Shown one piece after another: positions 1 to 64,000 of a stretch of DNA of 64,000 nucleotides. The notes under the pieces are model-generated. The model saw only the letters and a program-made list of their open reading frames with translations, was not told the DNA's origin and ran no database searches. The translations under genes were made by a program, and so were the position numbers. The stretch is from contig NZ_CP071696.1 in NCBI RefSeq assembly GCF_018024495.1, positions 2,790,001 to 2,854,000 of the forward strand, given 5' to 3'. This stretch comes from Agromyces archimandritae. Its GTDB lineage: Bacteria > Actinomycetota > Actinomycetes > Actinomycetales > Microbacteriaceae. Numbering within the stretch: the first letter of the stretch is position 1; each line of letters opens with the position of its first letter.

Positions 1-384
1 GTGGTGCTCGCACCGACGACGGCGGCCTTCGTCACGCAACGTCAGCAGATCGCGAACCTCCATGCGGAGGTGCGCGCCCAGAAGACCGAGATCGCCCGGC
101 TGTCGGCCGAGCGGGAACGCTGGAACGATTCGACGTTCATCATGACCCAGGCCCGCGAGCGTCTCTACTACGTCAAACCCGGAGAGGTGAGCTATCTCGT
201 GATCGACGACCGCGCCCCGGCCGCCGCGACCGGCGCCGCCGATCCCGTCTCGACCGAGGTCGTCGAGACCGAAGGCGACTGGATGCGCACGATGCTCTCC
301 TCCGTCATGGTCGCCGGCCTCGCGCCCGAACCCGGTGCCGAACCCGACGCGGGCACCGCCCCCGCCGCCGGAGACCGCGAATGA
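1..384 (+). CDS. FtsB/DivIC-family septum formation initiator (5' end cut by window)
   Basis: Members of this family are small bitopic proteins of the divisome. They have one N-terminal membrane segment followed by a coiled coil. The visible 127 residues start within or just after the membrane segment and continue with a heptad-like stretch (about residues 14-40, rich in Gln, Glu, Arg and Leu). The family-typical YVKPGE motif lies at about residues 58-63, followed by an Ala/Pro/Glu-rich tail. No upstream sequence is available, so the gene probably begins before base 1 even though a GTG stands there. It overlaps the next gene by ATGA, which indicates translational coupling to the DUF501 gene. 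The order FtsB-like/DUF501/protease is common in actinobacteria as I recall it. The family call is fairly secure; the start is not known. Confidence 0.8.
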   Translation: MVLAPTTAAFVTQRQQIANLHAEVRAQKTEIARLSAERERWNDSTFIMTQARERLYYVKPGEVSYLVIDDRAPAAATGAADPVSTEVVETEGDWMRTMLSSVMVAGLAPEPGAEPDAGTAPAAGDRE

Positions 385-920
385 CCCGTCCCCCCTTCGA
401 CCCGCCGAGCGAGCGGGACCTCGCCGTGGTGTCCGCCCAGCTCGGCCGGCCGGCCCGCAACGTGCTCGGCATCGCCGCGCGCTGCGTCTGCGGCGCCCCG
501 ACCGTCGTCGCCACGGCGCCGCGCCTCGGCGACGGCACGCCGTTCCCGACCCTCTACTACCTCTCGCACCCCGCGGCGACGGCGGCCATGAGCCGGCTGG
601 AGGCCGAGCAGCTCATGCCCGCCTATGCGGCGCGCCTGGCCGACGATCCCGCGTTCGCGGAGGCGTACCTGCGGGCGCACGAGTCCTACCTGGCCGACCG
701 CGAGTCGATCGGCCATGTCGAGGAGATCGCGGGTATTTCGGCCGGCGGGATGCCGACGCGCGTCAAATGCCTGCACGCGCTCGTCGGCCACGCCCTCGCC
801 GCCGGCCCCGGGGTGAACCCGGTCGGCGACCTCGCCCTCGAGGCCTCCGACTGGAGCCCCGAGGTGTGCCGCTGCCCCGATTACGGGGTGGATGCGCCGG
901 CGGGCGGAGCCCGGGGATGA
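381..920 (+). CDS. DUF501 family protein
   Basis: This 179-residue protein belongs to the uncharacterised actinobacterial DUF501 family, usually found next to the FtsB-like division gene. Visible conserved features are Cys pairs (CVCG near residue 35, CRCPDYG near residue 168) that could bind a metal, a YYLSHP stretch near residue 56, and a central GGMPTRVKCLH motif. The ATG overlaps the stop of the upstream gene (ATGA). Its own stop overlaps the start of the downstream protease, so the three genes form one translationally coupled operon. The molecular function is not known. The family assignment comes from motif recognition and position. Confidence 0.82.
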   Translation: MTRPPFDPPSERDLAVVSAQLGRPARNVLGIAARCVCGAPTVVATAPRLGDGTPFPTLYYLSHPAATAAMSRLEAEQLMPAYAARLADDPAFAEAYLRAHESYLADRESIGHVEEIAGISAGGMPTRVKCLHALVGHALAAGPGVNPVGDLALEASDWSPEVCRCPDYGVDAPAGGARG

Positions 921-2242
921 CCGCCCGGCGGCGGCGGACGGCGATGCGCCTGGCGGCGTTCGCGGTCGCGGTCGCCGCGTTGCTCGCGCCGGGTGCGGCG
1001 GCGGCGGCCGTGCCGGCCCCTGCGCCGGTCGCGGCGGCTCCCGCGGCGGGCCGGGTCGGCACCGACATCGTGCGCGACTACGAGTACTGGCTCGGCGAGT
1101 ACGGCTTCACGACGGCGTGGAATTCCTCGCGCGGCGAGGGGCAGACGGTCGCCGTCATCGATACGGGCGTCGTCGGCAGCGTCGCCGAGCTCGACGGGGT
1201 CGTCGTCGACGGCACCGATGTCTCGGGCGTCGGCTCCTCCGACGGGCAGACGCCGGTGGGCGATCAGCCGGAACACGGCACGATGGTCGCATCCCTGCTC
1301 GCCGGCCGCGGGTCGGCGCCGGGCAGCGGGGTCATCGGCGTCGCCCCGGCCGCCAAGCTCCTGTCGATCTCGGTCGCATTCGGCCAGGACACGGGTTCGA
1401 CGGTCTCGACCGACGATCAGATCGCCGAAGCGGTGCGGTGGGCGGTCGACCATGGGGCCGATGTCATCAACATGTCGCTGACACGCAACACCCGGACCTG
1501 GCCCGAAAGCTGGGACGACGCCTTCGGCTACGCCTTCGCGAACGACGTCGTCGTGGTGGCGGCTGCCGGCAACCGCGGCAGCGGCACGACCGAGGTCGGT
1601 GCGCCGGCGACGATCCCGGGGGTGCTGGCCGTCGCCGGGGTCGACCGCGACAAGAACGCGAGCTTCGACGCCTCCTCCCAGGGCATCACGATCGGTGTCT
1701 CCGCTCCGAGCGAGAAGCTCGTCGGCGTGAAGCCCGACGGGCAGTACCTGCAGTGGGACGGCACGAGCGCGGCGACCCCGCTCGTCTCCGGGCTCGTCGC
1801 GCTCGTGCGCGCCGCCTACCCCGACCTCGACGCGAACAACGTCATCCAGCGCGTCATCGCCACCGCCGATCCGCGCGGCCATGACGTGCCGAGCCCGCTC
1901 TACGGCTACGGCATCATCGACCCGCCGGCGGCGCTGACCGAGCAGGTCGACTTCGTCCAGGCGAATCCGCTCGGGGACCTGGGGGAGTGGATCCGCATCC
2001 ACCGCAGGGCGGAGATCGAGCAGCCCGAGGCCACCGAGCAGCCGGAGGAGGAGGTCGTGCCGATCGCCGATCCGCCGCTTCCGAGGAACACGGCGACGCT
2101 CACGCTGTGGCCGACGCCCTGGACTCTGGCCTACATCACCCTGCCGCTCTCGATCGTCGCAGGGTTTGGTACGCTTGCAGCGCTGTTGGGCATCGGCGCC
2201 GTTCGGCACATCAGGCGGACTGCGCGCAGCGAGCGCCAGTGA
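917..2242 (+). CDS. S8-family subtilisin-like serine protease, mycosin-like, membrane-anchored
   Basis: The protein has 441 residues. It starts with a basic N-terminus and hydrophobic signal segment (about 1-32), then carries a subtilase domain with the full catalytic set: Asp82 in VIDTG, His120 in EHGTMVAS, Ser284 in GTSAATP, and oxyanion-hole Asn219 in AAGN. A Glu/Pro-rich linker (about 370-395) precedes a single C-terminal membrane helix (about 405-430) and a short basic tail. This is the mycosin layout of type VII secretion, but no ESX or EccCD genes are nearby. Proteases of this kind beside DUF501 seem to be a separate envelope lineage. The ATG at 917 overlaps the previous stop. The substrate is unknown. 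Confidence 0.85.
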   Translation: MTARRRRTAMRLAAFAVAVAALLAPGAAAAAVPAPAPVAAAPAAGRVGTDIVRDYEYWLGEYGFTTAWNSSRGEGQTVAVIDTGVVGSVAELDGVVVDGTDVSGVGSSDGQTPVGDQPEHGTMVASLLAGRGSAPGSGVIGVAPAAKLLSISVAFGQDTGSTVSTDDQIAEAVRWAVDHGADVINMSLTRNTRTWPESWDDAFGYAFANDVVVVAAAGNRGSGTTEVGAPATIPGVLAVAGVDRDKNASFDASSQGITIGVSAPSEKLVGVKPDGQYLQWDGTSAATPLVSGLVALVRAAYPDLDANNVIQRVIATADPRGHDVPSPLYGYGIIDPPAALTEQVDFVQANPLGDLGEWIRIHRRAEIEQPEATEQPEEEVVPIADPPLPRNTATLTLWPTPWTLAYITLPLSIVAGFGTLAALLGIGAVRHIRRTARSERQ

Positions 2243-2279
2243 TCGCAAGAGGTTTTTCACCCAAGGAGACAATTCAACC

Positions 2280-3623
2280 GTGCCCAGGATTCTGATCGTC
2301 GGCGGCGGATACGCAGGGTTCTACACTGCCTGGAAGCTCGAGAAGTGGCTGCGCGACGGCGAGGCGGAGGTCACCGTCGTCGACCCGTTGCCGTACATGA
2401 CCTACCAGCCGTTCCTCCCCGAGGTCGCCGCCGGGTCCATCGAGCCGCGCCATTCGGTCGTCGCCCAGCGCCGCCATCTGAAGAAGACGACCGTCATCAC
2501 GGCGAAGGTCACGGGTATCGACCACGCCGCCAAGACGGCGACGATCACGCCTCCGGTCGGCGAGCCGTACGCCTTCGACTACGACATCGTCGTGGTCACC
2601 GGCGGTGCGGTCTCGCGCACCTTCCCGATCCCGGGCGTCGCCGAGAACGCGATCGGCCTGAAGACGATCGAAGAGGCCGTCGCGATCCGCGACAAGGTCC
2701 TCACCAATTTCGACAAGGCCGCCCAGCTGCCCGCCGGCCCCGAGCGCGACCGGCTGCTGACCTTCGTGGTCGTCGGCGGCGGCTTCGCCGGCATCGAGGT
2801 CTTCGCCGAGCTCCGCTCCTTCGCGAGCTCGCTGCTGAAGCGCTACCCGCAGATCGCCTTCGAAGACACGCACTTCCACCTCATCGAGGCGATGGGGCGG
2901 ATCATGCCCGAGGTGTCGCTGCCCACGAGCCATTGGGTCATCAAGAACCTCGCCCAGCGCGGTGCCGAGATCCACCTCGAGACGCAGCTGACCAGCGCCG
3001 TCGACGGCCACCTCGAGCTCTCGACCGGCGAGACCCTCGACTCCGACCTCATCGTGTGGACGGCCGGCGTCATGGCCAACCCGGCGATCGTGCGCGGCAG
3101 CGACCTGCCCGTCGAGCAGCGCGGCCGTATCACCGTTCGCCCCGACCTCCGCGTCGGCGACGAGGACACGATCGTCGAGGACGCGTGGGCGGCCGGCGAC
3201 ATCGCCGCCGTGCCCGACCTCACCGGTGGCGGCGTCGGCGGCTTCTGCGTGCCGAACGCCCAGCACGCCGTGCGTCAGGGCAAGCTGCTCGCGAAGAACC
3301 TCGTCGCCGTGCTCCGCGGCGAGACCCCGAAGGACTACATCCACAAGAACATGGGCGCCGTCGCCGGCCTCGGCGTCGGCATCGGCGTCTTCCAGTCGGG
3401 CAAGTTCGCCATGAAGGGCCTCATCGCCTGGTTCGCCCACCGCGGCTACCACGGCCTGGCCATCCCGGGCTGGGAGCGCAAGTGGCGCGTGTTCTGGGGC
3501 TGGTGGAACAACTTCTGGCTCGGCCGCGACATCGTCTCGCTCGAGGCCGTGCAGACGCCCCGCGTCGCGTTCGAGACCTTCGCCGCCCGGCCCAAGCCGC
3601 CGGTCGACGCCGAAGCCAAGTAG
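2280..3623 (+). CDS. ndh: Type II NADH dehydrogenase (NAD(P)/FAD-dependent oxidoreductase)
   Basis: The 447-residue flavoprotein is of the NDH-2 type, which passes electrons from NADH to menaquinone at the cytoplasmic membrane without pumping protons. It has two Rossmann motifs: IVGGGYAG at residues 5-12 for FAD and VVGGGFAGIE at about residue 160 for NADH. An AAGDIAA segment near residue 305 is typical of the FAD-binding end. The C-terminal part is rich in Trp and aromatic residues and would supply the amphipathic membrane attachment. I chose the GTG at 2280 because AAGGAGA lies about 10 bases upstream. The gene is followed by an antiporter in the same direction 45 bases downstream, which suggests linked roles in membrane energetics. 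Confidence 0.9.
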   Translation: MPRILIVGGGYAGFYTAWKLEKWLRDGEAEVTVVDPLPYMTYQPFLPEVAAGSIEPRHSVVAQRRHLKKTTVITAKVTGIDHAAKTATITPPVGEPYAFDYDIVVVTGGAVSRTFPIPGVAENAIGLKTIEEAVAIRDKVLTNFDKAAQLPAGPERDRLLTFVVVGGGFAGIEVFAELRSFASSLLKRYPQIAFEDTHFHLIEAMGRIMPEVSLPTSHWVIKNLAQRGAEIHLETQLTSAVDGHLELSTGETLDSDLIVWTAGVMANPAIVRGSDLPVEQRGRITVRPDLRVGDEDTIVEDAWAAGDIAAVPDLTGGGVGGFCVPNAQHAVRQGKLLAKNLVAVLRGETPKDYIHKNMGAVAGLGVGIGVFQSGKFAMKGLIAWFAHRGYHGLAIPGWERKWRVFWGWWNNFWLGRDIVSLEAVQTPRVAFETFAARPKPPVDAEAK

Positions 3624-3668
3624 CACCCGGCCGTAGGCCGGTCGACCCCGTCGAGCCGAGGAGCGCGC

Positions 3669-5504
3669 ATGGAACCTCTTGCGCTCCTGCTCGTCGGGGT
3701 CGTCGGCGTCCTGGTGGTCGCCGCCGCGACCGTCGCCGGCAACCGCCTGCAGGTGGCGGCGCCGCTCCTGCTCGTCGTCGTCGGTGCGCTGATCAGCCTG
3801 GTGCCGGCCGTGCCCGAGTTCGTCCTCGACCCGGAGTGGATCCTCGCCGGCATCCTGCCGCCGCTGCTCTATTCGACGGCGGTCTCGATGCCGGCGATGG
3901 AGTTCCGGCGTGATTTCCGCACCATCGGCGGCCTCTCGGTGCTGCTCGTCGTCGTGAGTTCGCTCGTGCTCGGGCTGTTGTTCGACTGGCTCATCCCCGG
4001 TGTCGGCCTGGCCACCGGCATCGCCCTCGGGGCGATCGTGAGCCCGACGGATGCCGTGGCGACCCAGATCGCCAAACGCCTCGGCGTCTCGCCGCGGGCG
4101 ATCACGGTGCTCGAGGGCGAGAGCCTGCTGAACGATGCGACGGCCCTCGTGCTGCTCCGCACGGCGATCGCCGCCGCGGCGGCCGCCGTCTCGTTCTGGG
4201 AGGTCATCGGGCAGTTCGTCTACGCCGTCGCGATCGCCGTGGCGATCGGCCTCGTCGTCGGCTGGCTGAACCTCGTCGTCCGGCACCGGGTGCGCGACGC
4301 CGCGGTGAACACGGCGATCTCCTTCACCGTGCCCTTCCTCGCCGCGATCCCCGCCGAGGAGCTCGGTGCTTCCGGCCTCGTCGCCGCCGTCACCGCCGGC
4401 CTCGTCACGGGCAACGGCGCCGCGAGGTACCTGAGACCCGAGCACCGGATCTCGGATGCGCAGAACTGGCGCCTCGTCGAACTGCTGCTCGAGGGCGCGG
4501 TGTTCCTCGTCATGGGGCTCGAGATCCAGGCGCTCATCGACGATGTGCGCGAGGACCATTCGGGCGTCGGCTTCGCCGCCCTCCTCGCCCTCTTCGCTCT
4601 CGCGGGGGTGCTGCTCGTGCGGGCCGCCTACGTCGCCCCGCTCGTGTGGGGGCTCTCGCGCCGCTCGAAACGCGCGGCCGGGGAGCGGGAACGCCTCGAG
4701 CTGGCCGAGGAGCGCATCGACCGCTTCGAGGCCGCCCTCGAGGAGGGGAGCCTGCCGAAGGGCGGCGAGCGCCGTGCGTCGAAACGCGATATGAGCCGCA
4801 TCCGCGCACGCATCCGCCGCATGAGCGCCGATCTCGACTACCTCGAGGCCGCACCCCTCGGTTGGCGGGAGGGCACGATCGTCGTGTGGGCGGGCATGCG
4901 CGGAGCCGTCACGCTCGCGGCCGCGCAGACGCTGCCGACCGATACGCCGTCGCGTTCGCTCATGGTCCTCGTCGCCTTCTTCGTGGCCGCGGCGAGCCTG
5001 CTGCTGCAGGGCGGCACGCTGCCGTGGCTCGCACGCCGGCTCGGGCTGACCGGCGGCGGCATCGACGTCGGCGAGCGGGCGCGGTTGTCGGCCGAACTCG
5101 GAGCCGCCGCACGCGAGAAGCTCGACGAGTTCAGCGTCGACATCCGCGCGAAGCTCGCCGCCGCCGGCGGTCCGAAGCTTTCGCCCGAGAGCGAGGAAGC
5201 GGACGGCGAGGCGGCCGAGCACGAGACGGCCGGGCATGAGACGGGCGAGGGCAAGATGCCCGCCGCGCCTGCTGCGCGCCGGAGCCCGTCCGACGACGAG
5301 GCCACCCGCCAGGCCATGCAGCGCGTCCGCGAGGCCCGCCTCGCGGTGCTCGAGGCGCAGCGCGAGGCCCTGCACCGGGCCCGTCGCACGGGCGTCTACG
5401 GCTCGGAGACCCTCACCTGGGCGCTCAATTGGCTCGACGCCGAACAGATCAGCATCGAACTGCGCACCGAGGGCGCCGACGAATCCGGCGCAGCCCCGGC
5501 GTGA
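3669..5504 (+). CDS. Na+/H+ antiporter, CPA1 family
   Basis: The 611-residue protein has about 12 hydrophobic membrane segments in residues 1-445, then a long charged cytoplasmic tail. The CPA1/NhaP hallmark SPTDAVA sits near residue 120, followed by the ESLLNDATA motif near residue 152, which carries the ion-binding Asn-Asp pair. A large charged loop (about 330-395) interrupts the helices. The tail, from about 450 on, is rich in Glu, Ala and Arg and may regulate activity by pH or ion sensing. The ATG has GAGGAGCG upstream. It lies directly after ndh and before a tRNA gene. Ion specificity (Na+, K+ or Li+) cannot be read from the sequence. Confidence 0.88.
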   Translation: MEPLALLLVGVVGVLVVAAATVAGNRLQVAAPLLLVVVGALISLVPAVPEFVLDPEWILAGILPPLLYSTAVSMPAMEFRRDFRTIGGLSVLLVVVSSLVLGLLFDWLIPGVGLATGIALGAIVSPTDAVATQIAKRLGVSPRAITVLEGESLLNDATALVLLRTAIAAAAAAVSFWEVIGQFVYAVAIAVAIGLVVGWLNLVVRHRVRDAAVNTAISFTVPFLAAIPAEELGASGLVAAVTAGLVTGNGAARYLRPEHRISDAQNWRLVELLLEGAVFLVMGLEIQALIDDVREDHSGVGFAALLALFALAGVLLVRAAYVAPLVWGLSRRSKRAAGERERLELAEERIDRFEAALEEGSLPKGGERRASKRDMSRIRARIRRMSADLDYLEAAPLGWREGTIVVWAGMRGAVTLAAAQTLPTDTPSRSLMVLVAFFVAAASLLLQGGTLPWLARRLGLTGGGIDVGERARLSAELGAAAREKLDEFSVDIRAKLAAAGGPKLSPESEEADGEAAEHETAGHETGEGKMPAAPAARRSPSDDEATRQAMQRVREARLAVLEAQREALHRARRTGVYGSETLTWALNWLDAEQISIELRTEGADESGAAPA

Positions 5505-5527
5505 GCCGGCGGTAGGGTGGCCGAGCG

Positions 5528-5601
5528 GCTCCCGTAGCCCAATCGGCAGAGGCAGGCGACTTAAACTCGCTTCAGTCAGGGTTCGAATCCCTGCGGGAGC
5601 A
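5528..5601 (+). tRNA. tRNA with anticodon UAA (nominal tRNA-Leu) with short class I variable loop
   Basis: A complete cloverleaf folds. The acceptor arm GCTCCCG (5528-5534) pairs with CGGGAGC (5594-5600), A73 is the discriminator, and CC follows. The anticodon stem GGCGA/TCGCT holds the loop CTTAAAC, giving anticodon TAA. The T arm is CAGGG-TTCGAAT-CCCTG. The variable region is only five bases (TCAGT), for 74 nt in total. Bacterial tRNA-Leu is normally class II with a long variable arm, so the anticodon and the body do not match expectation. It would read UUA, a rare codon in this GC-rich genome. The amino acid identity is therefore uncertain. Confidence 0.85.
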
Positions 5602-5614
5602 CCTTCGACGGCCG

Positions 5615-5691
5615 CGGATGGGCGGGTGCGCGCGAAACCGTTCGCGTCGGTCGCGGGGTGGCGGTGACGGCCCCGGATGGGCGGGTGCGCG
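5615..5691. repeat. 18-bp direct repeat pair upstream of the TetR gene
   Basis: The sequence CGGATGGGCGGGTGCGCG occurs at 5615-5632 and again at 5674-5691, 59 bases apart, between the tRNA gene and the TetR gene. The spacer is GC-rich and without coding sequence. The copies could be binding sites or a small local duplication; nothing else shows a function. Confidence 0.6.
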
Positions 5692-5721
5692 ATCCGCGCG
5701 GTTCGTGCATACTGGTGCGAC

Positions 5722-5737
5722 TGGGACGATCGTCCCA
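5722..5737. promoter_or_regulatory. 16-bp perfect palindrome, probable TetR operator
   Basis: TGGGACGATCGTCCCA is a perfect inverted repeat centred about 27 bases upstream of the TetR-family ATG at 5757. TetR-family repressors typically bind palindromes of this size over their own promoters. It therefore probably autoregulates the whole TetR/MFS/aldolase/oxidase cassette. This is an inference from position and symmetry. Confidence 0.65.
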
Positions 5738-5756
5738 CTTGGGCGAAGGGGCACGG

Positions 5757-6356
5757 ATGGCGAGGATCCCGGCAGCCGAGCGCCGCACCGCGCTCGTGCA
5801 GGCGGCGCTCGGCGTCGTCGCCCGCGAGGGCATCTCGCACGCCACCACCCGGGCCATCGTCGCCGAGGCCGGCATGAGCCTCGCGAGCTTCCACTACGCC
5901 TTCGCGTCCCGCGACGAACTCATCGACGAGCTGATCGCCCACGTCGTGCAGGACGAACGCGAAGCCCTCCTCCTCCCCGAGTTCGCCGAGGGTCGCAGCC
6001 TCCCCGAGGTCGTCGAGGCCGGCTTCCGGGCCTACTTCGCCCACCTGCAGGCCGACCCCGGCCGCGAGCAGGCCATGCTCGAACTCACCTGGTACGCCCT
6101 CCGCTCGCCCGAGCGGCATCCGATCGCCCGGGAACAGTACGCCAGGTACGCCGAGATGGCCCGCGACGTGCTCGAGGCAGCGGCCCGGCGAACCGGCGCC
6201 CGCTGGCTCGCCCCCGTCGACACCGTCGCGTCCGTGCTCATCGCCCTCACCGACGGGCTCACCGTCACCTGGCTCGTCAACCGCGACGACGCCGCGGCCG
6301 AGGCATTCGTGCGTGCCGCATCCGACACCCTCACCCGAATGGCGGAGCTGCCATGA
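5757..6356 (+). CDS. TetR-family transcriptional regulator
   Basis: The 199-residue protein has a typical N-terminal TetR helix-turn-helix (about residues 8-55: VAREGISHATTRAIVAEAG followed by SLASFHYAFASRDEL), then an all-helical ligand-binding half. Its start follows a GAAGGGG ribosome site and a perfect 16-bp palindrome at 5722-5737 that is probably its operator. The stop overlaps the start of the MFS transporter gene by ATGA. It is therefore the first gene of a four-gene coupled operon and likely represses it until a ligand, perhaps a substrate of the transporter, is present. The ligand is unknown. Confidence 0.87.
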   Translation: MARIPAAERRTALVQAALGVVAREGISHATTRAIVAEAGMSLASFHYAFASRDELIDELIAHVVQDEREALLLPEFAEGRSLPEVVEAGFRAYFAHLQADPGREQAMLELTWYALRSPERHPIAREQYARYAEMARDVLEAAARRTGARWLAPVDTVASVLIALTDGLTVTWLVNRDDAAAEAFVRAASDTLTRMAELP

Positions 6357-7609
6357 CCCGCACAGCCCCCGCAGACCGTGCCCTGGCCGAACCCACACGC
6401 CCCGTCGGCGGGAAGTGGATGGCAGCGTTCGCGAGCGCCTGGCTCGGCATCTGGATGGCGCAGCTGACGCCGATCCAGCTGTTGCTGCCCGCGCAGATCG
6501 ATGCGCGCCTGCATCCCGAGCACTGGATCGACAGCGTCATGGCCTTCGGTGCGGTCTCGGGCATCGCGGCCGTGTTCATCCTCATCGCCTACCCGTTGAC
6601 GGGCGCGATCTCCGACCGCACCGCTTCGCGCTGGGGGCGGCGGCGGCCGTGGATCGCGATCGGCGCCCTCGTCTTCGCCGCCGCCCTGACCGCGCTCGGC
6701 GCCGCGACCGAGATCTGGCAGATCGGCATCGCCTGGGTCGCGGCGATGATCGGGTTCTGCATCACGACCGCCTCGCTCACGGCGACGATCTCGGACCAGG
6801 TGCCGGTCGCCCAGCGCGGCATCGTCTCGGGGTGGATGTCGGCGCCGCAGGCGGTCGGCATCATCGTGGGGCTGCTGCTGGTCACGACGGTGTTCACCGG
6901 CGTCTTCGCCGGGTATCTCGCGGTCGCCGTGCTGCTCATCCTCCTCGTCATCCCGTTCCTGCGGGTGCCGGACGCGCCCCTCGGCCGGGCCCGCGACCGG
7001 GTCACGGCCCGCGGCATCGTCCAGAGCCTGTGGATCAGTCCGCGCCGCTATCCCGATTTCGGCTGGACCCTCACGAGCCGCATCCTCGTCTCGATCAGCA
7101 ACGCGCTCGGCACGAGCCTGCTGCTGTACTTCCTGATGTTCGGTCTCGGCGATGCGCACGCCGAAGACGACCTCATCATCCTCACCCTCATCTACATGGT
7201 GTTCGTGATCCTCGCCTCGCTCGTCTTCGGCCGGCTCTCCGACCGGCTCGCCCGGCGCAAGGCCTTCGTCTTCCTCGCCTCGGGCCTGCAGGGCATCGCG
7301 GCCCTGCTGCTGGCCCTGGTGCCGGATCTCACGGTCGCGATGTGCGCCGCCGGGCTCCTCGGCCTCGGCTACGGATGCTTCCTCTCGGTGGATCAGGCCC
7401 TCGCCACGCAGGTGCTGCCCGATCCGGCCAGCCGCGGCAAGGACCTCGGCATCATGAACATCGCCACGGCCGTGCCCCAGGCGCTCGGTCCGCTGCTCGG
7501 GGCCGTCGCGGTCGCCGTGAGCGGCTCGTTCGCCCTCGTCTTCCTGCTGTCGGCGGTGCTCGCCTTCGCCGGTGCGATCGCGGTCTCGCGAGTGAGGAGT
7601 GTCGCCTGA
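6353..7609 (+). CDS. MFS transporter
   Basis: This 418-residue, very hydrophobic protein has about 12 predicted membrane helices. An MFS signature loop, SDRTASRWGRRRPWI, lies between helices 2 and 3 (about residues 85-100). The equivalent SDRLARRKAF loop occurs in the second half. The RWGRRRPWI form resembles the sugar-transporting branch (SLC45/GPH-like), but the substrate cannot be assigned. The ATG overlaps the TetR stop, and its own stop overlaps the next ATG (TGATG). Co-transcription with a PLP enzyme and a sugar-lactone oxidase suggests uptake or export of a small hydroxylated acid, sugar or amino acid. Confidence 0.85.
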   Translation: MTRTAPADRALAEPTRPVGGKWMAAFASAWLGIWMAQLTPIQLLLPAQIDARLHPEHWIDSVMAFGAVSGIAAVFILIAYPLTGAISDRTASRWGRRRPWIAIGALVFAAALTALGAATEIWQIGIAWVAAMIGFCITTASLTATISDQVPVAQRGIVSGWMSAPQAVGIIVGLLLVTTVFTGVFAGYLAVAVLLILLVIPFLRVPDAPLGRARDRVTARGIVQSLWISPRRYPDFGWTLTSRILVSISNALGTSLLLYFLMFGLGDAHAEDDLIILTLIYMVFVILASLVFGRLSDRLARRKAFVFLASGLQGIAALLLALVPDLTVAMCAAGLLGLGYGCFLSVDQALATQVLPDPASRGKDLGIMNIATAVPQALGPLLGAVAVAVSGSFALVFLLSAVLAFAGAIAVSRVRSVA

Positions 7610-8841
7610 TGGATCTGCAGCCGAGGCCGGGGGATCCGCGCCCCTGGCAGGAGCCGGCCCGATTCTGGGGGGCCATGACGCGGGCCACGCGCGGCCTCGA
7701 CGCGCCGGTCGGCGCGATCCATCTCGGCGCCCTGCGCGCGAACGCCGCCGACATGGTGCGCCGGGCCGCCGGCACGCCGATCCGGATCGCCTCCAAGTCG
7801 GTGCGGGTGCGTTCCGTGATCGAGTCGCTCCTCGCGCAGGACGGCTTCCACGGGGTGCTCGCCTACACGCTCGGCGAAGCGCTCTGGCTCGCCGACACGG
7901 TCGAGGACCTCGTCGTGGGCTATCCGACCGCCGAGCGCGAGAACCTGCGGCGTCTCGCCGCCGACGAGGAACTCGCCTCCCGCATCGCGATCATGGTCGA
8001 TTCGCCCGAGCAGCTCGACCTCGTCGACGCCGTCGTGCCACCGGCCCGGCGCGCCGAGATCCGCGTCTGCCTCGAACTCGACGCCTCGTGGAACGCGCCG
8101 CTGCTCGGGCACCTCGGCGTGTGGCGTTCGCCCGTGCACGAGCCTGCGGATGCCGGGGCCCTGGCCGCCTACATCGCGAAGCGTCCGGGGTTCCGGCTCG
8201 TGGGCATGATGGCCTACGAGGCGCAGATCGCCGGGGTCGTGAACCGGCCGAAGGGGAGGCCGGTCGACGGCGCCGTGAACCGGTGGATGCAGGCGCGGTC
8301 CATGCCCGAGCTCGTCGAACGACGCGCGCTCGCGGTGGCCGCGGTCCGGGAACACGCCGAGCTCGAGTTCGTCAACGGCGGCGGCACCGGCTCGCTGGAG
8401 GCGACGGCCGCGGATCCGGCGATCACCGAGATCGCCGCGGGCAGCGGGCTCTTCGGCGGCCACCTCTTCGACGGCTATGCGCACTTCACGCCGGCGCCGG
8501 CCGCGGCGTTCGGCCTCGACGTGGTGCGGAAGCCCTCGCCCTCGCATGCGACGCTGCTCGGCGGCGGATGGATCGCCTCCGGCCCGCCGGCGGCCGACCG
8601 GCTGCCGCTCGTGGCCTGGCCGGCCGGGCTGAAGATGGTCGGCCGCGAGATGGCCGGCGAGGTGCAGACGCCGCTCACCGGGCGTGCCGCCAGACGCCTG
8701 CGCGTGGGGGATCGCGTCTGGCTCAGGCATACGAAATCGGGGGAGCTCTCGGAGCATCTGAACGCGTTCGCCGTCGTCGACGGCGATGAGGTGGTCGACA
8801 CGGTCCCGACGTATCGGGGAGAAGGGCGGGCGTTCCTATGA
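7609..8841 (+). CDS. PLP-dependent amino acid deaminase/aldolase (D-threonine aldolase / alanine racemase N-terminal fold)
   Basis: The 410-residue enzyme is of the fold-type III PLP family that includes alanine racemase N-domains, D-threonine aldolase and D-serine dehydratase. The probable PLP lysine is Lys63 in RIASKSVRVRSV. A glycine-rich phosphate-binding segment, NGGGTGS, is near residue 260. The C-terminal beta domain has a possible metal-binding His in SGELSEHLNAF. D-threonine aldolases and eukaryotic-type D-serine dehydratases use this layout with a metal. Start and stop overlap the flanking genes, so it is part of the TetR-controlled operon. Whether it cleaves beta-hydroxy D-amino acids or does something else is open. 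Confidence 0.8.
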   Translation: MDLQPRPGDPRPWQEPARFWGAMTRATRGLDAPVGAIHLGALRANAADMVRRAAGTPIRIASKSVRVRSVIESLLAQDGFHGVLAYTLGEALWLADTVEDLVVGYPTAERENLRRLAADEELASRIAIMVDSPEQLDLVDAVVPPARRAEIRVCLELDASWNAPLLGHLGVWRSPVHEPADAGALAAYIAKRPGFRLVGMMAYEAQIAGVVNRPKGRPVDGAVNRWMQARSMPELVERRALAVAAVREHAELEFVNGGGTGSLEATAADPAITEIAAGSGLFGGHLFDGYAHFTPAPAAAFGLDVVRKPSPSHATLLGGGWIASGPPAADRLPLVAWPAGLKMVGREMAGEVQTPLTGRAARRLRVGDRVWLRHTKSGELSEHLNAFAVVDGDEVVDTVPTYRGEGRAFL

Positions 8842-10151
8842 CGGCGACGGGTGCGATGTGGCGGAACTGGGGGCGTACCGAGGCGGTGCGCCCCCTGCGG
8901 GTCGAGCGGCCGGCATCCGCCGAGGCCGTGCAACGGGCGGTGCAGGCGGCCGCCGGCGCGGGCGTCGGCATCAAGGCCGTCGGCGCCGGGCATTCGTTCA
9001 CCGGCATCGCCCTCGCGCCCGGTGTGCAGCTCGACCTCGACGACATCGCGGGGGTGCGAGCCGCCGACCCTGGAACGGGCCGCGTCAGCCTCGGCGCAGG
9101 CACCCGCCTGCACCGCCTGCCGGAGCTGCTCGAGCCCTACGGGCTCGCGATGGCGAACATGGGCGACATCGACCGGCAGTCGATCGCGGGGGCGACCTCG
9201 ACGGGCACCCACGGCACCGGCGTCGGCTTCGGCGGGATCGCGACGCAGATCACGGGCGCCCGCCTCGTCACGGGCACGGGCGAACTGCTCACCGTCGACG
9301 AGACCCACCACCCGGAGCTGCTGCCGGCCGTGCGGCTCGGCCTCGGCGCCCTCGGCATCCTCGTCGAGCTCACCCTGCAGTTCGTGCCCCGCTTCGCGCT
9401 GCACGCCCTCGAGCAGCCCGAGCCGCTCGAGCAGGTGCTCGGCGCGTGGGAGGAGCGCGTGCGCGCCGCCGACCACTTCGAGTTCTACTGGTTCCCGCAC
9501 ACCGACACGGCGCTCACGAAGACGAACACGCGCCTGCCGGGCGACGCCCCGCTCGACCCGCTCGGCGGCTTCTCGCGCTGGGTCGACGACGAGTTCATGG
9601 CCAACGGCCTCTACCGGGTGATCTGCGCGCTCGGGCGCGCGGTACCGGCGGTGACGCCCGGCTTCGCCCGGCAGGTCGAGAAGCTCACCGGGGACCGCGA
9701 CTTCACCGATCTCTCGCCGAAGGTGTTCACCACGAACCGCTCGGTGCGCTTCCGCGAGATGGAGTACGCCCTGCCGCTGGCCGCGGTGCCCGAAGCGCTC
9801 GGGCGGATCCGCCGGCTCATCGCCGAGCGCGGGTGGCGGATCTCGTTCCCGGTCGAGGTGCGCGCGGCTGCGGCCGACGAGAACTGGCTGTCGACGGCGT
9901 ACGGGCGCGAGACCGGCTACATCGCGGTGCACCGGTATTTCCGCGAGGATCCGGCCGAGTACTTCCGCGCGGTGGAGGATGTCATGCGCGAATTCGACGG
10001 CCGCCCGCACTGGGGCAAGATGCATACCCAGACCGCGGACTCGCTTCGGGCGCGCTACCCGCGCTTCGACGATTTCCTCGAGGTGCGCGAGCGGCTCGAC
10101 CCCGAGCGTCGCTTCGCGAACCCCTATCTCGAGCGCGTGCTCGGCGCCTGA
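8838..10151 (+). CDS. FAD-linked D-arabinono-1,4-lactone oxidase-type oxidoreductase
   Basis: The 437-residue protein has an N-terminal PCMH-type FAD-binding domain (about 12-180, with GAGHSFTG near residue 50 and the STGTHGTG stretch near 117) and a C-terminal ALO domain ending in the family's HWGKMH motif near residue 392. Enzymes of this group oxidise aldonolactones such as L-gulono- or D-arabinono-1,4-lactone, or alditols, using oxygen or another acceptor. The ATG overlaps the previous stop (ATGA), and this is the last gene of the TetR/MFS/PLP cassette. The substrate is not determined. Confidence 0.84.
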   Translation: MTATGAMWRNWGRTEAVRPLRVERPASAEAVQRAVQAAAGAGVGIKAVGAGHSFTGIALAPGVQLDLDDIAGVRAADPGTGRVSLGAGTRLHRLPELLEPYGLAMANMGDIDRQSIAGATSTGTHGTGVGFGGIATQITGARLVTGTGELLTVDETHHPELLPAVRLGLGALGILVELTLQFVPRFALHALEQPEPLEQVLGAWEERVRAADHFEFYWFPHTDTALTKTNTRLPGDAPLDPLGGFSRWVDDEFMANGLYRVICALGRAVPAVTPGFARQVEKLTGDRDFTDLSPKVFTTNRSVRFREMEYALPLAAVPEALGRIRRLIAERGWRISFPVEVRAAAADENWLSTAYGRETGYIAVHRYFREDPAEYFRAVEDVMREFDGRPHWGKMHTQTADSLRARYPRFDDFLEVRERLDPERRFANPYLERVLGA

Positions 10152-10298
10152 GGAAGCCGCCCTCGGGCCTTCGCCCGAACGCTCCCCGAGCGCTGCCCTC
10201 GGCCTTGCTCCGAGTCTCATGGGAACGCCACAGGGCCGACCGACCACGCGGTTAGGATGGGGGCACCGCTCCCCACTTCCGGCAAGGAGACCGCCGCC

Positions 10299-10865
10299 AT
10301 GGAATGGCTCATTCCCCTGATCATCGTCGTCGCCCTGGTGCTCATCGTCGGCATCTACCTGTGGGCGACGTACAACTCGCTCGTGACGCTCAAAGTGCGC
10401 GTCGACGAGGCATGGAGCGACATCACGGTGCAGCTGAAGCGGCGCGCCGACCTCATCCCGAACCTCATAGAAGCGGTCAAGGGCTACGCGGCGCACGAGA
10501 AGTCCGTGTTCGAGAACGTCACCGAGGCTCGCGCCGAGACCCTCTCCGCGCAGGGGCCGGCCGAGGCATCCGCCGCAGAGAACCACATGCAGCAGGCCCT
10601 GAAGTCGATCTTCGCCGTCGCCGAGGCGTACCCGCAGCTGCAGGCGAGCCAGAACTTCCTGCATCTGCAGTCCGAGCTCGTCGACACCGAGGACAAGATC
10701 CAGGCCTCGCGCCGCTTCTACAACGGCGGCGTGCGCGAACTGAACACGAAGATCCAGGTGTTCCCGAACACCCTGTTCGTGCGCGGCCTCGGCTTCCGCG
10801 AGCGCGAGTTCTTCGAGGTGACGGAGCCGGCGGCGATCGCCGAGCCCCCGCGCGTGCAGTTCTAG
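10299..10865 (+). CDS. LemA family membrane protein
   Basis: The 188-residue protein starts with a single membrane helix (about residues 3-22, IPLIIVVALVLIVGIYLW) followed by the helical LemA domain. The family segments RVDEAWSDITVQLKRRADLIPNL and the C-terminal FPNTLFVRGLGF are plain. I chose ATG 10299 because AAGGAGA lies 9 bases upstream. The gene is followed nine bases later by an HtpX-type protease, the usual pairing for this family, which suggests a joint role at the membrane, perhaps in protein quality control. The exact function of LemA is not established. Confidence 0.9.
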   Translation: MEWLIPLIIVVALVLIVGIYLWATYNSLVTLKVRVDEAWSDITVQLKRRADLIPNLIEAVKGYAAHEKSVFENVTEARAETLSAQGPAEASAAENHMQQALKSIFAVAEAYPQLQASQNFLHLQSELVDTEDKIQASRRFYNGGVRELNTKIQVFPNTLFVRGLGFREREFFEVTEPAAIAEPPRVQF

Positions 10866-10874
10866 CGTCCGCCG

Positions 10875-11753
10875 ATGTACCGAGCGATCGCCAAGAACAA
10901 ACGCAACACCGTCTTCACGATCATCCTCTTCCTCCTGATCATCGGGGGGCTCGGATGGCTCGCGGCCTACATCTACGACAACGTCGCGATCGTGGTCATC
11001 ACGCTCGTCGTGGCCACCGGGTACGCGCTGCTGCAGTATTTCATGGCCGACCGGCAGGCGCTGTCGATCTCGGGCGCCGTCGAGGTGACCGAGAAGTCGC
11101 AGCATCCGCGGCTGTGGCGCACGGTCGAGAACCTCTCGATCGCCACCGGCACGCCGATGCCCCGCGTCTACGTCATCTCCGATCCGGCGCCGAACGCCTT
11201 CGCCACGGGCCGCGACCCCGCCCATGCCTCGGTCGCCGCGACCACGGGGCTCCTCGAGATCATGGACGACGCCGAGCTCGAGGGCGTCATGGCCCACGAA
11301 CTCGGGCATGTCCGCAACTACGACATCCGCCTGTCGATGATCGTGTTCGGCCTCGTCGTGGCCGTCGGCTTCATCTCCGACATGCTCATGCGCCTCGCGT
11401 TCTTCGGCGGCAACCGCAACAACAACCAGAACCCGATCGTGATGATCTTCGGGCTCGTCGCGATGCTCGTCGCCCCGCTCGTGGCGACGCTCGTGCAGCT
11501 GGCCGTGTCGCGGCAGCGCGAGTACCTCGCCGACGCCACCGGGGCGATGACGACGAGGCATCCGGACGCCCTGGCGAGCGCCCTGGAGAAGCTCGGCCAG
11601 TACGGTCGGCCCATGCAGCGGCAGAACACCTCGATGGCCCACCTCTGGATCGCCGACCCGCTGAAGCCCGGGGTCATGGACCGGCTCTTCGCGACGCACC
11701 CGCCGCTGCCCGAGCGCATCAAGCGCCTCGAGCAGATGGGCGGCTCGTTCTGA
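10875..11753 (+). CDS. htpX: M48-family membrane zinc metalloprotease HtpX
   Basis: The 292-residue protease has two N-terminal membrane helices (about 14-60). The zinc motif HELGH is near residue 138 in MAHELGHVRNYD, with a further helix pair around 155-205. The third ligand region, REYLADATGA, is near residue 215. HtpX degrades misfolded membrane proteins with its active site on the cytoplasmic side. It is transcribed with lemA and faces the next gene convergently. Length and motifs fit the actinobacterial HtpX family well. Confidence 0.9.
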   Translation: MYRAIAKNKRNTVFTIILFLLIIGGLGWLAAYIYDNVAIVVITLVVATGYALLQYFMADRQALSISGAVEVTEKSQHPRLWRTVENLSIATGTPMPRVYVISDPAPNAFATGRDPAHASVAATTGLLEIMDDAELEGVMAHELGHVRNYDIRLSMIVFGLVVAVGFISDMLMRLAFFGGNRNNNQNPIVMIFGLVAMLVAPLVATLVQLAVSRQREYLADATGAMTTRHPDALASALEKLGQYGRPMQRQNTSMAHLWIADPLKPGVMDRLFATHPPLPERIKRLEQMGGSF

Positions 11754-11766
11754 GCCTGCGCTGAGT

Positions 11767-12978
11767 TCAGCCCCGGAGCGCGCCGGCGAGCGCGGGGGAG
11801 AGATCGCCGCGTCCCGCGAGTTCGACGCCGGCCAGGCCCTGCCACTCGGCCGCGCGCAGGATCTCGGGGGCGATACGTTCGGCGAGCCCGACCGGTGCGC
11901 CCGGCTCCTGCCAGGCCGACTGCACGCGCAGCACCCCGGCCTTGCGGTCGCTCTTCAGGTCGATGCGACCGACGACGCGGTCGTCGAGCAGCACGGGCAG
12001 TGTGTAGTAGCCGTAGACCCGTTGCTCGGCGGGCGTGTAGATCTCGATGCGGTAATGGAAGCCGAACAGCCGCTCGGTGCGGGGGCGGAACCAGACGAGC
12101 GGGTCGAACGGCGAGAGCAGCGCGGCAGCGCGCACGCGGCGGGGGCGGGCGGCATCCCGGTGCAGCCAGGCGGGGACGACGGTGCCGGCGCCGTTCTTCC
12201 AGCCCTCGACCTCGACCGGGATCAGCTCGCCGGCCTCCTCGAGCCGGCGGATCGCCGCGCGCACGGGAGCCCGGCCCATCCTCCAGTAGTCGGCCAGATC
12301 GGCCTCGCTCGCGACCCCGAGGGATCGGGCGGCGAGCCCGACGAGGCGGGGGACCGCTTCGTCCGCCGCAACGCCCGCGCCGACGAGCTCGCCCGGCAGC
12401 ACCTGCTCGGGCAGGGCGTACACGCGCTCGAAGCGGCGGCGCTCGACGCACACGACCTCGCCGGTGCGGAACATCCACTCGAGCACGCGTTTCGCATCCG
12501 ACCAGCCCCACCAGCCGCCGCGGCCCTTGGCGGCATCGTGCTCGAGCTCGCTCGCGCGCTGCGGCCCGTTCGCCGCGAGGTCGGCGAGCACCCAGCGCCG
12601 CAACGCGTCGTGCCGGGCAAGCCAGTGGTCTTCGGCGGCGACCTCCGCCCGGTAGGCGGCGCGGCGGAACTCGAACAGGGGCCAGTTCTCGCGGGGCACG
12701 AAGGCCGCCTGATGCGCCCAGTACTCGATCATGCGCCCGTGCCTGCCGTAGGTCAGACGGTCGAGCGCGGCCCGGTCGTAGGCGCCGTGGCGACTGTAGG
12801 CCGGCAGGTAGTGGGCGCGTTCGAAGACGTTCACGGAGTCGATCTGCAGCACCGCGAGCCGCTCGGCCGTCGTGCGCAGGCGGCGGATGCCGGGCGCCTG
12901 CGTGCGCGGGCCGGCAAGGCCCTGTGCGGCGATCGCGATGCGCCGCGCCTGGGCGGCCGAGAGCTGTTCGGGCGTCAC
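11767..12978 (-). CDS. YcaQ-type winged-helix DNA-binding protein, possible crosslink-unhooking DNA glycosylase
   Basis: The 403-residue protein belongs to the HTH_42/YcaQ family, whose characterised members (E. coli YcaQ, Streptomyces AlkX/AZL) unhook DNA interstrand crosslinks or remove bulky adducts. Visible family features are an LQIDSVNVFERAHYLPAYSR segment (about 40-60), the YWAHQAAFVP motif near residue 91, and a C-terminal RLFGFHYRIEIYTP segment. The family's catalytic QxD motif is matched by the QID inside LQIDSV. The start is a GTG at 12978; no strong ribosome site is visible. It is convergent with htpX and divergent from the AI-2E gene. Activity in this host is inferred from family membership only. 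Confidence 0.8.
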   Translation of the reverse strand: MTPEQLSAAQARRIAIAAQGLAGPRTQAPGIRRLRTTAERLAVLQIDSVNVFERAHYLPAYSRHGAYDRAALDRLTYGRHGRMIEYWAHQAAFVPRENWPLFEFRRAAYRAEVAAEDHWLARHDALRRWVLADLAANGPQRASELEHDAAKGRGGWWGWSDAKRVLEWMFRTGEVVCVERRRFERVYALPEQVLPGELVGAGVAADEAVPRLVGLAARSLGVASEADLADYWRMGRAPVRAAIRRLEEAGELIPVEVEGWKNGAGTVVPAWLHRDAARPRRVRAAALLSPFDPLVWFRPRTERLFGFHYRIEIYTPAEQRVYGYYTLPVLLDDRVVGRIDLKSDRKAGVLRVQSAWQEPGAPVGLAERIAPEILRAAEWQGLAGVELAGRGDLSPALAGALRG

Positions 12979-13047
12979 GATCCCGACGCTAGCAGCGGCC
13001 GCCGACACACGGCCGGCTCCCGGCGAGGCCGCCCGTAGACTGGCACG

Positions 13048-14253
13048 ATGACGGAGCCGAGGGGCAGATCGCGCAGGGGAATGTTCGCGGGCCGCCGTGA
13101 GGAGGCGCCGGAGACGCCGGACGTGACGGCGGCGGTGCCCTACGGGGTGCGGCTGGCCGGCGCGTGGTCCTGGCGGCTGCTGCTCATCGGCGCGGTGATC
13201 GCCGTCGTCGTCTACCTGGTCATCCAGTTGCGGCTCATCGTCATCCCGCTGCTCATCGCGGCGCTTCTCGGCGCACTGCTCGTGCCGTTCGCCGAGTGGC
13301 TGGTGCGGCATCGCTGGCCGCGCTGGCTCGCCGTCGCCACGGCCATGATCTCGGCGCTCGCGGCAGTCGGCGGGCTCCTGACGCTCGGGATCTGGCAGGT
13401 CGTGCGCGGCTCCGACGAGCTGGCCGCGCAATCGGTCGTCGCCTGGAATGGGTTCCGGGACTGGCTGCTCGGCCCGCCGCTGCAGATCAGCGTGGACCAG
13501 TTGCAGTCGTGGGTGGATCAGCTGGTTGAGGTCGTGCAGGAGGATTCCGGCGTGCTGCTGACCGGGGCACTCTCGGTGGGCTCGACCGTCGGACACATCT
13601 TCGCCGGTGCCCTGCTCGCGCTGTTCGCGACGCTCTTCATCCTCATCGACGGCCGGGGCATCTGGCGGTGGATCGTGGGGATCTTCCCCGTGCGGGCGCG
13701 TGCGGCCATCGACGGGGCCGGGCGGGCCGGCTGGACGACCCTCGGCAATTTCGTGCGCGTGCAGATCCTGGTCGCCACGATCGACGCCGTCGGCATCGGC
13801 CTCGGCGCCTTCTTCCTCGGGCTCCCGCTCGCCGTGCCGATCGCGATCCTCGTCTTCCTCGGCTCGTTCATCCCCATCGTCGGCGCGGTCGCCACCGGGG
13901 CGCTCGCCGTGTTCGTCGCACTCGTCTACCACGGCTGGGTGAGCGCGATCATCATGCTCGCGATCGTGCTCATCGTCCAGCAGGTCGAGGGTCATGTCCT
14001 GCAGCCCCTCATCATGGGCACGGCCGTCAAGGTCCACCCGCTCGGCGTCGTCGTCGCGGTCGCGACGGGCTCACTGCTCGCCGGCATCCCGGGCGCCCTG
14101 TTCGCGGTGCCCTTCGTCGCCGTGCTGAACGTCATGATCGGCTATATCGCCGGCGGCAGCTGGAAGGGCAAGGCCCCGCCCATCGCACCCCGGTCGCCCC
14201 TCTGGCGCACCGTCCCGCAGAACCCGCCCTTCACCCGAGAGGAGGATCGGTGA
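13048..14253 (+). CDS. AI-2E family transporter (PerM-like permease)
   Basis: The 401-residue membrane protein has 7-8 hydrophobic segments. A short charged N-terminal tail is followed by paired helices (about 45-115), a hydrophilic extracytoplasmic loop (about 130-180), then the C-terminal cluster with FLGSFIPIVGAVATG near residue 275 and VQQVEGHVLQPLIMG near residue 310, both typical of the family. Members have been linked to autoinducer-2 export, to Na+/H+ exchange and to other transport, so the substrate is uncertain. Its stop overlaps the ilvA start (TGATG), an unusual pairing that indicates co-translation. Confidence 0.87.
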   Translation: MTEPRGRSRRGMFAGRREEAPETPDVTAAVPYGVRLAGAWSWRLLLIGAVIAVVVYLVIQLRLIVIPLLIAALLGALLVPFAEWLVRHRWPRWLAVATAMISALAAVGGLLTLGIWQVVRGSDELAAQSVVAWNGFRDWLLGPPLQISVDQLQSWVDQLVEVVQEDSGVLLTGALSVGSTVGHIFAGALLALFATLFILIDGRGIWRWIVGIFPVRARAAIDGAGRAGWTTLGNFVRVQILVATIDAVGIGLGAFFLGLPLAVPIAILVFLGSFIPIVGAVATGALAVFVALVYHGWVSAIIMLAIVLIVQQVEGHVLQPLIMGTAVKVHPLGVVVAVATGSLLAGIPGALFAVPFVAVLNVMIGYIAGGSWKGKAPPIAPRSPLWRTVPQNPPFTREEDR

Positions 14254-15503
14254 TGACCGACCCAGCAGCCCCCGGCGGCACCGTTCCCGCGCTCGCCGAG
14301 TTCGAGGAGGCCCGCCGCATCGTCTCGCGCGTCGCGCGGCGCACTCCGATGGAGAGTTCGCGCTATCTCGCCGACCGCCTCGGCGTGCCGGTCTATCTGA
14401 AGGCCGAGAATCTGCAGCGCACCGGCTCGTACAAGCTGCGCGGCGCCTACTACCGGATGAGCCGGCTCGGACCCGAGGAGCGCGCTCGCGGCGTCGTGGC
14501 CGCGAGCGCCGGCAACCATGCGCAGGGGGTGGCGTTCGCGGCCCGCGAGCTCGGAATCCGGGCGACGATCTTCATGCCCGTCGGGGTGGCCTTGCCCAAG
14601 CTCGAGGCCACGAAGTCGTACGGCGCGCGCGTCGTGCTGCACGGCGACAACGTGGGGGAGACCCTCGAGGCGGCCGCCGAGTACGCCGAGGCGCACCGGG
14701 CGGTCATCATCCCGCCGTACGACCATCGCGACATCATCATCGGCCAGGGAACGCTCGGGCTGGAGATCCTCGAGCAGGCTCCGGATGCCGGCACGCTCGT
14801 CGTGCCGATCGGCGGCGGCGGGCTCATCGCGGGCACCGCGGCGGCGGCCAAGCAGGCCGCCCGTGCGGCCGGGCGCGAGATCCGCATCGTCGGGGTGCAG
14901 GCCGAGCACGCCTCGCCGTATGTCGCGTCGCTCCGGGCGGGCGAGCTCGTGAGCGTCCCGGTCGTCCCGACCATCGCCGACGGCATCGCCGTCTACCGCC
15001 CGGGGGTGCTGAACTTCGGCATCGTCCGCGAGGTCGTCGACGAGGTCGTCACCGTCACCGACGACGACATCGCGCGAGCGTTGCTCGTGCTCCTCGAGCG
15101 CGCGAAGCTCGTCGTCGAGCCGGCCGGCGCGGTCTCGGTCGCGGCGCTGCTGTCGGGTGCGGCGAAGGTCGAGGGCCCCACGGTCGCACTGCTCTCGGGC
15201 GGCAACATCGACCCGCTGCTCATGCAGCGCGTCGTCGCGCACGGGCTGGAGGCCTCGGGGCGCTATCTGACGCTGAAGATCGGTCTGCCCGACCGGCCCG
15301 GTCAGCTCGCGCGCATCTCGGAGCTCGTGGCCGAGGCGAACGCGAACGTCGTCGAGGTCATGCACACCCGTCACGGCCACGGACTGCAGATCTCCGAGGT
15401 CGAACTGCAGTTGGCCGTCGAGACGCGGGGCCCGGAGCATCGCACGGAGGTCGTCGACGTGCTGCGGCGAGCCGGCTACGACCCGGTGATCGTCGGGGAC
15501 TGA
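14253..15503 (+). CDS. ilvA: Threonine ammonia-lyase (threonine dehydratase) with ACT domain
   Basis: The 416-residue enzyme converts L-threonine to 2-oxobutanoate, the entry to isoleucine synthesis. The PLP lysine is Lys61 in GSYKLRGAYYR, and the glycine-rich phosphate loop is GGGGLIAGTAA near residue 190. A C-terminal ACT domain (about 332-405, starting YLTLKIGLPDRPGQL) matches the shorter single-ACT form found in actinobacteria and could sense isoleucine or another amino acid. A catabolic variant is possible. The ATG overlaps the upstream transporter stop and has GAGGAGG just upstream. No attenuator is visible. Confidence 0.9.
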   Translation: MTDPAAPGGTVPALAEFEEARRIVSRVARRTPMESSRYLADRLGVPVYLKAENLQRTGSYKLRGAYYRMSRLGPEERARGVVAASAGNHAQGVAFAARELGIRATIFMPVGVALPKLEATKSYGARVVLHGDNVGETLEAAAEYAEAHRAVIIPPYDHRDIIIGQGTLGLEILEQAPDAGTLVVPIGGGGLIAGTAAAAKQAARAAGREIRIVGVQAEHASPYVASLRAGELVSVPVVPTIADGIAVYRPGVLNFGIVREVVDEVVTVTDDDIARALLVLLERAKLVVEPAGAVSVAALLSGAAKVEGPTVALLSGGNIDPLLMQRVVAHGLEASGRYLTLKIGLPDRPGQLARISELVAEANANVVEVMHTRHGHGLQISEVELQLAVETRGPEHRTEVVDVLRRAGYDPVIVGD

Positions 15504-15618
15504 CCCGCTGCGCCCGGTCGCGCGGCTTGCGTTCCGTCGCCCGTTGTTACATGATCGAATCAGTTGACGTGGGAAAGTAACGTCGGCGATCCGGCTTCGA
15601 CGGCGAAGGAGGCGCACC

Positions 15619-16365
15619 GTGGCGCGACCCCAGGGCGAGACCATGCCGCCGCTCAGCGCCCGCTCGGTCGCACTCAGCCTCCTCCTCGGCGCCACCCCGC
15701 CGAGGCTCGCCGCCGCCGACCTCGGCCGCCTCGCCGCGCACTTCGGCCTCGCCCCGGCGACCATGCGGGTCGCCCTCTCGCGCATGGTCGCCGCCGGGGA
15801 GCTCGACGCGAACGACGGCGTCTACGCCCTCTCCGCCAGACACCTCGCCCGTCGCGAGACGACCGAGGCCGGCATCCACCCCGAGCCCGCCGCGTACACC
15901 GGCACTTGGCGCATGATCGTCGCCACCGGCGGCGGTCGGCCCGCCGACGAACGCCAGGCCACGCGCGCCGCGCTCGAACGAGGTCGCTTCGCCCCGCTCC
16001 GCGAGGGGGTGTGGATGCGGCCCGGCAATCTCGGAGAACCCGCCCCGATCCCCGGCGACGCCCTCCTCGCCTTCTCGGTCGTGCCCGATGACGACCAGGC
16101 GCTCGCCGGCCGGCTCTGGGACCTCGACGCGTGGGCCGAGAAGGCGCGAACCCTGCTCGAGGTGCTGCACGGCCCCGAAGGGCCGATGACCCGACTCACC
16201 GCGGCCGCGGCCGCCGTGCGGCACCTGGCCGCAGACCCCGTCCTGCCCGCCGAACTCGAACCGGCCGACTGGCCGGCCGCCCGGCTCCGACGGAGCTACG
16301 CCGCCTACCGCGACGAACTCGCCGCCATCGCCGCCACGGCATCCACCCCCGAAACGAAGGACTGA
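15619..16365 (+). CDS. PaaX-family transcriptional regulator
   Basis: The 248-residue protein has an N-terminal winged helix (about 12-75: SARSVALSLLLGATPPRL then HFGLAPATMRVALSRMVAAGEL). Central and C-terminal PaaX domains include GTWRMIV near residue 95 and PGDALLAFSVVPDD near 150. PaaX proteins repress aryl-CoA catabolic genes and respond to CoA thioesters. The GTG start follows GAAGGAGG. It stands five bases before an acyl-CoA dehydrogenase gene and upstream of an acyl-CoA ligase, so it most likely controls this fatty or aryl acid module. The true ligand is unknown. Confidence 0.82.
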   Translation: MARPQGETMPPLSARSVALSLLLGATPPRLAAADLGRLAAHFGLAPATMRVALSRMVAAGELDANDGVYALSARHLARRETTEAGIHPEPAAYTGTWRMIVATGGGRPADERQATRAALERGRFAPLREGVWMRPGNLGEPAPIPGDALLAFSVVPDDDQALAGRLWDLDAWAEKARTLLEVLHGPEGPMTRLTAAAAAVRHLAADPVLPAELEPADWPAARLRRSYAAYRDELAAIAATASTPETKD

Positions 16366-16370
16366 ACCGC

Positions 16371-17990
16371 ATGATCACCCACGAGGTCCTGAACCAGCCC
16401 CCGCCGCTCGTCGACTACGACGCCGCGGCCGTTCCCGTCGTCCGCGAGGCCCTCGAACGAGCCGGCGCCCGGCCCGCCGAGCTCGACGAGGTCGGTCGGG
16501 CCGCCGGCAGCGCCCACGCCCTCGAACTCGGCGACCGCGCGGAACGGAACGCGCCGGTGCTGCGCACCCACGACCGCCACGGGCACCGCATCGACGAAGT
16601 CGACTACGACCCCGCGTACCACGAGCTCATGCGCACCGCCGTCGGGTTCGGCCTGCACGGCTCGCCGTGGGCCTCCACCGACCCGAACGCGCACCTCGTG
16701 CGGGCCGCCAAGTACAGCCTCTGGCAGGCGGTGGACGCCGGGCACGGCTGCCCCGTCACGATGACGTACGCCGCGGTGCCGGCCCTCCGCGCCGACCCGG
16801 AGCTCGCGGCCCGATACACGCCGCTGCTCACGAACGGCTCCTACGAGCCGGGGCTGCGCCCGGCCGCCGAGAAGGCCGGCATCACCGCCGGGATGTCGAT
16901 GACCGAGAAGCAGGGCGGCTCCGACGTGCGCGCCAACACCACCCGCGCCGAGCCGCTTGCCGACGGCACGTACCGCATCGTGGGGCACAAGTGGTTCACC
17001 TCGGCGCCGATGAGCGACATCCTGCTCACCCTCGCCGTCGCCCCCGGCGGCGTCACCTGCTTCGTGCTGCCGCGGGTGCTGCCCGACGGCAGCCGCAACG
17101 CCATCCGGCTGCAGCGGCTGAAGGACAAGCTCGGCAACCGATCCAATGCGAGCAGCGAACTCGAGTACGAGAACGCGATCGGCTGGCGCCTCGGCGAGGA
17201 AGGGCGGGGCGTCCGCACCATCATCGAGATGGTCAACGGCACACGCCTGGACTGCACCCTCGGCACCGCGACGATCATGCGCCACGGCGTGCAGCAGGCG
17301 GTGCATCACGCCGCCCACCGCAGCGCGTTCGGCGCACGCCTCATCGACCAGCCCCTCATGCGGAACGTGCTCGCCGACCTCGCCGTCGAGGCCGAGGCAT
17401 CCACGACCGTCGCGCTCTGGCTCGCCTCGCTCACGGATGCCGCGCTCGCCGGTGACGAGCAGGCCGCCGCGCTGCGGCGCATCGGGCTCGCCGTCTCGAA
17501 GTACTTCGTGTGCAAGCGCGGGCCCGAGCACGCCGCCGAAGCCCTCGAATGCCTCGGCGGCAACGGATACGTCGAGGAGTCGAGGATGCCGCGCATGTAC
17601 CGCGAGACGCCGCTGAACTCGGTCTGGGAGGGCAGCGGCAACGTCGCCGCCCTCGACGCCTTGCGGGCCATGACCCGTCAGCCCGAAACCCTCGAAGCCC
17701 TCCTCGGCTTCCTCCGCGGGGCCGCCGGCGTCGACCGCCGCTACGACGCCTTCATCGGCTCGCTCGAGCGGCACCTCGCCGACCCCGGAACGCTCGAATA
17801 CCGTGCCCGCATCGTCGTCGGCGAGCTCGCGAGAGCCCTGCAGGGCGCGTTGCTCGTCCGACACGGCGACCCCGCCGTCGCCGACGCCTTCGTCGCCTCG
17901 CGCCTGGCCGGCGAGCACGGCGACGCCTACGGCACGCTCGGCACCGGCGCCGATCTCGAGCCGATCATCGCCCGGTACCGCCTGGCCTGA
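16371..17990 (+). CDS. Acyl-CoA dehydrogenase, AidB-like branch
   Basis: The 539-residue flavoprotein is longer than ordinary acyl-CoA dehydrogenases and matches the AidB-type group. The segments GMSMTEKQGGSDVRANTT (about 178-195), HKWFTSAP near 207 and ECLGGNGYVEESRMPRMYRE near 393 are typical. FAD should be held in the middle domain, and the extra C-terminal part (about 430-539) is helical. AidB itself binds DNA and was tied to alkylation damage. Here the setting between a PaaX-like regulator and an AMP-dependent ligase points instead to acyl-CoA oxidation. The catalytic base was not verified. Confidence 0.85.
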   Translation: MITHEVLNQPPPLVDYDAAAVPVVREALERAGARPAELDEVGRAAGSAHALELGDRAERNAPVLRTHDRHGHRIDEVDYDPAYHELMRTAVGFGLHGSPWASTDPNAHLVRAAKYSLWQAVDAGHGCPVTMTYAAVPALRADPELAARYTPLLTNGSYEPGLRPAAEKAGITAGMSMTEKQGGSDVRANTTRAEPLADGTYRIVGHKWFTSAPMSDILLTLAVAPGGVTCFVLPRVLPDGSRNAIRLQRLKDKLGNRSNASSELEYENAIGWRLGEEGRGVRTIIEMVNGTRLDCTLGTATIMRHGVQQAVHHAAHRSAFGARLIDQPLMRNVLADLAVEAEASTTVALWLASLTDAALAGDEQAAALRRIGLAVSKYFVCKRGPEHAAEALECLGGNGYVEESRMPRMYRETPLNSVWEGSGNVAALDALRAMTRQPETLEALLGFLRGAAGVDRRYDAFIGSLERHLADPGTLEYRARIVVGELARALQGALLVRHGDPAVADAFVASRLAGEHGDAYGTLGTGADLEPIIARYRLA

Positions 17991-18084
17991 GCCGGCCGCC
18001 GCGCACCCCGCGCCCGCGCCGCACACCAGCGGCGGCCGCACCCGATCCACCCACCCCACCCACCCACCCCGAAGGGAACCGACA

Positions 18085-19605
18085 ATGGAGCCGACCCCCG
18101 CCCGACTGCTGCGCGAACGCGCACGCCTGAACCCCGACGCGACCGCATACGTCTCCGACGAGCGCCGCATCGACTTCCGCACCGCCGAGCGCGAGGCATC
18201 CGCCCTGGCCGCGCACCTCGACGCGAACGGCGTCGGCGCCGGCGACCGCGTCGTCGTGCTCGCCAAGAACAGCGACTTCCTGGCGACGTCGCTCTTCGCC
18301 GTCTCGTGGCTCGGCGCGATCGCCGTGATCGCGAACTGGCGCCTGCCGGCGGCCGAACTCGCCCACGTCTTCGACGACAGCGAACCGGTCGCCGTGCTCG
18401 CCGACGAGGCCTTCGGTCCGGCGGTGCAGGAGTTGCGGCAGGCGCGCCCCGGCATCCGCCACGTCGTCGTCGACACCGCCGACGACTACCGCGCGATCAT
18501 CGCGGACGCTCGCGCGCACGGCGCGGAGCCGGCCGGCTCGTCCGCCGATGCGGCCGTCATCATGTACACCTCCGGCACGACCGGGCGATCGAAGGGCGCC
18601 GTGCTCACCGGCGCGAACCTGTACTGGTCGGCCGAGGGCATGGTTTCGACGATCCCGTGGGAACCGGGCCACCGCTTCCTCCTCGTCGCCCCCATGTTCC
18701 ACATCGGCGGGCTCGCACCGCTGCTGGCGAACGTGCTGCGCGGCACGGCGACGGTGTTCCTACGCGACTTCGACCCGGCCGCCGTGTGGCGCACCATCGC
18801 GGAAGAGCGCATCACGACCATGATGACCGTGCCGCTCATGCTGCGTGCGCTCACCCACGTCGCCGGCCTCGGACCGGTGGATGCGTCGAGCCTCGTGAAC
18901 GTGACCTGCGGCGGTGCGCCGGTGGCCGACGAGCTGGCCGGAGCCTTCACCGCCGCCGTCGGCGTCCCGGTCCAGCTCGTCTACGGCGTCACCGAGTTCA
19001 CGGGCGCCGTCGCCTTCCGCCTCGGCGGCGAAGGCGCCGCGCACGCCGGCAGCACCGGCCGGGCCGTCTTCGGCGGCGAGCTCGCCGTCGCCGACCCGGC
19101 CACGGGCCAGGCCCTCGCGCCGGGGGAGACCGGCGAAGTGCTCATCCGCGGCCCGCAGCGCTTCGCCGGGTACTGGCGCGACGAAGCATCCACGGCCGCC
19201 GCGATCACCGCCGACGGCTGGTACCGCTCGGGCGACGTCGGCCGCATCGACGAGGACGGCTTCGTACGCCTCGTCGACCGGGTGAAGGACGTCGTCATCA
19301 GCGGCGGCGAGAACATCTACCCCGCCGAGCTCGAGGTGGTGCTTGCCGCCCACCCCGCCGTCGCCGACGTCGCCGTCGTCGGCCGCCCCGACGAGACCTG
19401 GGGCGAGGTGCCGATCGCCTTCGTCGTCGCCGCTCCGGGAACGGCCGCCGAGGGCCTGGAGGCCGAGCTCGTCGAGGCATGCCGTGCGAAGCTCGCCGGC
19501 TACAAGACGCCCAAGGCGATCCGGTTCGTCGAGGCGATCCCGCGCAACACCCTCGGCAAGGTCCTGAAACGGCAGCTGCGCGACGAGGAGCGGGCCGCGG
19601 CCTGA
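18085..19605 (+). CDS. AMP-dependent acyl-CoA synthetase (long/medium-chain fatty acid-CoA ligase type)
   Basis: The 506-residue ANL-superfamily enzyme activates a carboxylic acid to its CoA ester through an acyl-AMP. The P-loop YTSGTTGRSKGAV is near residue 161. The GWYRSGDVGRIDEDGF segment near 380 and the hinge DRVKDVVISGGENIYPAELE near 400 are well kept. The catalytic Lys is in NTLGKVLKR near the C-terminus. The start ATG has GAAGGGA upstream. It follows the acyl-CoA dehydrogenase after about 95 bases of low-complexity CCCACC-rich sequence, so it is probably in the same regulon. The acyl chain preference cannot be read. Confidence 0.88.
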   Translation: MEPTPARLLRERARLNPDATAYVSDERRIDFRTAEREASALAAHLDANGVGAGDRVVVLAKNSDFLATSLFAVSWLGAIAVIANWRLPAAELAHVFDDSEPVAVLADEAFGPAVQELRQARPGIRHVVVDTADDYRAIIADARAHGAEPAGSSADAAVIMYTSGTTGRSKGAVLTGANLYWSAEGMVSTIPWEPGHRFLLVAPMFHIGGLAPLLANVLRGTATVFLRDFDPAAVWRTIAEERITTMMTVPLMLRALTHVAGLGPVDASSLVNVTCGGAPVADELAGAFTAAVGVPVQLVYGVTEFTGAVAFRLGGEGAAHAGSTGRAVFGGELAVADPATGQALAPGETGEVLIRGPQRFAGYWRDEASTAAAITADGWYRSGDVGRIDEDGFVRLVDRVKDVVISGGENIYPAELEVVLAAHPAVADVAVVGRPDETWGEVPIAFVVAAPGTAAEGLEAELVEACRAKLAGYKTPKAIRFVEAIPRNTLGKVLKRQLRDEERAAA

Positions 19606-19616
19606 GCACGTCCAGA

Positions 19617-19660
19617 CGAACGCGGCCCGGCATCCACCGATGGATGCCGGGCCGCGTTCG
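19617..19660. terminator. Strong bidirectional hairpin terminator
   Basis: Two 20-base arms (19617-19636 and 19641-19660), perfectly complementary around the loop CCGA, form a very stable stem between the convergent acyl-CoA ligase and greA genes. There is no long T-run. Its symmetry and position fit a terminator serving both directions. Confidence 0.8.
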
Positions 19661-19675
19661 TCGAATGCGACGCGC

Positions 19676-20158
19676 TCAGTTGCCGCCCCAGGTCTCCACG
19701 CCCGTGATCTTCACGGCGATGTCACGGCCGTTGGGGGCCTGGTAGCTCGTCTCGTCGCCGATCTTCAGGCCCAGGATGGCCTCGCCGAGCGGGCTCTGCT
19801 CGCTGTAGACCGACAACTCCGAGTCGCCGGCGATCTCACGGCTGCCGATGAGGAAGGTCGTCGGGTCGCCGGCGATCTCGGCGGTGATCACGGTGCCCGA
19901 CTCGACGACGCCCGTCGAGACCGGCGCCTCGCCGACCTGGGCGTGCTTCAGCAGCTCGGCGAGCTGACGGATGCGGGCCTCCTGCTTGCCCTGCTCGTCC
20001 TTGGCGGCGTGGTACCCGCCGTTCTCCTTGAGATCGCCCTCTTCGCGAGCCGCTTCGATGCGTTTGGCGATCTCTTCCCGCCCCGTCGTGCTGAGCTCCT
20101 CGAGCTCGGCGGCGAGCCGGTCGTATGCGTCCTGGGTGAGCCAGGTGACGGCAGCCAT
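19676..20158 (-). CDS. greA: Transcription elongation factor GreA
   Basis: The 160-residue protein has the two GreA parts. The first is an N-terminal coiled coil that reaches into the RNA polymerase channel (about 8-78, with the tip region EAAREEGDLKENGGYHAAKD around 40-60 carrying the acidic Asp and Glu that stimulate RNA cleavage). The second is a C-terminal FKBP-like domain ending SYQAPNGRDIAVKITGVE. It rescues backtracked polymerase. I chose ATG 20158 because GGGAG lies five bases upstream; a GTG two codons earlier is possible. It is a single gene next to a strong terminator. Confidence 0.92.
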   Translation of the reverse strand: MAAVTWLTQDAYDRLAAELEELSTTGREEIAKRIEAAREEGDLKENGGYHAAKDEQGKQEARIRQLAELLKHAQVGEAPVSTGVVESGTVITAEIAGDPTTFLIGSREIAGDSELSVYSEQSPLGEAILGLKIGDETSYQAPNGRDIAVKITGVETWGGN

Positions 20159-20215
20159 ATCCACTCCCGTGATAGACGTGACGCCCTGGCGGACTGCCAG
20201 GGCGAATGACCCATG

Positions 20216-20617
20216 TTAGGTGAGCCAGCAGTGCGAAATCAAACCCGTGTTCGCCTCCTGGGCGACGCGGACCGTTTCGGTGAAGGTGCGCAGCGGCCGC
20301 TCGGAGGCGGGGATCTCGACGACCTTCCAGCCGACGACGGCGAACTCCTCGTTCAGGGCCTGCACGGCGCAGGCCGTGTCGGTGCCGACCGGCACCGAGA
20401 GCTGCCACGTCACATCCACCGCCCGCTCGTCGTTGCGGAGGGTGTGGCCGAGGTCTTTCGCCTGGATCTGCGTCGGCGAGTCGAGGCCGGCCCAGATCAC
20501 CCAGGCGATGACCGCGAGGGCCGCGAAGACCCCGCCGCCGGCCAGCAGGAGCACGTCACGTCGGCGGCGCTTCGGGGTGCGCCCGTAGCGCGCGGAGATG
20601 GCGTCGGAAGCAGTCAC
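20216..20617 (-). CDS. DUF4307 family single-pass membrane protein
   Basis: The 133-residue protein begins with a basic cytoplasmic stretch (RYGRTPKRRRRDV), then one membrane helix (about 23-45) and an extracellular domain of about 85 residues containing a possible disulfide pair (Cys in TACAVQAL and in SHCWLT). This is the actinobacterial DUF4307 pattern, often next to greA and the mycothiol conjugate amidase gene. Function is not known. The start is a GTG; it is divergent from the next small membrane protein gene. Confidence 0.78.
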   Translation of the reverse strand: MTASDAISARYGRTPKRRRRDVLLLAGGGVFAALAVIAWVIWAGLDSPTQIQAKDLGHTLRNDERAVDVTWQLSVPVGTDTACAVQALNEEFAVVGWKVVEIPASERPLRTFTETVRVAQEANTGLISHCWLT

Positions 20618-20685
20618 AGGGGGTTCCTCGATCGGATCGATTAGGCTCGGGACTAGCTTATTCGCGCGCTCCTGAAAGAGGTCCC

Positions 20686-21060
20686 ATGACCGCCATGCTC
20701 GCCGGATTCACCGATACGGCCGTCCGGTTCGAGGGCTTCGCGGCTCGTCTCGCCGCGGAGGAGGACTTCGATCCGAACGATGTGACCCCCGGCGTCGTCG
20801 GCTTCATCGTCACCTTCCTCATCGCGATCGTCGTCGTGCTCCTCATCATCGACATGGTGCGCCGCATCCGCCGCACGAACTACCGTGCCGAGGTGCGCGA
20901 GCGCCTCGCGGCCGAAGCGGCGGCGCGTGACGACGAGCTCGGTGCGGGCGACGGGCAGGCGGTGGATGCCGGTGAGGCGCCCGGCCCCGGTGCGGATGCG
21001 CCGGCGCGCCCCGACGAGCCGGGCGAGGCCGGCCCGGCCGAGGGCCCGACGGGCCGCTGA
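20686..21060 (+). CDS. Small single-pass membrane protein, hypothetical
   Basis: The 124-residue protein has an N-terminal amphipathic region, one strong membrane helix at about 45-65 (VVGFIVTFLIAIVVVLLIID), a basic stop-transfer RRIRRTNYR, then a charged and Pro/Gly/Ala-rich disordered tail. It resembles conserved small actinobacterial membrane proteins found in the greA/DUF4307/UppS neighbourhood, but no function is known to me. GC3 is high, as in the other real genes here. The ATG follows GAAAGAGG. Confidence 0.7.
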   Translation: MTAMLAGFTDTAVRFEGFAARLAAEEDFDPNDVTPGVVGFIVTFLIAIVVVLLIIDMVRRIRRTNYRAEVRERLAAEAAARDDELGAGDGQAVDAGEAPGPGADAPARPDEPGEAGPAEGPTGR

Positions 21061-21099
21061 GCGCACGCCGGGCCCCGCCCGGCTCGCGCGCTACGCCGC

Positions 21100-21936
21100 T
21101 CAGCCCGCGTGGTACGCGGGCGCGAGGGCGATGAGCAGCACCGCCGCCCAGTGGCACATGAACGCGACCACCGTGCACACGTGGAAGATCTCGTGGAAGC
21201 CGAAACGACCCGGCCACGGGTTCGGCTTCTTGATGCCGTAGACGACCGCGCCGGCCGTGTAGAACAGCCCGCCGACGAGCACGAGCACCATCATGGCGAC
21301 GTTCGCGTTCACGAGGTCGACGATGTACATCATCGCCGCCCAGCCGAGCAGCACGTAGATCGGCACGTACAGCCAGCGCGGCGCCGTGATCCAGAACACG
21401 CGGAAGCCGATGCCGAGCAGGGCCCCGCCCCAGACGAAGCCGAGCAGCAGCCAGCCCTTGTCCGGCGGCAGGGCGAGGATCGCCAGCGGCGTGTAGGTGC
21501 CGGCGATGAGCAGGAAGATGTTCGCGTGGTCGATCCGTTTCAGGATCATCTTCGTCCGGGGCTTCCAGTTGAAGCGGTGGTACAGGGCCGAGTTGCCGAA
21601 CAGCAGCATCGAGGTCAGCATGAACACGGCCGAAGCCCACTTCGCCGGCGCGCCGTGGGCGAGGGAGATCAGCACGATGCCCGCCGCGATCGTGACGGGG
21701 AAGGTGCCGGCGTGGATCCACCCGCGCCAGGTGGGCTTGATCTCGACGGCCGCATCGGCGTCGGCGGCGTCGAGCAGGGGGATGTTCGGCAGCTGCGGGC
21801 CGCCGTCGGCGGCTGCGGGGGAGTGTTCGGCATCCATCGCGGGATCCTTCCGGCCTCCGGCCGGGCCCGGATGGTCCTCCGCCGAACGCTCGAGGACGTC
21901 GGCAGCGGGGGATTCGGGCGTTTTCCGGGGGCTCAT
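21100..21936 (-). CDS. Hemolysin III family / TrhA-like membrane protein
   Basis: The 278-residue protein has a hydrophilic N-terminus of about 75 residues followed by seven membrane helices, as in the PAQR/HlyIII superfamily. The family's probable metal-binding motifs are present: SALYHRF near 128, DHANIFLLIAGTYTP near 148 and a C-terminal FHEIFHVCTVVAFMCHW. TrhA members are linked to membrane energetics and lipid homeostasis rather than haemolysis. I chose ATG 21936 over an upstream ATG because the extra residues are not conserved in character. It is divergently transcribed from uppS. Confidence 0.86.
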   Translation of the reverse strand: MSPRKTPESPAADVLERSAEDHPGPAGGRKDPAMDAEHSPAAADGGPQLPNIPLLDAADADAAVEIKPTWRGWIHAGTFPVTIAAGIVLISLAHGAPAKWASAVFMLTSMLLFGNSALYHRFNWKPRTKMILKRIDHANIFLLIAGTYTPLAILALPPDKGWLLLGFVWGGALLGIGFRVFWITAPRWLYVPIYVLLGWAAMMYIVDLVNANVAMMVLVLVGGLFYTAGAVVYGIKKPNPWPGRFGFHEIFHVCTVVAFMCHWAAVLLIALAPAYHAG

Positions 21937-22007
21937 GCACTCAGGGTAGGACCGGAGCATCACGATCGGCTGTGAGGGAGGGCGCCCTGGAGCGGTAGCG
22001 TGGTCGC

Positions 22008-22793
22008 GTGAAATCTGGTGATCGGTCGGCCGGGCGCGGCATCCTCTACCGCCTCTACGAGTCGCGCCTCGAACGCGGCCTCGACCAGGCGGCGCTGCCG
22101 GAGCACGTCGCGATGATCATCGACGGCAACCGGCGCTGGGCGAAGCAGCTCGGCTACGAGACCGCCGCCCACGGGCACCGCGCCGGCGCGGCGAAGATGC
22201 TCGAGTTCCTCGAATGGTGCGACGACGCCGGCATCCGCGTCGTGACCCTGTACCTGCTCTCCAGCGACAACCTCGTCAGCCGCGAGGCGCCCGAACTCGG
22301 CGACCTCGTCGAGATCATCGCAGGGCTCGCGCAGGCGGTCTCCGAGAACCGCGACTGGCGCGTCCAGCACGTCGGCTCCGACGCGGGGCTGCCCGCGTCG
22401 CTCGTGGCCGCGCTGGATGCCGCCGAGGAGCGTACCGCGGGCAACACCGGGCTGCACGTCAACCTCGCCGTCGGCTACGGCGGGCGCACCGAGATCACCG
22501 ACGCCATGCGATCCATCGTCGCCGACCATCATGCCGAGGGCCGCAGCCTCGAAGACCTCGCCGAGCGCCTCACCCCCGAACTCATCGGCGAGCACCTCTA
22601 CACCGGCGGGCAGCCCGACCCCGACCTCGTGATCCGCACCTCGGGCGAGCAGAGGCTCAGCGACTTCATGCTCTGGCAGTCGGCCCACAGCGAGTTCTAT
22701 TTCGTCGAGGCCCTCGGCCCCGACCTGCGGCGCGTCGACTTCCTGCGCGCCCTCCGCGACTACTCGACGCGGAACCGCCGTTTCGGCGGCTGA
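22008..22793 (+). CDS. uppS: Isoprenyl transferase (cis-prenyltransferase, UppS family)
   Basis: The 261-residue enzyme condenses isopentenyl diphosphate in cis to make polyprenyl diphosphate for cell-wall lipid carriers. The catalytic Asp is Asp39 in MIIDGNRRW. The segments HGHRAGAAKMLEF (about 55), LYLLSSDNLVSRE (about 80) and PDLVIRTSGEQRLSDFMLWQSAHSE near 210, cited here as a region, match the family. Actinobacteria often carry two such enzymes, a short-chain and a long-chain form; which one this is cannot be told. The start is a GTG at 22008 without a strong ribosome site. Confidence 0.9.
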   Translation: MKSGDRSAGRGILYRLYESRLERGLDQAALPEHVAMIIDGNRRWAKQLGYETAAHGHRAGAAKMLEFLEWCDDAGIRVVTLYLLSSDNLVSREAPELGDLVEIIAGLAQAVSENRDWRVQHVGSDAGLPASLVAALDAAEERTAGNTGLHVNLAVGYGGRTEITDAMRSIVADHHAEGRSLEDLAERLTPELIGEHLYTGGQPDPDLVIRTSGEQRLSDFMLWQSAHSEFYFVEALGPDLRRVDFLRALRDYSTRNRRFGG

Positions 22794-22870
22794 ACGCGAC
22801 GCGCCCGCTCCGCCCGGACCCCCGGGATTCTGGGAGACTGGACCGAGCCACCGAGACGAAAGGCACGCGA

Positions 22871-23989
22871 GTGACGATCGACGAGTTCAACGCGGGATTC
22901 CCCGAGGAACCGGGCTACCTCGACTACGGTCGCGTCGGCCCCCTCTCGACGACCGCCGCTGAGGAGACGCTCGCCCTCACCCAGGTGCTGCAGCGGGCCC
23001 GCTACGGCAGCATGGACGTCTTCGGGGAGCAGGATGCGCGCCTGCGGCGGGCCGTCGCGGGCGTCACGGGCTTCGCCGACGACCGGATCGTCTTCCAGCC
23101 GAACACCACCACCGGCCTCATGCACGCCATGTTCGGCCTCACCGGCGACGTGCTGCTGTCGGCCGAGGAGTTCCCGAGCCTGCCGATCGCGGCCGTCCGC
23201 GCCGAGGAGGCGCTGCACGCGGCGAAACCGATCTGGCTCGAAACCGATCACGGCCGCGTCACCGCCGGGCAGATCCGGGAGCAGCTGACGGCATCCACCG
23301 TCGCCGTCGCCGTGAGCCTCGTCGACTCCCGCACCGGCTATCTCGCCGACCTTGAGGGCATCCGGCAGGTCATCGGCGACCGGCTGCTCATCGTCGACGC
23401 CATCCAGGGCTTCGGGGTCGCCGACGCCGCCTGGGAGGCCGCCGACGTCATCGCCACCGGCGGGCAGAAGTGGGTACGCGCCGGCTGGGGGACCGGCTTC
23501 CTCGCCCTCTCCGACCGGGCGGCCGAGCGCCTCACACCCGTGTTCTCGGGCTTCACCGGTACCGAGGAGGACGAGCCCTGGGGCTTCGTGCCGCCGCCTG
23601 CGCCCGGCGCCCGGGCGTTCCGCGTCACGAACCCCGACCCGATCGCCGCCGCCCGCTTCGCCGCGGCCCTCGAGGAGATCGCCGCGGTCGGCATCGACGT
23701 CATCTCGGCCGCCGTCGCCGAACGGGTCAGCCGCGTCATCGACCTCGCCGACGAGTTCGGCGTCGCCGTCGCCTCCTCGCGCGACGAGCGTGAGCGGGCC
23801 GGGATCGTCATCCTCGAACCGCCCGCCGAGCAGGTCACGCTCCTCACCGCATCCCTGCACAACCACGGCGTTTCGGCCACGACCCGGCAGGGTCGTGTGC
23901 GGCTCTCCGTGCACTCCGCGACGAACGAGGAGACGCTCGACATGCTCCGCGGCGCCCTCGTGTCGTACTCGACGGCCGCCGCCTACTGA
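22871..23989 (+). CDS. Aminotransferase class V-fold PLP protein
   Basis: The 372-residue protein has the class V (NifS/CsdA-like) fold. A substrate-binding YLDYGRVGPLS start lies at about 16-26, FQPNTTTGLMHAMFGL around 77, and VDAIQGFGV near 175 supplies the PLP-binding Asp. The PLP Lys is in ATGGQKWVRAGWGTGF near residue 202. Cysteine desulfurases have a catalytic Cys loop; I see none, so desulfuration is unlikely. A kynureninase-, isopenicillin epimerase- or transaminase-like reaction is possible. It starts with GTG and is followed by the PhoH2 gene. Confidence 0.8.
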   Translation: MTIDEFNAGFPEEPGYLDYGRVGPLSTTAAEETLALTQVLQRARYGSMDVFGEQDARLRRAVAGVTGFADDRIVFQPNTTTGLMHAMFGLTGDVLLSAEEFPSLPIAAVRAEEALHAAKPIWLETDHGRVTAGQIREQLTASTVAVAVSLVDSRTGYLADLEGIRQVIGDRLLIVDAIQGFGVADAAWEAADVIATGGQKWVRAGWGTGFLALSDRAAERLTPVFSGFTGTEEDEPWGFVPPPAPGARAFRVTNPDPIAAARFAAALEEIAAVGIDVISAAVAERVSRVIDLADEFGVAVASSRDERERAGIVILEPPAEQVTLLTASLHNHGVSATTRQGRVRLSVHSATNEETLDMLRGALVSYSTAAAY

Positions 23990-24174
23990 GCTCCGCTGCG
24001 GCCGGGCTGTGAGCCGGCATCCGCACCGCGTGTCGTGCCGGTGGATGCCGTGGGTGCCGTCGTACCTTCGAGGCATCGGGCAAGGTGCCCGATCGAGCCG
24101 GCCTCGAACCGCTCGATGAGAGGACCGCGAACCGGCTCGCACCACCGGGCGGAAGCTCGGGAACGGGAGTGGTC

Positions 24175-25566
24175 GTGACCTCTGTCGGAACGCCGAAATC
24201 GACCGATCGAACGGAAGGGGCCGGCGCCGGCCCGGCATCCGCACCCCGCCGCGAGGCCCCGCCGGCCGCCGCGACCGCCGAGCGCAGCTACGTGCTCGAC
24301 ACCTCGGTGCTGCTCAGCGATCCGCGCGCGATCTTCCGCTTCGCCGAGCACGCCGTCATCCTGCCGGTCGTCGTCATCACCGAGCTCGAGGCCAAGCGCA
24401 ACGACCCCGAGATCGGCTTCTTCGCCCGGCAGGCTCTGCGCATCCTCGACGAACTGCGCGTCGAGCACGAACGGCTCGACTTCCCGATCCCCGTCGGCGA
24501 GGGCGGATCCCTCCGCGTCGAACTGAACCACACCGATCCGTCGCTGCTGCCGTCGGGCCTCCGCCTCGGCGACAACGACTCCCGCATCCTCGCCTGCGCG
24601 CTCAACCTGCAGCAGGACGGGGTGGCCGTCACGGTCGTCTCCAAGGACCTGCCGCTCCGGGTGAAGGCGGCATCCATCGGCGTGGATGCCGCGGAATACC
24701 TCGCCGAACTGGCGCCCGAATCGGGCTGGACCGGCATGGCCGAGCTCGCCCTCGGCGCCCAGGAGATGGCGCGCCTCTACGAGCACGAGGAGCTCGACCT
24801 CGACGGCGCGGAGGGCCAGCCCGTGAACACGGGGCTCGTCATCCAGTCCGAACGGGGTTCGGCCCTCGGCCGGGTGGTGGATGCCGGCCGGGTCCGCCTC
24901 GTCCGCGGCGACCGGGACGTGTTCGGCCTGCACGGCCGCTCGGCCGAGCAGCGCCTCGCGATCGACCTGCTGCTCGACCCCGAGATCGGCATCGTCTCCC
25001 TCGGCGGGCGGGCCGGCACCGGCAAGTCCGCGCTCGCCCTCTGCGCCGGCCTCGAAGCCGTGCTCGAGCGCCGCCAGCACAAGCGGATCATGGTGTTCCG
25101 CCCGCTCTACGCCGTCGGCGGGCAGGAGCTCGGCTATCTGCCGGGGGACCAGGGCGAGAAGATGAACCCGTGGGCGCAGGCCGTCTACGACACCCTCGGC
25201 TCGGTCGTCTCCGACAACGTCATCGACGAGGTCGAATCGCGCGGGATCCTCGAGGTGCTGCCGCTGACCCACATCCGCGGCCGGTCGCTGCACGACGCCT
25301 TCGTGATCGTCGACGAAGCCCAGTCCCTCGAACGCAACGTGCTCCTCACGGTGCTCAGCCGCGTCGGGCAGAACTCGAAGGTCGTGCTCACGCACGACGT
25401 CGCCCAGCGCGACAACCTCCGCGTCGGCCGCCACGACGGCGTCGCCTCGGTCATCGAGACCCTGAAGGGCCACCCGCTCTTCGCGCACATCACCCTCACC
25501 CGCTCGGAGCGTTCGGCGATCGCCGCCCTCGTCGCCGAGGTCCTCGACGTCAACGAGCTGAGCTGA
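24175..25566 (+). CDS. PhoH2-type protein: PIN ribonuclease domain fused to PhoH ATPase/helicase
   Basis: The 463-residue protein joins an N-terminal PIN domain (about 35-180, beginning [12 protein letters not shown] with acidic residues for metal binding) to a PhoH P-loop ATPase. The Walker A motif is [13 protein letters not shown] near residue 277 and the Walker B motif VIVDEAQSL near 378. Mycobacterial PhoH2 homologues unwind and cleave RNA. I chose the GTG at 24175 because GGGAG lies five bases upstream; starts at 24169 or 24085 are possible, and the extra residues look non-conserved. It is followed nine bases later by a hypothetical membrane protein. Confidence 0.88.
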
Positions 25567-25574
25567 GCTGATAC

Positions 25575-26189
25575 ATGGTGCTCCTCGCGCTCCTCTTGGG
25601 CGGGCTGCCGCTCGCGGTCGCCGGCCTCCTCCTCCCGATCGAGGCCGATCCGGCGGCCCGGCGGACGCGCCCCGGGATCCCGGCACGCATCGGGGTACGT
25701 GCGACGGCGCTCATCGCAGCGTGCGGGGTGAGTGCGATGGTCGCGTTCGCGGCCCTGCACATCCTCGTGTGGAACCCGACGGCGAAGCTGCCGGGCATGC
25801 AACTCGCCGAGATCTACGCGGCGATGGCCGCGCGCGGCGAGCCGCCGGGGCTCGCCGTCGGCTGGGTCGTCGCCTGGGCGGCCGGCTGGGCGCCCCTCGT
25901 CGCGGTCTTCGCCGCCGTCGCGGTGCTCGGGCCGCGGGGGCTGCTCCGGAACCTCGACGCACGCCGCGTCGCCCGCCTCGTCGTGCTCGCGGTCGTCGGC
26001 ATCGGCTTCGGCCACTGGGCGGCGGGCTTCTCGATGGGCATGTCGCTCGCCGACGCGTTCGGCACGAGCGGATCCGACGCCGCCCCCGGCGGCATGGTGC
26101 TGATCGCGGCGGCGCTCTTCGCCTTCGCGATCGCCGTGTTCAAGTTCGGGGTGCCGATGCTGCTGCCGCGTCCCGGCGAAGCACGATAA
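25575..26189 (+). CDS. Hypothetical multi-pass membrane protein
   Basis: The 204-residue protein has about five hydrophobic segments: about 3-19, 38-58, 90-115, 132-152 and 172-192. The loops are short and charged. I do not recognise a family. It begins nine bases after the PhoH2 stop with no clear ribosome site, so coupling to that gene is likely. Codon use matches the chromosome. It is followed by about 350 bases without a convincing gene. Confidence 0.6.
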   Translation: MVLLALLLGGLPLAVAGLLLPIEADPAARRTRPGIPARIGVRATALIAACGVSAMVAFAALHILVWNPTAKLPGMQLAEIYAAMAARGEPPGLAVGWVVAWAAGWAPLVAVFAAVAVLGPRGLLRNLDARRVARLVVLAVVGIGFGHWAAGFSMGMSLADAFGTSGSDAAPGGMVLIAAALFAFAIAVFKFGVPMLLPRPGEAR

Positions 26190-26223
26190 CCGAAGCAGAG
26201 CCAGGCCTTCGGCGCCTTCGTCA

Positions 26224-26275
26224 TCGGAAGCAGGCCGGATCGACCGGATGACACCGGAAGCAGGCCGGATCGACC
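26224..26275. repeat. 22-bp tandem direct repeat in a gene-free stretch
   Basis: CGGAAGCAGGCCGGATCGACCG occurs at 26224-26245 and again at 26254-26275, a 30-base period. It sits inside the gene-free interval 26190-26535. Just after it are imperfect inverted segments (CTGCTGCCTGC, GGAACGGC). Otherwise I see only the fumC terminator hairpin in this interval. Confidence 0.6.
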
Positions 26276-26486
26276 GATTCGGGCGCCTGCTGCCTGCTTT
26301 CGGAACGGCCCACCGCACCCGGCGCTGCCGAAACCTCGGCGGGCGCGGTCAGTAGATGCGCTCGGCGTAGGCCGGGCCGTAGTGCTTGCGGAAGCCGTCG
26401 GCGCGTCGGTGGTCGGGCTGTTCGGGCAGGGCGTTCCGCCGAAGTCCATGCCCCGACGCTACGCGCTCGAACGCATCGCAGACGAC

Positions 26487-26520
26487 GGATGCCCCGAGGC
26501 CGCGCGGCCCCGGGGCATCC
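26487..26520 (-). terminator. Hairpin downstream of fumC
   Basis: GGATGCCCCG (26487-26496) pairs with CGGGGCATCC (26511-26520), and the loop contains a further self-complementary GGCCGCGCGGCC. The structure starts 16 bases after the fumC stop, on the downstream side of that minus-strand gene. It fits an intrinsic terminator without a T-run, as is usual in GC-rich actinobacteria. Confidence 0.65.
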
Positions 26521-26535
26521 GGTCGTGCGAAACGG

Positions 26536-27945
26536 TTAGGCCTGCGGCGGCTTCGTCATCGAGAGCAGGTCGAGGGCCGAATCCAGCTGCGCCTCGGTGA
26601 GTTCGCCGCGCTCCACGTAGCCGAGGTCGATGACCGCCTCGCGCACGGTGATGCCCTGCTTGACCGAGTGCTTCGCGATCTTCGCGGCGGCCTCGTAGCC
26701 GATGAGCTTGTTCAGCGGTGTCACGATCGACGGCGACATGCCGGCAAGGGCCGTCGTGCGCTCCACATTGGCCTCGAGCCCGTCGACGGTCTTGTCGGCG
26801 AGGACCCGCACCGCGTTCGAGAGCAGGCGGATCGACTCGAGCAGCGCCGTGCCCATGACGGGGATCTGCACGTTGAGCTCGAAGGAGCCGGACGCGCCGC
26901 CCCAGGCGATCGTCGCGTCGTTGCCGATGACGCGGGCGGCGACCATGAGGACGGCCTCGGGGATGACCGGGTTGACCTTGCCCGGCATGATCGAGGAGCC
27001 AGGCTGCAGGTCGGGGATCGCGATCTCACCGAGGCCCGTGTTCGGGCCGGAGCCCATCCAGCGCAGGTCGTTGCAGATCTTCGTGAGGCTCACCGCGATC
27101 GTCCGCAGCGCGCTCGACGCGTCGACGAGGCCGTCGCGGTTGGCCTGCGCCTCGAAGTGGTCGGCCGCCTCGGTGATCGGCAGCTCCGTCTCCTGCTGGA
27201 GGAGCTCGATGACCAGCTGCGGGAAGCCGGCGGGGGTGTTGATGCCGGTGCCGACGGCGGTGCCGCCGAGCGGGACCTCGGCCGCGCGCGGAAGCGCGGT
27301 ACGCACGCGCTCGATGCCGAGGCGGATCTGGCGGGCGTAGCCGCCGAACTCCTGGCCGAGGGTGACGGGCGTGGCATCCATGAGGTGCGTGCGGCCCGAC
27401 TTCACGACGCCGGCCCACTGGTCGGCCTTCGCCTCGAGGGCGACGGCGAGGTGGTCCAGCGCCGGCACGAGCTCGTCGATGAGGGCGCTCGTGACGGCGA
27501 TGTGCACCGAGGTGGGGAACACGTCGTTCGAGGACTGCGAGGCGTTCACATGGTCGTTCGGGTGCACCTCGCGGCCGAGCTTGGCGGTCGCGAGGGTCGC
27601 GAGGACCTCGTTCATGTTCATGTTCGAGCTCGTGCCCGAACCCGTCTGGTAGACGTCGACGGGGAAGTGCTCGGTGAAGCCGTGCTCGCCGGCGATGACC
27701 TCGTCGGCCGAGTCCTGGATGGCCCGGGAGATCTCGGCGTCGAGCACGCCGAGGCGGGCGTTGGCCTCGGCGGCGGCCTTCTTGATGCGAGCGAGCGCCT
27801 GGATCTGCTGCGGCTCGAGCCCGGATCCCGAGATGGGGAAGTTCTCGACGGCGCGCTGGGTCTGCGCGCGGTACAGGGCCGAGACCGGCACCCGCACTTC
27901 GCCCATCGTGTCGTGCTCGATGCGGTAGTCCGCGTTGTCCACCAC
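26536..27945 (-). CDS. fumC: Class II fumarate hydratase
   Basis: The 469-residue enzyme hydrates fumarate to L-malate in the TCA cycle without an iron-sulfur cluster. The superfamily signature [11 protein letters not shown] (about 316-326) is intact. The substrate-binding [13 protein letters not shown] (about 103-115) and [11 protein letters not shown] near 138 are also present, as is the catalytic His in the [16 protein letters not shown] region near 186. Length fits the tetrameric class II family. Two adjacent GTG codons could start it; AGGGA lies upstream. A hairpin terminator follows. The next gene on the same strand is a carbonic anhydrase, 74 bases upstream. Confidence 0.95.
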
Positions 27946-28019
27946 GGTGTGATTCCCTTTCGATTGCCGCCGGGCCCGATCGGCCCGGCTTCAGGTGTCG
28001 ACTCCGCCCGGGTTCCGGG

Positions 28020-28676
28020 TCAGATGTCGCCGACGACGAGGTCGGTCTCGGCTCGCCCCTCGAGGAGGCGGTAGTTGGCGCCGACGACAGCCAGCGTACC
28101 GGCTGCGACCCCGTCGCTGATCATCTCGCTGCGCTCGAGGAGCTCGGCGACGGTGTCGCGGAGGTGCTCGCGGCCGACGTAGCTCGCGTCGACGTCGGCG
28201 GGGTCGATGGATGCCCCGGGGCCGCCGCCGGCGACGCGTCGCACGGCCGGCACGATGTGGTCGACGAGCTTCGCGATATGCGCCGGAAGCGGGGCGGCGT
28301 CGGCGGCCTGCGAGTCGATCGCGGCACGCACCGCACCGCACTCGTCGTGGCCGAGGACGAGGATGAGCGGCACCTCGAGCACGCCCACGGCGTACTCGAG
28401 GGAGCCGAGCACCGAGTCGGACAGGATCTGCCCGGCGTTGCGGACGACGAAGGCGTCGCCGAGGCCGACGTCGAAGATGATCTCCGCCGCCAGACGCGAG
28501 TCGCTGCAGCCGAAGACGGCGACGAGCGGCCGCTGGGAGTGCGCGAGCGAGGTGCGGTGCTTCACGTCCTGGTGCGGATGCTGCGGCGCACCCGCGATGA
28601 AGCGATCGTTGCCGCGTCGCAGCTCGCGCCAGGTCTCCGCCGGGGTGACGGGGCGTTCGGGCGTGCGTGCGTTCAC
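28020..28676 (-). CDS. Beta-class carbonic anhydrase
   Basis: The 218-residue enzyme interconverts CO2 and bicarbonate. Zinc ligands of the beta class are visible: Cys and Asp in VFGCSDSRL (about 56-64) and His plus Cys in GHDECGAVRAA (about 110-120). The start is a GTG followed by NARTPERPVTPAETW, typical for actinobacterial members. It lies between fumC and a DUF4245 gene on the same strand, 20 bases downstream of the latter, so it may share its transcript. Confidence 0.9.
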   Translation of the reverse strand: MNARTPERPVTPAETWRELRRGNDRFIAGAPQHPHQDVKHRTSLAHSQRPLVAVFGCSDSRLAAEIIFDVGLGDAFVVRNAGQILSDSVLGSLEYAVGVLEVPLILVLGHDECGAVRAAIDSQAADAAPLPAHIAKLVDHIVPAVRRVAGGGPGASIDPADVDASYVGREHLRDTVAELLERSEMISDGVAAGTLAVVGANYRLLEGRAETDLVVGDI

Positions 28677-28696
28677 GGCGACCTCCAGGTGTCGGG

Positions 28697-29332
28697 CTAT
28701 TCGGCGCGGATGCTCGGGGCGAGGGCCTCGGCGAACTCGGCGAACTCGGCCGGGTCGGCCGTGCCGAGGAGCACGTAGTCGGCGCCGGGCGTCTCGGCGA
28801 CCATGCCGTAGCGCGCATTGCCGAGGTCGTCGCCGGAGTCGCGATGGTCGTACACGGTCCACGTGACGCCGTCGATCTCGCTCGTGCCGGTCGCGGCCGT
28901 CTTCTGCAGGATGCCGGCGACCCAGCTCGGGTTCGCGTCGAAGGCCTGGTACGAGCCGATGAATTCCTTGCCCGGGGTGATCCAGCCCGTGTACCAGGCC
29001 GTCACCCCCTCCGCCTTGCTCGAGCGCAACTCGGCCGCATTCGCCGTCCATCCGTCGAGCTCCGGAACCGCGAGCGACTCGCCGGTGGCCGCCGATGCCT
29101 GCTCGGAGACGGCGACGACATCGACCTCGGGGGTGATCGGCGTGTTCGAACGCGGCACGGCGAGGACGACGACGAGGACGATGACGAGGCTCGCCAGCAG
29201 CGCGGCGACGACGTTGCGCGTCGTGCGGCTATCGCGGTGCCGGCGCGAGTTCTCTGCCTTGCGGGCCGCCGTTTCGGCCGCGGTCTCCGGCCGGCCGAGT
29301 TCGGCGACGACGCGGGGGGCTTTCTCGGCCAT
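28697..29332 (-). CDS. DUF4245 family membrane-anchored protein
   Basis: The 211-residue protein has a charged cytoplasmic N-terminus (about 1-35), one membrane helix (about 36-58, VVAALLASLVIVLVVVLAVP) and an extracytoplasmic DUF4245 domain with the segments GWTANAAELRSS, VTAWYTGWITPGKEFIG and VYDHRDSG. The function is unknown. Its start overlaps the xseB stop (ATGA), so it is co-translated with the exonuclease VII small subunit, a common order in actinobacteria. Confidence 0.83.
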   Translation of the reverse strand: MAEKAPRVVAELGRPETAAETAARKAENSRRHRDSRTTRNVVAALLASLVIVLVVVLAVPRSNTPITPEVDVVAVSEQASAATGESLAVPELDGWTANAAELRSSKAEGVTAWYTGWITPGKEFIGSYQAFDANPSWVAGILQKTAATGTSEIDGVTWTVYDHRDSGDDLGNARYGMVAETPGADYVLLGTADPAEFAEFAEALAPSIRAE

Positions 29333-29583
29333 CAGGCGTCGTTCTCGGCGTCGGCGCCAGGGGCATCCGCACCGCCGTCGCCGGCTCCGCGTCGTGCGGC
29401 GTCCAGGCGCGCCTTCGCGCCGATCAGCCAGTCCTCGCAGCGGGAGGCGAGGGCCTCGCCGCGCTCCCAGAGGGCGAGCGAGTGCTCGAGGCTCGCCTGA
29501 CCCTGCTCGAGCTCGCCGACGACGCGGACGAGTTCGTCGCGCGCCTCTTCGTAGCTCAGCTGTGCGATATCGGGGGAGGACAT
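29332..29583 (-). CDS. xseB: Exodeoxyribonuclease VII small subunit
   Basis: The 83-residue helical protein has the XseB pattern: [36 protein letters not shown], then a [13 protein letters not shown] helix that binds the large subunit. Exonuclease VII degrades single-stranded DNA from both ends. I start it at the ATG 29583, just after the ten-base gap from xseA; an ATG three codons upstream is possible. The C-terminus is an Ala/Asp/Gly-rich tail. Confidence 0.9.
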
Positions 29584-29593
29584 GGCATCCATT

Positions 29594-30856
29594 CTATTCC
29601 GGGCCGCCGACGTCGTCGGCCGGTCCGTCGGGCCGGGCCCCCGCGCCGTCTGGCCCGAGGGAGCTCGCATCGATCGCACCGCGCGCCAGCGTCAGGGTGA
29701 ACGCGGTGCCGGCCGGGGCGTCGGCCGCATCCCGCAGCACGGCCCCGTCGGCCGTTTGCGCGATGGCGTAGCCGCGATCCATCGTCGCCTGCGGCGACAG
29801 GGCGCGCAGCTGCCCGCGCAGCTCGCCGACCCGCACCCCGGCGCGTTCGACGATCCGCTCGGCCAGTTCGGCGCCCCTGGCGACCCAGCGGGTGACCTCC
29901 TCGGCGCGCGCGTCGATCATCCACTGCGGGTTCGCGAGCACGGGCCGCGACCGCAGCTGCCCGATGCGGTCGACCTCGTGCGCGAGCAGCGAGGTCATCC
30001 GCATGCCGATGCGCGTGCGCGCCTGCCCGACCCGCAGCAGCTCCTCGGCGACATCGGGCACGACGCGTTTGGCCGCATCCGTCGGCGTCGAGGCGCGCAG
30101 GTCGGCGACCTCGTCGAGCAGCGGGCGGTCCGCCTCGTGCCCGATCGCCGAGACGACGGGGGTGGATGCCGCTGCCGCGGCCCGCAGCACCGCCTCGTCG
30201 CTGAACGACAGCAGGTTCTGGAAGTCGCCGCCGCCGCGGGCGACGATGATGACCTCCACCTCGGGGTCGGCGTCGAGCTTCGCGAGGGCCTGCACCACCT
30301 CGGCCGCGCTCCGCTCACCCTGCACGGCGGCGTGCTCGACCCGGAAGCGCACGTTCGGCCAGCGCAGCTGGGCGTTGCGCAGCACATCCTTCTCGGCATC
30401 CGAGTCCTTGCCGGTGACCAGGCCGATCACGCCCGGCAGGAAGGGCAGCGGGCGCTTCCGCGAATCGTCGAAGAGGCCCTCGGCCCGCAACTGCACGCGC
30501 AGCCGCTCGATGCGCTCGAGCAGATCGCCGAGCCCCACATGCTTCAGATCGAAGACCTGCATCGTCAGGCTGCCGCCCTTGACCCACCAGTTGACCTTCA
30601 CCGAGGCGACCACCCGGTCGCCCTGCTTGAAGTCCTCCTTCAGCCGCGAACGCACCGACGACCAGATCGTGAAGGAGACCGTCGCGTCCTGCTCGAGGTC
30701 CTTCAGCTTGCCGTAGACGTTGCCGGCGGACACCGACCACTGCGTGATCTCGCCCTCGATCCACGCGCTGCCGAGGCGATCGACGTACTCCTTGAGCTTG
30801 CCCGACAGGAGGGCGACCGGCCACGGATTCTCGCGCGTCGAACGCTCGGGGGGCAT
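29594..30856 (-). CDS. xseA: Exodeoxyribonuclease VII large subunit
   Basis: The 420-residue protein begins with an OB-fold DNA-binding domain (about 10-110: [19 protein letters not shown], then WIEGEITQW). The catalytic domain follows, with [19 protein letters not shown] near 135, [15 protein letters not shown] near 200 and the [17 protein letters not shown] region near 240. A helical C-terminus mediates subunit contact. I chose ATG 30856 because earlier in-frame ATGs run into the divergent ispH promoter region. It is the first gene of xseA-xseB-DUF4245. Confidence 0.93.
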
Positions 30857-30905
30857 CGGCTTCCTCCAGCCGCCCGCCCAGCTTCGTCCGCGTAGACTTG
30901 GGCCC

Positions 30906-31985
30906 GTGACGAGCACGACGGAACCCATGCGGATCGGCCTCGGCATGCCGAGGATCCCGAGCGTGCGAGGCCGGCTCAAGGATATCCCGGTCCACGGACA
31001 CAAGCGGGTGCTGCTGGCCGCCCCCCGTGGCTACTGCGCCGGCGTCGACCGCGCCGTCGTCGCCGTCGAGAAAGCCCTCGAGCACTACGGTGCACCCGTC
31101 TACGTGCGCAAGCAGATCGTGCACAACATCCACGTCGTCACCGAACTCGAGGCCAAGGGTGCGATCTTCGTCGACGAGGTCGACGAAGTGCCCGAGGGCG
31201 CCCACATCGTCTTCAGCGCCCACGGCGTCTCGCCGGCAGTCGTGAACTCCGCCGCCGAACGCGGCCTGCACGCCATCGACGCGACCTGCCCGCTCGTCAC
31301 CAAGGTGCACCGCGAAGCCGTCCGCTACGCCCGCGACGACTACGAGATCCTCCTCATCGGCCACGAGGGCCACGAAGAGGTCGAGGGCACCGCGGGCGAG
31401 GCGCCCGACCACGTCACCCTCGTCGGCAGCCCCGACGACGTCGCCTCCATCGAGGTGCAGGACCCCGACAAGGTCGTCTGGCTCTCGCAGACGACCCTCT
31501 CGGTCGACGAGACCATGGAGACCGTCCGCCGGCTGCGCGAACGCTTCCCGAACCTGCAGGACCCGCCGAGCGACGACATCTGCTACGCCACGCAGAACCG
31601 TCAGGTCGCCATCAAGAAGGTCGCCGAAGACGCCGACCTGGTCATCGTGGTCGGATCCGCCAACTCGTCCAACAGCGTCCGCCTCGTCGAGGTCGCCCTC
31701 GAGCACGGCGCGAAAGCCGCCTACCGCATCGACTACGCCGACGAGGTGCGCCAGGAGTGGCTCGACGGCGTCGAGACCGTCGGAGTGACGAGCGGGGCAT
31801 CCGTGCCCGAGGAACTCGTGCGGGAACTGCTGGACGCCCTCGCCGACGCCGGCTACGGCGCCGTCGACGAAGTCAAGACGGCCGAGGAGGACCTCATGTT
31901 CTCGCTGCCGAAGGAGCTTCGCAAAGACCTGCAGGGCAACCGCGACGAGCGGGCCCTCGGCGGCCGGAGCCGCGAGCGCGGGTAG
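30906..31985 (+). CDS. ispH: 4-hydroxy-3-methylbut-2-enyl diphosphate reductase
   Basis: The 359-residue enzyme makes IPP and DMAPP in the last step of the MEP pathway using a [4Fe-4S] cluster. The three cluster cysteines are in [11 protein letters not shown] (about 39-49), [11 protein letters not shown] near 123 and [11 protein letters not shown] near 223. The catalytic Glu is in [15 protein letters not shown] at 30906 gives the longest sensible start; ATG 30927 is an alternative. It is divergent from xseA, with about 50 bases for both promoters. The isoprenoid role links it to uppS in this window. Confidence 0.94.
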
Positions 31986-32033
31986 CTGCGTCGCCGGCCC
32001 GGCCGGGGCCGCACGCGAGCGGGCTCGCCCGGC

Positions 32034-32603
32034 TCAGCCGGCCGACATCCGCCGGACGTATTCGAGGAACGTCGGGTCGCCGATCACGATCGCGAAGATG
32101 ATCGCGAACATCACGAGGATCGCGGCCGCGCCCCCGGCCAGCGGGATCCAGAACGACAGGCGGCCGGCGCGCAGCCGCAGGATCGACCACCCGAGCACCG
32201 CCGCATAGAGCGCGAGCAGCACGACGGTGCCGATGAAGGTGATCGTCGGCACGTTCGCGCCGGGCGTGTACTCGCCGATGTCCTGCTGCCGGTAGGCGAG
32301 CACGAGCTGCCTCGGCAGATCCTGCAGGCCCGCCGCCATGCTCCATGCGCCGAAGGCGCCGAGCACGAGCAGCATGATCGTGAGGAATCGGTCCGAGGCG
32401 GGGCGCTTGGCCTCGGGTGCGGATGCCGGAGCCGCGGCCTTCCCGGCATCCGCACCCGACGTCGTCGCAGCGTTCGAGGCGGGCGGCTCGGGCTCCGCCG
32501 CCGGCTCGCCCTGCGGCGGCTGCCACGTCCACCCCTCGGGGGCGTACTCGCCGTAGCGCGGCTTCGGGCGGGGGTCGGGCGCCGGGTCGTGCTCGTCCGT
32601 CAT
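32034..32603 (-). CDS. DUF6264-like membrane protein
   Basis: The 189-residue protein starts with an acidic and Pro-rich region containing PKPRYGEYAPEGWTWQPPQG (about 13-32). A Pro/Ala-rich linker follows, then four membrane helices (about 80-190). The RPKPRYGEYAP start is what I remember of the Microbacteriaceae DUF6264 family; this comes from memory and is not checked. Function is unknown. It starts two bases after the fba stop and should be co-transcribed with it. Confidence 0.7.
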   Translation of the reverse strand: MTDEHDPAPDPRPKPRYGEYAPEGWTWQPPQGEPAAEPEPPASNAATTSGADAGKAAAPASAPEAKRPASDRFLTIMLLVLGAFGAWSMAAGLQDLPRQLVLAYRQQDIGEYTPGANVPTITFIGTVVLLALYAAVLGWSILRLRAGRLSFWIPLAGGAAAILVMFAIIFAIVIGDPTFLEYVRRMSAG

Positions 32604-32605
32604 GC

Positions 32606-33637
<1,032 letters not shown>

Positions 33638-33859
33638 GGCGCTCCTCACACGGGACGTTGGGATTCCCGTCGAGTCTACTGAGTCGAACCGAGTGCCGAA
33701 GATTCCGCCCGGCGCTTAAGAATCGATGATCTTTCCGGTGGATGCCGGGGCCCGCCCGGCCCGTTCGCGCGGCCGACGGTTAAACTCGTTCGGGCGGGGA
33801 ACATCCGCTTCGGCCAGGCGTCCGGCCGCTCCGTGGGCGTCGGATCTCCGGAGGACCCT

Positions 33860-34849
33860 TTGAGCGACGACAGCGCCACCCTGTTCCACAACCCCGACCG
33901 GAACCTCGCCCTCGAGCTCGTGCGCGCGACCGAGGCCGCCGCGATCCGGGCCGTGCCGTGGATCGGCAAGGGCGACAAGAACGCCGCCGACAAGGCCGCG
34001 GTGGATGCCATGCGCGCGTTCCTGAAGACCGTCGACTTCGACGGGGTCATCGTCATCGGCGAGGGCGAGAAAGACGAGGCGCCCATGCTCTTCAACGGCG
34101 AGCACGTCGGAAGCGGCGACGGGCCGGCCTGCGACATCGCCGTCGACCCCATCGACGGCACCTCGCTGACCGCCGCCGGCCGCAGCCATGCCCTCTCCGT
34201 GCTCGCCGTCTCCGACCGCGGCACGATGCTCGACGCCTCCTCCGTCTTCTACATGGACAAGATCGTCACCGGCCCCGAGGGCAAGGGCGTCGTCGACATC
34301 CGCAAGCCGATCGGCGAGAACATCCGCGCGCTCGCCGCAGCCCTCGGCAAGGACGTCGCCGACATGCGCGTCGCCGTCCTCGACCGGCCCCGCCACGAGC
34401 AGCTCATCGCCGACATCCGCGCCGCCGGCGCAGGGACCCGCCTCATCCTCGACGGCGACGTCGCCGGCGGCATCAACGCCGCCCGCCGCGGCACCCGCAT
34501 CGACATGTGCGTCGGCATCGGCGGCAGCCCCGAGGGCATCACGACCGCCTGCGCCGTCAAGGCCCTCGGCGGCTTCATGCAGGGGCGCCTCGCGCCCAAG
34601 GACGACGCCGAACGCGCCCGCGGCGAAGCCGCCGGCCTCGACGTCGACAAGGTGCTCGAGATCGAGGACATGGTCTCGGGCGACAACACCTTCTTCGTCG
34701 CCACCGGTGTGACCGACGGCGCCCTCGTCGCCGGCGTGAAGCGCGACGGCCCGATCATCCGCACCGAGAGCATCGTGCTGCGCTCCAAGTCCGGCACGAT
34801 GCGGCGCATCGAGGCGGAGCACCTCGTCGAGAAGTGGCTCGAGGCCTGA
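33860..34849 (+). CDS. glpX: Class II fructose-1,6-bisphosphatase
   Basis: The 329-residue enzyme removes the 1-phosphate of fructose 1,6-bisphosphate in gluconeogenesis. The metal site motifs are plain: GEGEKDEAPML (about 67-77) and DIAVDPIDGTSLTAAGR (about 93-109). The DGDVAGGINAARRGT segment near 196 is also typical. The start is a TTG at 33860 preceded by GGAGGA at a normal distance; no ATG fits. Actinobacteria often rely on GlpX as the only fructose bisphosphatase. Its stop lies inside the next gene. Confidence 0.94.
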   Translation: MSDDSATLFHNPDRNLALELVRATEAAAIRAVPWIGKGDKNAADKAAVDAMRAFLKTVDFDGVIVIGEGEKDEAPMLFNGEHVGSGDGPACDIAVDPIDGTSLTAAGRSHALSVLAVSDRGTMLDASSVFYMDKIVTGPEGKGVVDIRKPIGENIRALAAALGKDVADMRVAVLDRPRHEQLIADIRAAGAGTRLILDGDVAGGINAARRGTRIDMCVGIGGSPEGITTACAVKALGGFMQGRLAPKDDAERARGEAAGLDVDKVLEIEDMVSGDNTFFVATGVTDGALVAGVKRDGPIIRTESIVLRSKSGTMRRIEAEHLVEKWLEA

Positions 34850-35757
34850 GCCGGGCGCTCGGGCCGCTCGCGGCCGGGGCTCGTGTCGCGCTCGTCGCAC
34901 CCAGCGGGCCGCCGCCCGCCGCAGAGCTCGCGCGCGCCGTGTCGCTGGTGTCTGCCTGGGGGCTGGAACCGGTCGTGTTCGAGAGCGCCCGCAGCGCCCA
35001 TCCGCGAGCGCGCTATCTCGCGGCTCCGGATGCCGTGCGCGCCGCCGACCTCGAAACGGCCTGGTGCGACCCCGCGATCGACGCCGTCTTCTGCGTGCGC
35101 GGCGGCTACGGGGCCGTGCGAATCCTCGACCGGCTCGACGCGGGGCGCCTGCGGGCCGCGCGGCCGAAGCCCCTCTACGGCAGCTCCGACGTCACGGCCG
35201 TGCACGAGTACTGGGCCGAAACGCTGGGCGTGCCGAGCTGGTTCACGCCCATGCTCGCCACCCGTGCCCTGCTCGACGACGACGCCGCGATCGACGGGCT
35301 GCGGCGGGCGGTGTTCGAACCGGTCGCCGGCCGCTCGTTCGCTCGCGACGGCGCCGTCGCCCTCGTGCCCGGCCGCGCCCGCGGCATCCTCGTCGGCGGC
35401 AACCTGAGCCTGCTGGCCATGACGCTCGGCGCTCGCCGCCGGCCACCGGCCGCGACAGGCCCCCGCATCGGCCTGCTCGAAGACGTCGCCGAAGAGCCCT
35501 ACCGGCTCGACGGGCTTCTCGTCTCGCTGCTGCGCGCCGGCTGGTTCGACGGCATGACGGGCATCGCCCTCGGCAGTTGGCAGGGCTGCGGGCCGACCGA
35601 TGACGTGCGGGAGCTCGTCGAAGAACTCCTCGTGCCGCTCGGCGTGCCCCTCGTCTGGGAGCTCGGCTTCGGCCACGGGCCGGGCGCGTCCAGCATCCCG
35701 CTCGGCGTGGTCGCAACGCTCGACGCGGGCGAGCGGCCGTCGCTCCGCATCGACTGA
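34834..35757 (+). CDS. LD-carboxypeptidase (peptidase S66 family, LdcA-like)
   Basis: The 307-residue protein has the S66 pattern of cytoplasmic muropeptide LD-carboxypeptidases, or of microcin C7-type immunity proteases. VALVAPSGPP begins the fold. The nucleophile Ser is in PLYGSSDVTA near residue 115, CVRGGYGAVRILD near 88 precedes it, and the Glu and His partners are expected in LLEDVAEEPYRLD near 215 and GFGHGPGASSIPLG near 280. The GTG start at 34834 overlaps the last 16 bases of glpX in another frame. Peptidoglycan recycling is the likely role. Confidence 0.82.
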   Translation: MARGLSRALGPLAAGARVALVAPSGPPPAAELARAVSLVSAWGLEPVVFESARSAHPRARYLAAPDAVRAADLETAWCDPAIDAVFCVRGGYGAVRILDRLDAGRLRAARPKPLYGSSDVTAVHEYWAETLGVPSWFTPMLATRALLDDDAAIDGLRRAVFEPVAGRSFARDGAVALVPGRARGILVGGNLSLLAMTLGARRRPPAATGPRIGLLEDVAEEPYRLDGLLVSLLRAGWFDGMTGIALGSWQGCGPTDDVRELVEELLVPLGVPLVWELGFGHGPGASSIPLGVVATLDAGERPSLRID

Positions 35758-35781
35758 CGCGGCGCGCGGGGTTGCCCGGCG

Positions 35782-36267
35782 TCAGTCGGGCTCGGGGTGG
35801 GCGGCGTCGTAGCGGTCTCGGGCGGTGGTGAGCTCCGGGTGGTGCTCGGCGGCCCAGCGGACGAGGGCGAGCGTCGGCTCGAGCAGCGAACGGCCGAGCG
35901 GGGTGAGGGCGTACTCGACCCGCGGCGGGATCTCGGGATACGCGGTGCGCCGTACGAGCCCGTCGCGTTCGAGGGCGCGCAGCGTCTGGGTGAGCATGCG
36001 GTGCGAGATGCCGTCGATGCGGCGCTGCAGCTCGGTGAAGCGCGCCGGCCCGTCGCCGAGGAGGCCGACGACGAGCAGCGTCCACTTGTCGCCGAGGCGG
36101 GCGATGACGGTGCGGATCGTGTGCGCCTCGGGGAAGTCGCGTGCGCAGACGGCGCCGTCCGCCGGCAGCGGCGGCAGCCCCTCGCAGAGGGACGGCCCGG
36201 CCGGGTCGGAGGCGGCGGATGCCCGTGGCGAAGCGCCGTCCAGGGCGGCGGCGGGGTGATCGCTCAT
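35782..36267 (-). CDS. HxlR-family winged-helix regulator
   Basis: The 161-residue protein has an N-terminal tail of about 45 residues, then an HxlR domain: VIARLGDKWTLLVVGLLGDGPARFTELQRRI, a recognition region ISHRMLTQTLRALERDGLV and a wing RTAYPEIPPRVEYALTPLG. Members respond to electrophiles or oxidants through cysteines; two cysteines occur only in the N-terminal part here (SLCEGL, AVCARDF). It is divergent from a DoxX-like gene, and the 250-base space between them holds a candidate operator, so it most likely controls that gene. Confidence 0.85.
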   Translation of the reverse strand: MSDHPAAALDGASPRASAASDPAGPSLCEGLPPLPADGAVCARDFPEAHTIRTVIARLGDKWTLLVVGLLGDGPARFTELQRRIDGISHRMLTQTLRALERDGLVRRTAYPEIPPRVEYALTPLGRSLLEPTLALVRWAAEHHPELTTARDRYDAAHPEPD

Positions 36268-36464
36268 GCGGGTGCCTCCGGTCGGTTCGGGGTTCGGGGT
36301 TCGGGATTCGGTGATCGTGCTCGTCGTGCTCGTCGTGCCGGTGGATGCCGGTGCGGAGCGTTCGTCTGCCGGCCCGAGTCGGTTCCCGCGGTGTGCCTGT
36401 CGGTTCCCTCGGTGTGCCTGACGCACCGAGCAGTGCGCGGAGACCGTCGGGTATGGTTTCGTAT

Positions 36465-36495
36465 CGTGCATTACGCACCTACAGTAACCGACTTC
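36465..36495. promoter_or_regulatory. Candidate HxlR operator upstream of the DoxX-like gene
   Basis: GTATCGTGCATTACGCACCTAC holds the inverted pair GTGC-ATTAC-GCAC (36476-36488) and sits 34-46 bases before the DoxX-like ATG at 36522. Divergent HxlR/DoxX pairs usually carry an operator here. The symmetry is short, so this is a modest-confidence inference. Confidence 0.35.
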
Positions 36496-36521
36496 CCCGA
36501 GAGAACCATGGAGTCACCCGA

Positions 36522-36881
36522 ATGTTCATCGCCGCATGGATCGTGTCCGGCATCGCCGGCGTCGTCTTCTTCGCCGCCGGTCTCATGAAGACCCTGAAGT
36601 CCAAGGAGGCCCTCGCCGCCGGCGGCATGGGCTGGACGGAGGACTTCAGCGTGCCGCAGATCAAGCTCATCGCGATCGCCGAAGTGCTCGGCGGGCTCGG
36701 CCTCATCCTGCCGGTCGCCACGGGCATCCTGCCCTGGCTCACGCCGGTGGCGGCCTTCGCGCTCGTGATCATCATGGTCGGCGCGACCGTCGTGCACGTA
36801 CGCCGCAAGGAACCGTACATGCCCGCCCTCGTGCTGACCGTGCTCGCCCTCGCGGCCGGCGTGCTCTGGCTGTTCGTCTGA
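36522..36881 (+). CDS. DoxX-like family membrane protein
   Basis: The 119-residue protein has four membrane helices and the DoxX_2 pattern. FIAAWIVSGIAGVVFFAAGLMKT occupies helix 1, a GWTEDFSVPQIKLIAIAEVLGGLGLILP segment spans about 40-67, and HVRRKEPYMPAL lies before helix 4. DoxX-like proteins are linked to redox stress and thiosulfate or quinone metabolism, often under an HxlR or MarR regulator, as here. The exact function is unknown. The ATG is preceded by a short GAGAACC; the gene stands alone. Confidence 0.82.
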   Translation: MFIAAWIVSGIAGVVFFAAGLMKTLKSKEALAAGGMGWTEDFSVPQIKLIAIAEVLGGLGLILPVATGILPWLTPVAAFALVIIMVGATVVHVRRKEPYMPALVLTVLALAAGVLWLFV

Positions 36882-36912
36882 GCCGACGGAAGGCGCGTTG
36901 AGAGCGCGCGGC

Positions 36913-38454
36913 TCAGTCGGCGATCTTCGAGCGGATCTCCGGGTCGAGGTCGAGGAGTGAGGGTTCGTCGAGCTCGGAGCGGGCGCCGGCATCGGACGTG
37001 TGGCCCCGATCGGCGCCTTGCTCGGCCTCCGGCGCCTCGACGCCCGGCGCTTCGGCGTCCGGCATTTCGACGGCATCGAGCAGGAGCTGCGGGGCGGGAT
37101 CCGAGGATTCGGCGCCCTGCACGAGCGACTCCGTGACCTCGGGGGCGGTCAGCGGCCGCGGCTGCTCGTGGATGACCTCCGGTTCGGCGAGCAGTTCGAT
37201 CTTCGTCGCGTCGATGCCGGGGAACTGGCGGGCGGTGACGAGTACGCGCGACTCGAGCGAGTTGGCGAACTTGTTGTAGCTGTCGACCGTGCGCGCGATC
37301 GCCTTCCGCAGGCCGTCGGCGTGCCCGGCGAGCGTGCCGATGCGCTGATACAGGGTGTTGCCGAGGTCGAAGAGCTTCTTCGCCTCGTCGGAGACGGCCT
37401 GCTGCTGCCAGGCGAAGGCGACCGTCTTGAGCACGGCCCACAGGTTCACCGGCGAGGCGAGCGCGACGCGCTTGCCGAAGGCGTAGTCGAGGAGGGCGGG
37501 GTCGGCCTCGAGCGCGGAGGAGAGCAGCGACTCGCTCGGAATGAAGGCGATGACGAACTCGGGGCTCGAGTCGAGGCCCTCCCAGTACGTCTTCTTCGCG
37601 AGGGCGTCGATATGCGCGCGCACGGCCTTGACGTGCTTGTCGATCAGCTGCTTGCGGCGGGCCCCCTCTTCGCCGGTCGCGGTGACCGGGATCTGACTGG
37701 CCTCGATGTACGCCTCGAGCGGCACCTTCGCATCGACCGGGATCGCTTTCGAGCCCGGCAGCCGCACGACCATGTCGGGGCGCCCGTTGCCGGCATCCGT
37801 CGAGATCGAGTGCTGCATCGTGAAATCGACCTGGTTCGTGAGGCCCGCCGCCTCCACGACCCGGCGCAGCTGCGTCTCGCCCCACACGCCGCGGGTGCTG
37901 TTGGAGCGCAGCGCGCTCGCGAGCGACTCGGTGGTGGTGCGCAACTGCTCGTCGCTCACCTGCGCCTGCTTCAACTGCTCGGCGAGCGAGCCGTACTGCT
38001 CGCTGCGCTGGCGTTCGAGCTCGGTGACCTTCGTCTGCATGGTCTGCAGGGTCTCCCGCACCGGGCTCAGCGCCTGCAGCACGGCGCTCTCGCGCTTCTC
38101 GCGCTCGGCGCGCTCGGCCTGGTCGCTGCGCTGCTGCTCGACGAGCTCGCGGTACTGCGTGCGCGCCGCCCCGATCTGCTCCTCGAGCCCTTCGACGCGG
38201 GCGAGGGTGGACGCGAGCTCGGCCTGCAGGCGGGCGCGAACCTCGTGCTCCTGCGCGCGCAGCTCGGCCTGCGCCGCCGCCTCGACGGCGCGGATCTCGG
38301 CGATCTGCGCCTGATGGCGCGCCTCGACGAGGGCCGGGTCCTCGCCGGCCTCGGCCGGGGCGCCGTCGCTGCGGCGGCCGAGGACGAGGCGGAGGGCGAG
38401 TGCGCCGATGACGCCGCCGATCACGATGCCGATGAAGAGGGAGAGGAGGTCCAT
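36913..38454 (-). CDS. rmuC: DNA recombination protein RmuC
   Basis: The 513-residue protein starts with a membrane helix (about 1-22), then a long coiled coil (about 35-200, rich in Glu, Gln, Arg and Leu). The RmuC nuclease-like domain follows: NSTRGVWGETQLRRVVEAAGL near 210, GRPDMVVRLPGSKAIPVDAKVPL near 245 and FVIAFIPSESLLSSAL near 320. RmuC limits inversions at short repeats in E. coli. The Ala/Glu-rich C-terminal extension of about 90 residues is a less conserved tail. The ATG follows AGGAGG? spacing is normal on the minus strand. Confidence 0.92.
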   Translation of the reverse strand: MDLLSLFIGIVIGGVIGALALRLVLGRRSDGAPAEAGEDPALVEARHQAQIAEIRAVEAAAQAELRAQEHEVRARLQAELASTLARVEGLEEQIGAARTQYRELVEQQRSDQAERAEREKRESAVLQALSPVRETLQTMQTKVTELERQRSEQYGSLAEQLKQAQVSDEQLRTTTESLASALRSNSTRGVWGETQLRRVVEAAGLTNQVDFTMQHSISTDAGNGRPDMVVRLPGSKAIPVDAKVPLEAYIEASQIPVTATGEEGARRKQLIDKHVKAVRAHIDALAKKTYWEGLDSSPEFVIAFIPSESLLSSALEADPALLDYAFGKRVALASPVNLWAVLKTVAFAWQQQAVSDEAKKLFDLGNTLYQRIGTLAGHADGLRKAIARTVDSYNKFANSLESRVLVTARQFPGIDATKIELLAEPEVIHEQPRPLTAPEVTESLVQGAESSDPAPQLLLDAVEMPDAEAPGVEAPEAEQGADRGHTSDAGARSELDEPSLLDLDPEIRSKIAD

Positions 38455-38522
38455 GCAGGAAAGTGTCGCAGCACCCGCCGACATCGTGTTCCGGGCGGGC
38501 GGCGTTCCGCCCGCGGGCGGGG

Positions 38523-39149
38523 TTACTGCAGCGCCATCGGGCCGTGCAGCGAGCTCGCCTCGCGCACGGCGACGGGGCCGATCGCGCCGATCTTCACCCG
38601 GGTGATGTGCGCGAGGCGGTCGAGGTCGTCGGCCTCGTGCCGGGCGCCGGCGTGCACGACGATCGCCGCGCAGGCGCGCGCATCGTCGAGGGCGTCGTGG
38701 TGGGAGAAGTCCTCGAAGCCGGCGGCCATCGCGGCGACCGGCAGCCGGTAGGAGTCGAGGTGGTAGGTGCGCCGGGCGATCTGCAGGCTGCAGACGTAGC
38801 GGTAGTCGGGCACGGCGGCCCCGACCGCCTCGCTCGCACCGCGGATGACGCCCATGTCGAAGCCCGCGTTGTGGGCGACGAGCCAGTCGTCGCCGGTGAA
38901 GGCCCGCAGCTCCGGCAGCAGATCGCCCCAGCCGGGGGCGTCGGCGACCTGCTCGGGCGTGATGCCGTGGATGCGCACGTTCCACTCCGAGAAGAGGTCG
39001 TGGCCGACCGGCGGGCGGATGAACCAGTGCGCCTCGTCGACGACCCGGCCGTCCGCGACCTTGACCAGGCCGACGGAGCATGCGGAGGCGCTCGACGCGT
39101 TGGCGGTCTCGAAATCGATCGCGGTGAAGTCCATCGGCACGGCATCCAT
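38523..39149 (-). CDS. DnaQ-like 3'-5' exonuclease (DEDDh)
   Basis: The protein of about 208 residues has the exonuclease superfamily core. Motif I is DFTAIDFETAN with the Asp-Glu pair, motif II is WLVAHNAGFDMG near 90, and motif III is HHDALDDARACA near 150, with the His and Asp of the DEDDh type. FSEWNVRIHGITPEQV is typical of stand-alone DNA polymerase III epsilon-like exonucleases. ATG 39149 or ATG 39134 could start it; no ribosome site decides. It is downstream of a MocR regulator gene on the same strand. Confidence 0.87.
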   Translation of the reverse strand: MDAVPMDFTAIDFETANASSASACSVGLVKVADGRVVDEAHWFIRPPVGHDLFSEWNVRIHGITPEQVADAPGWGDLLPELRAFTGDDWLVAHNAGFDMGVIRGASEAVGAAVPDYRYVCSLQIARRTYHLDSYRLPVAAMAAGFEDFSHHDALDDARACAAIVVHAGARHEADDLDRLAHITRVKIGAIGPVAVREASSLHGPMALQ

Positions 39150-39267
39150 GTTCGCATGCACCCGCCGACATTCCGCCCAGGAAGCGCGGGAAGGAAGCAC
39201 CGGGAAGCGCCGGGAGGCGGCGCGGAGAAGGCGCAGGGAGGCGGCGCGGGCGGGCGGCGCGGCCGCC

Positions 39268-40689
39268 TCAGGGGTGCGCCGGGGCATCCACTCGCCGCAG
39301 CACGCTCGCGATCTCGGCGAGGGCACGTGCGAGGGCTGCGTCGCCCGGTGCCCCGTAGCCGAGGACGATGCCGTGCGGGCCGGTCTCGCCGCCGGCCGCG
39401 TAGTCCGAGAGGGCGGCGACGTCGATGCCGGCGCGGGCGAGGGCGTCGATCGCGTCGTGCTCCGCACCGGGCCCGGCGAGTCCGACGACGGCATGCAGGC
39501 CCCCGTCGAGCGCTCCGAGGCGGTGGCCGGCGAGGGCGCGTTCGACGAGGCGGCGGCGGTGCGCGTAGGCGCGGCGGGATCGGGCGATGTGGCGCTGCAG
39601 CGCTCCCGTCTCGGCGAATCGGGCGAGGGCGAGCTGCACGATGCCGGCGACGGGGGCGGAATCGTCGGCGCGCACCTCGAGGATCTCGGCGCGGAGGCCC
39701 GGGTCGCGCACGAGCAGGTACCCGACGCGGAGGGAGGGGGAGAGCACCTTCGAGAGGCTGCCGATGAGCACCGTGCGCCCACCCTCGTCGAGGGAGGCGA
39801 GCGCCGGCAGCGGCGGCCCGGCGTGCCGGAACTCGCTGTCGTAGTCGTCCTCGATGACGAGGCCGCCGGTGCGGGCCGCCCAGGCGACGGCGCGCAGGCG
39901 TTCGGCGACGCCCAGCCGGCCGCCGAGCGGATACTGATGGCTCGGCGTGACGAGCACCGCCTCGGGCGGCGGGTCGAGGGCGTCGAGCCGGTCGACGTCG
40001 AATCCGCCGCCTGCCACGGGGATCGGAACGAGGTGCGCCCCGCGGCGCCGGAGGGTGCGGCGGGCGGCGGGGTAGCCGGGGTCTTCGACGGCGATGCGGG
40101 GCGGGCGGCCTCGGGCGGCGAGGGCGTCGGCCAGCAGGGCGAGGGCTTCGGCGGTGCCCGCGGTGACGATGAGGTCGCCCGGGTCGCAGATGACGCCGCG
40201 GGCGTGCCGGAGGTGTTCGGCGAGGGCGGCCCGCAGGCGCGGTTCGCCTGCGGGCGGCGGCACGGTCTGCGGCAGGGGCTGCGCGGCGGCGTGGCGCCAG
40301 GCGGCGCGCCAGGCGGCATCGTCGAGCGCGGCGGTCGACGGCAGGCCGGGTCTGAGGTCGATGCGGGTCGTGCCCGCGGGTGGATGCCCCGGCGCGCCGG
40401 CATCGGGCACGCGCCCCGCCGGTGCCGTCGTCGGCGGCACGAGTTCGGCGATCCGCGCGGCGGCACCGGGCCGCGTCTGCAGGTAGCCTTCACCGGCGAG
40501 GCGTTCGTAGGCGGCGACCGCGACGCCGCGCGAGACGCCGAGCCCGCCGGCGAGCGTGCGGGTGGAAGGCAGGGCGTCGCCGGCGCGCAGGCCGCCGCCG
40601 AGGATCGCCGAGCGGATGCCGGCCGCGAGCTGCTCCGCGAGGGGCGCGCCCGCGTCGCGGTCGAGTGGCGGCAGGGGGAGCTCGATCAT
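39268..40689 (-). CDS. MocR/PdxR-type regulator: GntR winged helix fused to aminotransferase-like PLP domain
   Basis: The 473-residue protein has an N-terminal GntR winged helix (about 10-75: LAEQLAAGIRSAILGGGLRAGD, STRTLAGGLGVSRGVAVAAYERL) and a class I aminotransferase domain. The PLP Lys lies in GSLSKVLSPSLRVGYL near residue 305. Such proteins activate vitamin B6 (pdxST) or amino acid metabolism genes in response to PLP. It is divergent, 70 bases away, from a pyridoxamine-phosphate-oxidase-like gene, which supports a B6-linked role. I chose ATG 40689 at the natural domain start. Confidence 0.88.
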   Translation of the reverse strand: MIELPLPPLDRDAGAPLAEQLAAGIRSAILGGGLRAGDALPSTRTLAGGLGVSRGVAVAAYERLAGEGYLQTRPGAAARIAELVPPTTAPAGRVPDAGAPGHPPAGTTRIDLRPGLPSTAALDDAAWRAAWRHAAAQPLPQTVPPPAGEPRLRAALAEHLRHARGVICDPGDLIVTAGTAEALALLADALAARGRPPRIAVEDPGYPAARRTLRRRGAHLVPIPVAGGGFDVDRLDALDPPPEAVLVTPSHQYPLGGRLGVAERLRAVAWAARTGGLVIEDDYDSEFRHAGPPLPALASLDEGGRTVLIGSLSKVLSPSLRVGYLLVRDPGLRAEILEVRADDSAPVAGIVQLALARFAETGALQRHIARSRRAYAHRRRLVERALAGHRLGALDGGLHAVVGLAGPGAEHDAIDALARAGIDVAALSDYAAGGETGPHGIVLGYGAPGDAALARALAEIASVLRRVDAPAHP

Positions 40690-40759
40690 CGAACTGGTCT
40701 GCCGCAGATGCCTGGAACTGGACTTCGCATGAGACCAGTATGCGCCCGAGCATGGAACC

Positions 40760-41440
40760 ATGCGCACGAACGCCGAGCCCGCGGCATCCACACCCGAACC
40801 CACCTCCCCGTCGACGGAGATCCGCCGCCTCGCCGCACGGGCGACGGACGACCGTGCGGCGCTCGACGCCTTCCTCGACTCCCAGCTCGTCGCCCACGTC
40901 GCCGTCGCCGAGGGCGAAACGCCCATCGTCGTGCCCATGGGGTACGCGCGCGACGGCGACCGCATCCTCCTGCACGGCTCGACCGGCGGCGGATTCGCCC
41001 TGCGGGCCGCCGCCCGGCGCCGGGTGCTCGCCGTCTCGGTCGCCGCCCTCGACGGCATCGTCTTCGCCCGCTCCCTCTTCGACAGCAGCATGAACTACCG
41101 CAGCGCCGTCGTCTACGGCGTGCCCGAGATCGTGCCGGCCGAGGAGGCGGATGCCGCCCTCGTCGCCATCGCCGAACGGCTCATGCCCGGCCGCGCCGCC
41201 GAACTCCGCGGCAACCGGCGCAAGGAGATCGCCGCGACCCGCGTGCTCGCGGTGCCGATCGAACGCTTCGCCATGAAGGTGCGCAGCGGCCCGCCGTCGG
41301 CGGCGCCCGACGACGACCCGGACGTCTGGGCGGGCGTCGTGCCGCTTGCGACGGTCGCAGGCGAGCCCGTTCCGGCAGCCGACGTGCCGGTCGGGGCGCC
41401 GCTGCCGGCATCCGTCGCCCGTGCCGCGGGGCACGCGTGA
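40760..41440 (+). CDS. Pyridoxamine 5'-phosphate oxidase family flavoprotein
   Basis: The 226-residue protein has a split-barrel FMN-binding fold of the PPOX class: RRLAARATDDRAALDAFLDSQLVAHVAV, ETPIVVPMGYARDGDRILLHGSTGG, then the C-terminal RNRRKEIAATRVLAVPIE-like stretch. It resembles the PNPOx-like group that binds FMN, F420 or haem rather than the strict PdxH. It is divergent from a MocR/PdxR-type regulator, its probable controller. The N-terminus has a short Pro/Ser-rich tail. The substrate is open. Confidence 0.82.
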   Translation: MRTNAEPAASTPEPTSPSTEIRRLAARATDDRAALDAFLDSQLVAHVAVAEGETPIVVPMGYARDGDRILLHGSTGGGFALRAAARRRVLAVSVAALDGIVFARSLFDSSMNYRSAVVYGVPEIVPAEEADAALVAIAERLMPGRAAELRGNRRKEIAATRVLAVPIERFAMKVRSGPPSAAPDDDPDVWAGVVPLATVAGEPVPAADVPVGAPLPASVARAAGHA

Positions 41441-41496
41441 GCCGCGGCATCCACACCCGGCACGGCGGCCGCCGCGGCGCGCCGTAAGGTGAACGG

Positions 41497-42417
41497 GTGC
41501 ACCGTGCCCGATCCCTCGCGTTCCTCGTGCTCGCGAACCTGTTCTGGGCCGGCAACTTCGTCTTCGGGGCCGTCGCCGTCGAACAGGTCGACCCGATCTC
41601 GCTGACGTGGATGCGGTGGCTCGGCGCCGCCCCGATCCTCATCGTGCTCGCGCTCGCGATCGAGCGGCCCGCCTGGCGCACCGTCTTCGCCGACTGGCCG
41701 CGGCAGATCCTCCTCGCCCTCCTCGGCATGATCGGCTTCTGCGTGCTCACCTACGAGGCGTTCCGGCACACGAGCCCGATGGACGCCTCCCTCATCAACG
41801 CGATCAACCCCGCCCTCATCGCCATCGCCGCAGCCGGCTTCGCCCGCACGCGCGTCGGCGGCCGTGCGATCGCCGGGCTCCTCATCTCGCTCGCCGGGGT
41901 CCTGCTCGTGCTCACGAAGGGCGACCTCGCCGCGCTCGCCGGCTTCCGCCTGAACCTCGGCGAGGGCATCATGATCGTCGCCGTCGTCGTATGGAGCGCG
42001 TACACGCTGCTCGGGCGCACCTCGCCGACGCCGCCGATCACGGGCAGCGCCTTGCAGGGATCCATCGCCCTCGTGCTGCTCAGCCCCGTCGTCGCCGTCA
42101 CCGGCCTCACCGTGCCCGCCGCGCCCGAGGTGTGGGCGAACGTCGCCTACATCGCCGTGTTCCCCTCGGTGCTGTCGTTCATGCTGTGGAACCTCGCCGT
42201 GCGCGACCTCGGCGCGGGCCCGGCCGGCATCACCCTGAACCTCATGCCCGTCTTCGTCGCCCTCATCGGCCTCACGGTCGGCCTGCCGATCACGCTCGAC
42301 CAGCTCGCCGGCGGGGCCCTCGTGATCGCGGGCGTGCTGTTGACGAACCTGCCGGTGCGTACTGGAATGTCCAGAGTGGATGCCGGGGCGCGGCCCGGCC
42401 GGAGCGGCGGGGGATGA
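41497..42417 (+). CDS. EamA/DMT-family transporter
   Basis: The 306-residue protein has ten membrane helices in two EamA repeats. FLVLANLFWAGNFVFGAVAVEQVDP marks the first, and a second begins around residue 150 with EGIMIVAVVVWSAYTLLGR. Such proteins export amino acids or other metabolites. The start is a GTG. The stop overlaps the ATG of the following methyltransferase gene (ATGA). The substrate cannot be predicted. Confidence 0.87.
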   Translation: MHRARSLAFLVLANLFWAGNFVFGAVAVEQVDPISLTWMRWLGAAPILIVLALAIERPAWRTVFADWPRQILLALLGMIGFCVLTYEAFRHTSPMDASLINAINPALIAIAAAGFARTRVGGRAIAGLLISLAGVLLVLTKGDLAALAGFRLNLGEGIMIVAVVVWSAYTLLGRTSPTPPITGSALQGSIALVLLSPVVAVTGLTVPAAPEVWANVAYIAVFPSVLSFMLWNLAVRDLGAGPAGITLNLMPVFVALIGLTVGLPITLDQLAGGALVIAGVLLTNLPVRTGMSRVDAGARPGRSGGG

Positions 42418-43226
42418 GCATGGGCGCGAACGAGACCGGTGCGGGCGAGACCGGTGCGGGCGAGGCGGGCGTCGTGGATGCCGCGGGAGACGCCCCCGAT
42501 CTGCGGCACGCCCTGTCGTTCGCCGCCGCCGCCGACGCCTACGCGAAAGCCCGGCCGTCGTACCCCGTCGAAGCCGTCGCCTGGCTCGTCGGCGACGCCG
42601 AACGCATCCTCGACCTCGGCGCCGGCACCGGCAAACTCACCCAGGCGCTCGTCGCACTCGACCGCGACGTCGTCGCCGTCGACCCGATCGAGGAGATGCT
42701 CGACGAGCTCTCGATCGCCGTGCCCGGCGTGCCCCGCATCCTCGGCACCGCCGAAGACATCCCGCTCGACGACGAGGACGTGGACGCCGTCGTCGCCGGG
42801 CAGGCCTGGCACTGGTTCGACCGGCGGCGCGCGACCGCCGAGATCGCCCGCGTGCTGCGACCGGGCGGTGTGCTGGGCCTCGTCTGGAACAGCCGCGACG
42901 GCTCCGTCGACTGGATGCGCCGGGCCGGGGAGATCATGCACGAACGCCACGACGCGGCCGCCGACCTCGAGGGTTACGTGCGGATCGGCGCCCCCTTCGG
43001 GCCCGTCGCCGAGCACGTCGTGCGCTGGACCGACCGGATGAGCCGGGCGCGGTTCCTCGACCTCGTTCGCTCGCGCTCGTACTACCTCACGGCGACGCCC
43101 GCCGATCAGGCCGCGACGATCGCCGCCCTCGAGGAGCTGCTCGCGACCCACCCCGAGGTGCGCGATGTCGAGGAGCTCGAGGTGCCGTACGTGACGCGGT
43201 GCTTCCGGGCAGAGCCGGGGGAGTAG
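42414..43226 (+). CDS. Class I SAM-dependent methyltransferase
   Basis: The 270-residue protein has a short variable N-terminus containing a GETGAGETGAGEAG repeat (about 5-18), then a methyltransferase type 11 domain. Motif I is ILDLGAGTGKLTQ near residue 63, an acidic ribose-binding residue is in VVAVDPIEEML near 85, then GTAEDIPLDDEDVDAVV near 108 and VLRPGGVLGLVWNSRD near 145. The AWHWFD motif near 130 is common in the ubiquinone/menaquinone- or trans-aconitate-like groups. The substrate is unknown. It is translationally coupled to the EamA transporter. Confidence 0.85.
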   Translation: MSMGANETGAGETGAGEAGVVDAAGDAPDLRHALSFAAAADAYAKARPSYPVEAVAWLVGDAERILDLGAGTGKLTQALVALDRDVVAVDPIEEMLDELSIAVPGVPRILGTAEDIPLDDEDVDAVVAGQAWHWFDRRRATAEIARVLRPGGVLGLVWNSRDGSVDWMRRAGEIMHERHDAAADLEGYVRIGAPFGPVAEHVVRWTDRMSRARFLDLVRSRSYYLTATPADQAATIAALEELLATHPEVRDVEELEVPYVTRCFRAEPGE

Positions 43227-43302
43227 CGGGGAGGGGCGGGGACGCGCGAGGTGCGGCGGCCCACGGCATCCACTCACCCCCGCGCCGGTAGACTCGTCGT
43301 CC

Positions 43303-44376
43303 GTGGCACTCACCATCGGAATCGTCGGCCTCCCGAACGTCGGCAAGTCGACCCTGTTCAACGCCCTGACCAAGAACCAGGTGCTCGCGGCGAACTACCC
43401 GTTCGCGACCATCGAGCCCAATGTCGGCGTGGTGAACCTGCCCGATCCCCGGCTCGAGACGCTCGCCGGCATCTTCGGCTCCGAGCGGATCCTGCCGGCC
43501 ACCGTGTCGTTCGTCGACATCGCCGGCATCGTCCGCGGCGCCAGCGAGGGCGAGGGGCTCGGCAACAAGTTCCTCGCCAACATCCGGGAGGCGGATGCGA
43601 TCGCGCAGGTCGTGCGCGGGTTCGCCGACTCCGACGTGGTGCACGTCGACGGCAAGATCGACCCCGCCTCCGATATGGAGACGATCAACACCGAGCTGAT
43701 CCTCGCCGACCTCGAAACCCTCGACCGCGCCATCGCGCGCTACGAGAAGGAGGTCAAGGGCAAGAAGATCGGCCCCGAGGTGCTCGCCGCCGCCGTCGAA
43801 GCCCGCGAGGTGCTGCAGGCTGGCACCCCGCTGTCGGCGTCGAAGGTCGACCTCGCACCGATCGCCGAACTCGGTCTGCTGACCGCCAAGCCCTTCATCT
43901 ACGTCTTCAACGTCGACGAGGCCGTGCTCACCGACGACGCCCGCAAGGCCGAACTCGCCGCGCTCGTCGCCCCCGCCGAAGCCGTCTTCCTCGACGCGAA
44001 GATCGAGTCGGAACTCATCGACCTCGACCCGGCCGATGCGGCCGAGCTCTTGGCATCCACCGGCCAGGAGGAATCGGGCCTCGACCAGCTCGCCCGCGTC
44101 GGCTTCGACACCCTCGGCCTGCAGACCTACCTCACCGCCGGCCCCAAGGAGTCGCGCGCCTGGACCATCCGCAAGGGCTGGAAGGCCCCGCAGGCCGCCG
44201 GCGTCATCCACACCGACTTCGAACGCGGCTTCATCAAGGCCGAGGTCATCTCCTTCGACGACCTCGTCGAGGCCGGCTCCGTGCTCGAAGCCCGCTCCCG
44301 CGGCAAGGCCCGCATGGAGGGCAAGGACTACGTCATGCAGGACGGCGACGTGGTGGAGTTCCGCTTCAACGTGTGA
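43303..44376 (+). CDS. ychF: Redox-regulated P-loop ATPase/GTPase YchF (OLA1-like)
   Basis: The 357-residue Obg-family protein has the G1 motif GLPNVGKSTLFN (about 8-19), a G3 region DIAGIVRGASEGEGLGN near 70, and NVDE near 208 in place of NKxD, which explains the ATP preference of this family. The C-terminal TGS domain ends VEFRFNV. The start is a GTG. The last 29 bases of the gene recur at 62029-62057 with one difference, and all sequence after its stop is accessory. The 3' end of ychF therefore looks like the edge of an inserted island. Confidence 0.94.
   Translation: MALTIGIVGLPNVGKSTLFNALTKNQVLAANYPFATIEPNVGVVNLPDPRLETLAGIFGSERILPATVSFVDIAGIVRGASEGEGLGNKFLANIREADAIAQVVRGFADSDVVHVDGKIDPASDMETINTELILADLETLDRAIARYEKEVKGKKIGPEVLAAAVEAREVLQAGTPLSASKVDLAPIAELGLLTAKPFIYVFNVDEAVLTDDARKAELAALVAPAEAVFLDAKIESELIDLDPADAAELLASTGQEESGLDQLARVGFDTLGLQTYLTAGPKESRAWTIRKGWKAPQAAGVIHTDFERGFIKAEVISFDDLVEAGSVLEARSRGKARMEGKDYVMQDGDVVEFRFNV
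44348..44376. repeat. ychF 3'-end repeat, left copy (attL-like)
   Basis: This 29-bp segment codes the last nine residues and the stop of ychF. It recurs at 62029-62057 in the same orientation with a single mismatch (44355 versus 62036). Short direct copies of a gene's 3' end at both edges of an accessory region are the usual mark of site-specific integration. No integrase gene is visible in the window. Confidence 0.75.
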
Positions 44377-44413
44377 CGTCCCCCGCTCGCCCCGTTCGTT
44401 GAGCCTGATCGCC

Positions 44414-44494
44414 CCCCGCCCGTTGAGCGAGCGAAGCGAGTCGAAACGTGTTTCTGACCCCCCGCCCGTTGAGCGAGCGAAGCGAGTCGAAACG
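44414..44494. repeat. Two copies of a 35-bp intergenic repeat
   Basis: The same 35 bases, with core GAGCGAGCGAAGCGAGTCGA, occur at 44414-44448 and 44460-44494. A third partial version precedes them (CCGTTCGTTGAGCC at 44391-44404). I remember GAGCGAAGCGAGTCGAAAC motifs as frequent dispersed intergenic repeats in Microbacteriaceae. They do not code and may mark intergenic hairpin or recombination sequence. Confidence 0.7.
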
Positions 44495-44551
44495 CGTTGC
44501 GCACCAGAATGGAGCTCCTCCGAGGGCGAGCTGGTGGCGCGCCAGTATTGC

Positions 44552-44567
44552 GTACAACTTGTACAAG
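44552..44567. promoter_or_regulatory. Overlapping TGTAC palindromes, probable Phd operator
   Basis: GTACAACTTGTAC (44552-44564) and CTTGTACAAG (44558-44567) are perfect overlapping inverted repeats; another TGTAC follows at 44569. They end 16 bases before the antitoxin ATG. Phd/YefM antitoxins repress their own promoter by binding TGTAC-type palindromes, so this is the likely operator. Confidence 0.7.
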
Positions 44568-44582
44568 ATGTACTCTTGGGTT

Positions 44583-44828
44583 ATGATCTCCGTGACCCTC
44601 TCCCAGTTCCGCAGCCAGCAGAGCGACTACATCGCGGCGGCCCAGCGAGAGCCGGTCGAGATCACGTCACGGGGAGCAGGACGCCGTGCGGTGGTCGTTT
44701 CACCCGATTTCTTTGACCGTGCGTTGCAGGCGCTGGAAGACCAGGCCGACATCCGCGGTGCGAGCGAAGCTCGGAAAGAGGCGGGTCGTGTCTCCCACGA
44801 GGAACTCATCCGCGAACTCGGGCTCTGA
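44583..44828 (+). CDS. Phd/YefM-family antitoxin
   Basis: The 81-residue protein has the Phd/YefM fold: MISVTLSQFRSQQSDYIAAAQREPVEIT, then RRAVVVSPDFFDRALQALED, with a helical C-terminus that wraps the toxin. It is followed nine bases later by a RelE/ParE-type toxin, as expected for a type II module. TGTAC palindromes lie just upstream of the ATG and should mediate autoregulation. The pair lies between ychF and the first VOC-gene copy. Confidence 0.88.
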   Translation: MISVTLSQFRSQQSDYIAAAQREPVEITSRGAGRRAVVVSPDFFDRALQALEDQADIRGASEARKEAGRVSHEELIRELGL

Positions 44829-44837
44829 ATCCCGGCG

Positions 44838-45107
44838 ATGCCATACGCGATCAGTTACGCGCCTTCTGCAGCCAAGGCGATCCGAAAGCTCGACAAGGCG
44901 ATCGCGCGCAGGCTCATCGCTGCGATCGGAGCCCTCGCCGAAGAACCGCGACCAGCAGGATGCATCCAGCTGAAAGGCGGCGACGGCGAACTCCGGATCC
45001 GCGTCGGGGATTACCGCATCGTGTACGACATCGACGATGGCGAACTCGTAATCGTCGTACTCCGGGTCGGGCATCGCCGCGAGGTCTACCGCCGTGCGGC
45101 ATCGTAA
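44838..45107 (+). CDS. RelE/ParE-family toxin
   Basis: The 89-residue basic protein has the RelE core: YAISYAPSAAKAIRKLDKAIARRLI, RPAGCIQLKGGDGELRIRVGDYRIVYDIDD and VIVVLRVGHRREVYR. RelE toxins cleave mRNA in the ribosome; the RIRVGDYRIVY strand and the C-terminal RREVYR fit that group. Its last 17 bases are also the left edge of the 480-bp repeat shared with 63030-63509. The right-hand repeat copy thus keeps a scrap of this toxin gene without the rest of it. Confidence 0.88.
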   Translation: MPYAISYAPSAAKAIRKLDKAIARRLIAAIGALAEEPRPAGCIQLKGGDGELRIRVGDYRIVYDIDDGELVIVVLRVGHRREVYRRAAS

Positions 45108-45570
45108 CGTCGAGGTGAATCGGAGGCGGAGATGAGACTCCACCATGTTCAGGTTTCCATGCCGCGTGGCGAAGAGGACGAGGCGCGTCGCTTCTACGGA
45201 GACGCGCTCGGCTTGCAGGAAGTGCAGAAGCCGCCGTCCCTGGCCGGCCGCGGTGGATGCTGGTTCCGCGCTTTCGACGGGGGAGCCGTCGTCGCAGAGA
45301 TCCACCTCGGGGTCGATGACCCGTTCATCCCGGCGCGGAAGGCGCACCCGGGTCTGGTCTGCGGGTCGCTGGATGAGCTCGAAGCGACGGCCGCACGCAT
45401 CGAACGCGGCGGCTACGAGCTCTCCTGGGCGGAGCGGGACACGTTCGAGGGGTACGTCCGATTCCACGCTCGGGATGGCTTCGGCAACAGGATCGAAGTG
45501 CTCACGCCTGCGGAATAGGCGTACGTCAGGGAGGGATCCTTCCCGGCATGTCTGCAAATGACGCTCGGAT
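45091..45570. repeat. 480-bp direct repeat, left copy
   Basis: This segment (end of the relE gene, whole VOC gene and downstream spacer) recurs at 63030-63509 in the same orientation. I count two base differences, in GCGCTTTCGA versus GCGCCTTCGA and CGGGATGGC versus CGGGACGGC. The right edge of this copy falls exactly at the outer terminus of the IS21 element. Confidence 0.9.
45132..45518 (+). CDS. VOC-family (glyoxalase/bleomycin resistance-type) protein, copy 1
   Basis: The 128-residue protein has a vicinal oxygen chelate fold: LHHVQVSMPRGEEDEARRFYGDALGLQEV at the N-terminus, GGCWFRAFDGGAVVAEIHLGVDDPFIPARKAHPGLV in the middle and a FHARDGFGNRIEVL-like end. Possible metal ligands are the first His pair, the Glu in AEIHLG and the final Glu in RIEVL. 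It may be a glyoxalase-like lyase or a drug-binding protein; the substrate is unknown. The second copy, 17,939 bases downstream, encodes the same protein apart from silent changes as far as I can see. Confidence 0.85.
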   Translation: MRLHHVQVSMPRGEEDEARRFYGDALGLQEVQKPPSLAGRGGCWFRAFDGGAVVAEIHLGVDDPFIPARKAHPGLVCGSLDELEATAARIERGGYELSWAERDTFEGYVRFHARDGFGNRIEVLTPAE

Positions 45571-45705
45571 GACGGCGCTCACTGAAATTCCTCGGTTCTG
45601 CTCATCGATATTCCCCACCCTGGGTCGCTCCGTCGCATGAGGCGGGCCTTCCTCGATGCTGGAGGTCTCTGACCACGCACCAGCCCGAGGAAGGCCCTGT
45701 TTCTC

Positions 45706-47034
45706 ATGCTCTCAGAGAGGAGCAGCGTGGACATCCACGCTCTGAAACGGCAGGGGTTCACGATCAGCGAGATCGCCCGCCGCACCCACCACGACCGCAA
45801 GACGATCCGCGCATACCTGGCCGGTGAACGCAAACCTGGGGTCCGTAAACGCGCGGCGCCAGACGGGTTCGACGTGTTCGTCGACTATGTCACCGCACGG
45901 CTGGTAGAGGATCCGCATCTGTGGGCGGTGACACTGCTGGACGAGCTGCGTCCACTCGGCTACGACGGGTCGTATCCGACGCTGACCCGGCAGATCCGCG
46001 ACCGTGGGCTGCGGCCGGCATGCGTCGCGTGCGCGCATGTCACGAAACGCGCGAACGCCGTGATCGAGCACCCGCCCGGGGAGGAGACTCAGTTCGACTG
46101 GGTCGAGATGCCCGACCCGCCCGCCCATTGGGGATTCGGTCGCAAGACCGCATACGTCCTCGTCGGCTCTCTCGCGCACTCCGGTGTTTGGCGGGCGGTG
46201 ATCTCGCCGTCGATGGACACCCCGCACCTGCTCGCCGCGATGACAGCACTGCTCGGCCTGTTGGGCGGGCTGACCCGGGTCTGGCGCTTCGATCGGATGC
46301 GCACCGTCCTGGACCCGGGGACCGGGGATCTCACGGCGATGTTCGCGGGGTTCGCGAAGCACCATGGCGTCACCGCGGTGGTCTGCCGACCACGGTCAGG
46401 TAACCGCAAGGGCGTCGTCGAGAAGAACAACCACACCGCCGCGCAACGCTGGTGGCGCACACTGCCCGACGACCTCACCCTCGAGCAGGCGCAGGCCAGC
46501 CTGAACGCCTTCGCGGTCGGTCAGGATGCCCGGCGCCGTGAGGGCGAGCAGGGGTCGAGCACCGCGGTGGCCATGTTCGCGAACGAGCGACTCAGACCGC
46601 TGCCCACAGCAGCGTTCCCGGTGATCGTGACCGAGGAGCGCACCGCGACACGGCAGGCGCTGATCGACTGGCGCGGGAACCGCTACTCCGTCCCACCCGA
46701 ACTCGCCGCCGCGAAGGTGACCGTCTCCCAGCGCCTCGGCGCCGACATCATCGACATTGCCACCCTCTCGGGCGCGGTCATCGCCCGTCACCGGGTCGCT
46801 GAGCCCGGACTCGGAGTCACCGTCCGCGACACCGGGCACGTCACCGCGCTCGAGGCCGTCGCTCTGGCCTCGGCGCCACCGGGCCGCCCGCACCGACGCA
46901 AGGAACGCATCCCACCCGGCACGGCAGCACTCCGCGCTGCAGCCCTCCTCACCGGGCCTGCCGCGCCCGTCTCGACCGTGATCGATCTGGCCGCTTACGA
47001 GCAGGCCGCGAAGAACAGGAACACCCTCCGATGA
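45706..47034 (+). CDS. istA: IS21 transposase IstA
   Basis: The 442-residue transposase has an N-terminal HTH (KRQGFTISEIARRTHHDRKTIRAYLAG, about 14-38) and a DDE integrase core with Asp in EETQFDWVEM near 126, Asp in WRFDRMRTV near 197 and Glu in GVVEKNNHTAAQRWW near 240. A C-terminal beta domain contains RGNRYSVPPE. It looks intact. Its stop overlaps the istB start by four bases. Confidence 0.92.
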   Translation: MLSERSSVDIHALKRQGFTISEIARRTHHDRKTIRAYLAGERKPGVRKRAAPDGFDVFVDYVTARLVEDPHLWAVTLLDELRPLGYDGSYPTLTRQIRDRGLRPACVACAHVTKRANAVIEHPPGEETQFDWVEMPDPPAHWGFGRKTAYVLVGSLAHSGVWRAVISPSMDTPHLLAAMTALLGLLGGLTRVWRFDRMRTVLDPGTGDLTAMFAGFAKHHGVTAVVCRPRSGNRKGVVEKNNHTAAQRWWRTLPDDLTLEQAQASLNAFAVGQDARRREGEQGSSTAVAMFANERLRPLPTAAFPVIVTEERTATRQALIDWRGNRYSVPPELAAAKVTVSQRLGADIIDIATLSGAVIARHRVAEPGLGVTVRDTGHVTALEAVALASAPPGRPHRRKERIPPGTAALRAAALLTGPAAPVSTVIDLAAYEQAAKNRNTLR

Positions 47035-47849
47035 CCACCACCACACCCGCCCCGACCAAGACGGACGCGTCCGTCTATCAGCAGCTGCGCGGCCACCTCG
47101 CCGAACTGAAACTCGCCGACGCCGCTGACGCGCTCCCCACGGTCCTCGACCAGGCCGCCGCGGAGGGCTGGTCGCTCACCCATGCGCTCGAACGGCTCCT
47201 GCAGATCGAGGTCACCGCGACCGAAGCCCGCCGCCTCACCGGCCGGTTCCGCTTCGCGAACCTGCCCACCGGCGCCACCCTCGACGACTTCGACCACGAC
47301 CACGCCTCCGGCATCGACAAGTCCCTACTCGCCGAGCTCGGCACCTGCCGATTCATCGATACCGCCACGAACGTGTTGTTGATCGGCCCGCCCGGAGTCG
47401 GGAAGACGCACATCGCGACCGGCCTCGGGCACGCCGCCGTCACCGCCGGCTACCGCGTCTACTTCACCTCCGCCGCAGACCTCGCCGCCCGCTGCCACCG
47501 CGCCGCGATCGAGGGGAAATGGTCCACGATGATGCGGTTCTTCGCCGGACCCACGCTCCTCATCATCGACGAGCTCGGCTACTTGCCAGTGCCCGCAGAA
47601 GCCGCGTCCGCCCTGTTCCAAGTCATCAACCAGCGCTACCTGAAGACCTCGATCGTGATCACCACGAACCGGCCCGTCGGCGCCTGGGGCGAGGTCCTCG
47701 GCGACACCACCGTGGCCGCAGCCATGCTCGACCGACTCCTACACCGATCCGTCGTCGTCACACTCGACGGGCCCTCCTACCGGCTCCGCCACCACGCCAC
47801 CGCAGCCGACGAACTCCGCCGCGCCACGACCGGCACAAACCTGCACTAA
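47031..47849 (+). CDS. istB: IS21 helper ATPase IstB
   Basis: The 272-residue AAA+ protein has an N-terminal helical region, Walker A IGPPGVGKTHIATGLG near residue 117, Walker B LLIIDELGYLPV near 177 and the Sensor-like ITTNRPVGAWGEVLGD near 210. It regulates IstA-mediated strand transfer and target choice. It is intact and overlaps istA by ATGA, so the element may still be able to move. Confidence 0.92.
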   Translation: MTTTTPAPTKTDASVYQQLRGHLAELKLADAADALPTVLDQAAAEGWSLTHALERLLQIEVTATEARRLTGRFRFANLPTGATLDDFDHDHASGIDKSLLAELGTCRFIDTATNVLLIGPPGVGKTHIATGLGHAAVTAGYRVYFTSAADLAARCHRAAIEGKWSTMMRFFAGPTLLIIDELGYLPVPAEAASALFQVINQRYLKTSIVITTNRPVGAWGEVLGDTTVAAAMLDRLLHRSVVVTLDGPSYRLRHHATAADELRRATTGTNLH

Positions 47850-47912
47850 CCTGACCTCGCGACCTGGGGAACTTCGGTGAGCAACTCTGGGGAAAACCGG
47901 CGAGCGCCATCA

Positions 47913-48262
47913 ACATCGCGCTCAGGCGACTTGTCGGTCGAGTTCGCGATGACCACGAACGTGCTCGCGTGCTGGCAATCGTGGACGCGCTGGACATGTT
48001 CGACGAACTGGCGGAGTGGGACGTTGGAGCGAAGCGTAAGCCGCTGGTCGAGAAACTGCTCACTCTTGGTTTCGATGTGTCCGCAACGGTGTCTCGCGGG
48101 CAGCAACCAGATGAAGCCCTAATCAATCGGGTCAACTCCGTGAAGAGCGATGCGAACGGCTGGCTCGCCTACCAGGAGAGGCAGCGCGAACTCCAACGCG
48201 AACAATGGCGTGCTGAAGCGGCGAAGAAGAAGACGGCACACGCGAAGGACGCCGAGAGTTGA
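47913..48262 (+). pseudogene. 3' remnant of a gene cut by IS21, family unknown
   Basis: An open frame runs directly out of the IS21 right end (from 47912) and ends at 48262. It reads about 116 residues, including RRLVGRVRDDHERARVLAIVD, a middle MFDELAEWDVGAKRKPLVEKLL and a Lys/Glu/Ala-rich helical tail ending AHAKDAES. No start codon with a ribosome site precedes the continuous helical sequence, so it is best read as the C-terminal part of a larger protein whose 5' end was removed. Codon use is less GC-biased than the chromosome. A shorter protein starting at the GTG 47969 could still be made. I do not recognise the family. Confidence 0.6.
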
Positions 48263-48305
48263 CTAATGGGCTCTCGCGGGGTGGTACGCGACCAGGTTTG
48301 ATCGC

Positions 48306-50054
48306 CTAGTTCGTGAGTGTGTTCGACATGTGCGAGCCGAGATAGCCAACGCTCACGTACCCCACTTTCGAATAGGTGTCGTCGAAGTACATCCGAGGTG
48401 CGACACCCGTCAGGTTAGAGAGCTTGAGATGCGCGAGCATCAGGGTCTCGCCAGACGGATCGACAGTTGTATCGACGGGGAGCATTCGTTGTGCCCGGTA
48501 CTTGTCGTTGTTCTTGACGGACTCGCTCTCCGTCCAGACGATCTTTCCCACACGCACGAGGCACCCGTGGTTGCTGAACTTGACGTACTGGCTCAGCGAA
48601 TGGTCAAACTTTCCTTCGTTCCGAGCGCGTGAGTACGCGTCGAACGTGAGGAGCGCATCCCATGCCTTCATCACCGCCGCCGCACCGAGCGCCGTGTGCT
48701 CGTCGAGTTCGAGCGCTTCCTCGACATCGCCAGTGAACCGCACGCCGCTGAGTGTCTTCACTCGGTCAAGCAGTTGCGCGAAGGTCTCGGGGTACGCATC
48801 CTGGGTGTCGTCGTCCTCGAACGACCAGGCAGCTTCCGCTCCTTCGCCACCAAGTTCGGTGAGCTTCCGCTGGAGGTACGCGATCTGCCGCTCCAGTTTG
48901 GCGGCTTCGCGGCGGGAGCCGTTGAGCGCTTCGTAGTTCTCGTCGCTCTCGGTTTGCACGAGGTCGAGAAGCCCCTCGGCGAGTGATGCACGGTCTCGTA
49001 GTTGCCGGTTCTCGTCGAGAGTCTTGACAACTTGACCCTCCGCCTGCTCCGCGAGTTCGCGCCAGACAGCCTCATCATCGCTCGTGCCCTCCAGCGGACC
49101 GTCGGTCTGCTCATGAAGAAGCGCGAAAGGTTGCAGACGCTCACGCCGCAGAAGCTCATAGTCCACTTCGCGTAGCGCGTCGGGGATACGGATCGCAGCC
49201 AAGCGCTTGAGTTGAGCGTTACGGAGGATGCGCTGGATACGTCTCTCGTCGCTGTCCTCAAGAGTCGAGGCGTGCAGCAGCCTGTGGTTGAACGCGTCCT
49301 TGGGGTCGGTGAGGTCTGCTCCGGGCAGGAACGTACGCATCGCGCCGGCGGAGACCCAGTGCCCCACCGCGCCGTAGGTGCGGTTGAAGACGGCTCGGGC
49401 TTCGGGCGCGAGGACGTATCCGATCCCCATGCCCTGAATCTGACCGACGCGCTTCGTCGATCGAGCCGCCCACTCGGTTACGTCGGTGTCGTTCGGCGCG
49501 GCGGTCACGAGGACTGCGCCGATTCGCTGGTCGTCTCGGAGAATCCGGGCAAGCTCATCGACGTGGTTCTGGTTCGCGATGATTTGGAACTCGGAAATCG
49601 GCTCCGCTTCGCCGTCATGCATGTTGATCGTGTCGAGGATGTCGCGGACGAAGGTGGGACGACCGCTGAGTTGTACCTCTTCGACGACGCGACCACTTCG
49701 CAGCGGGTAGACGAGCGTCGGCGGCTCAACGTCGACCCACAACCAGAGCCGGTTGTCTGCCAGCGTGATCGTGACGTTGGTCACGCCGGTTCGCGACGTA
49801 TCTGCGTTCGTGTACCAGACTGGCGCGTCCCATTCTTCGACGAGAGTCCAGCGCTTCGCCATGATGCTCTCGTCGGGGCTGACGAAGGTGACCCCCGTGA
49901 TCGTTGCGCCCGCCGCGTTGGTGATGCTCCCCGAAGCCGGAAGCTCGGCGAAGCCCTTCTTACTGGTGACCCACTTCGCGAACGCTTCAATGAGGTCACT
50001 GAGGTTCTGCTGAGTCGGATCAGCGGTCAGGATTGTGCGGTATCCCAGCGACAT
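48306..50054 (-). CDS. Unrecognised 582-residue protein of the defence cluster
   Basis: I do not recognise a named family. The N-terminal half (about 1-300) looks globular, with a beta-rich region RWTLVEEWDAPVWYT, LWLWVDVEPPTLVYPLRSG around 100-120 and a segment ILRDDQRIGAVLVTAAP near 170, followed by GIGYVLAPEARAVFNRTYGA near 210. A coiled coil follows (about 340-430), then a globular C-terminal domain ending KVGYVSVGYLGSHMSNTLTN. I recall similar endings on large actinobacterial proteins of unknown role. It starts at ATG 50054, runs opposite to the methylase operon, and has lower GC than the chromosome. A phage-defence sensor or effector role is only inference from location. Confidence 0.7.
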   Translation of the reverse strand: MSLGYRTILTADPTQQNLSDLIEAFAKWVTSKKGFAELPASGSITNAAGATITGVTFVSPDESIMAKRWTLVEEWDAPVWYTNADTSRTGVTNVTITLADNRLWLWVDVEPPTLVYPLRSGRVVEEVQLSGRPTFVRDILDTINMHDGEAEPISEFQIIANQNHVDELARILRDDQRIGAVLVTAAPNDTDVTEWAARSTKRVGQIQGMGIGYVLAPEARAVFNRTYGAVGHWVSAGAMRTFLPGADLTDPKDAFNHRLLHASTLEDSDERRIQRILRNAQLKRLAAIRIPDALREVDYELLRRERLQPFALLHEQTDGPLEGTSDDEAVWRELAEQAEGQVVKTLDENRQLRDRASLAEGLLDLVQTESDENYEALNGSRREAAKLERQIAYLQRKLTELGGEGAEAAWSFEDDDTQDAYPETFAQLLDRVKTLSGVRFTGDVEEALELDEHTALGAAAVMKAWDALLTFDAYSRARNEGKFDHSLSQYVKFSNHGCLVRVGKIVWTESESVKNNDKYRAQRMLPVDTTVDPSGETLMLAHLKLSNLTGVAPRMYFDDTYSKVGYVSVGYLGSHMSNTLTN

Positions 50055-50179
50055 CGAAGCTCCTAAACGAGCGGCGGTGTGACCGCTCTGCAAGCTCATG
50101 CTAGTCACGGCGGTCGACATCGCCGGATGCCTCTTGTCATGCGTCGACGGGCGACTTCTCGAGGGCGAAACCGGTCGTC

Positions 50180-50328
50180 GCTGTCTCAAAAGGCGTCAGC
50201 CTGCTGCATGCGTCCGCACGTAGGTGTCGCCAGCGGTTCTATCTGCGGACTTGCCCGGACGAGGGCAACGGCCGAACTGCCGCTTCTTCGTCGGGGATCT
50301 GCTGTCTCAAAAAGGGAGCTGTCTCAAG
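50180..50328. repeat. Three copies of an IS5-like terminal motif
   Basis: GCTGTCTCAAAA occurs at 50180-50191 and 50301-50312, and GCTGTCTCAAG at 50318-50328. The sequence resembles IS5-family (IS427 group) inverted-repeat ends as I remember them. The 333-base stretch 50055-50387 that holds them has no convincing gene. The motifs are probably scars of an IS5-type element, in keeping with the transposase-like domain encoded just upstream at 50388. Confidence 0.5.
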
Positions 50329-50387
50329 AGTCGGAGCCGCACCACGAGACGGGCCGAGCATCAGCTCTCGGAAGGTGGTTGGGGCGA

Positions 50388-51245
50388 TCAGGTCTCGCCG
50401 AGCATTCGCGTGATCTGCTCCCATCGGCCGTCGGCGGCGAGCTGTCGGTATCGACGCGCCACCGTCTGCCACGACCCGAATGACGGTGGGAGCTCACGCC
50501 AGGGGATGCCGTAGTGCGCGCGATAGCGGATGGCGTTCACGACGGTGCGTGCGTCCGCACTGGGGCGGCCGCGGTTCCCTGGATCTGCCGGCTGCAGGAT
50601 GCGCGCGACCCGTTGCCATTGCTCGTCAATGAGCGGCCGAAAACGGGGACTGGTTGCTTCGGCGTTCTCAGCTGCCCCGGGCGAGGGGTTGCCGGCGCGC
50701 TGGTTGCTGCTGCGAGCGGCAACGATCACGCCGCGCGTCGTGTCGCACTCCGCGCATCGGGCCGTGTGTGGAGGCTCGTCTGCTCGACCGGTTGTCACGA
50801 ACGCGGCGTGCTCGCACGTGAGCTCGACGTACCAGCTGAACAGCGGGCCAGATGAGGCGGGGGACAGGAGCTCGCGCAGAACGTCGATCTGGCGCGGGCT
50901 CAATGGTGGTGGAGGGCAGCATCGATGGCAGTGGTCGGTCGAGCAGTCCTGAATCCTCCAGAACCCGAATCCGCACGCCGTGTGTGCTGAGCGGAAGGCG
51001 TCGTTGTCGGACACGGCGTCGAGTATTGGCGGCTCTTCGGCCATGCCTTCCACATCGCGCAGTGCTCGGTGGCATGCGCGGCATGGCTCGCCGGCGGCGA
51101 AGGCGTCATACGGCTGGTACAGACCTTCCGATGACCATCGCTTTCGTCCGGCCTCGAACATGGCCGTCTGAGCTTCGTGAGAGAGAGCCGCGGCGCGTGA
51201 GGTGCGATGAACGGACCGCGAGGTGGGCTCGTCTGGCGCTTGCAC
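50388..51245 (-). CDS. Cys-rich protein with C-terminal IS5-transposase-type (DUF4096) DNA-binding domain
   Basis: The 285-residue protein starts at a GTG with GGAGGAGA upstream. The first part has CxxC-like and His/Cys clusters (GEPCRACHRAL near 53, DHCHRCCPPPP near 105, LTCEHAAFVTT and ARCAEC near 140-165) that look like treble-clef zinc sites. The last 85 residues are a clear IS5-family transposase N-terminal domain: LIDEQWQRVARILQP, GNRGRPSADARTVVNAIRY and GIPWRELPPSFGSWQTV. No DDE catalytic part follows; the frame stops soon after. It could be a domesticated DNA-binding protein or a fusion left by a decayed IS5 element. It is divergent from the C-protein-like gene. Confidence 0.65.
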   Translation of the reverse strand: MQAPDEPTSRSVHRTSRAAALSHEAQTAMFEAGRKRWSSEGLYQPYDAFAAGEPCRACHRALRDVEGMAEEPPILDAVSDNDAFRSAHTACGFGFWRIQDCSTDHCHRCCPPPPLSPRQIDVLRELLSPASSGPLFSWYVELTCEHAAFVTTGRADEPPHTARCAECDTTRGVIVAARSSNQRAGNPSPGAAENAEATSPRFRPLIDEQWQRVARILQPADPGNRGRPSADARTVVNAIRYRAHYGIPWRELPPSFGSWQTVARRYRQLAADGRWEQITRMLGET

Positions 51246-51327
51246 GGGTTTTCTCCTCCGTTGATGCGATGACCGAGAGAGGCGAGGTCGCTCCCCTGTC
51301 GATGCGGACCAGAAACAGGAAGCGATA

Positions 51328-51347
51328 ACTTCCTGGAAGTCATGACT
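51328..51347. promoter_or_regulatory. Two overlapping palindromes over the regulator start (C-box-like operator)
   Basis: ACTTCCTGGAAGT (51328-51340) and AGTCATGACT (51338-51347) are both perfect inverted repeats; the second contains the ATG at 51342. A GATAACT (51324-51330) could be the -10 box of a nearly leaderless transcript. Restriction-modification controller proteins bind paired GACT/AGTC boxes in such promoters, so autoregulation is likely. Confidence 0.65.
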
Positions 51348-51584
51348 ACCAGCCTCAAGGCTGGAGAGGTGGCAGAACCGCTGAAGAAGGTGCTGGGATC
51401 GCACGTGCGCGGTCTCCGCCTCGAGCGTCGCCTGTCGCAGGAGGAGCTCGCTGAACAACTCGGAGTGTCTGCCCGATACCTGGCCGGCATCGAGCGCGGC
51501 GAGCGGAACCTCACATTGGACTCGGTAGACGCCCTCGCTGGGCAGCTGAACGTTGCGGCGGATGTGCTTCTGATGCGTGTATGA
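51342..51584 (+). CDS. Small XRE-family regulator, controller (C) protein-like
   Basis: The 80-residue protein is nearly all helix-turn-helix: VRGLRLERRLSQEELAEQLGVSARYLAGIERGERNLTLDSVDALAGQL, given here as a region (about 22-70). The size and the pattern ERNLT..S...LA match C proteins that time endonuclease expression in restriction-modification systems. The start lies inside a palindrome, with almost no leader. It overlaps the next small ORF by ATGA and precedes an EcoRI-family methylase, which supports a controller role. Confidence 0.82.
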   Translation: MTTSLKAGEVAEPLKKVLGSHVRGLRLERRLSQEELAEQLGVSARYLAGIERGERNLTLDSVDALAGQLNVAADVLLMRV

Positions 51585-51808
51585 CCCGAGGCTGTGCGTC
51601 GGGTTCGTTTCGACGAGCCGTCGATGAGCTGATCCGCTCAGGTCTGCAGAGGAATGGCGGGCAGTTCGAACCCCGCTCCGTGTTCGGTTTCATCGCGTCG
51701 CTCGATGAAGTGGTGGCGCGCTGCGGCGTCACCGACCTGCTCCTTCGCCGACTCGTGGCCGAGCACTCTTGCGACTCCGAGCCACGGCAGGAGGTGGGCA
51801 AGCCGTAG
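51581..51808 (+). CDS. Small ORF coupled to the controller gene, hypothetical
   Basis: The frame encodes 75 residues, including FRRAVDELIRSGLQRNGGQFEPRS and a helical SLDEVVARCGVTDLLLRRLVAEH. Its ATG overlaps the controller stop (ATGA), which favours translation. I recognise no family. It could be a small partner or just a readthrough frame; codon bias is only moderately gene-like. Confidence 0.45.
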   Translation: MTRGCASGSFRRAVDELIRSGLQRNGGQFEPRSVFGFIASLDEVVARCGVTDLLLRRLVAEHSCDSEPRQEVGKP

Positions 51809-51949
51809 CGACAGCGGGATCATGCTGTAGCGAGCAGCAGAAGCGCCGTGCCGTGCGTCCCGTCCCAGGAGGTGTCGGCCGTCACGGATACGATATGCAC
51901 ACGAGGAAGTGCCGCGATCCAGTGCGGTACCGGATCAGAGAGGGAGAGC

Positions 51950-53170
51950 ATGTCGACGGTCGCGAATCGGACTTCGAGCCTCAACGCGGCCAAGGCGGCC
52001 AAGAACGACGAGTTCTACACGCAATGGGCGGACATCGAGCGCGAGGTCAACGCTTACCTCGAGTACGACCCCGACGTGTTCCGCGGCAAGGTTCTCCTGC
52101 TTCCGTGCGACGATCCCGAGTGGTCGAACTTCGCAAAGTTCTTCGCCCTCCACTTCGTCGAACTTGGGCTCAAGAAGCTGATCTCGACGTCGTACGCCCC
52201 AGATAGCAATCCCGCGCTTTTCTCGTACGAGCCGACCCTCTTCGAGATGGATGATCCGAAGTTTGACGAGACCAAGACCCGCGCCAACGGGAAGAAGTTC
52301 GTCCTCGAGCCTGAGGACATCAACGGTGATGGTGTAGTCAACATCGATGACCTGCAGTGGGACTATCTCGAGGGCGACGGGGATTTTCGCAGTACCGAGG
52401 TCACCGCGCTGCGAGACGAAGCTGACATCATCATCACCAACCCGCCGTTCAGCCTGTTCCGCGAGTTCCTGACGTGGATCCAGAAGGGTGCGAAGCAGTT
52501 CTCGATTATCGGCAATGAGAATGCAATCGCCTATAAGAACGTGTTCCGACTGATCAAGCAAAACAAGATCTGGAAGGGCGCGACGGCGAACAGCACAGAC
52601 ATGGTCTTTGGCGTACCCAAGGGGTATCCGGTCAAGGAGAGCGATCGACTTAAGGCCGAGAAGCTCGGTTATCCTCCCGACGATGAGCATCACTACACGC
52701 GTCTTGGTAACTCGTGCTGGTTCACCAACATTGAGCATGGACGACGGCACGAGCCGCTCCAGCTAATGACGATGGCGGACAACCTGCGCTACAACAAGAA
52801 GCTGATCACCACCCTAGACGGCGGGACGACGTACCAGCGCTACGACAACTTCGATGCCATCGAGGTTCCGTATACCGATGCGATCCCGTCGGACTACGAG
52901 GGAGTCATGGGTGTCCCAATCACCTGGTTGGCCAAGTACAACCCAGATCAGTTCGAGATCATTGGGACGGACGAAACGGACTATGAGCCAACCAAGCTCT
53001 ACAAGGCGAAGCGGAAGGTGGTCAATGGCAGTCCGGTGAAGTCGAACACAGGCTCAGGTGGAGGCTACATCCGCGTCGAAGCATTCGGATCCGGCACCTA
53101 CTTCGACGTTGGGTATCCCGTTAGACGTATGTACAAGCGGATCTTCATCCGCCACCGGAAGGACGCCTAG
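51950..53170 (+). CDS. EcoRI-family adenine-specific DNA methyltransferase
   Basis: The 406-residue protein matches the M.EcoRI family of N6-adenine methylases: [22 protein letters not shown] (about 12-33), [22 protein letters not shown] near 48-69 and the catalytic motif [14 protein letters not shown] at 163-174. An EF-hand-like segment, [13 protein letters not shown], lies at 123-135. The ATG at 51950 follows AGAGGGAGAG. Codons such as ATA and AAA and the lower GC mark it as transferred. Its stop overlaps the DUF262 gene start (TAGTG). It should methylate host DNA at a target that cannot be read from the sequence. A cognate EcoRI-like endonuclease is absent; other nucleases follow. Confidence 0.88.
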
Positions 53171-54336
53171 TGGACACCGAGCTCAAGCACTACACCGTCG
53201 AAGAGGTTCTGAAGGGCTTCGTCTACAACGAGCTCGAGGGCAAGGGGCTGTTCGGACTCGACGGCAGGCTCGTCATCCAGCCTGAGTACCAGCGCAACTA
53301 CATCTATAACGACGGAAAGCGCGACGTCGCGGTGATCGATTCGCTGCTCAAGGGATACCCCCTCGGGCTGATCTACTTCAACGTTGAGGGCTCGACGCTC
53401 GAAGTCCTCGACGGACAACAGCGCATCACGAGTGTCGGCCGGTTCACCACTGGCAAGTTTGCCATCAAGGTCGGCGGAAAGGAGCAGACGTTCTCCTCGC
53501 TGCCGTTGAATCTCCAACGCACGATCCTCGACACCAGGCTCGACATCTATGAGTGCGACGGCACCGAGGACGAGATTAAGGCCTGGTTCCAGACGATCAA
53601 CATCGCCGGCGTGCCGCTAAACAGGCAGGAGCTGCGCAACGCGATCTACTCCGGGCCGTTCATCACCAAGGCCAAGGCGGAGTACTCCAACTCCAACAAC
53701 GCGAACATGCAGAAGTGGCAGTCGTACGTCAACGGCGACCCTAAGCGCCAGCAGATCCTCGAGGAGGCGCTTGAGTGGGTCGCGGCCCCGCACGGCCTGA
53801 CGATCGATGCCTATCTCGCCCAGCACCGCCAGGACACCGACATTGCCGAGCTGAAGAACTACTTCACCTCGGTCATCGACTGGGTCGCCGGCGTCTTCAT
53901 CCGGCCTCCGGACAAGGAAATGCGGGGCCTCGAGTGGGGCCGGCTCTACGAGGAGCACCACACGACGTCCTACAGCTCGGCGCAGCTCGATGATCGGATC
54001 AACGAGCTGCGCGGAGACCCCGCGGTGTACAGCCCGAAGGGCATCTACGAGTACCTGCTCGGCGGCGAGACAATGTCCCAGCTGCTCGACATCCGCTTGT
54101 TCGACGCGAAGGACAAGCGCGTCGCTTACGAGCGCCAGACGACTAAGGCCAAGGCCGCGGGCGAGTCGAACTGCCCCCTGTGCACAATCGCCGGGGACAG
54201 CAACAAGGCTCGGATCTACAAGCAGAACGAGATGGACGCCGACCACGTCACTGCCTGGTCGAAGGGCGGATCGACGAGCCTGTCCAACCTGACCATGCTC
54301 TGCCAGACGCACAACCGTGCCAAGGGCAATCGGTAG
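53170..54336 (+). CDS. DUF262 (ParB-like NTPase) protein with C-terminal HNH nuclease domain
   Basis: The 388-residue protein has an N-terminal DUF262 domain with [13 protein letters not shown] (36-48) and DGQQRITS (81-88), the motif seen in GmrSD-type and SspE-type restriction proteins. The C-terminal HNH domain (335-388) has zinc-type Cys335/Cys338 and Cys378/His381, the core DADHV with His359, and Asn373 in LSNLTMLC. It would hydrolyse a nucleotide and cut DNA. GTG 53170 overlaps the methylase stop, and the GHKL gene starts eight bases after its stop, so it is the middle gene of a tight operon. Whether it cuts unmodified or modified DNA is unknown. Confidence 0.85.
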
Positions 54337-54344
54337 GAACCGCG

Positions 54345-56330
54345 ATGACTCGCATCTCCCTTGAGGCCGGCAACGACCTCGTCGAGAGGCTCGCCCACGA
54401 GAACGACTCGGTCAAGGCGGTCGTCGAGCTCGTCTGGAACAGTCTTGACGCCGACGCCCATTCCGTCTCGGTGGCGCTACACCGCAACGAGGCAGACGGG
54501 GTCATAGGCCTCGAGGTCACCGACGACGGGCACGGCATGGCTCCCGAGGAGCTGTCCTCGGCTTTCCGGTGGGTTGGCAACTCGTGGAAGCGGATGGCTG
54601 GGCACAGCAAGGGCGAGCAGCGCCCGCTGCACGGCCGCTTCGGCCAAGGCCGGCTACGGGCGTTCGCGCTCGGCACCCAGATCGAATGGGTGACCGTCGC
54701 TGACAGCACCGATGGGAAGCGTCTTCGTTCGGTCGTCCGCTCCTCGGTCAACGCTCGGAACGATTTCGACGTCTCGGACCCGGTGGGCACAGACGAGGCC
54801 CGCGGGACGCGATTCGTCGCTTCAGGTCGTGATGCCCTGGACCGTCTTGACGCTGACAGGACGCGCGACCGGATCACGGCGACGTTCGCGCCGTACCTGC
54901 TCGCCCGCGACAATGTCGAGCTCGTCTATGACGGCTCACGCATCCAGCCCGGTGACGTCGTCGACCTAGACACCCCCTACGACCTCGAGTGGGAGCACGA
55001 GGGTGTCACCCGGCAGGCGAAGCTCCGGATCATTGAGTGGAAAGCGGGCGCGGAACGGACGATCCACCTCTGCGACGGAGAAGGCGTCCCGGTTGACGCG
55101 CTCGACACTGCTCCGGCCGCCGACTTCCAGTACTCGGCCTACGTCATGTGGGACGAGATGCCCGAGCATCACAACGAGTGGATCCTCGCGAAGCTCGAAA
55201 GCGCGCCCTCAGCCCTCGGAATGCTGCTCTCCGAGGTTGACCGGGTCCTCGACGAGCACTTCGAGGGTCGGCGCGCCCAGCGCCGCCGTGAGCTCGTCGA
55301 GGAGTGGAAGGACGGCAACGTCTACCCATACCAAGGCGAGCCGGGGACGGAGGAGGAGAAGGTCGAGCGGGCGACGTTCGATGTGGTCGCCACGTCGATC
55401 CGCAGGCACATCCCGAGCGGCAAGAAGCAGAAGAAGCTCACCCTCGGGCTGCTGCGCGAGTCGCTCCAGCAGCGGCCTAGCGACGTCTCAGCGTTGCTCG
55501 ACGAGTACGTCGGGCTGCCCGCCGACGAGAAGGAGCAGCTCGAGCGCCTCCTCACGCGTACCAGCCTGTCGCGGGTGATCCAAGCGTCGAGCAACGTCAC
55601 CAATCGGCTCGAGTTCCTCCGCGCCCTCGAGCTCATGGTCTTCGACCCCGAAGCGAACAAGATGGTCGGCGAACGGGACCACCTGCACAAGATCCTCGAG
55701 AGCGAGCTCTGGGTCTTCGGTGAGCAGTACAACCTCATGGTGAGCGAGCGGGGCCTGACAGCCGCGCTCCATCGGCACCGTGAATTGCTCGGTGAGCCGA
55801 GCACGGACAAGACGCCTGTGAAGCTGCTCGACGGCAAGTCGGGCCGGCTCGATCTCCTACTCTCCGTCGCCGCCACCGAGCATGACCGGAACCGACACCT
55901 CGTCGTCGAGCTCAAGGCTCCGAAGGTTCCGGCAGGACAAAAGGAACTGGCGCAGATCAAGGCGTACGCGATGGCGGTCGCCAAGGATCCGCGGTTCGCG
56001 AGCAGCACGACGGAATGGGACTTCTGGCTCGTAACGGGCGAGATCGACGATGGCGTCCGTCAGGAGGCGAACCAGCGGGGCCGGGAACGCGGAGTCGTGT
56101 TCGAGCCTGATCTCCCCGATGCGCCCGGAGCGAAGGTCAGGGTCTGGGTGCGCGATTGGGGCCAGATCATCGATGACGCCAAGCGTCGGCTCGACTACTT
56201 CCAGAAGAGCCTGCAGCATGATCCCTCGCTCGACGACGCACGGGACTATCTGCGCCGCAACCACGGCGACGTCATCCCTGAAGGACTGCTGGTCGACCAG
56301 ATCGGGAATGACGCTGCAGTCAACGAATGA
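54345..56330 (+). CDS. GHKL-type ATPase fused to a PD-(D/E)XK-like nuclease domain
   Basis: The 661-residue protein begins with a Bergerat-fold ATPase domain of the HSP90/MutL/MORC type: Glu28 and Asn32 in VELVWNSLDADA, DDGHGM at 60-65 and the lid GRFGQGRLRAFALG at 97-110. A long middle region (about 170-440) includes a basic helical stretch. The C-terminal part has WVFGEQYNL at 456-464, then GRLDLLLSV with Asp503 and HLVVELKAP with Glu522 and Lys524, the spacing of a PD-(D/E)XK nuclease core. GHKL ATPases in restriction-modification operons have been described in comparative genomics (MutL/MORC relatives), from memory. It is the last gene of the cluster. ATP-gated DNA cleavage is the likely role. 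Confidence 0.83.
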   Translation: MTRISLEAGNDLVERLAHENDSVKAVVELVWNSLDADAHSVSVALHRNEADGVIGLEVTDDGHGMAPEELSSAFRWVGNSWKRMAGHSKGEQRPLHGRFGQGRLRAFALGTQIEWVTVADSTDGKRLRSVVRSSVNARNDFDVSDPVGTDEARGTRFVASGRDALDRLDADRTRDRITATFAPYLLARDNVELVYDGSRIQPGDVVDLDTPYDLEWEHEGVTRQAKLRIIEWKAGAERTIHLCDGEGVPVDALDTAPAADFQYSAYVMWDEMPEHHNEWILAKLESAPSALGMLLSEVDRVLDEHFEGRRAQRRRELVEEWKDGNVYPYQGEPGTEEEKVERATFDVVATSIRRHIPSGKKQKKLTLGLLRESLQQRPSDVSALLDEYVGLPADEKEQLERLLTRTSLSRVIQASSNVTNRLEFLRALELMVFDPEANKMVGERDHLHKILESELWVFGEQYNLMVSERGLTAALHRHRELLGEPSTDKTPVKLLDGKSGRLDLLLSVAATEHDRNRHLVVELKAPKVPAGQKELAQIKAYAMAVAKDPRFASSTTEWDFWLVTGEIDDGVRQEANQRGRERGVVFEPDLPDAPGAKVRVWVRDWGQIIDDAKRRLDYFQKSLQHDPSLDDARDYLRRNHGDVIPEGLLVDQIGNDAAVNE

Positions 56331-56441
56331 CGGTCCCCCAGGTGCGGACCTAGGAGTCGTGGGTGTCGGCATGTTGGGCAGTTCAGATCAACAGCGCTGC
56401 TGGATGGCCTGGGGTGGATGTATTGGGGTCGCGACAACGAC

Positions 56442-56862
56442 TCACGTGTGACGAAAGCTGGAGTCAGCATCGTTCGCATCGTCGCGGAGTCGAGTTGCGG
56501 CGCGGTCGATGCGCTCAAAGAGGTCGATCGACTGCCATGCCTGACGTAGAAGGATGTTTTCTCGACCTTCCGCTGCCTCGAGCGCGGGGTTCAGAAGCAG
56601 AAGCTGCTCACGAGGCGCGTCGCTCTGTTGAGCAGCACGCGCGGCAGCGAGCAGCGCCTCCTCGAGCTCAGAGGCATCGAGCATGACCAATGACTCGAGC
56701 TCCGCAATGGATACAACCCCCACCGGGAGATCAGACTGCTGCAGGTGCTCCCAGATGAACCAGTTCTGGTTGACGAAGAAGGGTTCGAGCGTGACCACGA
56801 GACCGATCCGAGGCTTCGTGGCGTCGAGTTGGTGGAGCCCACCGCCAATCGTGTGGATATCG
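56442..56862 (-). pseudogene. C-terminal remnant of a gene truncated by the ISL3-like element
   Basis: An open minus-strand frame enters from the left ISL3 end at 56862 and stops at 56442, giving about 140 residues. These include DIHTIGGGLHQLDATKPRI, GLVVTLEPFFVNQNWFIWEHL, LPVGVVSIAELESLVML and a helical, acidic tail. The VVTLEP..F...WEHL..S.LPV..VSI.ELE pattern looks like the end of a PD-(D/E)XK-type enzyme that I have seen in other loci, but I cannot name it. The 5' part is not found beyond the IS pair, so it was probably lost by deletion. An internal GTG could yield a 118-residue product. Confidence 0.55.
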
Positions 56863-58319
56863 GGCTCTTCGGAGATCTGGTGGGGGTGAGGTGTCCGGGG
56901 CGTGACTGGCGTGTAGGGGTCGAGGTCCCCGAGGATCAGAAGCGCTAACCACCTGATTCCGACCGAGGACCTCGACGTGCTTCACCTTACTTCGGGGCGC
57001 GTTGACGCGCGTCCGGCTGCTGATCCCTGTGACCGTTGTGACCTGCTGCTGGGCCTGGACGGGGTCCACGTCGAGCATGTCGATCGCCGTGACGGCCTGC
57101 TGACGGTCACGGTCTCCAGCCCGCCGGGACCTGCCGGGTGCCCATCGTGCGGGGTGATCGCGACCGGTCGTGGCCGCCGACGCCGGGTGCTGCGGGACGT
57201 GCCTGGCGCTGACCGGGTGCGCCTGGTATGGCGGCAACGCGTCTTCCGCTGCGAGGACACCGACTGCGGCCGGAAGACGTTCATGGAACAGCTCCCGTCG
57301 TTGGTCGCCCCACGCGGATCGATCACGGCCCGTGCCGTGGTCTGGGCGATCGGGCAGTTGCGTCGCGAACACGCCACCGTCCAAGGCTTGGCTCGTCAGC
57401 TCGACACGTCGTGGAAGACGCTCTGGCGGGCCGTCGAACCCGAACTCGAGCAGCTTGCCGCCGACGAGTCCCGGTTCGACGGGGTCAGCACCCTCGGTGT
57501 CGATGAACACATCTGGCACCACGTCGATCCCGCATGCGCGGCCCGAAGGAGTTGACCGGGATGGTCGACCTGACCCGCGACGAGCACGGCAAGACGCACG
57601 CCAGGCTGCTGGACCTCGTGCCCGGCCGTTCCGGGCGCGTCTACAAGGCCTGGCTGGACCAACGCGGCGAGGACTTCCGTCGGAACGTGAAAGTGGCCGC
57701 CTTGGATCCCTTCGCCGGCTACAAGGCCGCCATCGACGACAAGCTCCACGACGCGATCGCCGTGCTGGACGCGTTCCACGTTGTGAAGCTCGCTACCGCC
57801 GCCGTCGACGAGGTCCGCCGCCGGGTCCAACAGGACACCCTCGGCCATCGCGGCCGGAAGGGCGACCCGCTCTACGGGATCCAGACCATCCTCCGCGCCG
57901 GGGCCGAGCACCTCACCGACAAGCAACGAGCACGTCTGGTCGCCGCGATCAACGCCGACCCCGCCCACGAGGAAGTCTTCATCGCCTGGCAGTGTGCACA
58001 GCAACTCCGCGCCGCCTACCACGCGAAGGATCTGGCCCAAGGACGACGGATCGCCGTCACCGTCGTCGACACGTTCCACACCTGCCCGATCCCCGAGATC
58101 GCCCGCTTGGGCCGCACCCTGAGACGGTGGCGCGACGCGTTCCTGGCCTACTTCACCACCGGCCGCTCATCCAACGGCGGCACCGAGGCCGTGAACGGCA
58201 TCATCGAACTCCACCGCCGCCTCGCCAGAGGCTTCCGCAACCGCCACAACTACCGCCTCCGCATGCTCCTCGCCGCCGGCGGCCTCACCCCATGACCCCC
58301 ACCGGATGTCCGAAGAGCC
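56863..58319 (+). mobile_element. ISL3-family-like insertion sequence, copy 1
   Basis: The element is 1457 bp, bounded by inverted repeats GGCTCTTCGGAGATCTGGTG (left) and the complement of GGCTCTTCGGACATCCGGTG (right). It carries one transposase gene broken by a one-base deletion. It stands five bases before a second, otherwise near-identical copy in the same orientation. A target duplication with the flanks is not visible. Confidence 0.88.
56977..58295 (+). pseudogene. ISL3-family transposase, frameshifted (copy 1)
   Basis: The intact form would be about 439 residues: N-terminal zinc finger with CPSCGV and CEDTDCGRKTF (about 50-95), an HTH with ATVQGLARQLDTSWKTLWRAV, then a DDE domain with Asp in TLGVDEHIWHH, Asp in AALDPFAGYKAAI and Glu in GGTEAVNGIIELH. 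Here one G is missing after GATCC at 57530/57531, so the frame breaks at HVDP and resumes at 57534 with MRGPKELTGM. Elsewhere the translation equals that of copy 2. Confidence 0.85.
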
Positions 58320-58324
58320 CTTGC

Positions 58325-59783
58325 GGCTCTTCGGAGATCTGGTGGGGGTGAGGTGTCCGGGGCGTGACTGGCGTGTAGGGGTCGAGGTCCCCGAGGATCA
58401 GAAGCGCTAACCACCTGATTCCGACCGAGGACCTCGACGTGCTTCACCTTACTTCGGGGCGCGTTGACGCGCGTCCGGCTGCTGATCCCTGTGACCGTTG
58501 TGACCTGCTGCTGGGCCTGGACGGGGTCCACGTCGAGCATGTCGATCGCCGTGACGGCCTGCTGACGGTCACGGTCTCCAGCCCGCCGGGACCTGCCGGG
58601 TGCCCATCGTGCGGGGTGATCGCGACCGGTCGTGGCCGCCGACGCCGGGTGCTGCGGGACGTGCCTGGCGCTGACCGGGTGCGCCTGGTATGGCGGCAAC
58701 GCGTCTTCCGCTGCGAGGACACCGACTGCGGCCGGAAGACGTTCATGGAACAGCTCCCGTCGTTGGTCGCCCCACGCGGATCGATCACGGCCCGTGCCGT
58801 GGTCTGGGCGATCGGGCAGTTGCGTCGCGAACACGCCACCGTCCAAGGCTTGGCTCGTCAGCTCGACACGTCGTGGAAGACGCTCTGGCGGGCCGTCGAA
58901 CCCGAACTCGAGCAGCTTGCCGCCGACGAGTCCCGGTTCGACGGGGTCAGCACCCTCGGTGTCGATGAACACATCTGGCACCACGTCGATCCGCGCATGC
59001 GCGGCCCGGAAGGAGTTGACCGGGATGGTCGACCTGACCCGCGACGAGCACGGCAAGACGCACGCCAGGCTGCTGGACCTCGTGCCCGGCCGTTCCGGGC
59101 GCGTCTACAAGGCCTGGCTGGACCAACGCGGCGAGGACTTCCGTCGGAACGTGAAAGTGGCCGCCTTGGATCCCTTCGCCGGCTACAAGGCCGCCATCGA
59201 CGACAAGCTCCACGACGCGATCGCCGTGCTGGACGCGTTCCACGTTGTGAAGCTCGCTACCGCCGCCGTCGACGAGGTCCGCCGCCGGGTCCAACAGGAC
59301 ACCCTCGGCCATCGCGGCCGGAAGGGCGACCCGCTCTACGGGATCCAGACCATCCTCCGCGCCGGGGCCGAGCACCTCACCGACAAGCAACGAGCACGTC
59401 TGGTCGCCGCGATCAACGCCGACCCCGCCCACGAGGAAGTCTTCATCGCCTGGCAGTGTGCACAGCAACTCCGCGCCGCCTACCACGCGAAGGATCTGGC
59501 CCAAGGACGACGGATCGCCGTCACCGTCGTCGACACGTTCCACACCTGCCCGATCCCCGAGATCGCCCGCTTGGGCCGCACCCTGAGACGGTGGCGCGAC
59601 GCGTTCCTGGCCTACTTCACCACCGGCCGCTCATCCAACGGCGGCACCGAGGCCGTGAACGGCATCATCGAACTCCACCGCCGCCTCGCCAGAGGCTTCC
59701 GCAACCGCCACAACTACCGCCTCCGCATGCTCCTCGCCGCCGGCGGCCTCACCCCATGACCCCCACCGGATGTCCGAAGAGCC
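58325..59783 (+). mobile_element. ISL3-family-like insertion sequence, copy 2
   Basis: The second copy is 1459 bp with the same terminal inverted repeats. It is separated from copy 1 by CTTGC (58320-58324). The same CTTGC occurs just after its right end (59784 onward: ACTCTTGC), which may be part of an imperfect target duplication. Copies 1 and 2 differ by their respective indels in the transposase. Confidence 0.88.
58439..59759 (+). pseudogene. ISL3-family transposase, frameshifted (copy 2)
   Basis: This is the same transposase as copy 1 but with an extra G near 59008-59009 (CCCGGAAGG where the reading frame needs CCCGAAGG). The frame breaks just after MRGP, about 18 bases from the site of the copy 1 deletion. 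The two halves, residues 1 to about 190 and about 191 to 439, are otherwise open and complete with zinc finger, HTH and DDE residues. Neither copy could make full transposase without frameshifting, unless the indels are sequencing errors. Confidence 0.85.
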
Positions 59784-60077
59784 ACTCTTGCCTTGAACTG
59801 ATTCCAGGTTGGGGGAGTGCGAGACCGGGGATAGCGGAACGTGGCGTGCACTGCAACTCAGTTGAACTCGAAGGTTCGATACGACGACTGCACGTTGAAG
59901 TGCCGACCATCTCTCCGCCGCTGTACGAAGTCCGCGATCGTGTCGACGTCCTTGCCCCGCATCCCAAGCTGGCGGCACTTCGCCCGCACCTGCTCGACGG
60001 TGATGCCAGCCCAGCGGTCTGGGCGGTTCATCATGTCTGTGGGCTGTGTCAAGTTCGGTGGACGGTCTGTTTGGTGT

Positions 60078-60968
60078 TCAGGCCGCGATCGCGGTCTGAG
60101 GGTCGTGCTGGGCTCGGACTTCGGCCGGGGTGCGGTATCCGAGGCTCGAGTGCAATCTGCGACGGTTGTAGAACACTTCGATGTACTGCATGACGTGGAA
60201 CCGTGCCTGCGCTCGGGTCGTGAAGTGGTACCGGTGGTACATCTCGTTCTTCAGCATGCTGAAGAACGATTCGGCCACGGCGTTGTCCCAGCAAACCCCG
60301 GTGCGTCCGACCGATAGGCGCACTCCGAGACTGTCGGCGATGTCGGCGTAAGCCTGCGAGGTGTAGACGCTGCCGCGGTCGCTGTGGAAGATCGCCCCGT
60401 GCTCGACACGCCCGTGCGCGTGGGCCATGCGAAGGGCGTCGGCGACGAGTTCGGTGCGCATGTGATCGGCCATCGACCAACCCACGACCTCACGGTTGAA
60501 CAAGTCGATGACGGTGGCCAGGTACAGCCATCCCTGCCCGGTACGCAGGTAGGTGATATCGCCCACCAACCGGGTCCCGGGGTGATCGGCGGTGAAGTCG
60601 CGGCAGAGCAGATCGGGGCGTTCGGCGGCGTCAGCGGCGGGGATCGTGGTTCGCTTCCTCGTACGCGGCTGAACGCCGAATAGTCCCGCCTCACGCATGA
60701 GTTTCCGGACCAGGCCTTCCGACGCGTGGATGCCGCGGCGGCCCAGTTCGGCCACTACTCGCCGGAACCCGCTGGTCTGGGCCGAGTCGTGATGGATCTG
60801 CATGATCAGTTCTGACAGGGCCGCTCGTCGCGTCGCCGCCGGCGAGGCCGTGCCCTGCCGCCGCGCCCACGCGTAGTAGCCGGCGCGAGTAACGCCGAGC
60901 ATCGAGGCCATGAACTCGACCGTGTGGTTGGCCTTCTCCGCGTGGATCAGCGTGAACTTCACGCTCAC
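60078..60968 (-). CDS. IS3-family transposase OrfB (DDE integrase)
   Basis: The 296-residue protein has an HTH-like N-terminus (VEFMASMLGVTRAGYYAW), HTH_21-type segment SGFRRVVAELGRRGIHASEGLVRKLM, and the rve DDE core: Asp in LVGDITYLRTGQGWLYLATV, Asp in IFHSDRGSVYTSQ and Glu in NAVAESFFSMLKNE, ending RRLHSSLGYRTPAEV. The GTG start overlaps the orfA stop (GTGA), so translation is coupled by overlap; no slippery heptamer is obvious. Confidence 0.93.
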   Translation of the reverse strand: MSVKFTLIHAEKANHTVEFMASMLGVTRAGYYAWARRQGTASPAATRRAALSELIMQIHHDSAQTSGFRRVVAELGRRGIHASEGLVRKLMREAGLFGVQPRTRKRTTIPAADAAERPDLLCRDFTADHPGTRLVGDITYLRTGQGWLYLATVIDLFNREVVGWSMADHMRTELVADALRMAHAHGRVEHGAIFHSDRGSVYTSQAYADIADSLGVRLSVGRTGVCWDNAVAESFFSMLKNEMYHRYHFTTRAQARFHVMQYIEVFYNRRRLHSSLGYRTPAEVRAQHDPQTAIAA

Positions 60969-61255
60969 CGCTGTTCCCGGGCGAAGAAGGCCGCGGCTTT
61001 TTTCAAGAACGCGTTCTCCTCGATCAACCGGCGATTCTCAGCCTCCAGACGAGCGATCCGTGCTGCATCGACCGGCATCGGCGCGGTCTGCGGATCAGGA
61101 TGCTGCTGCCGGTATGCCTTGACCCAGTACCCCAGCGAGGACTCGTTGATACCCAACTCCCTGGCGACCTGCGCCACCGCACGCTTGCCCTGCACGACGA
61201 GCTGGACCGCGTCGGCCTTGAACTCATCCGTGAACTTCCTACGACTCGACGACAT
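60965..61255 (-). CDS. IS3-family transposase OrfA
   Basis: The 96-residue protein has an HTH domain (RRKFTDEFKADAVQLVV, VAQVARELGINESSLGYWVKAYR) and a C-terminal leucine-zipper region (AARIARLEAENRRLIEENAFLKKAAAFFA) that mediates OrfAB multimers. It is followed by orfB with a 4-base overlap. Intact. Confidence 0.92.
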   Translation of the reverse strand: MSSSRRKFTDEFKADAVQLVVQGKRAVAQVARELGINESSLGYWVKAYRQQHPDPQTAPMPVDAARIARLEAENRRLIEENAFLKKAAAFFAREQR

Positions 61256-62028
61256 CTCGTGAAACTACTTCCTGGTAACAACCGTCAACAGAAAGTGTCA
61301 CACCCCACTGCTTTGAGCTTGTCTTCTTCATTCCACTTCAGGCCCGATGAGTAGCCCGCGGCCATGGCGGCGACATGCTCGAGGATCGCGTCGACGCCGT
61401 TCGGCAGCGGATCAAGATCGACGTGGCGAGTCTGACTCGGCTCGACGGTCCGGCCCGGGTAGAGCTGCACGGGGTTCACATCCGCGATCCACTCCGTCGT
61501 CTCTGTGGTGTTCCACTCGATGACGGCGATTGCGTCGGCATCGACGTTCCAGATCTCGTTAAGGTGCTCTCGATCAGGCCAGGCGTAGAGCACGCGTTGC
61601 CCGTCGTAGTGGCCGCCACGATGTCCGCGCCACACGTAGTGGGCCACGCGTGGGTGCGACGTCAGACGTGCAAGTGCTGCACTGTCGAACGAGCGTCTTG
61701 GGGTGACAACGACAACGGAGCCACCCTCCCGTGCGAGCAACCACTTCACGGCGCGCACGTTCTGCGCCTCTCGCGTGTCGTCTTCACCGAGTCGCGATAC
61801 CGCAACGGCGACATCACCCATGCCGGCCTCCTTCAGCTTGTATACGAGGCACACGGTATACGTGACCTCCGACATTCGCCTTTGGCGATTCATGGTGCGT
61901 TTGCGTCGGACGCACGAGCGCGTTGAGTAGATTGACTTCTGCAACGCATCTCCGCAGATCACAGCGTGACTTGAAGCGCTCGGCCGAGATCGCGAAAGTC
62001 GTGAGTCCAAATGGTTGTCTGTACCGGA

Positions 62029-62057
62029 ACGTGGTCGAGTTCCGCTTCAACGTGTGA
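62029..62057. repeat. ychF 3'-end repeat, right copy (attR-like)
   Basis: These 29 bases repeat the last codons and stop of ychF (44348-44376) with one mismatch. Sequence upstream of this copy is unrelated to ychF, while a strong hairpin follows 24 bases downstream as expected after the end of a gene. This matches the far edge of an element integrated at the ychF 3' end. Confidence 0.75.
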
Positions 62058-62080
62058 TGTGAGCTGATCCTGCTCCGCGG

Positions 62081-62109
62081 GCCCCGTCGATCTTCGTGAT
62101 CGGCGGGGC
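62081..62109. terminator. Hairpin terminator after the right ychF-end repeat
   Basis: GCCCCGTCGATC (62081-62092) pairs with GATCGGCGGGGC (62098-62109) with one G-T pair and the loop TTCGT, followed by TTCGTCGCCTCGTTCTTGTCTTT. It probably was the terminator of ychF in the ancestral arrangement and now stands alone after the island. Confidence 0.72.
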
Positions 62110-62149
62110 TTCGTCGCCTCGTTCTTGTCTTTCCGCATCGAGCAATCAG

Positions 62150-62169
62150 TGCTATCATGGTTGATAGCA
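62150..62169. promoter_or_regulatory. FitAB-type palindromic operator
   Basis: TGCTATCA (62150-62157) and TGATAGCA (62162-62169) form a perfect inverted repeat with a four-base spacer, 16 bases before the antitoxin start. I recall the same TGCTATCA/TGATAGCA half-sites in the operator bound by the gonococcal FitAB complex, there with a longer spacer. Autoregulation of this module is very likely. Confidence 0.75.
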
Positions 62170-62185
62170 AGAGGAGGTGGCTCTG

Positions 62186-62419
62186 GTGTCATCCATCATC
62201 GTGCGTGGTCTCGATGACCACGTGAAGGAACAGCTCGCATCGCAGGCGAAGGAGCACGGGCGGTCCATGGAGGCCGAGGTTCGAGACATCCTGACGAAGG
62301 CCGCTCGACGGCCGCACATCGGCATGGCTCTTCTGGCCGTGGCGCGGGATGTCGGTGGGGCCGATGAGCTGCCGATTCCGACGCGCGATGATGTCGCACG
62401 GGCGGCGGACTTCGAATGA
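62186..62419 (+). CDS. FitA/VapB-type ribbon-helix-helix antitoxin
   Basis: The 77-residue protein begins SSIIVRGLDDHVKEQLASQAKEHGRSMEAEVRDIL, the FitA-like ribbon-helix-helix, and ends with an acidic segment that should block the PIN toxin. I chose the GTG at 62186 because AAGAGGAGG lies at ideal distance; an in-frame GTG three codons upstream overlaps that ribosome site. It overlaps the toxin gene by ATGA. A palindromic operator stands directly upstream. Confidence 0.88.
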   Translation: MSSIIVRGLDDHVKEQLASQAKEHGRSMEAEVRDILTKAARRPHIGMALLAVARDVGGADELPIPTRDDVARAADFE

Positions 62420-62841
62420 TCGTCCTCGACACGAACGTCATCTCGGAGATCTTTCGGCCCTCGCCGGAGCCTCGTGTCGTCGAGTGGCTCGCTTCGCTGA
62501 CGGGCGACGTCGCGATCACCGCCATCACTCTCGCGGAGTTGCTTGCCGGTGTCCGAAGGCTCCCGGACGGCCGACGCAAAGACGAGCTGGCGCACGGGAT
62601 CGAGGAAGCGGTAGCACTGTATCGGGGGAGCCGGTCGGTGCTCGCCTTCGATACTGGCGCGGCGGAGCGATACGCGGAGGTGCTCGCGTCGCGTGAGGCA
62701 GCAGGTGCGCCGGTCAGTACCGCCGACGCCCAGATCGCCGCGATCTGCCTGGCGCACGGGGCAACCTGCGCTACGCGCAATGTGAAGGATTTCCAGCACA
62801 CCGGCGTCGAACTCGTGGACCCGTGGAATGTCAACGCGTGA
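62416..62841 (+). CDS. VapC/FitB-type PIN-domain toxin
   Basis: The 141-residue PIN ribonuclease has the acidic metal-binding set: Asp5 in IVLDTNVISEIF, Glu in ITLAELLAGVRRL near 43, Asp in VSTADAQIAAICLAHGA near 107 and Asp in RNVKDFQHTG near 125. FitB-like toxins cleave RNA when free of antitoxin. The ATG overlaps the antitoxin stop. The toxin stop overlaps the GTG of a further small ORF. Confidence 0.9.
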   Translation: MIVLDTNVISEIFRPSPEPRVVEWLASLTGDVAITAITLAELLAGVRRLPDGRRKDELAHGIEEAVALYRGSRSVLAFDTGAAERYAEVLASREAAGAPVSTADAQIAAICLAHGATCATRNVKDFQHTGVELVDPWNVNA

Positions 62842-63023
62842 AGCGTCATTCGATCGAGGTCCTCGCCCAGGACGAGCCTGACCCGCCGATCCTCATCCTG
62901 CCAATCGCCCCGCTCGAGCTGTGGCCCGAGGGAGACATCGACCTGCGCGGACGGGCTTGGCAGTCGCTGACTGCAGATGGCCCCACGTGCCGAAACTCGG
63001 TGGAGTTCCGGTTCGCCGTATAG
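62838..63023 (+). CDS. Small ORF overlapping the toxin stop, hypothetical
   Basis: The 61-residue frame begins with a GTG that overlaps the toxin stop (GTGA) and reads KRHSIEVLAQDEPDPPILIL, PIAPLELWPEGDIDLRGRAW, then ends NSVEFRFAV, a chance or meaningful echo of the YchF end VEFRFNV. It abuts the left edge of the 480-bp repeat (63030). It may be a third small gene of the module or a fragment of a truncated one. I recognise no family. Confidence 0.4.
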   Translation: MKRHSIEVLAQDEPDPPILILPIAPLELWPEGDIDLRGRAWQSLTADGPTCRNSVEFRFAV

Positions 63024-63029
63024 TCGGGT

Positions 63030-63509
63030 GCCGTGCGGCATCGTAACGTCGAGGTGAATCGGAGGCGGAGATGAGACTCCACCATGTTCAGGTTTCCATG
63101 CCGCGTGGCGAAGAGGACGAGGCGCGTCGCTTCTACGGAGACGCGCTCGGCTTGCAGGAAGTGCAGAAGCCGCCGTCCCTGGCCGGCCGCGGTGGATGCT
63201 GGTTCCGCGCCTTCGACGGGGGAGCCGTCGTCGCAGAGATCCACCTCGGGGTCGATGACCCGTTCATCCCGGCGCGGAAGGCGCACCCGGGTCTGGTCTG
63301 CGGGTCGCTGGATGAGCTCGAAGCGACGGCCGCACGCATCGAACGCGGCGGCTACGAGCTCTCCTGGGCGGAGCGGGACACGTTCGAGGGGTACGTCCGA
63401 TTCCACGCTCGGGACGGCTTCGGCAACAGGATCGAAGTGCTCACGCCTGCGGAATAGGCGTACGTCAGGGAGGGATCCTTCCCGGCATGTCTGCAAATGA
63501 CGCTCGGAT
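63030..63509. repeat. 480-bp direct repeat, right copy
   Basis: Second copy of 45091-45570 (two differences). Here the left neighbour is the small ORF after vapC, not relE, and the right neighbour is CCCCCTATCTC instead of IS21. It shows what the sequence right of the repeat looks like without the IS element. Confidence 0.9.
63071..63457 (+). CDS. VOC-family protein, copy 2
   Basis: This 128-residue protein appears identical to that at 45132-45518. Both base differences between the copies (CGC TTT versus CGC CTT-type third positions, GAT versus GAC) look silent. It has the same glyoxalase-type fold and possible metal ligands. Only 17 bases of the relE gene precede it, so its promoter differs from copy 1 unless the spacer GAATCGGAGGCGGAG region supplies it. 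GGAGGCGGAG upstream is a good ribosome site. Confidence 0.85.
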   Translation: MRLHHVQVSMPRGEEDEARRFYGDALGLQEVQKPPSLAGRGGCWFRAFDGGAVVAEIHLGVDDPFIPARKAHPGLVCGSLDELEATAARIERGGYELSWAERDTFEGYVRFHARDGFGNRIEVLTPAE

Positions 63510-63608
63510 CCCCCTATCTCTCCTCCACATGAGGATTTGTGAACTCTGGTTGCCCCCAATCCTCGATATCGACGGTTGGTCGCTTGGCCTCGATGGCAGG
63601 CTCGCCGC

Positions 63609-64000
63609 ATGGGAATCAGATACTACGCATACGCTTTCGACGACGAGTTGACTGGATACGCTCTTGCCGATCCTCGCTCGTTTATCGGCAGAGATCCGCT
63701 CGCAGATGCGTGGGGCTTCCCGCCGGGAGCTTCCTCCTGGACGGGGATCACCGGGCAGGCGCTTCCCGAGAGGGACATGCTCTATCTCGACAAGGCTTGG
63801 TCGCTTCTGCAGGTGATCACCAGGCCTCGACTCCTCGGCGAGTCGCCGCGGCCTGCCTATCGGATGTTCGAAGGGGACGTTGCGTACTGCGACCTCGGGT
63901 GGGATCCCTGGGTGCGAGCCATTGCGCCCGAGGAAGTGGCCTCCATCGCCGACGACCTCGACAGCATCGACGACGAAATCATCCGCACGGCGCTGAGTCG
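63609..64000 (+). CDS. DUF1877-like protein, 3' end beyond the window
   Basis: An open frame starts at ATG 63609 and runs off the window after 130 codons. It reads MGIRYYAYAFDDELTGYALA, then DPRSFIGRDPLADAWGFPPG, a LDKAWSLLQVITRPRLLG segment and the acidic ASIADDLDSIDDEI. The MGI-start, LDKAW..L and RD...DAWG features recall the DUF1877/YfbM-type or related small uncharacterised actinobacterial families, an assignment from memory. No ribosome site is obvious. Function unknown. Confidence 0.65.
   Translation, partial: MGIRYYAYAFDDELTGYALADPRSFIGRDPLADAWGFPPGASSWTGITGQALPERDMLYLDKAWSLLQVITRPRLLGESPRPAYRMFEGDVAYCDLGWDPWVRAIAPEEVASIADDLDSIDDEIIRTALS

Follow-up and report, generated by a model that had tools for sequence, protein, structure and literature searches.

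Gene content of the locus

Within the window, that is, the whole stretch of 64,000 nucleotides from Agromyces archimandritae that was analysed, the locus is probably a defence island that holds a two-gene restriction-modification (R-M) pair and, behind it, a separate gene for a GHKL nuclease. The features are as follows.

50634..51278, minus strand: Cys/His-rich protein, divergent from the operon; a neighbour, outside both modules
51342..51584, plus strand: XRE-type regulator, 80 aa (HTH_3, 5e-14; PADLOC Control_protein, 1.5e-12)
51581..51808, plus strand: small ORF of 75 aa in ATGA overlap with the XRE gene, perhaps not a gene
51950..53170, plus strand: EcoRI-family N6-adenine methylase, proposed modification part of module 1 (PF13651, 1.3e-117; PADLOC MTase_II, 2.3e-86)
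53170..54336, plus strand: DUF262 (GmrS-like)-HNH protein, proposed restriction nuclease of module 1 (PF03235, 7e-20; PF01844, 1.3e-7)
54345..56330, plus strand: GHKL ATPase with a predicted C-terminal PD-(D/E)XK nuclease, paraMORC3-like, module 2, 661 aa (PF13589, 2.7e-18)

The genes on the plus strand and their motifs are as an earlier note on this DNA had described them, both in the sequence itself and by Pfam and PADLOC matches. Its picture of a tight run of genes in one direction holds for the ATGA overlap, for the TAGTG that is common to the end of the methylase gene and the start of the DUF262-HNH gene, and for the GHKL gene, which starts 8 bases past the DUF262 stop, but not for the junction of the small ORF and the methylase. 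Here, 141 bases separate the small ORF from the start ATG at 51950, which is also the start used in P0241, a database copy of 406 aa, and because of this gap, the XRE gene and the small ORF are regarded as not coupled to the remaining genes. In view of the 8-base gap and of an AGGA ribosome site that overlaps the stop codon of the DUF262 gene, the GHKL gene is probably co-transcribed with the pair. A scan for sigma-70-like promoters between 51250 and 56700 gave none where 0.8 were expected, which says little for an actinobacterium. The GC content was 56-60% over the methylase/DUF262-HNH pair, 65-66% over the GHKL gene, and 71% in a sample of the genome.

Neither the XRE gene nor the small ORF is conserved with the methylase/DUF262-HNH pair or with the GHKL module. 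As the XRE gene had only two weak matches (L085 and L100) among the relatives' loci, the notion of a conserved controller is not supported; that it controls this locus locally is possible. The small ORF matched nothing in Pfam, PADLOC, or NCBIfam, and tblastn recovered it, among the fetched loci, in its own genome only.

The methylase and DUF262-HNH genes are a widespread two-gene unit

The methylase, which carries [12 protein letters not shown], is 41% identical over query residues 11-344 to M.EcoRI, the methylase beside annotated R.EcoRI. With the EcoRI R-M system it shares the PF13651 family, [10 protein letters not shown] (also present in M.EcoRI), and the arrangement as two adjacent, plasmid-borne genes. 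The order is different, as R.EcoRI precedes its methylase whereas the DUF262-HNH gene of the window follows it, and so is the partner: R.EcoRI is missing, and the second gene encodes an unrelated DUF262-HNH protein without significant similarity to R.EcoRI.

A relative of the methylase was found in 70 plasmid records, 60 of which, partly redundant, were listed and could be tallied. In 45 of these 60 listed records, the methylase relative was accompanied by a DUF262 protein, in 10 by R.EcoRI without a DUF262 protein, and in five by neither; both together were found in none. The distance between the methylase and DUF262 genes was 200 bp or less in 39 of the 45 records (nine of the 39 being E. 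faecium plasmids with an identical gap). Both borders of the seven best plasmid DNA matches, 51929-52001 on the left and 54269-54338 on the right, fall close to the outer ends of the pair. In the family of the host, the methylase adjoins a DUF262 relative in all nine regions fetched (in a tenth case, the match begins at the edge of a contig), and one of five genomes from the host class contained the methylase without an adjacent DUF262 gene. Furthermore, methylase distances correlated with DUF262 distances over 25 pairs (Mantel r = 0.90), the maximum of 5000 shuffles, which ignore shared ancestry, being 0.59, and the order of the two genes was identical in the loci read. The plasmid match ends, the plasmid tally, and the correlation bear out the earlier suggestion that the methylase and the DUF262-HNH protein form a set in the manner of an R-M system; as in Type II R-M, the methylase gene and its neighbour, the proposed nuclease gene, are inherited together.

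The pair was also found on small plasmids and near integrases, and mobile genes often encode HNH domains, either of which would suit a homing-type or accessory nuclease that rides with the methylase and provides no protection. The long shared history reflected in the Mantel correlation, the constant gene order, and the invariance of DGQQR and of the HNH Cys, DH, Asn, and His residues among the DUF262-HNH relatives make such a role highly improbable.

A DUF262-HNH protein most likely in the place of R.EcoRI

The DUF262-HNH protein (388 aa) contains DGQQRITS and a C-terminal HNH. An N-terminal DUF262 domain with DGQQR followed by a C-terminal HNH-type nuclease is also the layout of GmrSD, BrxU, and SspE. 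The window's protein differs from these in its C-terminal domain, which is DUF1524 there and an HNH of PF01844 here (DUF1524, PF07510, was absent at E 0.1, and PF01844 and related HNH models matched instead), in its size when compared with the 587 aa of structure 7p9k, which we take to be the BrxU chain, and in lying beside an EcoRI-family methylase in most of the listed plasmid records. The PADLOC models REase_II PDLC03418 (3.6e-89, residues 19-387) and MTase_II PDLC03297 (2.3e-86) match the DUF262-HNH protein and the methylase, respectively, over nearly their full length. The two are, thus, already catalogued there as Type II R-M, albeit as a model label only; no reported activity of the pair was found in the literature. 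The distribution of the two partners over the plasmid records, which never contain both, and the identity of the methylase to M.EcoRI lead to the view that the DUF262-HNH protein most likely replaces R.EcoRI.

The host shows no avoidance of GAATTC, the presumed site as for EcoRI (28 occurrences versus 24.3 expected in 464 kb of its genome; 266 in the whole genome), which decides nothing as to whether unmodified sites are cut or the methylase protects them.

GmrSD and BrxU are described as cutting modified DNA, and SspE as requiring a DNA mark (PMC10952713, PMC12707154); by analogy to these relatives, the pair could act in reverse. A base mark, either of foreign origin or placed by the methylase itself, would then activate the DUF262-HNH protein as an effector resembling Type IV enzymes or SspE, with the methylase providing a signal or toggle instead of a shield. 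This is unlikely, as the tight pairing with an EcoRI-family methylase and the lack of any listed plasmid record (0/60) with both a DUF262 protein and R.EcoRI conform to the pattern of a shielding methylase, and as the C-terminal HNH is of the PF01844 type, without DUF1524.

Within the M.EcoRI family, plasmid relatives of the window's methylase are more often found with a GmrSD-type nuclease than with R.EcoRI (45 versus 10 of 60 listed, partly redundant records). Should the DUF262-HNH protein cut DNA that is unmethylated, it would represent an opposite-acting branch in a family that is known to attack modified DNA, and the reading of self and non-self by DUF262 would become directly testable through a comparison of the two partner types with which a single methylase family is associated.

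The GHKL nuclease usually occurs without the pair

In the GHKL protein (residues numbered by query 54348-56327), the D-x(18)-E-x-K motif corresponds to D502/E521/K523. In an alignment of 30 sequences, including that of the window, these residues and Q536 were invariant, as were E27, N31, D59, G61, G63, G99, and G101. With intact GHKL ATPase motifs and a predicted C-terminal PD-(D/E)XK nuclease, the protein has the layout described as paraMORC3 in 2008 (Iyer; PMC2292703), a family that is in part stand-alone and is further marked by an S5 domain after the GHKL part and by a restriction-endonuclease fold with E-D-ExK, and also that of VcSduA, a GHKL-Shedu protein that protects against phages (PMC12137116). 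Unlike in VcSduA, no Shedu domain was detected: a search of the 30 members at E 1 yielded 10 families but not SduA_C (PF14082), for which the own genome likewise gave no hit at E 10, and the nuclease part is instead weakly similar to HSDR_N_2 (27 of 30 members, best 0.0008). Assignment to Shedu was therefore rejected, although a very distant kinship may remain. The N-terminal GHKL part also matches the restriction enzymes BbrUII/HgiDII (1.5e-16, NCBIfam), but the best stretch comprises residues 24-180 only and the score, 60 bits, is below the curated cut-off of 550. For close relatives of the GHKL protein, no reported activity was found in the literature. The statement of the earlier note that no named system has this gene set is half right, given that PADLOC Type II models cover the methylase and the DUF262-HNH protein and that the GHKL layout has had a name since 2008.

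The methylase, the DUF262-HNH protein, and the GHKL protein could also form one compound system, in which the GHKL protein would serve as an additional effector or as a translocation or clamp module for restriction. The common strand, the 8-base gap, and the AGGA site overlapping the DUF262 stop would agree with this, and R-M operons with GHKL genes have been described (PMC2292703). However, the pair was beside a GHKL relative in none of 39 loci (flanks up to 7 kb) and on none of 40 listed GHKL plasmids. Among 398 genomes of the host family, 10 contained the GHKL gene and 10 a DUF262 relative, the only overlap being the own genome, and in the fetched DUF262/methylase loci of other genomes, GHKL was absent from the stretch read. 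Of 12 further GHKL genomes, only one contained, at a threshold of E 1e-20, a DUF262 homologue; it was 44% identical and apparently located on a different contig. Thus, when the adjacency of the three large genes was checked elsewhere, as the earlier note had proposed, the GHKL relatives examined stood without the pair. A compound system was dismissed as the main reading by these neighbourhood tests and is very improbable; the GHKL gene usually occurs without the pair, and the three proteins are probably not one machine.

Co-occurrence in metagenomes was judged by equal contig sizes and source tags across the match lists, relative to shifted controls. This comparison recovered methylase-DUF262 pairs (13 versus 0.7 expected) and no GHKL-methylase match. 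For GHKL and DUF262, two sizes matched (0.57 expected; up to four in shifted controls). That of 6093 bases was dropped for unlike source tags; that of 13,191 bases had like tags, and a single contig may hold relatives of both GHKL (88%) and DUF262 (76%), which would speak for a compound system. In shifted controls, a same-tag match occurred in 28% at any size and in 1.5% at 10 kb or more, the 10-kb cut having been set after the match was seen. There is a slim chance that a paraMORC3-type GHKL nuclease of the stand-alone kind was captured behind the pair in certain lineages as a second, ATP-gated effector, yielding a compound system in which one methylase goes with two unrelated nucleases; this contig would be a possible second case.

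Some GHKL relatives in hand-picked loci lie beside known defence genes, and viral contigs contained one distant relative (34%). Two GHKL plasmids carry the gene near R-M genes, one of Type ISP (L090), the other dcm and a LlaMI-type enzyme (L091). A general role as mobile add-on of R-M systems was rejected, a crude screen for methylase motifs having been positive in one of 39 loci.

Two probable defence modules in one island

The arrangement is best described, with a probability of about 0.74, as two independent defence modules lying head to tail in one island, the R-M pair (51950-54336) and a self-contained GHKL nuclease (54345-56330). In the first, a short site would receive m6A from the methylase. 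DNA without this mark would be cut by the DUF262-HNH protein, which has a predicted GmrS-like NTP-binding domain and an HNH and would take the place of R.EcoRI beside the methylase. In the second, the GHKL ATPase domain, probably as a dimer, would gate the PD-(D/E)XK nuclease, as hypothesised for VcSduA. The GHKL gene would have come to lie behind the pair and share its transcript without being a working part of it.

The Cys/His-rich neighbour

In six of the 39 GHKL loci, a homologue of the Cys/His-rich gene lies upstream of GHKL on the opposite strand, at most three predicted genes away, from which it might be supposed that the methylase/DUF262-HNH pair was inserted between these two genes. 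Against this stand its distribution in the host family, where 14 of 398 genomes contain the Cys/His-rich gene and only two of them (the own genome and G527) also GHKL, and its occurrence near other defence genes. In the window, its reading frame continues into a DUF4096 transposase fragment (ORF 50388-51458), and the Cys/His pattern was invariant in a protein alignment of five rows.

Gene layout of the defence segment

The earlier note had proposed a methylase, a DUF262-HNH protein and a GHKL ATPase as a candidate compound restriction system. A sequence and profile check of the window confirmed all five reading frames and the motifs quoted there, but the genes are probably better read as two separate defence modules arranged head to tail in one defence island.

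Features of the segment
45706-47849, IS21 transposase with its IstB helper, on the segment's left side
48306-50189 (-), 627-aa HEC-07-like protein; partial PADLOC HEC-07 match (8.5e-16, residues 177-448)
50634-51278 (-), Cys/His-rich protein; relatives in loci L018, L019, L025, L030, L032, L039 and L153-L162
51342-51584 (+), XRE regulator, 80 aa
51581-51808 (+), small ORF, 75 aa
51950-53170 (+), EcoRI-family N6-adenine methylase (module 1)
53170-54336 (+), DUF262-HNH protein (module 1)
54345-56330 (+), GHKL ATPase with predicted C-terminal PD-(D/E)XK nuclease (module 2)
56863-59786, ISL3-family transposase, two copies head to tail at a spacing of 1462-1464 bases

For the methylase, the start codon is ATG 51950, 141 bases downstream of the small ORF, and its size of 406 aa is that of database copy P0241. 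The GHKL protein starts at ATG 54345 (661 aa; compare database copy P0001), with an AGGA that overlaps the DUF262 stop. As the gap between this stop and the GHKL gene is 8 bases, a single transcript probably serves both modules in this genome.

The methylase and the DUF262-HNH protein travel together

Both proteins have thousands of relatives (protein search; 8000 candidates scored for the DUF262 protein and 7999 for the methylase, all at E ≤0.001, best 120 of each listed). With positions 51300-56400 as blastn query, 22 plasmid records matched (15 of the 22 listed), none of which reached a query coverage of 80%. The seven best matches begin within 51929-52001 and stop within 54269-54338; two other records among the matches listed align with the GHKL gene alone, over short stretches. 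Of the plasmid records, 45 of the best 60 of 70 with the methylase (H81-H140) also carried DUF262, 10 carried R.EcoRI, none both and 5 neither, when compared with 50 DUF262 records (union of the best 40 of 44 and 50 rows) and 19 R.EcoRI records (H156-H174); these records are partly redundant, 9 of the 45 being E. faecium plasmids with an identical gap and 6 of the 10 E. coli plasmids. Among the matches listed, the two genes lie ≤200 bp apart in 39 of the 45 records with both, where part of the DUF262 matches are incomplete and a few of the wider gaps may span the start of a circular record. Conversely, 5 of the 50 DUF262 records were not among the best 60 of 70 methylase records, a count that the other ten methylase records could alter. 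One of the five has a methylase fragment adjoining an IS256 transposase, three are DUF262 fragments (55% of the query covered), and one is from Chryseobacterium.

The same association was observed in genome samples. A DUF262 relative is present in 10 of 398 Microbacteriaceae genomes (E 1e-40). Outside the A. archimandritae genome (a single contig of 3.45 Mb), the methylase adjoins DUF262 in all nine regions fetched for the family's ten matches (once in two pieces), and the tenth match begins at a contig end. In the class sample, the methylase occurs in 6 of 394 genomes, and DUF262 adjoins it in four of the five besides A. archimandritae, the exception being genome G935.

Methylase and DUF262 distances correlate (r 0.90, 25 pairs). 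Still, the methylase is nearest to that of Arthrobacter sp. 31.31 (88%), whose DUF262 protein reaches 74%, whereas the window's DUF262 protein is closer to those of Gordonia and genome G325 (85%), whose methylases reach 71-72%. Identity to G325 along the DNA increases from 65-68% to 85% at the methylase/DUF262 junction, and that to Arthrobacter falls from 77-88% to 65-69% within the DUF262 gene at ~53,900. Because the nearest relatives differ and identity shifts at these two points, the sequences suggest recombination inside the pair (51950-54336).

Both proteins match PADLOC Type II models over nearly their full length; a paper describing the pair was not apparent, judging by the listings, in a full-text literature search of one library. 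In the GmrSD phylogenomics study (PMC4619093), Type I elements are the commonest neighbours with a defence role, and the word EcoRI is absent from its main text.

Relation to EcoRI

An E. coli plasmid of 3,986 bases whose annotation includes 'type-2 restriction enzyme EcoRI' also encodes a methylase, here taken as M.EcoRI, which shares 41% identity with the window's methylase across query residues 11-344. Direct comparison of R.EcoRI with the DUF262 protein yielded no significant similarity. In a tree of 29 methylases, both M.EcoRI rows fall on the smaller, 7-row side of a well-supported split (100/99), together with the DUF262-partnered Ruania, genome G503, Macrococcoides and Gordonia KTR9 and one row without DUF262; the remaining 22 rows, Campylobacter apart, have a DUF262 partner, with Ruania, G503 and Campylobacter being long rows of unsure place. 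The inner fork holding M.EcoRI is weak (85/48), and the tree is rooted at its midpoint. The simplest reading would be that the nuclease was exchanged beside one methylase family, in one direction or the other.

Relatives of the GHKL protein mostly occur apart from the pair

For the GHKL protein, 464 relatives were found among 8000 candidates scored. In 39 loci from genome records (two of them matched in part, several truncated at contig ends, flanks ≤7 kb), relatives of the methylase, the DUF262 protein, XRE or the small ORF were found in none (E 0.001). GHKL is present in 10 of 398 family genomes, as is DUF262 (by their handles, both counts come from a single sample), and A. archimandritae is the sole holder of both, at a chance expectation of ~0.25 genomes. 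The three-gene unit of the earlier note is thus not upheld. GHKL also occurs in 41 plasmid records, and none of the best 40 is among the methylase or DUF262 plasmid records listed. Twelve genomes with a GHKL relative of at least 49% (L010 left out) included one with a DUF262 relative (44%, E 1e-20), apparently on another contig than GHKL.

Besides the 8-base gap, another observation counts against separate modules. A GHKL and a DUF262 relative (P0014 and P0189) lie on metagenome contigs of 13,191 bases each with the same source tags, which are perhaps one contig; if so, the two occur together elsewhere, too. Among the shifted controls, 28% gave a same-tag match when size was disregarded, and 1.5% gave one of ≥10 kb, a cut chosen after the match was seen.

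All ten neighbour proteins picked from seven GHKL loci, by hand, non-randomly and without control, had a PADLOC match.

PADLOC matches of GHKL neighbours
L017, L029: Gabija
L003: Type I
L002: Type IIG and weak PbeA
L033: Type III
L006: PDC-S19, gene overlapping the GHKL gene
L016: HamB/PDC-M23B-like helicase

Two distant relatives (31-33%) adjoin a Type ISP gene with a 4-base overlap (L090), and dcm with an LlaMI-type enzyme near drt2 (L091).

The paraMORC3 family is defined as GHKL with a C-terminal restriction-endonuclease fold bearing E-D-ExK, part of it being stand-alone (Iyer et al, 2008; PMC2292703), and VcSduA, a GHKL and Shedu-nuclease protein, is described as protective against phages unless its ATPase or nuclease site is changed (PMC12137116). 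The window's GHKL protein appears to share this layout and has the invariant residues, and, as far as layout tells, may work like VcSduA. Unlike in VcSduA, a Shedu domain was not detected, and the protein is not filed as a Shedu member.

Surroundings of the two modules

Relatives of the Cys/His-rich protein occur in 14 of 398 family genomes; the two members scanned had no significant Pfam match. The gene lies, often divergently and within ~4 kb, near varied defence genes (GHKL nuclease, HamB, RmrA, Type I R-M, DrmD), and is a possible marker of a defence hotspot in actinobacteria. Ten of its regions were fetched, and 8 of ten proteins from seven of them, hand-picked without control, had a PADLOC match; the two without are in L155 and L158.

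PADLOC matches of Cys/His-rich neighbours
L154: HamB and RmrA
L153: RmrA
L160: OLD/AriA-like ATPase
L161: Type I MTase and S
L155: DrmD
L156: PrimPol

The 627-aa protein contains no Pfam family above cut-off. A DUF4096 fragment and IS21 lie on one side of the segment and ISL3 on the other; the ISL3 copies are identical across the 300-base stretches compared, and their reading frames differ. Given the defence neighbours of the Cys-rich gene, the HEC-07-like gene and the flanking insertion sequences, the segment resembles a defence hotspot where unrelated systems have accumulated.
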